Source: Deuterostichococcus epilithicus (taxonomy: Eukaryota; Chlorophyta; Trebouxiophyceae; Prasiolales; Stichococcaceae). Taken from it: DNA of 64,000 bases. Positions 1 to 64,000 of this stretch are shown here, piece by piece (position 1 is the stretch's first letter; each line of letters opens with the position of its first letter). The stretch spans positions 2,020,530-2,084,529 of the forward strand of contig JAVTLE010000023.1 in NCBI GenBank assembly GCA_033439295.1, read 5' to 3'. The position numbers were made by a program, and so were the translations under genes. The notes below the pieces were generated by a model. The model saw only the letters and a program-made list of their open reading frames with translations, had not been told where the DNA came from and searched no databases.

Positions 1-1218
1 CAATGCTTTCGATGCACATCTGTGCGTCCTGCGGCCGCCGAAAGGTGACGTACGCGCTGCCGCTGGGCCCATTCTTTGCGCCGCTCACGCCTGGCGGCAT
101 GGCGCGATTGACCGACACCTGCAGGTTGCGTTGCAAAGTGTGATCGGTGGCATGTTCTGCTGGTCACCTCAGCCTAGAATGGGCAAGCATTGCAGGAACA
201 TTAGGGTGGTCTACCCAACAAATCGCGTCAAGGTGTCACCACTGTTAACGGTTCTCTGACCTTGATGGGCTTGCCGAACTGCCCAAAGTACTCCGAGCCG
301 CGCAGCACGTCCTCGTAGCAGATGTCCATGGCCAGCCCCACCACGTACACCAGGTTGCGCTGCACCACCCGCACGCTCTGCAGCCCAGACTGCGGATGCT
401 CATTGCGGTGTCTGCATATCCCAATCCGTGCATGGATCTCATCCGAGCCCAGGCAGCTCAATATCGAGAATTTCTGCCCGGGGCATGCGCAACATTCCCA
501 GCGCACCCCAAGGTCCTGTTTCCTGATGCCGCCGCCGCCGCCGCCAGTGCTGGGCTTCCGCTCTGGCTTGCGCCGCTGCTTCTTCACCGACTCCTCCAGC
601 CTGTTGGCAGCAAGAGAAGCGAGTCGTGGCCAGCGCTGCTGAGAATACAAGCTCCACTAGAATCTGAGAGTGCAACGCTCTGACATGATCTGGTGTGCGC
701 TGCCCGAGCCCAGGCTCACATTCCGGCCCCATCCCCGAAGGTGCGCAACATGCAATCTGCAAGGTTGGTGTCTCACTCGTCCGGAGCGATGGCCTGCATC
801 GTGATGCTGTTTGTGTCGTAGATGGTGCGGCAGTTTGGGCAGCGGCCTGGCAAATTTTCCTTCGCCGCATCCTCCATGATGCGGTGAAAGCACCACAGGC
901 ACATGTAGTAGCCACATGCGCACAGGTTGGTGGCCCTGCATACGTAGCAGGCGGCTCTTATCACTCTCAGCAACCAGCAGGCGGCTGATGACCTATGAAC
1001 TGGCTCACGTTTCAGGTCACCACTAGCCCCTGACAGCCGTGCGAGCAGGAAGCGGCGCTTCAGCATCTAGAGCGTGTACGTATGTAAGAGCACTGCAGCT
1101 TGACTGACATCGTTACGCCACAACAAAAGACGCAGCACACACTGTTCAATCACCTGTCTGTGGCATCCAAGTCTTCTAGGCACAAGGGGCAACAGGGCTG
1201 CTCTTCTGAACTGTCCAT
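1..1218 (-). CDS. NOT4: CNOT4/NOT4-type E3 ubiquitin ligase (RING + RRM), 3' part beyond the window
   Basis: The first exon (1154-1218) starts MDSSEEQPCCPLCLEDLDA. It splices to 777-935, completing a C4C4 RING (CPLC, CAC, CLWC, CPNC), the form typical of CNOT4. A basic linker follows (about 485-640, with EESVKKQRRKPERK). The RRM is then split over about 265-380 (SVRVVQRNLVYVVGL) and about 1-135 (YVTFRRPQDAQMCIESI). This domain order is that of the ubiquitin-ligase subunit of the CCR4-NOT deadenylase, which acts in mRNA decay and co-translational quality control. The start at 1218 is preferred because it sits just ahead of the first RING cysteines and the exon phases join cleanly. The C-terminus lies off the left edge. 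The family call is secure; the middle exon ends are approximate. Confidence 0.9.
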
Positions 1219-1861
1219 GATGGCAGACTATCATCGGCAGAAGGGCAAGCGGGTCGCCTTGGGACTCGGTCTCTATGCAAACTCGCAGCGACTTGCGAGG
1301 CATGGCAGCACGCCAGGAGGTGCCAGTACTTTAGCCTGTGATGGGGCTGATCAGCATGCGTGAACAATAACGAGCATGGCTGTGTATGTGGCTAGACGAG
1401 CCACACCACGTTCTCTGTTTCCGAATGCGATGCCTTGCGTGGGTGGAGATTGCCTCGCGGCCATGGATGATCGGCCTGAGACTGCAATTTTGGGAGGACC
1501 GCACCATGTGGCGTGCCGTCTCTGAGGGTACCTATTGAACTCTGCAATATGGCGGACCCTGGGTCCAGACAGGTTTGTGTGGGTCGCATACAGGCGCACC
1601 AGACAGCGTAACAGCATGAGCGTCTGGTTTCAACCAATGTCAGTCTCTCTAGGTATCCGTCAACGGGCAATCAGTTCGCATTAAACAGCGGGCAACCGGT
1701 GCGCACAAGGCCACTGGCGACGGGTTGCAGCTGCGAGGCGCAAAACTCATGCCGGCTCACGACTTCCACAGGCGGATGGTGCAGCCGATGAAAGGGTCCA
1801 ACGCGACGTTGCTTATTCTTCTCTGAGGCGGAGGCTTCCGCCTTGTTCTGGGTTGCGTGTT
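1219..1861. other. Intergenic, no gene recognised
   Basis: This stretch separates the CNOT4 start from the petM stop, both on the minus strand. It should hold the CNOT4 promoter and the petM 3' UTR. The open frames here are short and show no family resemblance. Confidence 0.5.
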
Positions 1862-2504
1862 TCACTTGAGGACGTCGTCCAGCTTGCCCTCCTCCACAAG
1901 CGCCTCGAATCGCAGCAGCACGAAGCCAGCAGCAAGGCCCTGCACGCGATCGGATGACCTCTTGATCAACTGGCCTGCATGTCAACCTGCAACACCGGCG
2001 TTCGCGTGCAGCCCTATGTGCTGCGCGGTCAATATCCCCGGGCATGTGCAGCTCAGCAGCGCCCAGCATGTCGACTCACCACCAGGGTGATGGCGAACAT
2101 CACGGTGGCGTAGCCGGAGATCTCTGCAAACTCACTCGCGGCCACCTCCGCAATCTGCATGGGGTAGGCCTGGCATGCGCCGCTGCTGCGGGTGTTGGGC
2201 GCCGCCAGCGACTGGCGCTGCAGGGCTGGTGTGCTGCATGGGCACACATCGACAAGTCAGCCGGCTGCCAAGAACCTTCACAAGTCTTGGATGGTGGTTG
2301 CAATCTCAGCATCAGCTTGGAAGCCTGGCGATGTCAGCAGACAACCAGGCCCTCGAAGATCGGTGCGGCAGGCGGGACCGACCTGCGGATGGCTGGCACG
2401 CTGCGGATGCCTGCCGCCTGCGTGAGAGCCGCTGGGCGCTGTGAGACCCGGCGGGCGCCCAAGCACGGGGCCCGGCTGTTGCACACTGCGCTCATGGAGG
2501 CCAT
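1862..2504 (-). CDS. petM: Cytochrome b6f complex subunit 7 (PetM), nuclear-encoded with transit peptide
   Basis: Exon 1 starts at 2504 with MASMSAVCNSRAPCLGARR, an Arg/Ser/Ala-rich, acid-poor chloroplast transit peptide. A middle exon (about 2084-2150, possibly longer upstream) reads IAEVAASEFAEISGYATVMF. The last exon (1862-1939) reads GLAAGFVLLRFEALVEEGK and ends in DDVLK. The two exons join in phase 0 after TLV, giving a single membrane helix. The C-terminal GFVLLRxEALVEEG pattern is the hallmark of PetM, a small subunit of the thylakoid complex linking photosystem II to photosystem I. How exon 1 joins the middle exon is uncertain: two phase-compatible donors and two acceptors are visible. 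Confidence 0.85.
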
Positions 2505-2850
2505 GGTGCTGACGCTGGTCCCAGGTGCTTGGCGTGATCAACTGTGCGTGATGCTGGCGCTATGCACTTGTGCACCGTGGCCCGCAAGCCACAGCCTCAT
2601 CTCCTCGCTTGCTGAAGGGGTGCAAGGTTTTCACAGGGCAGTTGAACACCTTCAAACCCCTGTTCGCCCGACAAGTGTTTGCAGGCAATTCAGGCGGTTC
2701 GACACCGACGCAACTCCGCAATCAGCACTCGAATGCCGAGTAAAGCCTGTAGCGAGATCACCTGACAGCTGAGCGCCGTTCCTGCACTCGCAGCTGCCCG
2801 TAGCAGGCGATTTGATCACGTTGAATCGGCATTTGGCACAACCAGCAGGC

Positions 2851-3565
2851 ATGGCGGACGTGCAGTTTGAGCCCAACGACGATGAAATGCTGGATCTTGA
2901 CGGAGCAGAGCCTGCGCCCGCAGCGCCGCGTGTGCGTTCGAAGGTCACTTCTGTGAGGAAACAAAAGGGGCGAGGCTTCAGAGGCGAGGGAGATGCAGAC
3001 GAGCCACCGGACAGGAGCGTCGGCCGATACGAGTCACTGGAGACAGGCAGCGGCCCAGGCCCGCAGAAATGTGAGCTGGCTGCTCTCCCTCAAATTTGCT
3101 CACCCATGCACGGCGCCGCTGCGAAAGTTAGCTCGTTCGACATGGCTCCCTGCCTCGCGAGCACTCTGGTCTGTGAGCCCAGTCTACTGACGCAGACGCA
3201 CTTCGGCAGCGGGCCCATCTAGCAGCGCACCTTGGCGACCCCCCTTGCCTGTTTGAAAATCCGCAGCGGTGGAGGGCTGGGTGGTGTTCGCCACCAACAT
3301 CCACGAGGAGGCGCAGGAGGAGGACGTTCACGAGGCGTTCGCGGAGTTTGGGGAGGTGAAGAACATCTACCTCAACCTGGACCGGCGCACCGGCTACGTC
3401 AAGGGCTATGCTCTGATCGAGTATGTGCAGCAGCGGGAGGCCAAGGCCGCCATCGAGGGCATGAACGGCCAGGAGCTCCTCACGCAGCCCGTCAGCGTGA
3501 CGTGGGCCTTCAGCCAGGGCGCTGTACGGCGGGGGCGGCCGGGCGGCGGCCGCAGCCGGAGGTGA
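2851..3565 (+). CDS. RBM8A: RNA-binding protein 8A / Y14, exon junction complex core
   Basis: Exon 1 (2851-3070) encodes an acidic start, [18 protein letters not shown], a basic KQKGRGF segment and ends in SGPGPQK. Exon 2 (3267-3565) supplies one RRM. It begins [16 protein letters not shown], contains [20 protein letters not shown] and ends in an RG/RS-rich tail. Donor and acceptor join as K-S-V-E-G-W, as in animal and plant Y14. Y14 pairs with MAGO in the exon junction complex, which marks spliced mRNA upstream of exon junctions. About 138 residues is less than human RBM8A (174) because the C-terminal RS tail is short. The upstream ATG at 2812 is in frame but adds residues not seen in the family. 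Confidence 0.93.
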
Positions 3566-3864
3566 TGCGGCGGGTGCGACACCGCATGAGATGTACAACT
3601 CGTCAGAAGGTGCCGCGGGGCATCTGTGCGCGCAAGGGCACTACCATGTGGCGAGCAGAGGCACAAGCGATTTGAGACAGACGTCATCCCTATGTCTCAA
3701 GTTGTCTAGTAGACGTGGTGGGTCAACAGCCTTGCACAGAAGAGCCTCATTCTGGCGGCAATCTGCATTGTGCTTGGCGATTCAGTTGAGAAGCGTCAAG
3801 AGGTGCTCAGACAATTTGGCCCAGGTATACAAGCTTCCACAGTTTTGCCCATCAGGACCGCCTC

Positions 3865-4183
3865 TTAAAGCGCAGCACTCTCAAAAGACGTCATAATCCG
3901 CCTCAAGTTGTCCGCTGCCTGGCTGATGTCGCTTCTTGTGGGCTTGTCCGGCAACTCCGGCACGGCGGATGCTGGAAGGCCAATGGCCTGGGCATCCTGT
4001 GGGCAATGGATGCCACAAATGTGACAAAGGGTGGCAGTCCAAAACAGTTGCAGAGCTGCAATATCAGGCAGAGGTTCAATGACTGCTCACCTGTGCCTGC
4101 TGTTGGTACATCGCCTTCCAGCGCTTGATAGTATTTGGCATAACCCTGCGATGCGCAGCGGCGATGTGGGGCGAGTTCCACAT
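3865..4183 (-). CDS. Small unknown protein of 74 residues, two exons
   Basis: Exon 1 (4091-4183) reads MWNSPHIAAAHRRVMPNTIK and ends in QQQAQ before a GTGAGC donor. Exon 2 (3865-3996) begins DAQAIGLPASAVPELPDKPT and ends FESAAL then TAA. Both exons are phase 0, and an in-frame TGA lies about 11 codons upstream of the ATG, supporting this start unless another 5' exon exists. No transmembrane segment or cysteine motif is evident. A basic, tryptophan-containing N-terminus followed by a predicted short helix could suit a small organelle or complex subunit, but I recognise no family. Confidence 0.45.
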
Positions 4184-4999
4184 GGCAGCAGCGATGACAA
4201 CAGACAGGACTCAAGACAAGAACCAGCACCTAAAATTGGCTTCCAATGGCGTTCCAGCGTCATCCTGGCTGCATCCCGCCTGTGCATGCACCTTGCATCC
4301 TATTGCAACACCCAGAAACTGAAAGTTGCGAGAATGGGGACAGAACGTTGTAACATGTCGAGGCGCCGAGGTGAACGGTACAACAGGCAGCTCGGCTGGA
4401 ACATCAGTAGCAGGGGGGAAGGGGAGACCATGCAACAAATCTGTGTGACCGCCATGCGGCCGGCCACACAGGACCCTCCGGCGTGGAACTTCCCGGTGGG
4501 GTAGCTGTTTGGCGTGTAACACTTGCAGTGGGCTGCCTATGGGCATTGAATAGCATGTTTTCTGAGTATGCAAGCCCAGCCGAGTGCTCAGCTGCATCAC
4601 AGGGGCCGACTTTCACCGACCCGCAAATTTTCCTGAGACAGCAGCCACCGCATCACTCGCAAGAGCACTGAGTGAGAAAGAGCAGGCTATGAGGTCAATG
4701 ACTTTCGCTGCGCTGACAAGCAGGCTTCTTGGACCCGTCACACAGTCGCAAGGGGTTTACCATAGGGGGTGATCCCTCGCCTGTGTCCCTCTTCTTCTTG
4801 TGATGTACAGGTGCAGATCCGGTGTTTTGAACAGCAGATGGGTTGTCGACTTGTCATGCAGACGTACAGCGCATCAAGTAGGCTGCACATCGCCTCGCAT
4901 CCCAACCAGTGCCGATCCAGACACCCAGTCTGCTGCGCCGCCCACAGTAAGAGCACCAGCGAGCACGCTGCAGACGCCGACGTCTCCCCAGCAGCTCAG
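4184..4999. other. Unassigned stretch between divergent genes
   Basis: This is probably the shared upstream region of the 74-residue gene (-) and the MTHFR-like gene (+). Part of the plus-strand end may encode the MTHFR-like N-terminus: one frame stays open from about 4769 through 5187. I see no other supported gene. Confidence 0.4.
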
Positions 5000-6796
5000 A
5001 TGGCGCGGCACAGGCTTCAGCATCTGTTCCAAGGCGGATCGCCGGCGCTGCTGCTGGAGCGCAGCATTGGCGTACGAGCGGGCGTTGACGCCGACTTGTG
5101 GCAGGCCCTGCCCTTCGCTGGTCAGGTCACGCCGGACCTTCCCGTGGCAAGCAGCTGGTCCGGGCTGCTGCAAGCCGCATTGCGGAGGTGCGTGGCGAAG
5201 TGCAGCGTAGCGCTGTTGCCGCATGAATTGAAGCAACATGTGGGACGTCGCCAGTATGAGCCTGTGTTTGACAAGCAGCGTTACATCGGTCATGTGCATC
5301 GTGCAGGTTTGTTAGATCCACTGGCTCTCCCCATGCGCAGCCCGATCCTGGTCACGGCCGGCCGGCAACTGGCCATGTGGCAGAGGCTGCGGCACCTGGA
5401 CCATCACGCCCATGGACAATCAACACAGTCGCAGCACAGGTGCACAGACGTTTCCGCTTGCCAGAACGTCTGTTTGACTGGAACAGATTCTGTGCACCTG
5501 CCATGCAATCTGGAAACTCCCTGGACAGACTGGAATGCTGTGGCATGGCATGAACAGGTGCGTTCGCAGCGGGCGATTGAGGACAGGATGCGGCGGCTGA
5601 CGGATCCTGCCCAAGCCCTTGCGGATAAGCCCGCAGCAGACGCACTGCTGTGCCTGTCGGGGAGCCACCCGGCGCGGAGGTTGCCAGGCAGCAGCAGGTC
5701 AGTACTGGGTCATGGTCTGCAATCCTGGGTTGTCAGGCACTTCTGAGCAGCAGCACACATTCACTGCTCCTGAGAACGGCTGTGCGTGGCGAATTTGCGC
5801 CATGATGCCTCCCACAGACTTTTCAATATGAGAGTGTGCGACTGTTGCAGGTGGCTGCTGGACAGCTGTCAGATCCTGCGAACTGCGGCAAGGCTGCGCA
5901 GTGAGGGGCAACTGCCGTCACAAACGTCCATCTGGGCGGTGGAGAACCCTTTGACTGCCAACGCATCCTGTTTTGCACAAAAGGTACGCTCTCCCCGAGG
6001 ACCAGTCAAGCGTCAACCGGAGTGCCCCTGCCTGGCTGTCAGTCCCATTGCTGTGCATGTTGTGGGATCAAGGGCCATCAAACCATCTGCATCGTGTGCA
6101 GGTGGAGGCAGGCGCAGAGGTCATCGTGACGCAGCCGCCTCTGATATGGGGTAAATTCGAGTCATGGTTCGAGCAGCTTCAAAGGTGACATTGCGCGCCT
6201 CTTGACAGCAGCCTAAAAATGGCTCAGCTGCCTGCCGCAGGCGCACAAGCAGCGCCAGGGATGCCACTCCCTGCCACCAGTGACTCAGTCGACTTTTCAA
6301 CTTGCAGGGAGGGTCTGGCAGAGGAAGCCCGGCTGGTGGTGGGCCTGCCGTTCCTTACGTCGCCGGCCAACCTGGCCTTCTGGGCGGCACTCTGCGACTG
6401 CCGGGGCGTCGCCGGCTTCGACGCCGTCATGACGGAATTCAAGAGGGCAGAGGCCGCCGGCGCGCCGCAACTGCGGCAGTTCTGCAGGGCCTGGAATGCC
6501 GACCTGCTGCACAAGGTGCGCCGATGAGCTCTGCCATGCTCGTGCTTGCACCAGCGCCGCTTGAACCCTGGGCTCGTCCGGCAATGGGGTCGCTTGGGCT
6601 TGCCGTCGTCATGGTCGAGTCACAGTGCTGCTCTCCAACCCAAGTGGCTATGCGTCAGATAGGCCCACCATCTTTCACAGGCAATCTCACCAAATGTAAT
6701 GTTTCACAGGTGCAACAGCTGCCTGGCGTGAGCGGCCTGCACGTCATGCCGCTGACCAAGGCTGCACGTGGCTTGGCTAAAGACCTGCTGGCTTGA
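5000..6796 (+). CDS. Methylenetetrahydrofolate-reductase-like protein
   Basis: Phase-consistent exons are 5558-5697 (contains DALLCLSGSHPARRLPGS), 5851-5983 (LPSQTSIWAVENPLTA), 6102-6184 (VEAGAEVIVTQPPLIWGKF), 6308-about 6515 (LVVGLPFLTSPANLAFW) and 6710-6796 (GVSGLHVMPLTKAARG, stop). The series 'SGSHP', 'AVENP', 'GAEVIVTQ' and 'GLHVMPL' follows the order of conserved beta-strand ends in the flavin-linked MTHFR barrel. In true MTHFR these are GDHP, 'GADFxxTQ' and 'GxHFYTLN', so this is a divergent relative and its substrate is open. Upstream, 5000-5187 (MARHRLQHLFQGG...) and about 5307-5430 (LALPMRSPILVTAG) look coding, but their joining phase is unclear. The start could lie upstream, as far as 4769. 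Confidence 0.6.
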
Positions 6797-6963
6797 AAAC
6801 CCTGGCTGGCGGCAACGCGCGTCATGCCGCCTGGGGACGCATTGCTGCAGCATCACAGCGGGTGCGACCCATGTCTTCTTCTCCTGCCCTTCGAGTTCGC
6901 CTGTTGCCTCGTCCCAAGCGTTGCCCTCGAGGGATGTCCAGGCCGGCTGATCAGAGTGCACCA

Positions 6964-7778
6964 TCAGGCTGTGATGGCGGGTGAGCTGCTGTCTGGATAT
7001 GCAGGAGGCGTGTACGCGGCGACGACCTCTGGCGATGGCGTGTACGGCTTAGGGCCCCACGGCGGTGGCAGCTGCGACAGCTTCAGCAGCTCCCCCTGCA
7101 AGGTGGCGCCGTGAAGTGATCAGCCTCACTCCGGATGACGCCGCCTTGATCGTGGGCAGGTGGAGCCGCAATCATCACGTTGCATGCAACCAGGGCTCAA
7201 TTGACTGCTTCTGCTCTCTCCAGCTTGGCTCAGTTGCCTGTTTGGACTTGCCTTTGCGCGCGCCTCCTGGACCGCCTTGTCCGCATCCTTGCCCTCCGCA
7301 AGCGCTGCAGCCTTCTTGATTGCGACCCCAGGCGGCGGCGGTGCGGGCGGCATCAGCTTGGCGCCCAGGTGCCACTGCGGGAAGCGCTCCAGCCATGGCA
7401 GCACGGAGAACTTTGCGAGCGTGACTGCCTTCTCATCGACATTTGGGTCGCCCTCGAATTGCCGTCCGATCTTGCGGTCGTTGGGTCCAAAGTATAGGAA
7501 GATGTTGTCTGCTGACAGGCTGCCTCCGAATGCCGTCTGCAATGTTAGGAACGACTTTCATATGAGCCAGGAAGCGGCAGGCACATGAATGAGGTTGGCG
7601 CTGCAAAAGCCTAGCACAAACTGTTGCAGCTCACCGCAATCCTGGACTTCACGTCCCAGATCGGGTCACTCGCGTCGTCCTTGATCTCGATGCTGCACGT
7701 GGAGCGATTATCCTCGCGCACTGTGTCGCTGAAAGTTACGTGCACCTCGATCTTTCGCATCTTTCGCTGGGAAGCCAT
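6964..7778 (-). CDS. Conserved 186-residue protein with a possible ubiquitin-like fold and proline-rich tail
   Basis: There are three phase-0 exons. Exon 1 (7635-7778) reads MASQRKMRKIEVHVTFSDTV and ends in IWDVKSRIA. Exon 2 (7252-7536) has ADNIFLYFGPNDRKIGRQ, FSVLPWLERFPQWHLGAK and an AMPP-like PPAPPPPG segment. Exon 3 (6964-7095) has LSQLPPPWGPKPYTPSPE and ends AITA. The 'IWDVKSRIA...' stretch after a charged beta-rich start looks like a ubiquitin-like helix, but this is inference. The second intron has a GC donor, AG|GCAAGT, instead of GT. I do not recognise a named family. The compact size and strong conserved-looking motifs argue for a real gene. Confidence 0.7.
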
Positions 7779-8139
7779 TTGAGTACGGAGCCCGCGAAGC
7801 GTGCCGCGGAGCTTTCTGTTCGACTGAAATCAATGTTTCAGTGTTTTGAGGCCTTCAACGCTGCTCAAGTCAGCATGACGGCTCACTGTCGCTCAGGAAG
7901 ATCGATCGTCAAGTCCCATTCGTGTCGGATGAAGGAAGCAGAGGAAGTCATTCACTCTGCTGCTGCATCAATCCGCGGCGCGTTTATTGCGCGGACATGC
8001 ACACTTTTTCCCGCTGTCCACAGAATGAATCTCCACAGAAACACTTCCTCTCTCATGAGGCGGCCCTGGTGACAATCGGATTGCGCTCTCGTCTCTGCCT
8101 CGCTTGTGACGTGAAGGTCGCTGGACGTACAGCTTTCCT
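7779..8139. other. Divergent promoter region
   Basis: These 361 bases lie between the start of the ubiquitin-like gene (-, 7778) and the start of the glycosyltransferase-like gene (+, 8140). Both promoters must lie here. I see no TATA box or repeat that stands out. Confidence 0.5.
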
Positions 8140-11100
8140 ATGGCGCGCCACAGACGAATGTCTAGAGTAGCTGCGTTTTTGATCTGCTGGGTGGTCGTGG
8201 TCTGCCTGGTGGGCCTAGCGGCACGTCAGACGGTGCAGGTCGCACTGCCTCAGGTGTGCATATGCCGCCGCATGGCCGTCAGCTTCAAGAGCTGCTGTGC
8301 ATTGCTAGCAAGTAGATAGCGGTGGAACAGGTACTACCAGCTGGCCAGTCATCAGCCCTGAGGAGCCAGCGACATTGCAGGCACACGGAGGTTCAGCTGC
8401 CGTGCCGAAGAAGGCGGTGCCGGGGCCCCGGGGCTTTGCAGTCCATAAGCAAGCTGGAGGCCATCCACGGCTGCCGCGCCCACGCAAGATCGATGCGCCG
8501 CCCAACATTCCTGCAGTCTGGGACGTGTTGGAGGTCAGTACATGCTCAGAATGCCTGACTGACACAGTGTCATCTGCCAACAACACTCGGTTCACGCCAT
8601 CGCTGCTCCGCGCCAACGTCAACAGGAGAGTGCAACGACACACCTTAGTATGCAAGCAGCTGGTGCATGAACATCAGCCTTGGCGTTCTACTTCACCCAG
8701 GAGCTGACGGAGTATGAGAGGAAATTGTTCGCGCATCCTGAAACGCGCGAGGAGGTTGCGCGAGCCGCGCAGCACCGCACGACAGCGGCGGAGCTGTGTA
8801 TTTCCCCAGTTGACGACCTGAGTGGTTTGGAGTCACTGCCGGCACGCGTGGCCTTCCTCAATACTCTGGCAGACCAGGTAAGGTCGAAGCCAAAGCTCTG
8901 GCATCAGTTCATTGTCACTGACTGATTGTGGCAGCAGCATTACCCCTGCTACATTCCTGAGCTGGAACCCAACCAGCAGATTGCACGATACCGGCAGCAT
9001 GAAAGCCCAGCGGCAAATTGCAGGCCCGATTGCAGCACGCTCACACATTGGCCAGTAACCTCACGGACTGCACATGGTGCAGGTGGCGGCAGCAAACATC
9101 ACTCGCTTGGCAGTTGTCACAACGTGGGGCGGCAATGTCAGGGGCGTGCGCCGCGATGTGCTGCCTTGGCTCCAGTTGATGACGGAGCTGGGCGTCACAC
9201 ACTTTTATGTGCGTGTCCACACGTGTGCTTTTCAATGCGACTTCGTGCCGCTGCCGCCTCGGTTCGGAACATGCTGCTTGGCCATCGACTTGCGATGTCG
9301 GGGAGCGATGGGAGCTCCCGGTGTACGAGGCTGGGAGGTTTTGCCCTTACAGCAGTAATGGCAACCATCTGCCGTGCAGATGCTGTACGACGGTACAGAC
9401 CCGGAGGCGGTGGCTCAGCTATCGAGCGTCAGGCACGTGACTCTGCAATTCATGGCGCCGCCTTTCGCATCTGCTCAGGACGTTGAGGAGTTTGCTGCCT
9501 GGAAGGCGCGCCACTGGCAATGGGGCGCCAAACCCGGCAACTACGCCCTCATGGTAAAGCAAGGTATGCCAGATGCTTTCAGCCTATTATCTGGATGCCG
9601 CAGAGCAAGTGAGTGTAAGCTGCCGGGCCGCATAGTGTCTAAAGCCCTCCCGGCCAAAACGCGTTTACGATACTGCTGGAGCTAGCAAGCAGAATCGACG
9701 TGGTGCCGGTTTGTCGCTCCAGGGTTTGGCATGCAGCGGGGACTGAGGCTGGCCAAGCAGCATCAGCAGGACTGGCTGTTGCACGTCGATCCCGACGAAA
9801 TTGTGTACCCCATGTCGGAGTCCTTCAGCCTGGCCGCCTGTGAGTGCTCCCATCTTCCTGCACTGCAGACTGCCTTGGCGCTGCTGCAGCGCTGAAGGGT
9901 CATCGGTGTGCGCCTGTCGCGCTGCCAGTCTGCAATCTCTCGTTTCCCGTGCTTGCAACCCCGCAACACATCTCAAAATCTGATGCCAACTCTGCAGTGT
10001 TGCGGCGCCAGCCAGACCATGTGTCCTCTGTGCGCTTCCTGAACTTCGAGGGCCAGGCTGAGGCAGGCGACCTGGTGAGGTGCCGCTGATGCTGCTTCAT
10101 CAAATGTGACTTTGCTTGTGTTTCTTTGCTTGACAATGACCCGCTTCGTCCGCCATCATGTCCCTGCTTGCCGCAACTGTGCTTGAGTCCAGCGTCCTGC
10201 GAATGAGCCGAATCTCTGCTACTGTCCAGATTTGCTGATTCAAAATTCAAGTGTTCACAAAGAGCCACAACGTACGCCATGTCTGCAGGTCAACCGCTTT
10301 GAGCAGGTCACCTTGTTTCGTGCCCACCAGGTACCCCTGTTCCACGGCCCCTGATTCCTGACCCCAATCGCCATGCATTGCGTGGCGACATGCGTAGAGC
10401 ATCACAGGTTGTGTGACCCAGCGGCAGCACCAAAGCTTGCGGTGGAGAAGGGGCGCATCAGTGCGTGCTGACTGTTGGGTGCCTACGTTCGCAGCACTAC
10501 ACGACGCCTGAAGCATACCGGCATCGCTTCAACTTCCGGCTGGGTGGCAACCGCAGCTTTCTGGTGCTGTTTGCCAACGTGGGTGCAGCTGAACTTCAGG
10601 GCCACATGAACTTGACCCTTCAGAGCATGGACGGCGTCTCTTGCCGCGGGTTTAGGGGCATGATGAGTTTCCACTCCGTCCCACCCTCATGTGTCGGCAC
10701 CTGTTTATCACGGGTTTTCCACGCAGGGAAAGAGCGCCGTGCGAGTCTTGCACGGCGTGCGGCAGCTCGGCCCGCACTATTGGTCCGGCCGCCCGTCTCC
10801 CAGATAAGTAATCGCAACTCTGAGGAGGTCCGCGACGGTCTAGATGTCATGAATGAACGTGCCAGTGCTGAGGCATGTACACCACGCATCGTGTTCAGCG
10901 ACGCCTGGTGCAGGGCAGTGGGATATGCCGCCGATGTGCCTGCTGACAGATTGCCCAGGCCTCGTGGTGCAGGTGGCGAACCAAAAGCAATCCACATGGC
11001 CAGGCACGTTCCCCAGGGATCGTTTGTGGATGAGCAATTTTCGCGTTCTAGCTCCATCCTTTTCCTGTTGGGGATCAAGCGTGCAGAGCCTACAGAACCT

Positions 11101-11955
11101 ACAGAACCTACAGAACCTACAGAAAACTGAATTTGCGCCGGGCTTGGTGCACATTGGCAGTGGCAGACAATCGTCGACGAGGACGCTGTGGTGCTGCACT
11201 ACGCCTACTCGTACTTCAGTGACGTTGCGGAGAAGGCCGCAAGGTCGTGCCCCGGCGAAGACTACTTGGCTGCCGCCCGCCGTGGCGACCGGGAGAAAGT
11301 CAAGGAGTGCTTCGTGATCGACATCGACCAGGTGCTCTCGTCAATCGTCCATCGTCATTGTGAGCCCACATTGTGTGTGCACACTACCACCACATGCTAT
11401 GGCGCTACCTACCTTGAATGCTGCCGCTGACGTGTCGGGCCTCGCTCAGGATGCGTTCATGGTGGCTGCCACCGGCGACGCGGCGGTCCTCAGGGACTTC
11501 TTCTGGAGCCGCCTCGTTCTGACCGAAGGGTCTCGCGTCCGCTGCCGCAAGCGCGCATGGGTGCGTTGTCGCAGTTTTGCAAGCCTGCCGCCCCTCGCTC
11601 CGTGGGCAGACCGCAGATGCAGACTTGCATTGCAGAGTCACGTAAAACCCCATTTGTTCGTGCTGCCGCAGGGTCTGCCAGATGCATGGTGCATCCTCCG
11701 GGATGTGGAGCGCTTGAAGACCATGTTGATGTGAGTTGATCGGCAGAGAAGCGGTTTTGCGCTTGCGCTTGTGACATTCCATGCATATTCGGCTGGCACT
11801 GGAGTTCTCGAGCGAAGCATCGTTCAGAGTGTCATGCCCTGTGCAGGCGGCTGAACCTGGTGAAGCGCGTCCACGAACCCTCAGTGCTGCTGAAGCAGCA
11901 CGAACGAGCAATCCGCAGGCTAATGGCTGCAAATGCAACGGCGGCCCGGCCATGA
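8140..11955 (+). CDS. Glycosyltransferase-like type II membrane protein (GT92/DUF23-like)
   Basis: The start at 8140 is chosen because MARHRR is followed by a hydrophobic signal anchor, [18 protein letters not shown]. Later exons give [16 protein letters not shown] (about 8379-8533), [20 protein letters not shown] (about 8690-8878), [20 protein letters not shown] (about 9082-9209), [12 protein letters not shown] (about 9379-9563) and [15 protein letters not shown] (about 9720-9840), then the segments [14 protein letters not shown] and [18 protein letters not shown]. The closing exons have [17 protein letters not shown] and end in TAARP. '[10 protein letters not shown]' is a DXD-type sugar-nucleotide/metal site, and the layout (anchor, stem, catalytic domain) is that of a Golgi enzyme. 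The acceptor sugar cannot be read from sequence. Exons between about 10790 and 11170 are unsure. Confidence 0.7.
11089..11134 (+). repeat. Tandem 9-bp repeat (ctacagaac), about five copies
   Basis: The unit ctacagaac is repeated head to tail about five times. It sits in a probable intron of the glycosyltransferase-like gene, a short distance before the acceptor of the exon reading [14 protein letters not shown]. Every copy contains CAG. Confidence 0.8.
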
Positions 11956-12026
11956 CTGCGTTGTCTGCCAGATGATCGCAGCACCGTACCCGTTCTGGTA
12001 TGCTTTGAAGGCCTGATCGGGACTGT

Positions 12027-12031
12027 TTACA
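12027..12031 (-). terminator. TGTAA poly(A) signal for NEDD8
   Basis: TGTAA on the minus strand, about 86 bases downstream of the NEDD8 stop. TGTAA is the usual green algal polyadenylation signal. Confidence 0.55.
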
Positions 12032-12116
12032 TGGTGTGTGGTCCTCTAATACTCTTGATCGTCCATTCCTCAAGCGCACAGCACCGACTGTCACAATCGC
12101 GCTGCAAAGTCTACCG

Positions 12117-12620
12117 CTACGAACTGCCCCCTCGCAGCGCCAGCACCTGCGCATGAACAAACAGGTTTCAACGCTGAGCGGCAGGCACATTCCAAACCAA
12201 AACATGTAGTTGTCTGAAGCAGAACGCTGAGACCTTACCAGGTGAAGCACTGAGCCGCCTTCAATGTTGTAGTCTTTTGCCACTTTGTCGTCGTTCATCT
12301 GCTTGCCCGCGAAGATCAGCCTGCGGCGGAGTGTTCAAGCTTGGCCGGGAATGTGCATGCGCAGGCAGCCTTGACTGCAACTGTCCTGCCCACCCATCCA
12401 CAGCCATCCGCATGCGGTGGGCAAGGTGAAAAGGCTCACTTTACTTTGCGTATGCAACGATGCAGGATCGGGATGGTCAGGATGGTGCCACATCCCACCT
12501 CTGCTGGATGGGCGGGATGCCCTCCTTTTCCTCGACACGCTCCTTGATGCGCTCGATTGTGTCATTGGGCTCGATGTCAATTTCGATCTCTTTGCCCGTC
12601 AGCGTCTTCACCTTGATCAT
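12117..12620 (-). CDS. NEDD8: NEDD8/RUB ubiquitin-like modifier
   Basis: There are three exons. Exon 1 (about 12500-12620) reads [20 protein letters not shown] and ends in [11 protein letters not shown]. Exon 2 (12239-12320) has [20 protein letters not shown]. Exon 3 (12117-12146) reads VLALRGGSS then stop. NEDD8-specific residues are present ([27 protein letters not shown], and alanine in LALRGG where ubiquitin has arginine). The Gly-Gly is followed by Ser-Ser, so a processing protease must trim the tail before E1 activation. NEDD8 activates cullin-RING ligases. The methionine codon is doubled, so 12623 is an alternative start. The codons just upstream read R-G-G in frame with the start, discussed as a finding. 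Confidence 0.93.
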
Positions 12621-12623
12621 CAT

Positions 12624-13653
12624 GCCGCCCCTGCAGCCACACCACTCGCAGGCTTGCTGATCTGCTATTCTGCTCTAATGATGCTCCGCCAAGGTGCCAA
12701 GTGCCTCATGCAAGGCGCCCTTGCCCTTGCCGGGCTGAAGCGTGCGCGCTTCTGCGGAGGCCACCTGTACACGATTGCAGTGTTGTAAACCTTACCGCAA
12801 ACGCGACGCAACGTGCACTTGGAGCCCGGCCACCCAGCTAATCTCAGACATAGCAGCTGGCGGCATGTTTTGCGGTGCTGTGGCGCAAATCGCTCGAGTG
12901 CCTGCATTCAGGACGACACATGCCACCGTGTCAATGCACGCCTGCCTTGCATTCAGCCTTGAGCTTACTGGACTGTATTACCTCCCAGACATAGCGCATG
13001 GAGCCATTATGGTGCTGTGAAAGCGTCGTTGTGCCTACGGCTTCTTCCTGGAGATTTGCCGCCACGTAGGCACTGGCAATCATGCACATCCACACCTGGC
13101 GATGCCCCAGAGTTCTTGATGCAGCCTCGAGACTTCAGCTGCGCTTTCAAGGCAGTGGACTGGAGGTGTCGAACTGATTGTGTGATTTGGTTCTGGTGTT
13201 GGAGATTGCTTGTGGCAGGTGACGGGCCAATTGAATGCAGAAGAACAAGGAATATGGAGTTTAAACATGCAGCTCTGCAAGCTGCGTTGGAGTTGGGTTG
13301 AGCTGGGCATTAGCTCATGTTAGTCTGCTGTCAGCCGGGTTAGCTCACCCGCAAGCAAGCGAACCGGCGCGAAGCCAAGGCACGGCGATATGTAGATTAG
13401 CACGCGTCCAAATATTCCAACAGAGACGCACTTTTGTCCTGTCAATGCGTCACAACAGTGCTCTGGAACGGTGTTCACTTTGCGGGTCGAGTCGTGGCAG
13501 TCACTGAGCGCGTGAACATAGGATGGAACAGCTGTGATCCCGCCTGCCGCTGATCGAAACTGTGATGGCACGAGAGATTCAGTACAGGCGCGGCGGCCTT
13601 CAGTTCGTGTATTGCATGCATTCATCATTGTTGATCATGCCCGTGATCAAGCG
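12624..13653. other. 1-kb divergent intergenic region between NEDD8 and CKS1
   Basis: This holds the promoters and 5' UTRs of NEDD8 (-) and CKS1 (+). A possible 3' splice site ending at about 12630 suggests that the NEDD8 transcript begins further upstream. I looked on both strands for ubiquitin-coding exons here and found none. Confidence 0.5.
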
Positions 13654-14445
13654 ATGCTGATTTACCCTTTGTGCCCAATTCGTAGCGATAAATACTACGA
13701 CGAGTAAGTTCGAGATACAGAGTGGACACTATGTGTGCCTTACGTGCATACTGTGCATCACTTCTGCCTGTCCGATCTGGATATGTGGTTCCGCCGCATG
13801 CCAGACTTCGTCATAATGCTGAAAAGAACATGGTCGACCTCCGCAGCAGCCACTACGAGTACCGGCACGTGGTGCTGCCGGCCAACATCGCAGCACACCT
13901 GCCGCCTGGGCGGCTGCTGTCTGAGACGGAATGGCGGCAGCTGGGCGTGCAGCAGTCCCGCGGTGCGCGCCTCGCGATCATTTTGCCGTGTTCGACCAGA
14001 CTTTGGGGTCGAGTTGTGCCTTTCCGGTGACTTCGCAAATTCGGTACTTGTTGAAGCCCTGCATCACAACAGCAATTTGGTTGATCAGAGGTCTGCACAG
14101 ATTGACGTGCACGGATTGGGGCGCACGTCACGGCGCAGAGACAGGGAATGTGAAACGTGGAACCTAAATCCGTGCAGGGTGGATACACTACCACATACAC
14201 AAGCCGGAGCCACACATCCTGCTATTCAGGCGGGCGCTGATGCCCGAGGCGGCAGCTGGCGCACAGCTGCAGCAACAGCAGGAACTGCTGCGGCAGCAGC
14301 AGATGATGCAGCTGCGGATGCAGCAGCAGGCGGCGCAGCAGCAGCAGATGATACAGCAGCAGATGCTCCAGCAGCAGCAGGCAGCGCAGCAGCAGCAGAT
14401 CAACCAGCTGCAGCAAGCGGACCAGCTGCAGCAACAACTGCAACA

Positions 14446-14520
<75 letters not shown>

Positions 14521-14575
14521 TTTCGATCCAGCGCAGTACAGTAGTGACACCACGCACTTTGCAGACAGAACGTGA
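13654..14575 (+). CDS. CKS1: Cyclin-dependent kinase regulatory subunit CKS1 with long polyglutamine tail
   Basis: There are three exons: 13654-13703 ([16 protein letters not shown]), 13847-13962 ([20 protein letters not shown], then [19 protein letters not shown]) and 14178-14575 ([20 protein letters not shown]). Phases join exactly and total 187 residues. The anion-pocket and CDK-binding elements ([14 protein letters not shown]-like SETEW, GVQQSRGW, [12 protein letters not shown]) are intact. CKS proteins bind CDKs and phosphorylated CDK substrates, and they serve SCF ubiquitin ligases. The core ends about residue 75. The rest is a glutamine-rich tail of about 110 residues with one uninterrupted run of 26 Gln, closing with [18 protein letters not shown]. 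Budding yeast Cks1 also carries a Q-rich tail, but most CKS proteins are about 80-100 residues. Confidence 0.95.
14441..14518 (+). repeat. CAG/CAA microsatellite encoding 26 consecutive Gln
   Basis: This is 26 in-frame glutamine codons, nearly all CAG with two CAA near the start, inside the last exon of CKS1. More interrupted CAG-rich sequence precedes it from about 14260. Confidence 0.95.
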
Positions 14576-14772
14576 ACGTCCAGAACGTCATCGGGTCCGC
14601 AAGCGCGTGGCAGCACACGCAGTGGGTGCACTGCGCAGGCCAACCTGCTGACGAACAAAACACTATAGAACGTGATTGTGTACTTTTGTTCCTGCTTTGT
14701 GGTTCGTGTTCGTTGTAGACAGCAATCTAGCATCCATGCACCCTGCCAAGCAGTGCGCTTATTTGAGCAATG

Positions 14773-14777
14773 TGTAA
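14773..14777 (+). terminator. TGTAA poly(A) signal for CKS1
   Basis: TGTAA lies about 200 bases after the CKS1 stop. The interval 14576-15088 otherwise holds the convergent 3' ends of CKS1 and COP1 with no further gene. Confidence 0.55.
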
Positions 14778-15088
14778 CCATGCAGTGCATGTGGGTCCCA
14801 GGTGGTGTGATGTCATTGCGCGGCAATATGTGCCTACGGGAAAAGCCAAAGAAACAATCAATTCAACCTGGCTCACAAAAATACGTCTCACCAACTCTCG
14901 CTCGCTGTGCTTATGTGCGATCTGCTGTCCACTCTGACTTCCTCTCTCTCGTCGCAAAAATCCCCACATGTCATGCAGAACCGAATAAAACCACGCAAAC
15001 GTCATCTGATCGTCCGTCCTCGGGTGCTGTCTAGCACTATCAGGGCGTCACTGACTCTCAGGGGCTGCCCGGCGCACGAGCAGCCGCC

Positions 15089-18000
15089 TCAATCATGCGT
15101 CAGCGAGCACACTTTCACGACGCCAGAGCTATTGGCCGCCAGCAGGGTGTTGGTGTGCGGCTTCCAACACACCGCGCTGATGAACTGCGAGGCGTCTGGT
15201 CCGCTGCTGGCCGCCGCGGCGCCTGCGCTCACCGGGTTGGCTGAAAAGTCCTGCTGTGCGATGGGTCGCGACATCGACTTGTAGTACACATACACCTGCG
15301 GGGCAGCACCATTGCAGTTTTGTCAGCACCAATTGCGGCAGCAGGTGCAACCGCTTCTTGACGGAAGGCAAGCAACCGTCAGTCGGCTGGACTCGACTGG
15401 GTGGCATGCAGTGATGAGGGGGTTCACACTCGACATTGAACTCCCGACGAGCGCGAGCAGGTGTGACAGCGCTGCCGGTGATCAACAGTCGCACTGCTGC
15501 GGCAAAGCGCCGCGCCGCCCGCACCTCGTTCTGCTCGCTGCCGCAGGCGATAAACTCGCCATCGGCGGACAGCCCCACGAAGTTCTTCTCATTCATGTGT
15601 CCGCGGTAGGTGCGCACGTGCGCCTCCGAGGCAGGGTTCCACAGCCGCAGCGTGCTGTCCGTCGACGCTGACACCACCTCCCCGCCCTCCATGAACCGCA
15701 CGTACGCCACCGCCTTGTTGTGGCCTGCGCTGCCGGCGCACACGGGTGAGCATCGGCGGTCAGCACCTGACAGGGCGCTGCAACGCGTGCGCTCGGCGTC
15801 CGAGGTAAGCATTGCGGCTGTCACCACACGCTGTTCAGAAGGCCAAAGGGACGCTGCAGTGCTTAGGAGCCCCAGCACTTTGCTGCGCGCGCGCCGGCAT
15901 ACGGCCTTACGTCACGATGGTAGTTGCAGCAGCCTTGGCGGCGGCGCGACAGCCGTGATCACACCGACCCCGGGCAGCCAGCATGTCAGTGTGCCAGCCT
16001 GCTGCTCCCAGAAGCAGGCCACGACGGCAGCCTGCGCCCGCACCGGCGAGCACGTGGACGGCGCGGTCGGCGCGCCGCAGGTCGTAGACATGCACGCAGT
16101 GGTCCGCCGAGCCGATGGCCACCTCGTGCGACGACGCCGGATTGTACTTGACGCAGCACACGTTGGCCTTCATGTCTATCTGCGCCAGGCTGTCCTGCTC
16201 CTTGGTGGACCAGATCTGCGAAGGCACGACACCAGCGCGTCAGCCCCTGTACTGTTGATTGCCGCACCCGCGCACAGCTCCATCAACCAGGAACTGGGTG
16301 CTGACGGGCGGTCGTCCCTAAATGCCGACCGCGGCCACAGGACACGACTGACGACGATGGTCTACAGCGACGCCAGCCCGACTCTCTTCCCGACTGTCGA
16401 CTGTCCCGCCAGCTTCAAGAGAAGTGGCACCAGTCGGCAGTGGGGCCAAATACATGCCAAGCGCGGGTCCGGCGCCGCACCTTGACCCAGCCGTCATCGG
16501 AGCCGGAGATGAAGTGCATGGGGTCGGAGTGGCTGAAGTCCACCGTCCAAATGCGCTTCTCGTGCGCCTCATACTCTGCCAGCTGCTGCCCCGTGCCCAC
16601 ATCCCACAGCGCCACCACGCCTGCCGCCGACAGCCAGGATGTTGCTCAACGTTTTCGTACTTCACTCCCATGTCGATCGGGAACGCATGCAGCCAGATGC
16701 AGCAACCCGTCACAAGCGAGAAACCCCCGGAAATCAGGAGAGGCAGCACCTTGGCGAGGCTGCCGAGGTCACGAGCCACACAACGCCCAGAAGAAGAAGG
16801 GCGCACCCTCGTAATCGGAGCTGATGAGGTGCGGCCGCACGTACTTGTTCCAGCTCAGGCAGCTCAGCTTGGAGCGGGTGGACAGCTCGGTGTACGGCCG
16901 GTGCTGCGTCTCCAGTGGGTGCCGCATCACGTTGGCGAAGTCGAAGACGCAGATGCGCTTGGAGACGCCGGCAGTCGCGAACAGCTGCGCGTCGCGGTCG
17001 AACTCGATGCTGGACAGGATCGCGGACGACTGGCGGGCGCTTGCGCGGGGCACCTGCGCCACCACCTGCGCACATGGCGGGCGAAGGGACGTCAGCAGGG
17101 CGGGACAGGCACCCTCGACATGCACACGCCGGGAGGCAACAGCCTGCACTTCGTTCGGCGGTAGTCCGCCGGGGTGACCGCTGCTGCTGCTGGAAGGATT
17201 TGTGGGCGGAGACACTTCGGGGCAGGCCTGGCAATGTCAATCTGGTTCTGAAGACTTGGGATCTGCCCGCCAGACTCTTGGCAGGCACAGGTCACGGTGC
17301 TGAGAGTCGCGCCGCACCTGGAGGCTGCCAAAGTGGGTGAAGACGGACAGCATGCGCGAGAACTCGGCAAGGCCCTGCGGCTCCACGCCAGACGTCACCA
17401 TTGGCGCCTGCTCGATGCGCAGCCGTTTAAGCGCCGGCGGGTTTGCGATGTCGTCCGCTGCTGCCTCCTCCCTCACAGTGTCGCCAGGCTGCAGCGACAG
17501 CAGAGCGGGCCAGCCTCAGCTGTTTCAGAGCGGCTCATTCGCAGGTCCCGGCCAGCCAACCGCAGCGTCACATCGTAGCAGCGGATCCCAGAGTGCGGCA
17601 GACGGCTGCGAAACTGCAGCATGCAGCACCGTGTCACTCGAGGACAGCGTCATGGGCCATGCTGAAGCAGCACGGCTGATCATGATCGGGGACAGACCTG
17701 TGGTATGGAGCGCGCTGTCTCCAGCTGCAGCGCCCGCTGTTGCTGCCGCAGCGCCAGGTAACACTGCTGCAGGTCCTTCAGCTGCGCGGCGACGCGCTTC
17801 CGCCGCTTCTCCCGCACTTGGTCGACCATGGCCGCCACCGCCGTCGCGTCTGTTGAAGCGTAGGCGTGCGCTGCGGCCATGGCCGTCGAGCCGTCGCCCG
17901 CGCCGGCTGCGGCGCTGCTGACGGCTGGCGCTGTCGCTGCCGCACTCGCAGCGGGGGTTGCCGCCCCGGCAGCAGGCAGCATGCCGCCGCTGCTGTGCCC

Positions 18001-19853
18001 CTCAGGCAGGCTGCTGAGAGAGGACTGGGTGACCCCGCTGGGATGCTCCATGAGGCTGCCGGTCGCCCCGCTGGCCGTTGCGGCATGCGACCTGAGAGGA
18101 GAAGGAGCGGGATATCAGCTTTAGCTTGCTCAAATAAAAGGTGTTTGCCGATCATTGTACCCGAAGTGACGTCATACTCCCGATTGCATAAGCATTGGTA
18201 CGGGTTGCACTGCCGCACATTTCATCAGCTTTGACCCGGGTTTACAAGCTCACGTGGCCAGCGCGTCAGTGCTGGAGGTTGTGGGCTGTACGGCTGCTGC
18301 TCCGTGATCCGCCTCACTGCCACGCGGCAGCGGGCTGCTGAACGATGGCAGCCGTGCCGAGAGCGCCGTGTCCGATGACATGCGCCGCAGCCGCGCCCCC
18401 TGAGCTGCGTGAGCGCCCCTGTCCATGCCGCCATCACTCGGCACCTCTGACGGGGAGGCGTGCACCTGCAGCGGCAAATCGCTCTTGAGGCAATCTTGAA
18501 GCAATAATCGAGGCTGCACCTTCGCACATTCGTGGCTGCAGGAAATTTTGTTTTGCTTGCATTCAATTCACTGGACAACAGCTCGGCTCGCACCCTGTAT
18601 GATGGGGCAGTGGCGTCGACATTTAACAAGAACCATTCCGGGCGGCACCGGGACCGCTATAATTCCCACAACCCGCAGCAATGAAGAGGACGCAGCGGAC
18701 CTCGGATGGCGGGAGCGGCAGTTCAGGCGGCCGCGCATGGTGCTCTGACGCACTGCCCTCCAGCGGCGGCACCGTGGCACGCACCGGCTGTGCGGGCAGC
18801 TCCCCTGGCGGCTGATGCTGCAGCAGCTGCAGAGCCGGCACCGAGCTGGGCAGCTGCCCATGCACGCCACCTGGATGGCAGCAATGCACGGCAGACTTCA
18901 AAACACTGGTGGGCTGGGGATGGGAGATGCTGCATGGCGCCGAGACACGCCATGAGTCTCGCAGGTGCAGGAGCCTCATGGCAGGAAGGAAACTCTACCT
19001 GCTGCAGCGGACGGGCTGGCCGAGCCGACCTCCTTCAGCCGCGACTGCAGCAGCGTCGCGGGCGGCGGCAGCTGCAGCAGGCCACCGACAAGGGTCTCTG
19101 CAGGCGCGGGCAGCGACTGCGACTGCTCCTGCACCAGCGAGATGTCGCCCTCCAGCATCTGCAGCTGCTGCTTCAGATCCTCCAGCTTCTGGCGCTTTGC
19201 TTCCCTGCGTTCACATAGTTGAGGTCGTCGGGATAGCGCAGGTTGGCACCCGCGCAGCGCAGCGTCCAGCGAGCTCAAAACGTTCATGCTCACGCTGCAA
19301 GTATGGGCACAGCATAGAAGGCTTGTAACGCCGATGCGTCACTGCACAGAAGTCACACCCACCTGGAGAAGTTGAGGAAGTGCAGCAGCAGCTGCAGGTT
19401 GTCGTGCGCCGAGCGCTGCTGCAGCGTCTGCTTGCGCGCGTACAGCGCCGACAGTAGGCCCTCCAGGTCCGCCTCGGCCAGTCCGCCGCCGTCGGCGTCC
19501 GCCTCCCGCAGCAGGTGGTGGATACGCTCCGCAGTGGACACCCGCTGCCGCCGGTCTGCCGCCTTGACCTTGGCGGCCAGGCGCTGCAGCAGAAAGTTGG
19601 GGTACACCAGGTCGAAGGTGAGGTACGCCGCGCAGCTGGGGCAGTTCTTCCGCTGGCCCAGGTGCTGCGACACGCACGCGTAGCAGAAGGTGTGCCCGCA
19701 CGCCGTCACAAACGGGTCCCGCAGCAGCGACTTGCACACGGGGCATGTCAGGTCCTCGTGCTGCAGCTGCGCCGCGTCTGGCTGGGCGTGGGAGCCGCTC
19801 GGCTGCCGGGTGGCGGCGACCCCGGCAGCCGAGCCTTTCATGCCGCCCTGCAT
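15089..19853 (-). CDS. COP1: COP1 E3 ubiquitin ligase (RING, coiled coil, WD40)
   Basis: The N-terminal exon (about 19360-19853) carries a RING: LTCPVCKSLLRDPFVTACGH, then FCYACVSQHL and CPSCAAYL, followed by VYPNFLLQRLA as in plant COP1. A coiled coil (KRQKLEDLKQQLQMLEGDIS) comes at about 19150-19200. Low-complexity Ser/Ala linkers lie at 18250-18520 and 17700-18090, the latter with a basic coiled coil (REKRRKRVAAQLKDLQQ). WD40 blades run from about 17460 to 15089, with LFATAGVSKRICVFDF, VVALWDVGTGQQLAEYEAHE, HFISGSDDGWVKVWS, AIGSADHCVHVYDLR and STDSTLRLWNP; the end is VVKVCSLTHD. In plants and Chlamydomonas COP1 acts with SPA in a CUL4-DDB1 ligase repressing light responses. Linker exon ends are approximate. 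Confidence 0.93.
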
Positions 19854-20629
19854 CTATGCGCCGCGCCGCAAGCCGCGGTCCGCCGCACTTGCCTCGTCAC
19901 AACGCTGTGTTGCCATGGCAACCGCACTGCGGCGACTGTTGCTGGAGCTGGAGCGTCACCAGAGGAAATCTTTGCCAATCGCACTGCTCCATCGATCCGG
20001 GTCGCTCTCGAGGATCGCACAGCTATGTCGTGCACCTGAATTAGGAGGTGCACTGCCTTGCGCCTCGCCGCGCGCAAATGATTTCAGGAAGTCTGCATGG
20101 GCGCTCGACACCCTTTGAGACTGGTTGTACGGTGTGTGGCCTGTGTGCGAGAAGCTGCGTGGCGCATTGACTGGAACCTCTTGGTTTGCGTAATCCTGTT
20201 GATTGAAGCAGCGCCACGACAGCGCTGGATCTCCCCGCTGTGTCCCTTTTGGCACGACACCAGGTGCAGGAGCGACGCCGTCCCCTAACAACGCACTTTC
20301 CACCCGTTTTGAGCTTCACAGCAATAACGCTGCAATCTTGTGGCTCAGCGCGCTGCCAGACCTGCGCTTTCGAAGGCTGTGGTGGACGCTGACCGGCCGG
20401 AGACCTGGTGCTGTTTGCCGGAGGGGTGTCTCCAGAAGGCCTGCTTCTCACAGCGGCATTCTTTTGGACACACTTTGCATCTTGGAGCCATCGCGGCTTG
20501 TGCACAGCGTGGACGGCGGTGTGCAGCAGCAGCGGCCGCTGCGCCAGCAGCAGGCATCCTAACTGCCAAGCCCAAGTGCGGCAGCAGAACCAGTAGAACG
20601 GGCTGTGCGTCACACTACTTCCTGCCGCC
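19854..20629. other. Divergent promoter region between COP1 and the ABCC gene
   Basis: This is 776 bases between two genes transcribed away from each other. It holds both promoters. The short open frames on each strand show no conserved domain. Confidence 0.5.
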
Positions 20630-31300
<10,671 letters not shown>

Positions 31301-31574
31301 GGCGGACAGAGCAATGGAGGAGGATTTTGCATCAGAAAGATATTTTTTTTGGGTGGCAGGCAGCCGTCCTTCAAACAGTTGGTCCGTCTTGTCTGAGGGG
31401 GTTGTGCCCTGAGAACACTTAGAGGAGAGCGAGACTGTGTGGTCGATTGCATCCAGTGTTTGTCTACCCTGCCCGGACGGTAGGTCCAGAGATGCATGTT
31501 CGAGCTTGTGCATGGCACAACTGTGCTCCCAACGTCAATAATCTGTTTCAACGTGACTGTATGTAAAGCAAATA
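31301..31574. other. ABCC 3' untranslated region
   Basis: Non-coding sequence from the ABCC stop to the edge of the foldback array. A TGTAA signal at 31562-31566 would place poly(A) addition almost at the first repeat, so the transcript probably ends just before or inside the array. Confidence 0.55.
31562..31566 (+). terminator. TGTAA poly(A) signal for the ABCC gene
   Basis: TGTAA lies 262 bases downstream of the ABCC stop, directly before the foldback repeat array. Confidence 0.5.
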
Positions 31575-31579
31575 TGGCT

Positions 31580-32520
31580 CACCGGGGCCCCGATTAGAGG
31601 ATGCAAATGAAAAAGTAGCCGCGGCCTCATTGGGCCATGGCAGCAACAGGACTGGCGGCTCCGGTGTCGCCGGTGGCTACTTTTACATTCTTCTCCTCCG
31701 ATCGGGGCGGGAATGGTGGATGGCCTGCGCGGCCCGACCGGAGGAAGAGTACAACAAAGTAGCCACCGTGGCTACTTTAACACTTTCTCCACCGATTGGG
31801 GAGTAGATAGATGGCCTCGACGCCGGAGCCGCCAGATCTGTTTCCTGCCAGTGCCTGCCGGAGCCGCCGTCGCTGGTGGCTAGATTTTCATTTCCCTCCT
31901 CCGGTTGGGGCGCCGAGGCCATCAATCTACTTCCCGATCGGAGGAGAAAAATGGGAAAGTAGCCACCGGCGACGCCGGAGCCGCCAGTTCTGTTCCCGGA
32001 GCTGCCGGTTATGTTCCCTGCCAGTGGCTACTTTCTGTCACTTGCCTTCCTCCGATCGGGGCCCCGAGGCCATCTATCTACTCCCCGATCGGAGGAGAAG
32101 AATGTAAAAGTAGCCACGGGCTTTACACCGGAGCCGCCAGTTCTGTTCCCTGCCAGTGGCTACTTTTTCATTTGCATCCTCCGATCGGGGTGCCATGGCC
32201 ATTCACTCCCCGCTTGGTGTAGAAATATGTAAAAGTAGCCACCGGCAACACAAGAGCTGCCGGGTTTGTTCCCTGCCAGTGGCTACTTTTGATTATTTGC
32301 CTCCTCCGATCGGGGTGCCGAGGGCCCTGAGGCCATCTTTCTACTCCCCGATCGGTGGAGAAAAACCGTGAAAGTAGCCACCGGCGACACCGGAGCCGCC
32401 ACTTCTGTTCCCTGCCGTGGTTCGTTGAGGCCGCGGGCTACTTTTTCATATACATCCTCCGATCGGGGCCCCGAGGCCATCCATCTACTCCCCGATCGGT
32501 GGGAAAAAATGTAAAATCCG
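31580..32520. repeat. Tandem array of foldback (inverted-repeat) units, about seven copies
   Basis: Each unit has a left arm that starts GTGGCTACTTTT and ends CCTCCGATCGGGG, a loop of about 18 bases (gaggccatctatcta-like), and a right arm that is the imperfect reverse complement (CCCCGATCGGAGGAG ... AAAAGTAGCCAC). Arms are about 35 bases. Spacers of about 40-60 bases (ggcgacaccggagccgcc, agttctgttccctgcca) join the units, giving a period of about 125-150. CTCCGATCGGGG occurs near 31695, 32049, 32179, 32303 and 32456, with degenerate copies between. The spacer at about 31640-31665 is in reverse orientation relative to the others. No open frame crosses the array in a credible way. It could be a satellite or a miniature foldback element amplified in place. 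Confidence 0.9.
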
Positions 32521-32640
32521 ATTCTCACCATGTTGAATGTGAGTAGGCAGACCTGACCAGATGTCAACACTCAGGCCAGTCTCAGCACAATCAACTGACC
32601 TGTGACATCCCGCTCGTCACGACACCATTCACGCTCACGA

Positions 32641-33571
32641 ATGGGAGAGTCGCTGCTCGAACGTGAGCGCCGGATTCGCCGGAAGGTGGAGTCAATGTGC
32701 GCAGGCATTGCGCATTCCCATTTGCAAGGATACGGCTGGCCTAGGTCTTCGGAAGCATCAAAGGCAGCAGCTTGAAAGTGTTTGTCCTTTTGCAGCTTCA
32801 ACAAGCGAGAGGAGGACTTTGTGACCAGGGCAGAGTATGACAACTACCTTGAGGAGCGCGAGGACATCGCCTTCAACCTCATCGAAGCCATTGACGTCGC
32901 TGCAAACACAGAGCGGCTGGCTCGCTACGAGCGCGAGAATGCGGACAGCATCGTCGCTGCGGCAGCGCGGCAGGTGAGGTCGCCCTGCACTTCCGCCATT
33001 TTGTTATGGCAGCGGCGGCATTCCCGCGTGAGCATGGCACGTGGGAATGCCACGTGCAAGTCTTTGGGGACGATGGTGCAGGCTGAGGAAGCGCGGCAGA
33101 TCGAAGCTGCTGCGGCGCTAAGAGATGGCGACGGTGAAGCCACATCCTCTCTGACGGCAGCCGCGGCGGCAGCCGAAACACAGCACGCTGAGGGGCATGG
33201 CTCGGTGCAGTACGCAGCGGCGCAGCCAAGCGCCACAGACGTGCGGTGCGTGCTGCGTCTGTCGTGCCTGAGATATGGCTGAGTTTTCTATCATGCTTAT
33301 GCGCGACACAATGGGTGTGACAGACCCTGTACGTGACACTTTTCAGCAACCACTGGAGGCTTCGTTGCTCTGACAATCAGTTTGCTATGCGCGCAGGGCT
33401 GCACCACCACCACAAGTCTCACAGTCAGATGCCAGCAATGTCTATGCCGCAAGAGATGCAAATCTGAACGACATGCAGCTGCATGCATTGATGGCAAAAG
33501 CAAGCGGCTGGGACCCTGGCCTGGTCGACATGCGAGCACTTCAGCAGGCTTACAGCTCCTTGACGGCCTAA
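32641..33571 (+). CDS. MAT1: CDK-activating kinase assembly factor MAT1, lacking the N-terminal RING
   Basis: Four exons join in exact phase: 32641-32696 (MGESLLERERRIRRKVES), 32796-32973 (FNKREEDFVTRAEYDNYLEE and IAFNLIEAIDVAANTERLAR), 33082-33245 (Ala-rich, EEARQIEAAAALRDGDGEA) and 33397-33571 (ASGWDPGLVDMRALQQAYSS, LTA stop). 'KVESIFNKREEDF' matches the MAT1 'NKREEDF' block after the RING, and the end resembles the animal MAT1 C-terminus that binds CDK7-cyclin H. The product is 190 residues against about 310 in human. The RING that normally precedes the first exon is not found upstream, where the foldback array sits. Either the gene is 5'-truncated, or it starts at 32641 and is RING-less, or an exon was lost in assembly. 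Confidence 0.85.
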
Positions 33572-33707
33572 GAAACGTTGACAAGACAGATCGGAGAGTG
33601 TGTCAAGTCTGGTATAGTACATCAGAAAAGCCCAAAGTTTGCGGGAAGCTTCCGGCTGAAATGTCTGTGAACAGATCACTGTTGGGAACGTCCTTGGTCG
33701 CTAATTC

Positions 33708-35030
33708 TTACTGCTGGGACACATTTGCTGCTGCCACATTGGCGTCAACATCCTTCCCCCAGCCCAGCAGCTTGAACAGCGTGGCAGAGGTTAAACCATT
33801 GAAGGGCTTCATGAAGCCGGGGATGGGAACCTGCAGGGAAGGAGCAGGCCGGCTGATCAGACTCGAGCCTGTGCAGCAAGCTTGCGAAGCACCACAGACG
33901 CCTTGAGGAATGCTTCGTCAAGTTCAAGCAAAGGCCGTGACCTGGACGAGGAGACTCACCGACTTGTTGTGCCAAACCTCCGTGTGGCTGAGGATCTTGC
34001 CGCTGGCCTTCTCCACCTCCAGAGTCGTCGTGGCCTGCAGCAAATACATGTTTCGTTTGCAACACGGCCTGCTCGAGCTTCAAAGCAATGCCATTACTCA
34101 CGTCGCATGCACCGGTCGCACGTCATTGAGCAAGGAGGTAGTCCTCGAACCGCGCCTCGATGTCAACGCTCTCAGGCATCAAGTGCCTTGAGAAGAAGCC
34201 ATTCCGTGCCGAGACGTAGGCCTGCGTGTTTTCCAGTGCTGCCTGCAGCCAGGGAGTTGAAGGAGTTGAAGGTCAGCGCCAGGTGTAAGCTGATGCCCCG
34301 AGAGGCTCGCAAGCCTGAAAATGCAGATACACACAACAATCGCGCAGTGCGCACCTCATAGACGCCCTCCTTGGCGCCCTCTTTAACTGTGAGGTCCTTC
34401 TGCTGGATTTTGACGCTCGAGAAGAGTTTGATGAGGCTGTAAAACTGTGGACACCACAAGGGGTCTTTTGGTTTCGCATTCTGCCTCAATATCAGCATGT
34501 CAAGGTTGCAGTCTGTCTGTTGCTTGGTGTGTCTGTCTGTTGCTTAGCGTGGCAATGAACGCTCAGCAACAAGCTATGTGTTCCTTACCTCCAGAGCGAC
34601 GTCCTTGTGGCCCTTGACACGCATCAGCGGATCCTGGAAGATCGCGTTCTCGGAGTAGCGCTCCCTGCGCGAACCAACAAGTCTTTATCAGCGCCACAAA
34701 AACTGGCAGCAATCCACCTTCGTTGCGCAGACCCAGCCAGTCTTGACCAGTGTTGTGGTCGTAATGCATGAAACAGCTGAAATGCCGACGGCAGGAGCTG
34801 CTCCAACATAGAAGCATACCTGATGATGGTGCTCTGCTGCCTGACATCCCTGCAGAAGTGAAGGAGGCGATCATGTACCAATAGACTGGCCCGAGGCATT
34901 CGCGCTGCTTACATCAGAACAAGTGCGCTGCATACCTGTTCTGGAACATGACCAGCATCTCTGACACCGCGGCTTGCACCACTTGTGGTACTGGAGTGAT
35001 GGCTTGCTTTGCAGCCGATGGAGCTGCCAT
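33708..35030 (-). CDS. NTF2/SnoaL-like conserved protein
   Basis: The start at 35030 reads MAAPSAAKQAITPVPQVVQA and continues AVSEMLVMFQNR. The following exons give DVRQQSTIIRERYSENAIFQ and DPLMRVKGHKDVALEFY (about 34590-34665), LFSSVKIQQKDLTVKEG (about 34350-34450), and ALENTQAYVSARNGFF (about 34140-34245). They continue with TTLEVEKASGKILSHTEVWH (about 33970-34035) and VPIPGFMKPFNGLTSATLFK, ending in NVSQQ (33708-about 33830). The 'RYSENAIFQDPL' start and 'GKILSHTEVWHNK' end are typical of plant and algal uncharacterised SnoaL/NTF2-fold proteins. No catalytic residue is obvious. The 3' end of the ALENTQ exon is unsettled: its frame hits a stop soon after IEARFEDYLLAQ, so the donor must lie before it. 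The gene is convergent with MAT1, 136 bases between stops. Confidence 0.65.
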
Positions 35031-35233
35031 GATTGCAAAAACCAGAAGGAGGGCAAGACACAGTTTCATCGTTCAGAATGATCTTGATCACGATACACGA
35101 TGCCAGGCCGGGTTTCACATCAACTCACGTCTTGGCAACCAGCACGAAGTTGGAGCAGACCACGATGCCGTTGTGCCACGCGTGTGTACGGGTACTGTAC
35201 GGGCTGGTTACGATCAAACCTCGAGACACGATC

Positions 35234-36476
35234 CTAGGTGCTTTTGCCGCGCGCCGCCCGCCACGCTGACCAGTCCACGAGCGCCTGCCGCTGCCGCGCG
35301 TTCAGCTTTGCCTTCGGCCGTGCCCGCTGCACGATGTTGTGCGCGTCTGTGAAGTTGGGCGCAGTTCCGTCCGCTACCAGCGCCGCGCACAGCATGACGT
35401 TTGAGCGGCCGTGTCCATGTGCGCAGTGCACGTAAACGCCCCGCCCGGCCTGCTTCTGTTTGAGCGCCCACTGCACGCCCTCCTCAATCTGGGGCACCGA
35501 TGGGGCTGCAGTGCATAGGAAGACGGCAATCTAAACCCTAGCAGCTGTGCTTGCAGCAATCGTCGTCACAATTTCCTCACACGTTTGCATGGGGCCCCAC
35601 TGAGAAAGGAGAAGCCCTCACCTTGCGTGTCCCAGCACCGTGCGTTGTTGTTGTACGGGAGAGACCTGTTTTACAGAGACAACCCATGGTTTCAATCCAC
35701 ACAGAGGTGCAACATACAGCCAGCTGAGCTTGAGCGCTCGAGTGCCACCAAGGTCTGTGTGACTGCGGCAGGCAAAAAATTCAGCACAACCGACCTGTAT
35801 TTGGGCCTCAGCGGCAGCTCGCAAGTCAGGTCTAGGATCGCCCCCGCGTCAGCAGGCAGCGGCTGCCGGGCGCCCACCCACGACCCTAAATACCTGAGGA
35901 CCATCATTTGCACACAACATGGGACTCGCATTCGCCAAGCTTGTACAGATGGGCAAGATGGCGGCCGCCAGTCACAGCACCTCTAGAAGCGCACCAGCCA
36001 GGCGCAACCTTGTTCCAGGGCGGTTCCGAGGACACGCGGCGCTGAATGAACAGCTTAGTGCGCAGGCCCACGTGATACGGCCAGAAGAGGCCCAGCCCCC
36101 ACCAGCTGATCTGTCCGTCCGGCCTCTGCGCAGGCAAGAAAGGCACTCGTGCTGCAAGGCTTACAGCCACGACGTCCAAAGGCTACAAGTACGGGAAAGA
36201 CTCAACGTTGAGTGCACGCTCAATGTATATATTGCGGCTCTCGCGCACCTTGCCCAGCAGCCAGGTGGTGTGCGCGGCGAACAGCGGCGACGCGGCGGCG
36301 GCCACCACAAAGCCTGCTGCGGCGGCGTGCGCCAGGCCGTACGTAAGGATCGGGTGGTGCCGTTTGTGTGCAAGCGCAGCGAGGGTCGCGGGCAGGATGG
36401 AGACGGTGGCCACGATGCTGGACAGCGTCAGGATCCCCATGCTTTCAACGGAGGGAAAGACCACCCTCCGCTCCAC
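35234..36476 (-). CDS. Membrane-anchored tyrosine/dual-specificity phosphatase-like protein
   Basis: Exon 1 (about 36190-36476) starts MERRVVFPSVESMGILTLSS and has two or three hydrophobic segments (ILTLSSIVATVSILPATLAA; AAAAGFVVAAAASPLFAA). Later exons give RRPDGQISWWGLGLFWPYH-type text (about 35985-36140), AILDLTCELPLRPKYR (about 35780-35890), a short exon with a WDTQ strand (about 35626-35665), and PSVPQIEEGVQWALKQKQAG followed by VYVHCAHGHGRSNVML (35234-about 35506). HCAHGHGRS is a CX5R phosphatase loop, with the nucleophilic Cys and the Arg both present, and the WDTQAPS turn before it fits the general-acid region. The substrate could be phosphoprotein or phospholipid. Layout (N-terminal membrane helices, C-terminal CX5R domain) resembles bacterial YnbD-like proteins. 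Confidence 0.7.
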
Positions 36477-37043
36477 GGAATTGAAATCTGACTTCGTTCA
36501 GAGCGCCTGCCGGGTCGGACCTGCCAGACGCCACAGTGCTGAATGCTGCGAGATGTACGGCACGGAGAGGTCCAAGCAACGAGCCTCCGTGTCCTCGCTT
36601 GGCATTCTATTTTGCCCCACAAAGTGCACACAGATACCACTGAACAGTGACCTGGAGCCTGTCTTGGCCAACACACGCTGAATGCAAGACAGGTGAGTTT
36701 TGAATCGCTGGCATCTGACGAGAGTCAGTCTGCCGACGAGCGAGGCAACTTGCGGGTGGTGTTGTTCCCTGCCAGCGAATGTGAAGAGTGAGGAATGCCA
36801 GCACAGAATTCGCTGGACGCGTTGTTGCAACTTGCGGGCGGCCGGACACGCAGACAGAGCCGGCAGTAGCACTTTTGTCGTATCATCGTTCCGCAAGCCG
36901 ATCAGGCTCGAAGACTGCCGGCGACGCGGGCTCTGCTTTGGCTCGGCACGGACGATCACAGTGGTGTTCCTGAGCCCGCGATCGGAACTGATCGACGGCG
37001 ACACCTTCTGGGCAGCGTCGACACTTCAGCTTATAAGGCTGGA
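36477..37043. other. Divergent promoter region
   Basis: This is 567 bases between the phosphatase-like gene (-) and the CUE gene (+). A minus-strand frame of 168 codons spans 36498-37004, but it has no recognisable domain and overlaps where both promoters must be, so I do not call it. Confidence 0.45.
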
Positions 37044-38353
37044 ATGGATCAGGGCGACCTGATCGAGCTGCTCTGCGATAAGTTCCCTTCGCAATCCTAT
37101 GAGACGGTGAAGTCGGTCCTCGCGGACAATGACTACCGGCTAGGGCCATCAGAGCAAGCGCTCGAGACCATGAGCGCGCGTCAGGGCAGCCACGGGGCAA
37201 GCAGCTCACAGGTCAGACCTGGCCCCATTATCTGATCTAAAGAACAGGCTGTGTTTGGGCCTCGCAGCATACCAGAACAGGCTCCTGAAAACCTTCCAGT
37301 TGCACGTTCATGATCTCAGCTGCATTTCAGGAAGCCTTCAGGAAGCCCATGCAAGCCAGCGGCATGTCACACTGTGGCCTCACTCTTGTACTGCTGCCGG
37401 ACGCGCAGGGGTCGCACAGCCACCAAAGAGACGACAGGGAGGCGCAGATACGGCGAGATGCGCTGCTCGCGCGCTCGATGCAGGTGAGGTGTTGACCTTG
37501 CACGTATGATCTACCATGCAAGCATGCTTACCGCTGACAAGCGCCTGAACCGTCAGCAGCGCCGGGCAGCATTAACAGCCGCGTTGCTGTGCAGGCGCAC
37601 TCCCTGTCGGGGGGACCGCCCATGCGGTCGGGCAGCGGCGATCCGGACGACTCCTGGACGGAGACGCTGAATGCAGTCGGCACCACCCTCGAGTCGAACA
37701 TGCGGACAGCAGTGACCTATGCCAGCGCATTCAGCGGGTGGGCGTCAAACCTGATCGCCAACCTGGACCCCACGACGCTGCTGTTCGAGGACGACGAGGA
37801 CTACGACTACCCCGGCAGGTGAGCGGAAGCACTCCAGTGCACCCCCCAGTCTGACACTTTGCGGGGGTTCACAGCTGTCAGATGCATGCAGCTGCACCCA
37901 CATGCTCCTGGCACGCATGCACGAGTGCAGGCAGTGGTCACAAGGCTCTGCTGGTCGCCTAATCCCCGTGCTGCCTGACGTATTGCCGGAGGCATTGGTC
38001 AGGTCATCCAGCTCAGCGCCACTCGCACGTTTGGCGCGCCCAAGTGCCTGCGCCCCACCTGGCATCCCCACCTGCATCAGCCGCTTCTGTACCTTGTGCT
38101 TCAAACCCAAGTAATTGCGAGCACCGCGGTGCGCAGGCCGCCGCCGGACAAGACGAAGGACAAGGAGGGCATTTCTGTCGGGCGCTCGCCGTTGAACCAG
38201 CGCAGCCGCAACCAGCCAGAGCCGCCGCCGCCGCCGCCAGCGAGCGATGAGGAGGAGGAGGAAGAGGAAGAGGAGGCTGAAAGCCCCGCCGCCAACATCG
38301 CCTCCTGGCTGGGCGGCGACGACGACGTGTCATATGCCAAGAAGGACAAGTAA
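37044..38353 (+). CDS. CUE-domain (ubiquitin-binding) protein
   Basis: There are four exons with clean phases: 37044-37211, 37331-37483, 37595-37818 and 38137-38353. Residues 1-45 form a CUE domain (MDQGDLIELLCDKFPSQSYE ... VKSVLADNDYRLGPSEQALE), which binds mono-ubiquitin. Exon 2 contains REAQIRRDALLARSMQ, a charged helix. Exon 3 holds DDSWTETLNAVGTTLESNMR and an amphipathic stretch. Exon 4 has a run of six prolines followed by an acidic run of nine Glu (PPPPPPASDEEEEEEEEEAE) and ends VSYAKKDK. Total about 253 residues. CUE proteins work in trafficking or ER quality control, but nothing here fixes the role. A later open frame (to 38669) may represent an alternative 3' exon but is unsupported. 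Confidence 0.75.
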
Positions 38354-39184
38354 TGCGGCTGCAGCGCTAGCTAGCCTTCAAATTAGTGGACATACGACGG
38401 ACAGCATCGGAGCCAAACTGCCTGTTGGCAGGGGGAGAAGAGCTGTGCACGCTGGGCATATCCAGCTGGCCAGACAGCACAACCCGTTGCCCAGTCTTAT
38501 GGGGCACTGCATGTGCTGGCACGGCAGGGACGTGCAGCTGCAGTACACCCAGAATGCGCACGGCGGCAGTGTTGCACAGAGCTGTTTTCCCAGCAGCGGC
38601 GCGGCTCGAGCCAGTGGCGGCAGCAGTAATCAGAGCGAGCTAGAGGCCGACGACAATGTGTCCGAATGATGTTCCTCCAGTTGCAATGCAAGTTTATAGT
38701 GATTGCCGCTGAGCTGAGGGTGTGTTAACCATGGGAACCGGTCCACGTGTCTGGAAGGAATGTCATGGTGCCGGTCCTGCATGGCATGGTTGAAAAAAAG
38801 CGGATCTTTCCTGCTCTCTCTTTCTGGAGGACGGCGTGGCTCATGTCTGAAACAACCTATGAAACAAGGCAACACAGAGGCGCTTTTCCAAAATGCCTCC
38901 GAAACATAGAGACATCGTGTCAAGGAAGACACTCGAGTTGCCACAGAACGTTCGCTTGCCATGACAAATGCAACACACAAATCCCTGAGTGCCAGAGGGG
39001 CTGCGAATCAGAATGAGCGTCTCTGCGGAACACCCCTTTGCAACCCGAACGCCTGGAGGCATGATGATGCTTGCATCGTGTGCAAATTGCACAGCGCTGC
39101 AGCAGCATCTCCGCCGCAGGGAGGGCCACGCGTCAGCTCGTCTCCAGGTGCGCATGGCAATGCTGCGGCCTTGCTAAGCAGCGC
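38354..39184. other. Convergent 3' region, no gene recognised
   Basis: This lies between the stop of the CUE gene (+) and the stop of the CWC21-like gene (-). It should hold both 3' UTRs. An open plus frame ending at 38669 (ELEADDNVSE) is the only hint of further coding sequence. Confidence 0.45.
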
Positions 39185-41768
39185 CTATCGGCTATCACCG
39201 GAGGAGCTACTGTCGGAGCCGGAAGACGAGCTGCTGTCGCTGCCGGAGGAAGATGTGCCAGAGCTGCTGCTGGGGGAGGCCCGCTTGGGCAGCCGCAGCT
39301 TCACCACATCAGACTGCGCCTCCACCTCCGCCCTGCAACCAGCAGCACGTACATGTGTGAGCAACCCGAAGGTCGTGTGCGGCACAAGGTCCAGCCCGGC
39401 GGCAGGTGCACATGCAGGCTGTCGCGGTATGCAATGAGTGCCAGTGTCGCCGCGTCACCCTGAGAGCCCAATTCGAAGGCACACCTGCTACGGTCGGAGC
39501 GGCGGGCGGGTGGCGACGGGGAGCGGCGGCGTGGCGACCGCGTGCGGCGGCGCGGCGACGCAGCCAGGCGACGGTCGGAGCCACCGCCCCGCTCCCTGCG
39601 CGACGGTGGGCTTGGCGATCGCCTGCGGCGCGGCGAGCCGCGCGCGCGGTCACCATGTCGGCTGCTGCCCCCGGCGCGGCGGCTCCCAGACGGGTTGTCT
39701 CGGGCGGCGTCCTCGTCCCGGCGGCTGCCCTGCCGGCTGTCACGACGCCGCGTCGCCTCCGGCGGCGGCGAGCGCCCGGCCGCGGCATTGCGCGGCGGGC
39801 TCGGGGGCCGGGCCGAGGGCACCCGAGCCCGCTCCGCCGCGCCGGACCGCGCCCGCTCCAGCGGCGGCGAGGGCGTGCGCGAGCGGCCGCCGCGGCTCCA
39901 GGCGCCGCCCTCTGGCGCCGGCGCCGCGCGCTTGTCCGGCGCTGCCACTGCAGCGCGGTCGCGGCCGCGGGCCGGCCCCGGCGGTGCGCCGCCCTCGCAG
40001 TCGGAGGACGACGAGCTGGACGTCGACGAGTCGGAGTCGGAGCCGGAATCCGAGCTCGATGAGCTGGAGCCAGAGTCAGAGTCGTGGCGGTGGCGCGCCT
40101 GCACCGGCACGGCAGCTGCGACGGGCTCAGCCTTCGTCGCGTCTGCAGCGGCGGCTTCTGGCTCGTCGGGCGTCATCGAGCGCAGCGCCCAGCGCTCTGG
40201 GGTGGGCGACGCCGCCTGGCGCCGCTTAGCGGGCCGCGCCGGCTCAGGCGAGGCGGAGTCGTGGCGGCGCCGACGGGATGGCCGCGCATCGTGGGCACGA
40301 TCATCATCGCGGTACTTGTGCCGCGCCTCCACCTCTGCCTGTCAACACGTTGGCAGATGTACAGCGTCAGAGATGGTAAGGATGCAGCAGCGTCCTGTCG
40401 GTGCTTTGAAGCGTCCGAGAGCGACCAAGGTGCGCCAAGCGGCACTGAGGATGTGGCACCTGGCGCTGAGCAGCGGCGGGCCGCAGAGACTACTGAGGGG
40501 TGGCACATGCCGACAATCAACGGCATGTCACATGGACTACTGAGGGGTGGCACCGTAGAACCCAACTGCATTCACCTTCTCGCGGTCCAGGGCGGCGCGC
40601 TTGACCTCCTCCAGGCGCACCTGCCGGGCGGCGCGCTCCCCCCGCCGGTGCTCCTCCTCCTCCTCCGCTCGCGCCGCCCTCTCCTTGGCCTCCGCCTCCC
40701 GCGCCTGTGCCCGCGCCTGCGGGCGCAGGACCTCGGACCGGTTTTCGATCGGGTGGCTGGAGCAGGATGCAGATGTACAAGGACTTCGAGCTCGTCACAG
40801 CGGCGTCTTACACAGAGCTGAAACGGCGCGGCGAGGCGCACAAAGAGCTGCATCTGATGGGGGGATACCTCTGCAGACGGATCAAAGTTTATGCGCACCT
40901 TGCGGTCGACTTCGCGCTTGGCGATCTCCGCGTCGCGGGCATCCCGCTCCGCCTGGCGCCGTGCCGCGACTGCCTCTGGGTCGAAAGCCTCCCCCTCCTT
41001 GACGTCCGACAGCCCAAATGCACCCTTCAGCCGCTCCATCTGCCGCAGCTTGCGCTCTGCCACATCGTGCGTCTCGTCGGACAGCCTGAATTGACAGGAA
41101 GCGATAAACCTCCAGATACAATTTGGGCTCCTGGAGTGTGGCATCGCAGCATTGACCAGGCGCTGCATGTCCTGAGGTTGACCATGTCCATGGCACAGGT
41201 GTTGGTGTTGATGAGACACGCGACAGTGCATTCGAACGGTAAAAGCATCGGAAGCTGGCGAGACTGAACAGGCAGCCCTCACTTGTCTGGCTGCACTGCA
41301 GCGGGCTTCGGCAGGGCGGCGGCCTGGGCGGCCTGCAGCTTGGCCTTCAGGGCAGCGAGCTTCACCTCGATGGAGGCAGGGTCCACCCTGCAGCAGCAAA
41401 CATTGTCGTCTGCAGGCGAAGCCACGATTTCCAACCCACACAGGGTCTCTCTGCAAGCCCTTGGTGCCTTGTGCTCCAAGCAAACTCTGTCACTACACAA
41501 GCACGAGACGTACTGCCGCTGAACGCACGCACCCCTGGTCCTCGAGATCGTCCTGCAGCTCCAACAGCTTCAGCTCAATTTCCCGCTTCTTGGCATGCTC
41601 CAGGATGTCCCTGTTAGGCTGCTTGTTGCTGGGTCCGACGGGTGCCGCCAGGTCTGCGGGCCGCGAGGCCGCGCTCTGCGGCGCTGACCGCATGTTGAAG
41701 CGGTTCGACTGCACATAGCCGCTGGTGCCGCTGCCGCGCGCCGTGAGCAACCCGATGCCATTGTACAT
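39185..41768 (-). CDS. CWC21/SRRM2-type spliceosomal protein with RS-rich tail
   Basis: The start MYNGIGLLTARGSGTSGYVQ is the near-invariant N-terminus of CWC21/SRRM2. The cwf21 domain follows (PNRDILEHAKKREIELKLLE, then LQDDLEDQG), completed by exon 2 (about 41285-41393, VDPASIEVKLAALKAKLQAA). Exon 3 (about 40880-41085) has ERKLRQMERLKGAFGLSDVK and REVDRKVRINF. Charged coiled-coil text (EAKERAARAEEEEEHRRGER) lies at about 40580-40720. A long RS/SP domain (about 39490-40340, SPRRRRSPSPPSRRERGG) and a last exon (39185-about 39335) rich in Ser-Gly-Asp (GTSSSGSDSSSSSGSDSSSS) complete it. In yeast Cwc21 contacts Prp8 and Snu114 and tunes the active spliceosome; animal SRRM2 also scaffolds nuclear speckles. 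This protein is intermediate in size, several hundred residues. Confidence 0.88.
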
Positions 41769-41973
41769 GCCTGCAACGCAACAGAATGCGGCATAGGTGT
41801 TTGGCGTCGGCAATGGAACAAGGAGGCGGCGTCAGCCCGTCCTGGCATTTCGAAAGGTAGCTTGGCCACCTCGAGAACATTTTTAGCTCAACTTTGCCGC
41901 ACCACCGACATATGAGGCGACTTCGACGCGATCACCTGCTGCTGAGCGGCTCGGCAAGTGCCAGGCTCAAAGC

Positions 41974-42260
41974 TCAGAGATGGCACTGCAGGTTCGGCAT
42001 CAAGTTCTTGATCGCTTTGAACGCCTCTGTGATGCAATGCTGCGGGGCTGTGGTGGTCTGACAGGAACACCAGAAAAGGATTGAACAGTCTTCGAAGGAT
42101 GCCAATGCAGCACCCTCGTTGCAACAGACCTGCAGCACGGCCTGGATAAGATCTGAGAGCAGGCAGAGGCAGTCTGAGGCGTAGTGCAGGCGCAAGGTAG
42201 GCGCTCTGTCTTGTTTGCCGGAACGGTAAACCCTTGTAGAAGTAGCGTATTTTAGCGTAA
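41974..42260 (-). CDS. Possible small helical protein, 3' part only
   Basis: Two pieces join in phase 0. The first, about 42130-42200, reads LRLHYASDCLCLLSDLIQAV then LQ and ends in a GTCTGT donor. The second, 41974-about 42035, follows CCCCGCAG and reads HCITEAFKAIKNLMPNLQCH then L and stop. The 5' end is not found; upstream frames lack a clear start. I recognise no family, and the call rests only on splice phase and helix-like composition. Confidence 0.25.
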
Positions 42261-42762
42261 TTTGGTCGTTTAAAACGCTGAATTCCGGAATTGCATGCGG
42301 CCGTTCTTCTCCTTGGTCTACCTATGAGCGTCTGCAACCCTGGACAATACCTTGGTGGCCCTCGCGCTCGCGGCGGGCGGTGGACAACGCGCACAATCTG
42401 AGTTCAATTTGACACCTTCAGGCACGAGCCTCTGGCAGAGGGTGGGGCTGTTCTGCGGTCCTCACACCTGCGATGTGTCTCTCAGGGTCCTGAGCTGTAC
42501 GTGAGAGTGAAAATGGGCCCGGCTTCAGCAGGACTGCCGGGTGAGGTCGTCACTGTACGGTTGGGTGCAAAGTTTCGATCTGCAGGCTCGGGCAGCGAGC
42601 CTGAGCCCTCGTTTAGACTCATCAGCTTGATGTTACTGACACGCACGGCTGGTCATCCGGGCGCCATACGCTCCCCATGTCGACGAGTTTCTTGGATGCG
42701 CCTCACGGCTTGCAGCGCACCTCTTTGGCAGGGCACATGACCAGCACGTAAGCATTTGCCCT
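42261..42762. other. Upstream region of the IDM1-like gene
   Basis: About 500 bases without a supported gene, ending at the first ATG of the IDM1-like gene. It probably contains that gene's promoter and the 5' part of the small minus-strand gene, if that is real. Confidence 0.4.
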
Positions 42763-45700
42763 ATGGCGGCCGGCTGCGATACCTCCAGTGAAGCTGCCGA
42801 CTGGGCAGGCGGTGGCCTCGGCATCGAGAGTCGGCTGGCACACAGCGATGCGGTGCTTGCTTCCAGCCTGGAGGTGACGGATGCTCAGAGCCTGCGGTCA
42901 GGCGAGCCGGACGGCAATGCGGCAGAACGTGATTCATCGGCCATCCCGACGGTACGTGATCGGTCACAGGTGTCTGAAGTGTGCCTCCTGCAGTGCATTT
43001 GCTGCAGTGTTGGCAAACACGCTGACGCTGACTTGATGCGTCGGCATAGCTATCACTGACCTCTGGGCGCCACCTGTGCATGTAGCCAAAGCGGAGGTTC
43101 CGGCAGGAGATGGAAGCCCTCGGTGGAGCAGGGTTCACGCTGGCAGCTTATGTGCCCCGCGCCGCAGCAGCATCTGCCGCAGCGGCCATCAGCACGGCCA
43201 TGGGGTCCCCTCAGCGGCCAGCTCAGCAGCAGCGGCACACGGCGGCGGCGTCGCCAAAGGCCGCACGAAAGCCGCCTGCTCAGGAGGCACCTGCGAAGGT
43301 GGATCCACCTGCGAAGGCGGCTCCGCAGCAGCGGCACACAGCAGCATCGCCTGCCAAGGCCACACAAAAGCGGCCAGCTCCAGAGACATCTGCAAAGGCA
43401 GCTGGCGACGCTGCTGCAGATGCGCCAGCGATGGAAGCAAGGACGCCGCTGCTGGCAGTAGTGTCACAGCCGGCAGGTGCGGAGGGCTCGTCGCCCGAGC
43501 TTGCCGAGGCGGCCACTGCTGCTGCTGTGCCAGAGCAGCAGCCGGCGCAGCAGCAGCCGGTGCCGAAGCGGCGACGGCACGACATGGTGCCTCAGCGCCG
43601 CAGCCGCGGCGCATTCGAACAGCAGCAGCTCGCAGCAGAGGCGGAGGAGCGCCTGTCTGGGGGCCATAAGCAGCTGCTCAAGATGCCGCGGCTCCGCAGC
43701 CAGCACATAGCGCCTTCTGATGCAGTCGCAGAGCAGCGCTCGGAGCTGCAGCCGCGGCTCAAGCGACAGGCTCTGCCAGACCAGCCGGCGGCAGCGCTGC
43801 CCATGCCGCCCGGCCAGGACGCTGATGTGCCAGCGCCACAGCCGCAGGCGAATGCACTGCCAGCAGAGCCTTTGCAGGGCTGTGATCAGGAGGCAGGCAG
43901 TCAGCCAGCCACAGCCGCTATTCCGCTGCAGCCGACATTCGTGCCGGAGGCGCAACAGCGACGCACTCGCAGCGAGGCCAGGCAAGCGGAGGCAGTGGCA
44001 CAAGCGCAGCCTGCACACCCGCCGGCATCGCCATGGCGCCGCAGCCGGGGCTTCGGCCGAACACCAGCCAACACCGAGCCACCGGCGGAGGCGCAGCCAA
44101 AAGCCGCACAGCCGGGCAAGCAGCTGCGAAGCAGTCGACAGGCTGCCGAGGCAGCGATGGAGCCGCAAACGGTGGACGCTGAGCCGAAACTGTCAGAGTC
44201 CAGAGGGCAGGGCGCTGCAGTCGCTGCGCCGGCGGCACCGCCGGCACAGGCACAGCTCGAGCAGCCAGTGCGCCCGCCGCAGCGCGACCGCCAGAAACTT
44301 CGCCTCAGGCCGGCAAGCGATGCCCTGCCACAGCATGCACCTCGGCAGCGCACGCGCCACGCCAGCCCAGGCGGGTCTACGCCGGCTGCGCAGCTGGCGC
44401 ACTTGCAGCCGGAGCAGGCCCAGCAGCCAGTGCAGGGCCGCAGCCAGCAGGGTGCCGCTCAGCAACCTGCAGCGGATGTGCAGCAGCCCGAGGCGCCCTA
44501 TGAGCTGCCGCAGCGGCGCAGCCAGACAGCCGCAGCCGTGCAAGCCGCCGCGCCCCAGGACACGCCAGCCGGAGGCGGGGCGTCCCGGCAGTCGTCACCA
44601 GTGCGGCTTCCGCAGCCGGAGCAGCGCAGGCTGCGCTCGGCGGCAGCTCAGCCAGCAGCAGAGACAGCACTGCTGCCGCAGAGCTCAGAGGGCGGCGTCC
44701 CGCTGCCGCGCCGCAACTCCAGGCCCATTTCGAGGCAGGTGCCGCCGCCGATGCGGCCAGAGCATGTGCAGGCTGCTGTGCAGAATTTGCAATTGGCTGC
44801 GGAGGCCGGTGATGCTGCCGCAGCAGCGGAAGCGGCTGGCGCTGCTGTGGCGCCCGTCGAGTCAGAGGGCGGTGGTGCCGCGCCTTCTGCGGGGCTGTCA
44901 GCCCTGGTGGAGCAGCTGGTGGCGGTGCTGAATCCCCAGCCGGGCACCCAGGTGGGCAGCACACAATGCCCATCCCCTGCAGCTGTGATTTGCAAGGTTG
45001 TGGCACCTCGCTGATTTGATCGGCATTGTCTCCTGCCTGGCAGGTGGGCCTCCGACAGGTCATCTCCTCGGGACTCCTGACGGGTCAGCCTCTCGCCTTC
45101 TGCGATCGTCAAAAGCAGCCAAAGATCACTGGTGCGTTCGCCTTGCGCATACACTCCTCCTTGAAGCGAGACAAGATCCATTGCCGCTGATGGGCCTGTA
45201 ATTCATTGCCGCTGATGCACCTGTAGTGCTGCGAGAAGCCCCAGTGCTGAGACTCGAGCAACATGCTTGCCCTGACCTCTGCAGGTAAGGTGTCAGAGCG
45301 TGGCGGCGTCATCACCTGTGGCTGCAACGAGTGCGGCGGCAGCGGCGCGCAGTTCAGCAGCAGCGAGTGGGAGGTGCACGCCGGCAGCCGCGAGCGTCGC
45401 CCTGCCGAGAGCATCTACCTCACCGAGCATGGCATCTCCCTGCGGGTGTGCATGATCCCGGCATGCATGACCCTCACCGACTGGCCCCCACCACTGAGCG
45501 GCTACCACAGCCCCATAGCCCCTGCAGCTGACGCTTGCCACCTACAGTGTGCACGTGCTGCTTGCCTGCCGCCGAAGCAAGCTGCAGAAGCATGACCCTC
45601 CGCAAACCTTCCTGACTCTGCGAATGTAGCAGTCGTGCCTGTTCGTGGCGCAGGAGCTGTGCCTGGCGGTGCAGGCCGGCGCGGCGGGGCTGCCGCTGCA

Positions 45701-45766
45701 GCAAGCCCTGCAGGAGCTGCCCGCCGGCAGCACCTGCACCTCCTGTGGTCGCGCCGTCCAGGTGCA

Positions 45767-45800
<34 letters not shown>

Positions 45801-48800
45801 ACTGCTTGAGGAGGGAGTCTCTGGATCCGATTGAGGAGCTGGTCACGACTCAGAAGGTGCCTGGAAACCTCCCGTCTGGCCTTGCTCAGTCGAATCGATG
45901 TTCTGCAGGGTGCTGCCCCGCGGCTTTGCCGGGCCTGCGGCGCAGCTGCCAGGGCCGCCGCCAAGCGCAGCCTGGGCGAGGGAGACCTGGTGAGCCGCAA
46001 GAGCAGCGGCAGCGGCAGAGGCAGCGGCAAGGGCGGCGTCAAGCGTGCCAGCAGCGGCAGCGCCGTTAAGAGCGGCAAGGCGGCGGGCGATGATGGCGGC
46101 GGTGGCTGCGCCGCCGCCGCCTCGAAGGCACGGGTGCACATGGCGCAGCCGACGGCGCGGGGCGTCACGGGGGCGCGGGCAGAGCGCAGCACGCACCGCC
46201 ACAAGAAGCTGTTCACCAGCGAGCCCGGCGCGCTCACGGTGACCGGCTCTCCTTGATCCACAGCTGCTTGGCACCCTCGCTCCGGATGCACACGACGGCG
46301 CAGCTCAGCGAAAGGCATCCGTGAGCGGCTTGACTGCATCAATTGCAGCCGCGTATGCGACAGGCGCTCTGCCAGCTGGCCACGTGATCAGCTCTGGCTC
46401 ATTGTCTGGCATCAAAACCGCGTCAACCTCGAACGCCAGGACCGGCAGCGCTGCGCGTCTGCCGGGGGCCTAGCCAGCAGTCGATGAGCGTGTCATATCT
46501 CATCCGGCAGAGCAGAGAGGCGGTAACGGACAAGACGGCTGCAGGGGAGTGGTGCTTTGTTGTCTGCCACACGACCGACTGACCAGCATGCGTCTATTGC
46601 ACCTGCAGAACGGGGAGGCGGTGGAGTACAAGACGGCGGCGGGGGAGCGGCTGCTGGGCGGCGTGGTGCTCATTGACGACACGCCTGGCGTCGCCTCCGG
46701 CATCCTGTGCGACTGCTGCAACGCCGTCATCAGCTGCTCCCTGTTCGAGGCGCACGCAGGTGCGCGCCGCCCTGTCCGCACACTCTGCCGCCTGCAAGCG
46801 CATCGTGTGGCACCATGGGCATTCAGCAAAGACATCCAAAACCAACAGGCACACAACAAGGAAGGCTCATCCGGGGGTGTCCGGATGCAGGCAAGGGCTC
46901 GCGGCGGGCGCCGTACGACAACATCTACACGTTGGCGGGCATCTCGCTGCGGCGGCTGGCAGAGATGATGCCGTGCAACCAGGAGGAGCCTGCCGCCGCG
47001 CCGCAGCCGGGGCGCCTGCCCGCCGGCGCCTCTGGCATCGCCGGCAGGTGCCAGCCCTATTAGCCATGAGGATAGCCATCTGCCGGGCAGCCTGGCTTCA
47101 GACTGGCCCTCATGAGAAGCGTGTTGCAAGCAGCATCTCGTGGGCTCGAGCACCGTGCCCGGAGCGCTGCACCTGTGGCCGATAATCTCAGCGCTGCCTC
47201 CCTGGCCGATCTCTGAAAGCTGCCCTGGCGAACCTACCGTCACGAACATGCCACTACGACACGAGGACACCAGCCTCAGACGCCTGTGCGGCAGGTGCGA
47301 CGAGGTGATAGCGGGACTGGAGGAGGTGGGCGGCGGTTGCACCCTCTGCGGCAGCCCCGACTTCCTGCGCGGCGCCTTCGGCGAGCGCACCATGCTGCTG
47401 TGCGACCAGTGCGAGCGCGAGTTCCATGTCGGCTGCCTGCGCTCGACTGGCCGCTGCGAGCTTGCCTCCCTGCCCGAGGGTGCGAACCGCCCCCACCCGC
47501 CCCCCTCCGCGGGGGCGCCCGCCGGAGGCTGCCCTGTGTCAGTCCAGCGGCTTGCGCATGGCTGTTCCTGCGTGCTTGCCCACGACTGCGCAGCCAGGGC
47601 GTCCCGCTCCTGCAAGCGAAGTGGTGTCTCGTGACAGCTCAGACATGCACTTGCAGCGGCTGTACTCACCCTGGCCAGCATGCCTCTAGCTGCCTTCCTC
47701 AGACAGTAGCATGTCTGCAACCTCTGTCTGCAGGGGACTGGTTCTGCTCGGCGGCGTGCAGCGGCATCCACACGGCGCTGCGGGAGGCCGTTAAGGCGGG
47801 CGTGCAGCCGCTGGGCGGTGACCACTCCTGGCAGCTTATGCGGGTGCGCCGTGTCCAGGCCCGTGTCCAGGCCCCCTTGTCAGCATGCATCATGGAAGGA
47901 CAGTCTGCCTTGCAGCTCGAAACAGCTGGATCACCATGGGTCAGCAACTGGGTCGAGTGAGTCATCAAGCATTAGTTCCGCCGCCTGGCAGAGCGCAGCT
48001 GCACACCCACCTCTGTTCTTGTCATGGCTCATCTGCCACCATCTGCAAGAGGCTCGTTGGCCACCGTCTGCAGAGGCTGGAAGCTTCCTGGAAGGCAGGG
48101 CTGCTTGGTTGCGCAGGGCAAGGACGGCAGCCACGCGACGACGTGGGCGCTCAAGGCGGCACGGGAGATCCTGACGGAGTCCTTCGACCCCATCATCGAC
48201 GTCATCACCGCCCGCGACATGCTGGCGATGATGGTGCTGGCGCAGGCCGCCGGCCCCTGGGACTACACCGGCATGCACTGCGCGCTGCTGCGCCACAAGG
48301 TGCGCCGGCTGCTCAGTAGTCCAGCACCAGCAGCTGAGTCTCCATGCTCACCAGGCGCAAGTGTGTCACTTGACTGCAGCGGCATGCATGCGTGTGTCAG
48401 GGCGCGCTGTCGAGCAGCCCCCCCCATCCATGAAGTTGCAGCACTCCTGCCGCATGCGATCCAGTTTGCGCATGCCGCGGTGTCCATCGCCTCGACCAGC
48501 TGCGGCCACTGTCTTGTGACAGGGAAAGCCGGTGGCGGCGGCGCTGGTGCGGGTGTTCGGCCACCAGCTGGCGGAGCTGCCGCTGGTGGCCACGCGCTAC
48601 ACGATGCGGCGGCAGGGCCACGCGCACGTGCTGATCACCGCCGTTGAGAGCCTGCTGGCCGCCATGGCTGTGCACACGCTGTGCCTGCCTGCTGCCCAGG
48701 AGACGGTGCGCTGCACAGCCCGCTGCAGCCTGCCGCCTCCCCCCCTGCCGGACCGCGCCGGGGGCGCAGCTGCCAGGGCCCAGGCTGCCACAGCGTGTCG

Positions 48801-49758
48801 GTGCCCTGCCTGCTTCCTGGCTCGCCTGGCCTCGGGCTGCTGCTGCGTCCCGAGTGCGGCCGAGTAAAGTCGAGCATGCGAGGCCCCGAGCACCTGGGAG
48901 TGCACACACGACCTGAAGGGCCGATGTGTGCTGCGAACCTGCTGCCTACGCAGGTGGAGACGTGGACGCTCGGCTTCGCTTTCGGCGCGATGCCGGAGGA
49001 GCAGCTGGCCACGGTGAAGAAGACGCTGCGCATCCTGCTCTTTCCCGGCTCCACCATCCTGAGCAAGCGCCTGCCGGGCTCCGACTCAGCGCCACCCTCG
49101 CCGCGCCTGCCCCAGGTGCCGTACCCTGCTTGCCGTCCTGCTGTGCTGCTGCTGCTGCTGCTGGCATGCATGTCGTTGCCACTCACTGGTCGCAGCTGGC
49201 CCCTGGCTGCGGCCTCGGCCTGGACTCGCCAACTGGCACACAGCAAAGCACCCGTGCAGCATGAAAAATGTGTACGCCTAACAAGTCGAGAAGGCAACCC
49301 CAATCGCTGGCAACCCATCGGCACAGGCGCCCGGAGACAGCAAGGCAGCGGATGGCGCCCCCTCCTCAGCATCAGAGCAGGCAGCAGAGATGGCGCTGGC
49401 AGCGCTGGATGCGCAGCCATCAGCCGCCGCAGATCATGCGTCGCCGGGTGCAGTGTACGCGCAGCCGCCGCCGCCACTGCCGCAGGAGGTGTATGTGCTG
49501 CCCTCCTCCTGCACAGCGGCACTGGCAGAGGCGACACCGAAAGTGGCCGCGCCTACAGAGCCCGGAACGAAGCTAGCAGCGGCCGAGGCGGCAGTGTCTA
49601 CCGCTGGTGCCGCGGCGGACGGCATTTCTGCAGCTGACCTCGATTCCAGCGCTGCAGAAAGGATTAACGGCCTGTATGAAGCTGTGACGGCAAATGCGGC
49701 GGGTGAAGACGAGCCAGCTTTGCCGCAGACTGCAGAGCCTGACAGCCCCCGCCTGTGA
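42763..49758 (+). CDS. IDM1-like chromatin protein: Ala/Gln-rich N-terminus, two zinc-binding Jas/TPL-like modules, PHD finger, GNAT acetyltransferase
   Basis: Exon 1 (42763-about 42951) joins in phase 0 to a 1845-base exon (43107-44951) encoding 615 Ala/Gln/Pro/Arg-rich residues with little fold. Next come VGLRQVISSGLLTGQPLAF (about 45044) and GGVITCGCNECGGSGAQFS with WEVHAGSRERRPAESIYLTE (about 45286-45446). A second copy has LLGGVVLIDDTPGVASGILC, CNAVISCSLFEAHAG (about 46610-46760) and APYDNIYTLAGISLRRLAE. A PHD finger follows at about 47276-47480 plus 47733 (CGRCDEVI, CTLCGSP, MLLCDQCEREFHVGCLR, WFCSAAC). The GNAT domain (about 48120-49110) has LTESFDPIIDVITARDMLAM, VFGHQLAELPLVATRY, MRRQGHAHVL and LGFAFGAMPEEQLATVKKTL. 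In Arabidopsis IDM1 this architecture acetylates histone H3 and counters DNA methylation. The tail after SKRLPGSDS is low-complexity. Inner exon ends are approximate. Confidence 0.85.
45766..45803 (+). repeat. CTG trinucleotide repeat
   Basis: About eleven ctg units between two exons of the IDM1-like gene, after the segment reading CTSCGRAVQ. Probably intronic. Confidence 0.7.
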
Positions 49759-50507
49759 GTCGCTCTCGTCCAGGACTCGCTATCTGCTGTGTCGAGACCT
49801 GCAGAAATGTTTCAGCGAATTCGCGCGTGAGTTGCTGTGCCTTGCGCTTGTGTTCGATGCAGCTGAAGGATTGTGTCTCCACGCTGCAGTAACAGAGGCG
49901 GCAAGCGGCGGCGTCTTGATCGCCTCAGGTACATGCTGGGCCTGGGAGGCGGGGCGGAGCCGTCTGTGGTGGTGGATCCCGAGCCAGGCGCAAGCAATGC
50001 CGCAGCAGACGTGGCGGTTGCACTGCCTGCGGAACGATAACTGCAGGCCGCAGCCGACGTTCCCCCGGATGGCTGAGCTGATCGAGTAGGGCGCTTGCAC
50101 CGCTTGTGTCCAGCGCTTAGACGAAGACAGTTTTGCGTATGATCGCCTCCTGGGGCAGGCTGCATCGTATTAAATGGGGCACGCTTTGCAGCCTACGAAA
50201 AGTTTACAAAGCATCGTATGGGATTGAACAGCAAATGTAGGTAGGCATCTGCAATACCACCTGAACCGACATGCTTACTGCACTACAGTGGATCCCGAAC
50301 CAACAAAACCACTCAGAATGCTACCCATTGTCTGACGGCGCACAGAGGACATGCTTGCCTTGTGAGTAGTGCGGTGTTCTTAGATACCAAAGGTTGCAAT
50401 GCAGTCCCCCCAGCGGTGTGTATCCAACTCCATGGCCTTCCGGCGACATTGATATAAGGTCAGGTGGGCGACAGGCTGGCAGTCGTGCAGCATTGCAGTT
50501 CAATTCC
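49759..50507. other. Convergent 3' region between the IDM1-like and CDPK genes
   Basis: Non-coding as far as I can see, about 750 bases. It contains a minus-strand TGTAA at 50214-50218 that suits the CDPK. No TGTAA was seen for the plus-strand gene. Confidence 0.5.
50214..50218 (-). terminator. TGTAA poly(A) signal for the CDPK gene
   Basis: TGTAA on the minus strand, about 290 bases downstream of the CDPK stop. Confidence 0.45.
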
Positions 50508-53500
50508 TCAGCTGGACTTGCCGCTGCTCTTGCTGAACATGCTGCCGAGCAGGCTCTTGGCCTTTGCGCGGCGGCTACTTTGCCGGCTCTTGGCCAGCTT
50601 GCCGCTCTGAGAGCCCGCCATCTTAGCGAGCGGCCCTGAGCTCTTCATCATGGCGAGGAACTCCTGCGTCAGCAGCCAGACTCTAGTGAGGCAATTGGCA
50701 GACGGCAAATCGATCGATGACGCAGCAGCTTGCTCGCTCGGCGACGCTGAAGCGAAGCTCGGCTATCAGCAAGCGTGGTTATGCTACTGAAAAGATCAAC
50801 TATCACGAACCTGGTAGTCGATGGCGCCGTCCTTGTTGGTGTCATGCTCCGCGATCAGCGAGGAGACGTCATCCTGTGACAGGCCCTGGTCCTGTGCCGC
50901 GGGAAAACACGAGCGAGGTCAATCTCGGATGATCTGCCTCAAATGAAGTCCGGCTGGAACAGCCCGCTGCACCGCGCAGCCCGCACCTTGAGCACCGCCG
51001 CGACCTCGTCGCTGGTGATGAGGCCCGAGTTGTCTTGGTCAAAGTGCCGGAATGCGCGCGACACCTGCACGAAGAGTGGACCAATCCCATCACGCCCGTC
51101 ATAGTGGCAGTGCACGACTCCGGCTCCAAACCAGGAGCAGCTGTATCTTCGTGGACCTGCAGATAGCAACGCCGGCGCCGGCACGGCAGGCGATGGCATC
51201 AGCGACGCACCGCCTCCTCGTTCTCCAGCTTGCCCATGTGGATAGTGGCCGCCACAAACTCCTGCCAGTCGATGGTGCCTGCAGCAGCGCGAGCCCTGGT
51301 GAGTTTCTGATGTCCAGCTCAGCATCTGACCCGATAACACACGCGCTGCTGATCCGCAAGGCACCACCGCTCGCTGACGCTGTGTCTGCTCACCATCGTT
51401 GTTTTGGTCGGCGCTGTCCATCAGGACCTGCGCCCAACACCGCAGCCACGTCAGCGTCACACTGTCTGCACAACATCGCAGGGCCTGCTCCAGGCGAGAA
51501 CCGCTCCACACCCAGCATAGGGCAGTGACGGCAGCAGGGACGCACTGCAGCGCCGTCGACGGACAGCCGCGTAGCTTGGGGCAGGCTGCCGTCAGGGGGC
51601 TGCTGACAGGGGGCAGGCAGAGACGCCCCACCCGCACCGTACCTGCAGCTGGTCGTCCGGGATCTTGGAGCCCATGGACTGCAGCGCCTGCTTGAGCTCG
51701 GCCGCGGTGATGCTGCCGCTGCCGTCGGCGTCGATGCTCTGGAACAGGTGCTCCAGCCCCGACAGCTCCGCGGGGCTCAGGCAGGAGGCCATGACGCTGA
51801 TGGCAGCCTTCTTGAAGCGCGAGTTGGCGGCAAACTGCTGGATGCGCGCTATCACCACACTGTCCATGGGCTTGTCGCTCGCGACGCCTTGCTCCCGCAG
51901 CCACGGGTGCTCCAGCGCCTGCGCAGTTTCCAGCCAGGGTTTCGCCTGGCGCTGGTGCCCGCGCTGGAGCTCGCAGGGATGGAGGGTGCGTCCAGGTGTG
52001 CAGCCGCGGGGGCAAAGGTGAGGGCTGCACAGGGGTACAGCCAGGTAGCAGGCGGCCGGCAGACGGCTCGCACCTGCTGCGCGGTGAGGCGTGCCGAGGG
52101 GTCCCGGTTCAGCAGCTTCAGCACCAGGTCCTTGGCCGGCGCGCTGATCGACGGCCACGGCGGCGTCTTCAGGTCCACCTGCCAGACCGCACGACCCAGC
52201 ACGCTTTTTTCTGTTTCCCGAGAGAGTCTGCTCCGGCCAGCTTCTGATCAGATCAAGAGCGTCAACTAGGCCGTGCAGGAAACATTGCGGATTACTCCCT
52301 CGCAACGAGGTAGCCTCAACGAGATTGCAAAACCGCACCTGGCCGCGCAGGATCATCTTGAAGATGGCCTCCTCGGTGTCGCCGTAGAAGGGTGGCATGC
52401 CGCTCAGCAGGATGTACAGGATGATGCCCAGGCTCCACATCTGGGCAGCGGAGCGGCAAGCCCGTCAGCAGTGAACGTGCAGGATGCACACACACGTCCT
52501 GCAGACTGTTCAAGCCACCCGCGAACTGCTCTGCTCATGCGCATCGTGTCTCACGTCTGCGTGCCAGGTGTAGTGCCGTCTGAGGACCTCCGGAGCCACG
52601 TAGTAGGCGGAGCCGACGATGCTACGAGGCAGGACACCAGGACGCCGTCAGCATGGTGACCCTGCGAGACTTACACTGGGTGTCCGTCAGACAGGCTGTG
52701 CACCGGTGCACGTGCACGCAGCACCTGCTGAAGACCTCGGTGATTTTGAAGTAGGTGCACAGCCCGAAGTCGGCCGCCTTCAGCTCGGCGTCCTCGCCCT
52801 TTGTGGTGAGCAGGAAGTTCTCCGGCTTGATGTCCCTGACCGGGCGGGGGACAGCAGCGCCAGTGTGAGCACCACGGCACGAGCACCTCATGGATGTCCC
52901 TGACCGGGCGGGGAACGGCAGTGCCAGCGTGAGCACCCTAGTAAAAGCACACCTCGTCATGTCCTCAGGGCACTGCACGACCCCAGTGCTGCCATGCATT
53001 TTGCCATATATGTCTCACCGGTGGATGACGCCCAGTTGGTGGCAGTGGTGGATGACCTCCACCATGAGGCTGAAGTATGCGGCGGCCTTCTTCTCGGAGA
53101 AGGTGCCCTACGAATTGGAGGAGCCTGTAGTCACACACCCACCCACACTGCCGTTTGGCACGACGCCTGATGGTAGTCTGCACATGCGGTACAATGCAAT
53201 CTGCGCCGTACAGACGCCGCACTAAACGCCACTGACCACAGAAGAACCAGCGCACCTCGGCGACGATGCGGTCGAAGAGTTCGCCGCCCTTGCACAGCTC
53301 AAGAATGAAGTACACATAGTCGCGGTCCTCAAAGGTCTGCTTCAATGCTGCGATGTTGGCGTGGTCGCCCACCAGCTCCAGCACCTGCATGTGTGTCGGC
53401 TAGGTGAGCCACACGGTGTGTTCTGCATTTTGATCATGGTCTGCCATCAGACTTGCTAGCAGATGCAGCCAGCCAAAGATTAGGGTGCTGCATGGCCCAC

Positions 53501-53891
53501 CGAAACAGAAGTCTGACCGCACCTGCATCTCCCGCCGCACATCCTCCACGTCCTCCGCGCAGGACAGTTTCGCCTTTGAGATCTGCTTGACTGCAAAGTG
53601 CTCGCCGCTCCTGTAGTCCTCGACCTCGTAGACGGTACCAAATGCGCTGCGGCACACAGAGCATAGGATGGGTCGAGGTGAACCGCAAACTGCCCAGCAG
53701 CAGCAAACATCAGAGGGGGTGCCTTAGCGACGAAGGCCATCAGCGATGGGTAAGATTGCTAGCAATGCACGGTACTTGCCAGACAGTCTGTCTCACCCCT
53801 TGCCGAGGATGTCCATCCTCTTGTAGAGTTCCCAGATGCCTGGGCCCTGCCCAGCTGTGCCGGTGACATTGCTGATCGACACGGTAGCCAT
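50508..53891 (-). CDS. CDPK: Calcium-dependent protein kinase (CDPK) with four EF hands
   Basis: The start MATVSISNVTGTAGQGPGIW leads to YKRMDILGKG (53800-53891) and then FGTVYEVEDYRSGEHFAVKQ, a glycine-rich loop and catalytic lysine. The next kinase elements are YVYFILELCKGGELFDRIV, VIHR-DIKPENFLLT (split by an intron), ADFGLCTYFK, IVGSAYYVAPEVLRRHYT and MWSLGIILYILLSGMPPFYG. The autoinhibitory junction is VVIARIQQFAANSRFKKAAI. Four EF-hand loops follow: DADGSGSITAAE, DQNNDGTIDWQE, DQDNSGLITSDE and DTNKDGAIDYQE, all with good calcium ligands. The C-terminus is a Ser/Lys/Arg-rich tail (SRQSSRRAKAKSLLGSMFSK). Residue 2 is Ala, so there is no N-myristoylation site, unlike most membrane-bound plant CDPKs; this suggests a soluble or nuclear enzyme. 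Intron positions are approximate. Confidence 0.93.
52829..52940. repeat. Imperfect tandem duplication of about 45 bases, period 64
   Basis: The segment gatgtccctgaccgggcggg and its following 25 bases, ending gtgagcacc, occur at 52829 and again at 52893 with a few differences. On the minus strand each copy contains the polypyrimidine tract and CAG acceptor that precedes the CDPK exon starting DIKPENF. Confidence 0.8.
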
Positions 53892-54212
53892 CTCGGCTCA
53901 GCAAGCAGCACGGGAGGGGATCGCTATCACGCTTCTCCGAGACGATCCGAGCTGGAGGTCTCCGAAATAAGAAAGGTTCTGCGACGCAGCGCCAACCGTC
54001 TCGAGCTCAAGTACGCCACGTAGCGGGCCGCACTGCGCTCTGTGTAGGAGTGCAAACAGCCCCGTCTGCAAGCTGCAACCCGAATCACGAGAAACAGTTT
54101 CAGGGGCATGTGCAAGAACAACGCCGGGGGTCAGCGGGTCGTACGGAAGACTTGGGGTATCTGTACAACAAAACGATCTGTGCAGCATCAGAGCGAGGTT
54201 TTGCTGCACAAC

Positions 54213-55952
54213 TCAGGAGCTGCCGCTGGTGGGCGGCGGCAGCTCGTCATAAAAGCTGCTGCTGGACCTGCGCCGCCCCTGCGCCTCCACAAACTTCCTG
54301 AACTCCTCCTGCGCTAGCCGCTTGACCCTGTCTGCATGGCCGCCGCCCTCTGGTGACGTAGGCTCAGCCGCCTGCTTGGGCCGCTCCGAATGCCCTTCGT
54401 GCCGAGGTCGCACGACCGGCGAGACCAGGTCCGCAAACCGGCCTTCAGGCTGCTCGGGCGCCGCCGCGGTGGGGCCCACCCTCACTTCGAAGGGCTTGGA
54501 GTCGGTGAAGCCAATGGTGGTTTCCAGGCCGTTGCCGCTGCTGTGGCGCTTCTCGTCCGGTCCTGCAGCGTGCAACGAGAAGTGCCGTCAGCTGCTCTGC
54601 TGGAATGGGAACCAGGACAGGAGCTCAAGCACACCCTTGCATGCGACACTTGTGCTGCAGAAGGACTGCAAGGTGACACCTGCAGCATCGCCGTGGTCGG
54701 GCCACGACACGCTGCGCTTCCTGCTGGAGCCGGCGGCCTGAGCACCGCTGCCAGGGCGCCGCTTCAGGGCATATTGTCGTGTGCTCGCCCCAAATCGTAG
54801 CTCCTCACCCTCCAAGAGGTCCCGCGGCGTGTGCTGGTAAGAAGCATCCGAGGCGTTGTCAGGACGCTGCTGCTTGACAGAGGACGCAGCACGGCAGCAA
54901 TGCTGATCACCATAGAATATGCATGCTGGGACACTGCACAGCGGAAGTGCAAGGGTGAAGGATCGCCGCTGACCTTGGCCAGGCGCCTGGAGCCGACGAA
55001 AGTGCCGTGGGCGGAGTCGAGATCCATGAGCACTGCCTGTCCGCTGGCGCGGAAGCACAGCACCGCATGCTGGCGTGAAATGCTGGCGTGCTCCAGCTGC
55101 ACATCTGCATTGGCCAGCCTGCAACACAAGATGAACAGGATGATGGGACATTCGGAATCAGGAAGGAGAGGCAACATTGCAAGACTGATCACCTAGGTCG
55201 AGCAGGCGACTGGGAAGAGGGACTGCTGCAGCTGACCTCCCAAAGAGTGTTGCTTTCTGCCGCAACGGCACCGCTTGCACGAGCACCCCGTTCTTGAACG
55301 ACTGCAGCACGCAGCCCGCCGGCGGGTCAGCGGCCCATGATGGAGCCCTGAAGCCTGATGGCGCTGCAGGCGGCGCTGCAGGTGCTGCGTTTCGCTGGAC
55401 TTGCACTGAATGCGCTGTCCGCTCCGCCACCGAGGCGGTCACACGCGCTGCGCTGTCTGACACCTGCATTTTTAATGAAACCAAGAAAAGCACGGGTTTG
55501 GATCTGCTGCACCTGTGGACATGCTGCGAAGAATACCATGCTAGGCAGATACACAAGGCACAGACGCGGGACCCACTTTCAGATGAACAACCATGTCCAC
55601 CTGTTGGGCCTGTGCGAGCTCCCGCCGCGACAGCGTTACGGTTGCCGGTCGGAACGTGGCTGTCTCGGCAGAGCCCATGCCTGCGCCGGTGACAAGCGAT
55701 ATACTCTAGCCTTCTGATCATTCACTTATCGTTGCAACCTTCACCTGGCAAAGCACCCGTCGCCAAAATGTGACTCCAACCTTTGTCTGCCTTCACAAAT
55801 GCGCCCAGCCCGGTCCTTGCCACCTGGCCCATGGGCTTGGATGCTGCGGCGCCGTCGTCATCGTCACGAGTGTCTCTTCCGCTCCAACGATCCATCAAGA
55901 GCGGCTTCAGGCTGCTGTCAGGAGCTTTTGCACTGGCGCTGCTGACATTCAC
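54213..55952 (-). CDS. PPP1R8: NIPP1-type FHA regulator of protein phosphatase 1
   Basis: The FHA domain spans several exons: SWAADPPAGCVLQSFKNGVL (about 55240-55420), ATLFGR joined to LANADVQLEHASISRQHAVL and MDLDSAHGTFVGSRRLAK (about 54970-55125), then LLEGEELRFGASTRQYALKR (about 54680-54830). 'FGASTRxYxLR' directly after the FHA is characteristic of NIPP1. RKRSVSW then fits the RVxF PP1-docking motif with Trp in the last position. The final exon (54213-about 54560) has GRFADLVSPVVRPR, matching the conserved 'GRFRNMVQTAVVP' box. NIPP1 targets PP1 to phosphorylated splicing and chromatin factors in the nucleus. The first exon (about 55746-55952, MNVSSASAKAPDSSLKPLLM) joins in consistent phase, but animal NIPP1 lacks it, so the N-terminus is less certain. 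Confidence 0.8.
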
Positions 55953-56427
55953 TGCAGGTGGCGCGCGGTCTGTTTCTGACGATGTGCACCTTGCCTCGGC
56001 AAAGGCGGGCTCGCGTTACAAAACAGAAGGTCGCACAGAAGTACCTAGCCCTGCAAATGCTGGACGTGCTCCTCGCGAGAGCGTGAAATCAGAATGGCAC
56101 ATGCAGGATCTGGCTTCTGCATCAAGCCAATCAGCCAGAACCAGTTTGCATTTTCACCAATGCTGCACTTGCACCGGCGTTCGAGACGCAACAGCATCCT
56201 CGTGCTGTGGGCTGTGGCCCGAGCGGGTCGCCATCTGGACTGATCTTGCAAATTGCCAACCGTCGATCATAAATGCACGATCCGCACGATCCGCACGAGG
56301 GTCATGCGACTTGATACGACCTCGCTAGAGGGTCGCCCGTCAAGAGCAATGTTACGGCATAGCCTGCTTTGACGCCTCGAGGCATCCCAGTCCTCAAGGA
56401 GCTGCCGGGCAGCCTGCAGCGCCGAAG
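55953..56427. other. Divergent promoter region between NIPP1 and SEC20
   Basis: Contains the upstream regions of both genes. Short open frames only. A near-duplicate gatccgcac occurs in tandem near 56280-56298. Confidence 0.45.
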
Positions 56428-59400
56428 ATGGATGCGCCCATGGATGAGGAGGCTCAGCTGGCAGCGACGCTGGCAGCTTTTGAAGCCAAAGCCTCCCGGC
56501 GCATCACAGATCTGTTCAGCAGCACGCTGGACAACCGTGTCGCTTTCAATGCGCAGCTGACGCAGATCCGGGATGACCTCGCAGCGCTGCGTGCTGCGAC
56601 ACGCGACCTCGCCGTCCTCACAGAGGAGCAGGATACGTGAGAGATGTCACTCCCTGCCCCTGACATGCCTGTGAGCCTGATCACAAGTGCTGCATGGCGA
56701 CGCTCTCGCCTGCTCCAGCTTGACGCTCGCTTGGAAGGTGGCTGGAATGGTGGTGCTGCAACAAGCGCTTTGATGGTGTGTGACCTGCTGTGACAGGGAA
56801 GAGCAGGCTGCGCGGCTGGCGGAGACGCTGAAGGGCCACCAGGCGGAGTATGAGCGCCTGCAGACGGCCTTCAAGCAGGCCCATGTCCAGGTCCGCTGGA
56901 GTTGCTGTTGCCGTGTCGATTGTGCCTTGTCTGATTGCGCCTGGCATGAAGCTGCCTGTGCGCTGCATCTGCATCAGCATTCGACGTCACGCACTGTCTC
57001 TGGACGGTGCTATCAGATGCAACACACCCTGGCATCTGACACTTGCAAAACAATCTCACAGGCGCGACGCAACACGGAGGCGGCGGCGGCTGCGGCTCGC
57101 AAGGCGCTGCTGGCTGGTGGCGAGGCAGCGGCCACGCCCGGCCGGGCGGCGGGGCAGGCGTCCGCCGTTGCCACGTCGCAGGGCATCACCAAAAGTCTGC
57201 TGCGCACGCGCCAGCTGATGGCGCAGGTGCACTCGAGTGCCGCTTGCCTGTCTTCTTATTAGCATTCCAGCACACACATGAGTGTCCTTCAGCCCTACTG
57301 TCCGAGGAGGGTCCGTGACTCTCCTCCCCATGGAGGCTGACGACGAGCGCTGACCGTCAAGCGTCCAGTAGCCACCGCGGGTCGAGCGCTTTGTTTGTCA
57401 AGGAAACCTGTCATGCTGCAAAGCAGGAGCTGGAGCATACGAGCGCAACGCTGGCGGCTATGGACGCGTCCAACGACCGGCTGGCAGCCGGGCGGGAGGA
57501 GCTGCGGACGCACAGGGGCCTGTTCAGCTCCTCGCGTCGGCTGCTGCGCGCGCTGTTCACCTCCAGCGTGCTCGACACCGTGTCCCTGTACGGCGGCCTC
57601 GCCATCTTCTTCCTGGTCGTCGCCTACATCCTGCAGGCGCGACACTCTTGTGTCGCACGTGTTCTGCTTGCTGGAGCAGTGCCCTGCGGCAAGGGCGGCA
57701 ACCTTTGAGTATTTAATTTTATACTGTGCCACATTTCGTTAGCAGCCGCATCTGAGTCCACCATGCGGCACTGTTGCAGGCACACATCACTGAACATCCC
57801 CTGTTGTCAAACACAGAAGCGGACGCTGTACTTTGCGCCCGTGGGCAAGTACATGGCGCCGGTGGCGGGCACCGCCTGGAACGTGTCCCGCGCCGCCGCC
57901 GGGCGCGCGGGGCAGCTGCCGGGCGCCGTGCTGGCGCTGCAGCGGCGGCTGCGGCCCAAGAGCGGCGCCAACAATGGCAGCCTGCCGGAGGCGCTGCAGC
58001 GGCTGCGGCTGCAGGACTTGGACGACGGCTCCGCCGGTGACGAGGCGGCAGGCCAGCAGCTGCTGGACCAGCGCAGCGGCCTCGAACAGAAGCCGGCCGA
58101 CGGCGGCGGTGGCGGCGACGGCGGCGACGGCGGCGACGGCGGCGAGGCGGACAGCGACATGTCAGACTCCGATCCGCCGCATCCGGAGACGCCGCAGCAG
58201 TGGGCGGAAGCAGAGCCAGATCCGCTGGCCGACTTTGAGACTGCGCCAGAGGATGGCGAGCAGGCGGCAGACGAGCCGCTGCTGAGCGACGAGGTGCCAC
58301 ACGAGTCTGCGGAGCGCGAGCCGCAGCTGGGCAGCCCGCTGGATGTGCCAGACCATGTCAGCGAGCCGCTGACGGGCGGGGCAAATAACTCGGTCAGCGG
58401 CTTGGCCGCCGAGGTGAAGGATGCGCCGGCTGCCAGTCTGGCGGAGGAGGGTGCGAAACCAGCGCAGAACGTCAGCCTGCCCCTCGAGGCGGCCGACGAT
58501 CAGGCTGCGCTGCTGGCAGATCCGGCGACAGTGCCAGACGAGGCGGTCGCTGCAGCCGAGGAGCCTCAGCACGGCAGCGCAGTGGCGGCAGACGATGCTG
58601 ACGAGACGCCGCCGCCGCACGCGGCTGCTGACTTGGGCATCGGCGCAGGCAATGCCACTGCCGCAACAGATGAGCCGCCAGCAGCCGCGCGCGGCAGCAA
58701 GGAGGATGTTGATGAAGCTGATGCGGATGATGACGGTGACGCAGCCGCTGCTGCTGAGCCAGCTGCTGAGGCGGCGGAAGCGGCCACTGAGGCTGTGAAT
58801 GCCCGAAAGCCTGCCAGCGAGGCGGCGGTGCCAGATCCTCTGCTGCTCAGCGTCCGCAGTGGCACAGAGCTGCCAGAGCCTGCGGCAGAGGCGAAGGCTC
58901 AGCTCAGCAAAGAGGGTGCTGCAGCGGAGGCGGCTAAAGAGGAGGAGGTGCTGGTGGATGCCGGACCAGATGAGTCGGCAAAACTCGCGGCGGCGGGTGA
59001 CCGGGCGCAGGCCGACGAGGCGGACCACCTGGCAGGGGGGGAGGCAGATGCAGAGGCGGAAAGACAGCCGACGCCAGAGGCAGCATCAAAGGTATCAGCT
59101 CAGGAGCCAGCGGCGCCACGACAGCCAGTCGGCAAGATCGAGCTGCTGGCCGCTGGGAAGGGGCAGCCTGCCGACGGGGCTGCAGCTGTGCGGCAGCCGG
59201 CTGCGCTGGATGCCGAGCAGGTACAGTCCTTACCTTCTTGCACCAGCCATAACGTTCTTTGTGCTGCTTGCACTGCCCTCGGCCACCGCCATCAGGCGTG
59301 CATGCAAGGCGGCTCCGTACATACTGCTGCACAGATGATGTCACAGGAGCTTCGGCCCGCCTCCAGTACGATTTTCACAAAGCCATCTCGCCAGCACACG

Positions 59401-60430
59401 ACTCTTCCAGAACACGAACATGGATCTCGGCTCTTCTGCAGGTGAACGACACAGCGACAGCACAGGGCACGCGGAAGCAGGCGGCCGGCGGCGATGGTGC
59501 GACAGCGCCAGACGATCTCTCAACAGAATCGGTTCAGGAGCCGCCGGCACAGCAGGGTGCTGCCGCTGTCGAGCCCGCCTCAGAGGGAGGCGCCGCTCCA
59601 GACCTGCCTTCGGAGGAGGGTGGCGCAGTTATGCTACCGCCAGAGCCGCTTGCAGCCGACGGCAAGTCCGACAGCACGCAGCCAGCAGCGGACGGCAGCG
59701 CAGACGGTGCAGACGATGGCCTGGCGTTTGTGCTTGGCAAAGCACAGCCAGATCTGCAGGCGGGCGCAACAGAGGTCGAGAGACGGGCGCCTGCTGCAGC
59801 AGAGCCGGACAGCAATGGCAGCGCGACCCGCCTCAGGGTGCCGCAGCCGGAGGCGCCAGCAGCAGCCGCCAGCGACCCCACCGTACAGGAAGAACCGCTG
59901 CGCCTGGCAGACCCTACAACAGTTGCCGACAAGCCGGGCGCGCATGCCGCGCAAGGCATGGAGCCGCTGTTGCAAGGTGAGACTGCCGGTGGTTGCGGTG
60001 TTCAGCAAGTGCCTCGGATTCCATACGTGTCTGTTGGCGAACATGGTGCGCCCTTTTCCCGCCTCGTCACGGATTTTAGAACTACAAGCTTGCATCGGTG
60101 CGGCAACTGAAGATGCATTGAATTTCCGTTGTAGATGACCGTGCGCCGGCAGAGGACCGGCTGCCTGCTCCTGCGCCTGCCGAGCCCAGCGCGACTGCTG
60201 ACGGCTTCGGCGGCGATCAGGACTCGCGCAAGGTGTGGGACGAGCACGGCAACGAGTACTACTGGCGCTGGAACCCGGCCAAGGGGCCGCGCGGCACCTG
60301 GCAGCTGTTTGCGGCTGGCACGGACACCATCGTCATGGAGCAAGACCCAGAGGAGACAGAGGCGGAGTACGCAGCAGCAAAGCCGGCTGAGGAGTTGTCC
60401 CCGAACGTAGCCCTCCACGACGAGCTGTGA
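56428..60430 (+). CDS. SEC20: SEC20/BNIP1-type SNARE with giant acidic lumenal tail ending in HDEL
   Basis: Seven exons keep phase: 56428-56636, 56797-56890, 57062-57226, 57427-57636, 57817-59220, 59442-59976 and 60135-60430, totalling 970 residues. The start MDAPMDEEAQLAATLAAFEA opens a cytosolic coiled region. The SEC20 SNARE region (SLLRTRQLMAQELEHTSATL, then LAAMDASNDRLAAGREEL) precedes the membrane anchor (LYGGLAIFFLVVAYIL, about residues 208-224). Everything after KRTLYFAPVGKYMAP, about 740 residues, should be in the ER/Golgi lumen: Ala/Glu/Asp-rich, with a Gly-Asp repeat at 58097-58150. An aromatic segment follows, KVWDEHGNEYYWRWNPAKG, and the last four residues are HDEL. SEC20 mediates Golgi-to-ER retrograde fusion, and yeast Sec20 also ends in HDEL. 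The fourth intron appears to use a GC donor. Confidence 0.88.
58097..58150 (+). repeat. GGCGAC/GGC repeat inside SEC20
   Basis: Tandem ggcggcgac units encode a Gly-Gly-Asp run in the lumenal tail of SEC20. Confidence 0.8.
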
Positions 60431-60865
60431 AACTGATTGTGTGCGGGCAGAGAGGACCTAGCAGTAGACAGACTTTCATGTGCGCCGGCAGAGGTGATCT
60501 CTTGGATAGGGTCCTTGGGCTTGGCATGCGGACTCACCTGCACACCCCTGTCAGATGTTTGCTGCTACGCTGCATGCCGCACGCTCGCCACATGCCATGC
60601 CCTGGTCCAGACAAATTATAGCTTTTACGAGTCGTATGCCTTCTTCTCCACTCTGCTCGAACAGATGCCGTCCAGTTCCGCTCTCTCTTTCGAACCAACG
60701 CGATTTCGTCCTTCAAGCATGCGACTGACGCCGCCGGCTTTCTGCTAACAGCACGAACAGCCTGAAAGTCCTCTTACAGAAGATGAAAATGAAGTCGTCG
60801 CTCGAGAGCACTCATAGGTAGAGGACTAATAGGCGGCCTAGGCCATGAGATGCTGATTGCGCATC
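60431..60865. other. SEC20 3' region, no gene recognised
   Basis: About 430 bases after the SEC20 stop with no supported coding sequence and no TGTAA that I can see. Confidence 0.4.
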
Positions 60866-63119
60866 ATGGCAGGTGGTCCAGCTGCTGGTGCGCAGTCGCC
60901 ACCGCAGGCAGCAGGGCGTTCAGCGACGCCACCACTCAGCGCACCACAGCCTGGGATGCCAACGGTTGCAGGCGGCTGGATGATGGCAGCAGGCAGCAAC
61001 GTTGTCGCATCCGAGCCACCGAGAGCTACCAGCAACCCCACCCCACCACTTGGCGCAGCCACTGCAGCCTGTGGAGCCGGCACCAGCTGCCGGCGGCGTG
61101 CAAGCAGCATCAGGCGTGCAGCCGCTGCAGCCCGCCAGGTGGTCCCGCTGTTGGATGTGGGTGATGTGACAAGATTGTCTCATGCCAAAAGGTCAGGGAA
61201 ATTGGGTTGGATTTCCCTGTCCCGCCGTCGAACAATCCGCCCCTTCTAGTCATCTCACATTGAGAGCTTCATCAAGCGGCCGCTCACTGGCCTCGCAGAT
61301 GTCACTTGCGTTGAGGCTCTAGGATACTGTCTTGAGTGCAAGGTGCTGCAGCACATCCGTCGCCGCACTCGCTCAGTGCTGCTGAGGCAGAGCGAGAGAC
61401 AAGCAAGGTTGAGGCCGCCAGCCCCACAGAAGGTAGTGACCAGGCAGGGTGCTGCCGTTAGCACCTGCCTAACCATCCGCTCCTCTGTGTGGCTTTTGGA
61501 CACACTCTGCCCGCAGCGAGGACGAATGCGCTGAGCATCAGCATGCGGATGCGCTCGAAGGTGAGTGCTGGTGTCAGATGCTCTGACCGCCAAATTTAAA
61601 GTTTGCAGATAAGCGACAGCGAGCATATGTGTCAGCAACACTCAGTTGGCGAATGATGAATGCAAACTGTGGCGCCTGACGCTTGTGGCTGGGTGCGTAG
61701 GAGAAGCGGCGGCGCCGCCCCATCCTTTGGAAGCGAGGCGAAATCTCAAAACTCATTACGGGAGCTGAGATACATGGCATTGGCAAGTGGCGCCAGATGT
61801 GCGTCTTCATGCATGTACTTGAGCGATCCACTTTCTGTGACCCAGCTTTCGAGGTCGTGCTGATCGTGCCATTCGGGCATGCACATTATTCGCAAACACG
61901 AGCCTAGCTGTCTGCCACGCACTGGTGCCATCATGATGCCCTGGATCGAGACGATATCATTATTGCGGACGGCGCCGGCTCCTCGGCAAGCAAGGCACCA
62001 GAATCTGAGCCGCTCAACAGAGAGAGGCCGTCGGTCCATGTCTCCACGCACCGCCAAGTACTGGCTGCTAACTTTGCACCTTTCCATCAGCTGTTATACA
62101 GGATTTTTGCGCCTTGCATGAGGCCGGCTGATATGAGCGGCAGCAGGGTCATGTCCTTGGATCATCTGCGCAATACCTCGACCACGCTCCGCTCAAATGC
62201 AGCAGGCGCTACACCTCGAGAAGCAGATCAACTGATGTCCAAACCCTCTCATGCCGCTGCAGAAAAAAAATCCGTATTCAAAAGCGGGCGCCGCAGCAAC
62301 GAAGACCTGAAACAGAAGTGGCACCACATCTCCGGGGCGGTTTTGGGCAACAAGGAGCTGCGCGGCGGCAGGATGATGCGACATGCGCAGCCGCGTGACA
62401 ATGGTGCATGCGCACTGCAGAGGTGGGGCTCCACACTTGTATCAAGCCTCCCTCACACTGGCTAGGGTCCATATCCGAGGTCTTGGACCGCGTTCTTCTC
62501 ATTAGGCCGTGCAGACGTGCAGAATGGCCTGTCGTACGGAACGCGAGCCACAGCACCCGTGTGCTGGGTCGCGACTTGCTGGCGAGGATATGCAAGGACG
62601 TGATGCACGCTGCATCAGTTGCGGTGAATTATCCTACATCCTGAAGAGCTGCGCTGCAACAGCCTGGACTGCTGGGTGTGGAGCTCACCCCCCCTTCCCC
62701 CAAAGCACTCGTCGCCTACCCACCCTGACGATGCTTTCGCATCATCTGCGACTCCCCTCACGTGTGGGACACAGGAGCGCAAGGCCGCCAAGGCGGCTGC
62801 GACGCAGAAGCTCAAGACAGCGCCTGCCCCTGCGCAGCAGGGCACGAGCAGCGCGTCAACTGGTGTGCGCAGCGGCGCGCTGCGCCAATTTCTGGCTATG
62901 CGGCCCTCTTGCCGATGCTGGCAGGACAGCCCGTTGTGTCCATGCTGCTCTTGAAGGAGTGGCGATGCGCAGCGGTGGCCGGCCTTGCACCATCAATCCC
63001 CCAGCCACGGGCCTACAGAGCCGGGTGGCCTGCATGGTGCATGCAATGCCCACAAGACAATCTCCAAATCCTCGCAATGCAGGGTCAAGATTGGCGAAAG
63101 TCCGACGTTTACAATTCAA
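60866..63119 (+). other. Possible unidentified intron-containing gene
   Basis: A candidate first exon at 60866-about 61138 reads MAGGPAAGAQSPPQAAGRSA and continues Pro/Ala-rich to a GTGGTC donor. Further open stretches on the same strand are about 61341-61433 (HSLSAAEAERETSKVEAASP), about 61943-62400 (LDRDDIIIADGAGSSASKAP ... RRSNEDLKQKWHHISGAVLG) and about 62771-62840 (ERKAAKAAATQKLKTAPAPA). The pieces have coding-like composition and plausible donors (GTGAGT at about 61560), but I could not join them with confidence or recognise a family. A minus-strand frame at 61746-62087 competes for part of this region. Confidence 0.25.
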
Positions 63120-63857
63120 GAGTGTGACGCCTCTTTGTTATGTCTCCTTGGCAGGCGAATCGGGTGTGAACTGCTGGCGAAACCCCAAAGAGGAGATGGG
63201 GGGTGCTGGTATCGTCCAACAAAGACGCGATTCTAGTTGCTCTGATCGACGGGACCCAGCACTGACAAGGCTCAACGAGTGAAGCTCTCCTCGATGAAAC
63301 GTTTGAGCACGCGTGAGCGTCGCGGGGAGTGCACCTCTGCTCATTGGCAAGGCAATTTGCTTCAATAAAAACCGGCATTACATCCCTGGCTCCGTGAGGC
63401 GTGAGCAACTGTTCGGAGTTGAGCGAAATACATGAGGGTGCGGCGGCAAGCGGCGGAACGCTGTAGTCGAGTCAAGCCGCTGAACCGAGGGTCCAAGCTG
63501 GGTCACTGTGTGCGCAAAGGCTGGTATGCGGACGACAGATCATGAGCAATAGCCATGTTTGGCGGGAAGGGCAGCGGTGCTCGGCAGGGCGGCGGGATAT
63601 CCCATGACAGCGAGCACCGCCGCTGCCGCAAGGCAAGCGGCGGGCCGGACCAGCGCTTGGCGTAGCCCGCCTGGGCGGTGAGGGTGTGTGGCCCCTTGAA
63701 TTTTAGGGTAGGGGTGGCGCAGCTCCTGGATCACGCACAAAGGGGCGGGGGGGCGAGCCCCTGTAGCCTCAGCGAACCGCTAGACTACTAGAAATCGGTG
63801 GATAAAGGGGAATGAAAGAGTCATCGACAGCAGCTGGCCGAAAAGCTGAACACTCTA
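63120..63857. other. Intergenic or 3' UTR sequence
   Basis: I found no supported gene. A G-rich stretch near 63740-63770 can form GC-rich hairpins, but it does not fold as a tRNA by eye. The end of this stretch is the 3' UTR of the minus-strand gene at the right edge. Confidence 0.4.
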
Positions 63858-64000
63858 TCAGAAGATAACAAAGAAGACGTGGATGAACAGCATGTACAGG
63901 CAGACCAGGGCCCGGGCAAGGGGTCGCTGGTTGAGTGTCACTGCCAGGCGGTCCAGCTGGTGCGCTGCTGCGACCGCCGGCGGCGCATTCAGCGGCGGCC
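63858..64000 (-). CDS. C-terminus of a probable golgin/CASP-type tail-anchored Golgi protein (partial)
   Basis: The open frame runs in from the right edge and ends at 63858. It reads HQLDRLAVTLNQRPLARALV then CLYMLFIHVFFVIF and stop. A basic segment followed by a single C-terminal membrane helix, with 'LARxxVxxYMLFIHxxF', is the pattern of golgin-84 and CASP tail anchors, which tether Golgi vesicles. The coiled-coil body that would prove this lies outside the window. Confidence 0.5.
   Translation of the reverse strand, partial: PPLNAPPAVAAAHQLDRLAVTLNQRPLARALVCLYMLFIHVFFVIF

What the first reader, a model, noticed from the sequence alone, without database searches (positions are those of the whole stretch)
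31580..32520. Array of about seven foldback repeats with one inverted spacer
Each unit is an imperfect hairpin with about 35-base arms (outer GTGGCTACTTTT / AAAAGTAGCCAC, inner CTCCGATCGGGG / CCCCGATCGGAG), repeated every 125-150 bases. The spacer near 31640 is reversed relative to the others, so the array is not a simple head-to-tail satellite and may have grown by inversion or by foldback insertion. It may be an undescribed miniature element or a structural site such as a replication pause or boundary. If transcribed, it could yield double-stranded RNA.
Basis: seen in the sequence. Interest (0 to 1): 0.75.

Follow-up and report, generated by a model that had tools for sequence, protein, structure and literature searches.

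The report
Hairpin-array foldback element, decayed copy
The array is real: it looks like a worn copy of a small family of repeat elements, built from hairpins inside larger mirror-image repeats, and the better-kept relatives elsewhere in the genome sit between unusually long duplications of neighbouring DNA.

Summary
Window 31587-32516 has 14 hairpin arms: six hairpins (one cut short) and two lone arms; one spacer (about 31645-31672) is inverted. Five of six hairpins fold far better than shuffles. The array lies in a 46.8-Mb eukaryotic assembly, between exons of an ABC transporter and of MAT1. The same arm occurs at 13 loci (87 pattern hits, reversed control 5; 5 isolated hits left out). In the best-kept copy (C5) reversed units on the left face forward units on the right, a roughly 700-bp inverted repeat at 92% identity; the window's inverted spacer marks the same kind of axis. 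Three loci are flanked by direct duplications of locus-specific DNA: C5 149 bp (94%), C16 162 bp (99%), C18 decayed. The other ten, the window included, show none that is convincing. Best reading: a non-autonomous foldback-type family with hairpin-unit inverted repeats and target duplications far longer than the 7-10 bp of the foldback elements read about; the window copy is truncated at both ends. Selection on each hairpin as RNA is not supported. New variant of a known kind; the long duplications rest on two clean cases and one decayed one.

The parts
31587..31623 (-). lone right-hand arm; left limit of the array, starting in the middle of a hairpin
   Evidence: arm profile, E 1.6e-8
31645..31672 (-). 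inverted spacer, reverse complement of the later spacers; marks the axis of the foldback (inference)
   Evidence: inverted-repeat pairs I1, I2 and I4
31673..31766 (.). hairpin 1
   Evidence: z -6.61; arms, the right one weak (E 0.0033)
31766..31803 (+). lone left-hand arm, partner missing
   Evidence: arm profile, E 6.7e-7
31876..31966 (.). hairpin 2
   Evidence: z -6.21
31967..32023 (+). forward spacer
   Evidence: direct-repeat family D2, spacer list
32024..32117 (.). hairpin 3
   Evidence: z -6.33
32118..32155 (+). forward spacer
32156..32242 (.). hairpin 4
   Evidence: z -4.10
32243..32278 (+). forward spacer
32279..32381 (.). hairpin 5
   Evidence: z -7.47
32382..32433 (+). forward spacer
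   Evidence: direct-repeat family D2
32434..32516 (.). hairpin 6, right arm cut short; right limit of the array
   Evidence: z -1.93, 8 of 200 shuffles as good; right arm weak, E 0.013

Best explanation
The array is a truncated, aged copy of a small family of foldback-type repeat elements. Shown: a unit is a hairpin of about 90 bases plus a spacer; in the best-kept copy (C5) units run one way on one side of an axis and the other way on the other side, so the whole is a mirror-image repeat; three copies lie between two direct copies of sequence particular to their locus, and their ends lie in the spacer, a short way outside the last hairpin arm. Inferred: a ready-made array inserted as one piece, and the target was duplicated over about 150-170 bases, either by nicks far apart on the two strands followed by fill-in, or by an insertion linked to replication. 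The mobilising enzyme would come from elsewhere, as no protein family above its cut-off was found in ten open frames of the arrays. The window copy has lost both ends, which would explain why it has no clear flanking duplication.
For: Same arm family at 13 loci. C5 macro-arms, L049 2660-3364 against 4019-4752, 92% over 698 aligned positions as an inverted repeat. Flanking direct duplications: C5 149 bp at 94%, C16 162 bp at 98.8%, C18 local alignment score 76, against a maximum of 46 in 156 cross-locus pairings. The genome search reports the C5 and the C16 flanking sequence only at their own two places. The six ends lie 44, 26, 35, 23, 27 and 34 nt beyond the outermost GTAGCC, and five of six go on with AC(C/G)GGCGACA; inside the same three elements this continuation is found at 10 of 59 GTAGCC in all, so 5 of 53 away from the ends. 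Hairpins within C5 and C16 are on average 85% identical, less than the flanking copies. Pfam: none of ten frames from the C5, C16 and window arrays above cut-off.
Against: Flanking duplications stand out at 3 of 13 loci only; the window scores 35 (empirical p 0.051) and C12b 38 (p 0.032), neither convincing over 13 tests. Two of the six ends were placed by eye: with the aligned edges C16 left would be 56 nt and C18 right 142 nt from the arm. The genome search with the right C18 flank did not report the left copy, and gave a 68-base partial match on another contig, so C18 rests on the local alignment. Some hairpin pairs inside C5 are as alike as 97.6%, closer than its flanks. Duplications this long are not what foldback elements leave in the papers seen. 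No transposase family was searched for in the genome, and no empty site could be examined.
Confidence: 0.6

Rival explanations
1. An ordinary local satellite or minisatellite: hairpin-bearing units multiplied and inverted in place by slippage, unequal exchange and template switching, without element-like movement.
For: Variable unit number and length, lone arms, and window ends in mid-hairpin; on average arms resemble the same-side arms of other hairpins more than their own partner in all five arrays measured, as expected if whole units multiply; some near-identical hairpin pairs in C5 (97.6%) and C16 (95.3%).
Against: Thirteen dispersed loci share the unit; locus-specific flanking duplications at three; element ends in the same part of the unit; C16 hairpins on average far more diverged (85%) than its flanking copies (98.8%).
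Confidence: 0.22
2. A cluster of small-RNA (miRNA or siRNA) precursor hairpins kept for its RNA product.
For: Strong folding of five of six window hairpins; an Argonaute-like gene on C7 (one Piwi match over the cut-off, with a stop in the read, and one below it); many Chlamydomonas miRNAs come from introns and UTRs (passages of PMC4817775); on 33 hairpins the percentage paired, the cells with double changes (43) and the covariation score exceed all 500 shuffles, and slid partners pair in only 35-54% of cells.
Against: Partner arms are not significantly closer than arms of different hairpins in 4 of 5 arrays (permutation p 0.11, 0.60, 0.85, 0.88; C5 alone 0.0006). G-U and A-C columns do not differ (18 and 11, p 0.26). 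The number of pairs with double changes and of pair types is ordinary (200 and 310 of 500 shuffles as high). Rfam: no match at gathering score in the window; 12 matches at E up to 1 in four loci, 9 of them to miRNA families, all below gathering and none in the locus that holds the window array.
Confidence: 0.1
3. Capture of array DNA at chromosome breaks: a staggered break filled in and sealed around a loose piece of the array, without an enzyme that recognises its ends.
For: Explains flanking duplications much longer than a transposase footprint; host-derived flanking repeats surround moved genes in Arabidopsis (passages of PMC2869330).
Against: Five of six ends carry the same continuation, found at only 5 of 53 other GTAGCC of these elements; random pieces should end anywhere in a unit. 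This is weakened by the two ends placed by eye.
Confidence: 0.15

Closest known systems
Tetris, foldback transposon of Drosophila virilis (PMC4079207, passages seen)
   Same: Long inverted repeats with tandem repeats, a variable middle part without apparent coding capacity, no autonomous copy found, and a link to satellite-like arrays.
   Different: 8-10 bp target duplications; here 149 and 162 bp. Here each repeat unit is itself a hairpin of about 90 bases; the passages seen do not describe that for Tetris.
Tm1 Mutator/Foldback family of root-knot nematodes (PMC3169594, passages seen)
   Same: Composite inverted repeats of variable length.
   Different: Duplications of 8-10 bp, mostly 9 (45 of 53 elements); a transposase-coding group is known for Tm1, while here the genome was not searched for one.
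Galileo of Drosophila mojavensis (PMC3573991, passages seen)
   Same: Long inverted repeats that grow and shrink through internal tandem repeats.
   Different: 7-bp duplications; tandem units of about 210 bp, not described as hairpins in the passages seen.
Rotifer R9 rDNA retrotransposon (title only, in reference lists)
   Different: An rDNA-specific retrotransposon; neither an rDNA target nor a reverse transcriptase was searched for here.

Membership tests
Foldback (FB-type) DNA elements | long inverted repeats built of tandem shorter repeats | tested here: met
   C5: macro-arms 92% over 698 aligned positions, made of hairpin units. In the window only one inverted spacer and a lone arm remain of the left side.
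Foldback (FB-type) DNA elements | short target-site duplication (7-10 bp in the papers seen) | tested here: not met
   149 bp at C5 and 162 bp at C16; C18 decayed, aligned over about 105 bases; nothing convincing at the other ten loci. Duplications of only a few bases were not looked for systematically.
Foldback (FB-type) DNA elements | shared terminal sequence at both ends | tested here: inconclusive
   Four of four ends of C5 and C16 and one of two of C18 carry the same continuation, against 5 of 53 other GTAGCC inside; but two of the six edges were set by eye, and the window copy ends in mid-hairpin on both sides.
Foldback (FB-type) DNA elements | autonomous partner with a transposase | not tested
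   No genome search for transposase families was made; the 12 genome searches went to other questions. Pfam gave no transposase in ten frames of the arrays or in ten further frames of seven array loci, nine of them without any match.
MITE | short single element with terminal inverted repeats and a duplication of a few bases | tested here: not met
   Multi-unit arrays, up to 2.4 kb at C5; long duplications at three loci. One locus (C19b) holds a single arm. The definition is recalled.
Satellite DNA | long head-to-tail arrays | tested here: not met
   Units change orientation within arrays; the 13 loci found are short.
miRNA/siRNA precursor cluster | defined small RNAs cut from the hairpins | not testable with these tools
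   No RNA data.
miRNA/siRNA precursor cluster | arms of one hairpin co-evolve to keep pairing | tested here: inconclusive
   Covariation over the whole set, but no significant within-hairpin excess in 4 of 5 arrays.

The most novel reading that the evidence does not exclude
A foldback element family that inserts by a route that duplicates roughly 150-170 bp of target, about the length of a nucleosome core or an Okazaki fragment: for instance nicks on either side of a nucleosome, or insertion during lagging-strand synthesis. Its hairpins within a foldback would be the substrate. The size comparison is recalled knowledge and rests on two clean cases and one decayed one.
Probability: 0.2. Interest if true: 0.75.

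Novelty: new variant of a known kind. Interest (0 to 1): 0.5.

Why it matters
If the long flanking duplications are true insertion footprints, they point to an integration route not described for the foldback elements in the papers seen here, and they make it testable: compare strains for empty sites and measure duplication lengths over more insertions. The family also shows inversion at two scales (hairpin and array), which is useful for asking how mirror-image repeats grow and persist in compact genomes.

Tried and rejected
Centromere or one-per-chromosome site: the 13 loci lie on 7 of 21 contigs, with several on C1, C12, C16 and C19; on C3, C9 and C11 there were only isolated hits taken as chance. 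Known structured RNA: no Rfam match at gathering score in the window, only sub-threshold matches in the C5 and C16 loci (four loci given). Virus origin: no exact match to the arm pattern in viral contigs (exact matches only). RNA-level selection: tested by within-hairpin against between-hairpin arm similarity and by G-U against A-C columns; not supported. Flanks as long terminal repeats of the element: rejected for C5 and C16, because each flanking sequence was reported only at its own locus. Coding content: ten frames in arrays gave one weak Dicer_dimer match below the cut-off (E 0.0015, no stretch passing on its own), taken as chance. Flanking duplications at the other ten loci: best scores 23 to 38; two of these (window 35, C12b 38) exceed the 95th percentile of the cross-locus null (33.5), none its maximum (46); not claimed. 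The array limits used there were set by eye. Organism: not settled; TTTAGGG repeats stand at the start of contigs C1 and C5 in the part that was listed, and intron-bearing genes show a eukaryote; a green alga is my guess. A paper search for the assembly by size gave nothing. Dropped before counting: five isolated hits (C3:2144830, C5:2095720, C9:1846122, C11:1888903, C12:2887224), because the reversed control also gave five; they were not fetched. The covariance model could not be used on the genome. A cryptophyte polinton-like virus paper that came up twice was looked at in passages (PMC12220804): its duplications are of about 4-7 bp, not comparable.

Full report
What is there. The window is G000:C19:2020530-2084529 of a 46.8-Mb assembly in 21 contigs. 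At 31587-32516 a profile of the arm finds 14 arms: six hairpins, the last truncated, and two lone arms. Five hairpins have folding z-scores of -4.1 to -7.5, the truncated sixth -1.9. The spacer at about 31645-31672 is inverted relative to the later ones. Upstream lie exons of an ABC transporter (Pfam ABC_tran in two frames, ABC_membrane in one; the best solved chains for one exon are ABCC proteins). Downstream lies a MAT1 exon at 32782-33279 (E 2.4e-17). Five of the ten frames given had no match, among them the frame (30979-31419) in which I read the end of the transporter. That the transporter ends at 31302 and MAT1 starts at 32643, which would make the array intergenic, is therefore my own reading.

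The family. A DNA search with two window units found matches on C5, C12, C16, C18 and C19 (a one-unit query found fewer). A paired-arm pattern, its own reverse complement, found 12 places with none in the reversed control. A degenerate arm pattern with up to 3 mismatches gave 87 hits against 5 for the reversed control. Grouped and fetched, these make 13 loci with the window: three on C1, one each on C5, C6 and C18, three on C12, two each on C16 and C19. Five isolated hits were left out as chance. Two DNA searches with more divergent loci found no new ones. The tool calls its counts lower bounds. Two subfamilies differ in the inner arm: GATCGGGG (C18, C19, C12a) and CGTCCGAGCGC (C5, C16, C12b); the outer arm and a spacer core are shared.

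Architecture. Units are not simply head to tail. In C5 the spacers read in reverse up to about 4022 of L049 and forward from 4110. Its macro-arms (2660-3364 and 4019-4752) are 92% identical as inverted repeats over 698 aligned positions, with four more reversed hairpins between them. C12c has three plus arms followed by seven minus arms, some of them weak. The window's single inverted spacer next to hairpin 1 is the same kind of axis with nearly all of the left side missing (inference). A non-hairpin stretch with an A+T-rich core recurs at C12b, C16 and C19b; C18 appears by eye to hold it reversed (not tested).

Ends and flanks. Comparing left and right flanks, C5 has a 149-bp direct duplication (94%) and C16 a 162-bp one (98.8%). 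C18 has a decayed one, aligned over about 105 bases and by eye reaching about 145 bases on the left and 210 on the right. Against 156 pairings of left and right flanks from different loci (mean 27, 95th percentile 33.5, maximum 46) these three score 262, 316 and 76; the other ten score 23 to 38, the window 35 and C12b 38. The genome search reports the C5 and C16 flanks only at their own two places; with the right C18 flank it reports that copy and a 68-base partial match on C16, and not the left copy. In the 64-kb window the one direct pair of at least 80 bp at 200-6000 bp distance lies inside the array, so such pairs are not common background there. The six ends lie 23-44 nt outside the last GTAGCC, and five of six go on with AC(C/G)GGCGACA. 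Two of these edges were set by eye: C16 left, where I took the duplication to run 21 bases past the aligned part because of a small tandem repeat, and C18 right; with aligned edges they would be 56 and 142 nt. The continuation is ordinary spacer sequence, but it follows only 5 of 53 GTAGCC away from the ends of these three elements (10 of 59 in all), so it is concentrated at the ends.

Order of events. Hairpins within C16 and within C5 are on average 85% identical, while their flanking copies are 98.8% and 94% identical. If the flanking copies date the insertion, much of the array's diversity was there before, which favours insertion of a ready-made array. Some pairs are closer (up to 97.6% in C5, 95.3% in C16), so units may also have multiplied later. 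Gene conversion between flank copies would weaken the argument.

Coding content. Ten frames in the C5, C16 and window arrays gave no Pfam family above cut-off; one had a weak Dicer_dimer match below it. Ten further frames at seven array loci, most of them in the flanks, gave one match, a dehydrogenase E1 gene beside the C16 array. No transposase was seen, but the genome was not searched for one.

RNA reading. The genome has an Argonaute-like gene: one Piwi match over the cut-off, with a stop in the read, and one below it, both on C7. An alignment of 33 hairpins shows 94.4% paired cells and covariation above all 500 shuffles; slid partners pair in 35-54% of cells; but the number of pairs with double changes and of pair types is ordinary (200 and 310 of 500 shuffles as high), and the clearest double changes separate the two subfamilies. 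Within arrays, left arms resemble left arms and right arms right arms more than partners resemble each other, on average, in all five arrays measured; partner arms are not significantly closer than non-partners in four of five (p 0.11, 0.60, 0.85, 0.88; C5 p 0.0006). G-U and A-C columns do not differ (18 and 11, p 0.26). This fits inheritance of whole units and gives no support to selection on each hairpin.

Comparison with known kinds. In passages seen, Tetris (PMC4079207) and Tm1 (PMC3169594) are foldback elements with repeat-built inverted repeats and 8-10 bp duplications; Galileo (PMC3573991) has tandem repeats in its inverted repeats and 7-bp duplications. The present family matches in architecture and fails on duplication length, so it works like a foldback element but is not filed as a member of a named family. 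An exceptionally long target duplication is reported by title for rotifer R9 elements (reference lists only). Host-derived flanking repeats around moved genes are described in Arabidopsis (PMC2869330, passages). Seven paper searches listed no description of such elements in an alga, as far as titles and starts of abstracts show; I saw 15 of 49, 15 of 26, 12 of 13, 0 of 0, 0 of 0, 20 of 32 and 1 of 1 papers. Most subscription papers are not held.

Verdict. The feature is real and belongs to a small dispersed family. The window copy is a truncated, aged member and by itself modest. The interest lies in the long flanking duplications of better-kept members, which rest on two clean cases and one decayed one.

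Noticed in passing
L049 (C5) 2467-2615 and 5057-5205; L051 (C16) 3686-3847 and 4883-5044: Locus-specific direct duplications of 149 and 162 bp on either side of related arrays, each reported only at its own two places in the genome.
   Followed up: yes
L050 3599-3740, L051 about 4140-4201, L065 about 2165-2234; reversed by eye at L052 4600-4700: A shared non-hairpin stretch with an A+T-rich core inside or beside the arrays.
   Followed up: partly
L053, L060, L061, L064, L066 just outside the arrays: The more divergent loci share sequences beyond the arrays (for example L064 2640-2677 with L066 2532-2570, 85%; L060 1738-2008 with L064 2335-2592 inverted, 69%), so their elements may be larger than the array.
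   Followed up: partly
L051 about 4202-4227: N bases inside the C16 element next to a long C-run: a likely sequencing or assembly weak spot.
   Followed up: no
L051 7966-8688, plus strand: A dehydrogenase E1 component gene about 3 kb from the C16 array (Pfam E1_dh, E 2.5e-24).
   Followed up: no
window 35234-35494, minus strand: Reading frame resembling a dual-specificity phosphatase, just below the Pfam cut-off (31.9 against 33.5 bits).
   Followed up: no
L060 2956-3038 and 3023-3106: An 84-bp overlapping tandem repeat at 94% near the C1a array.
   Followed up: no
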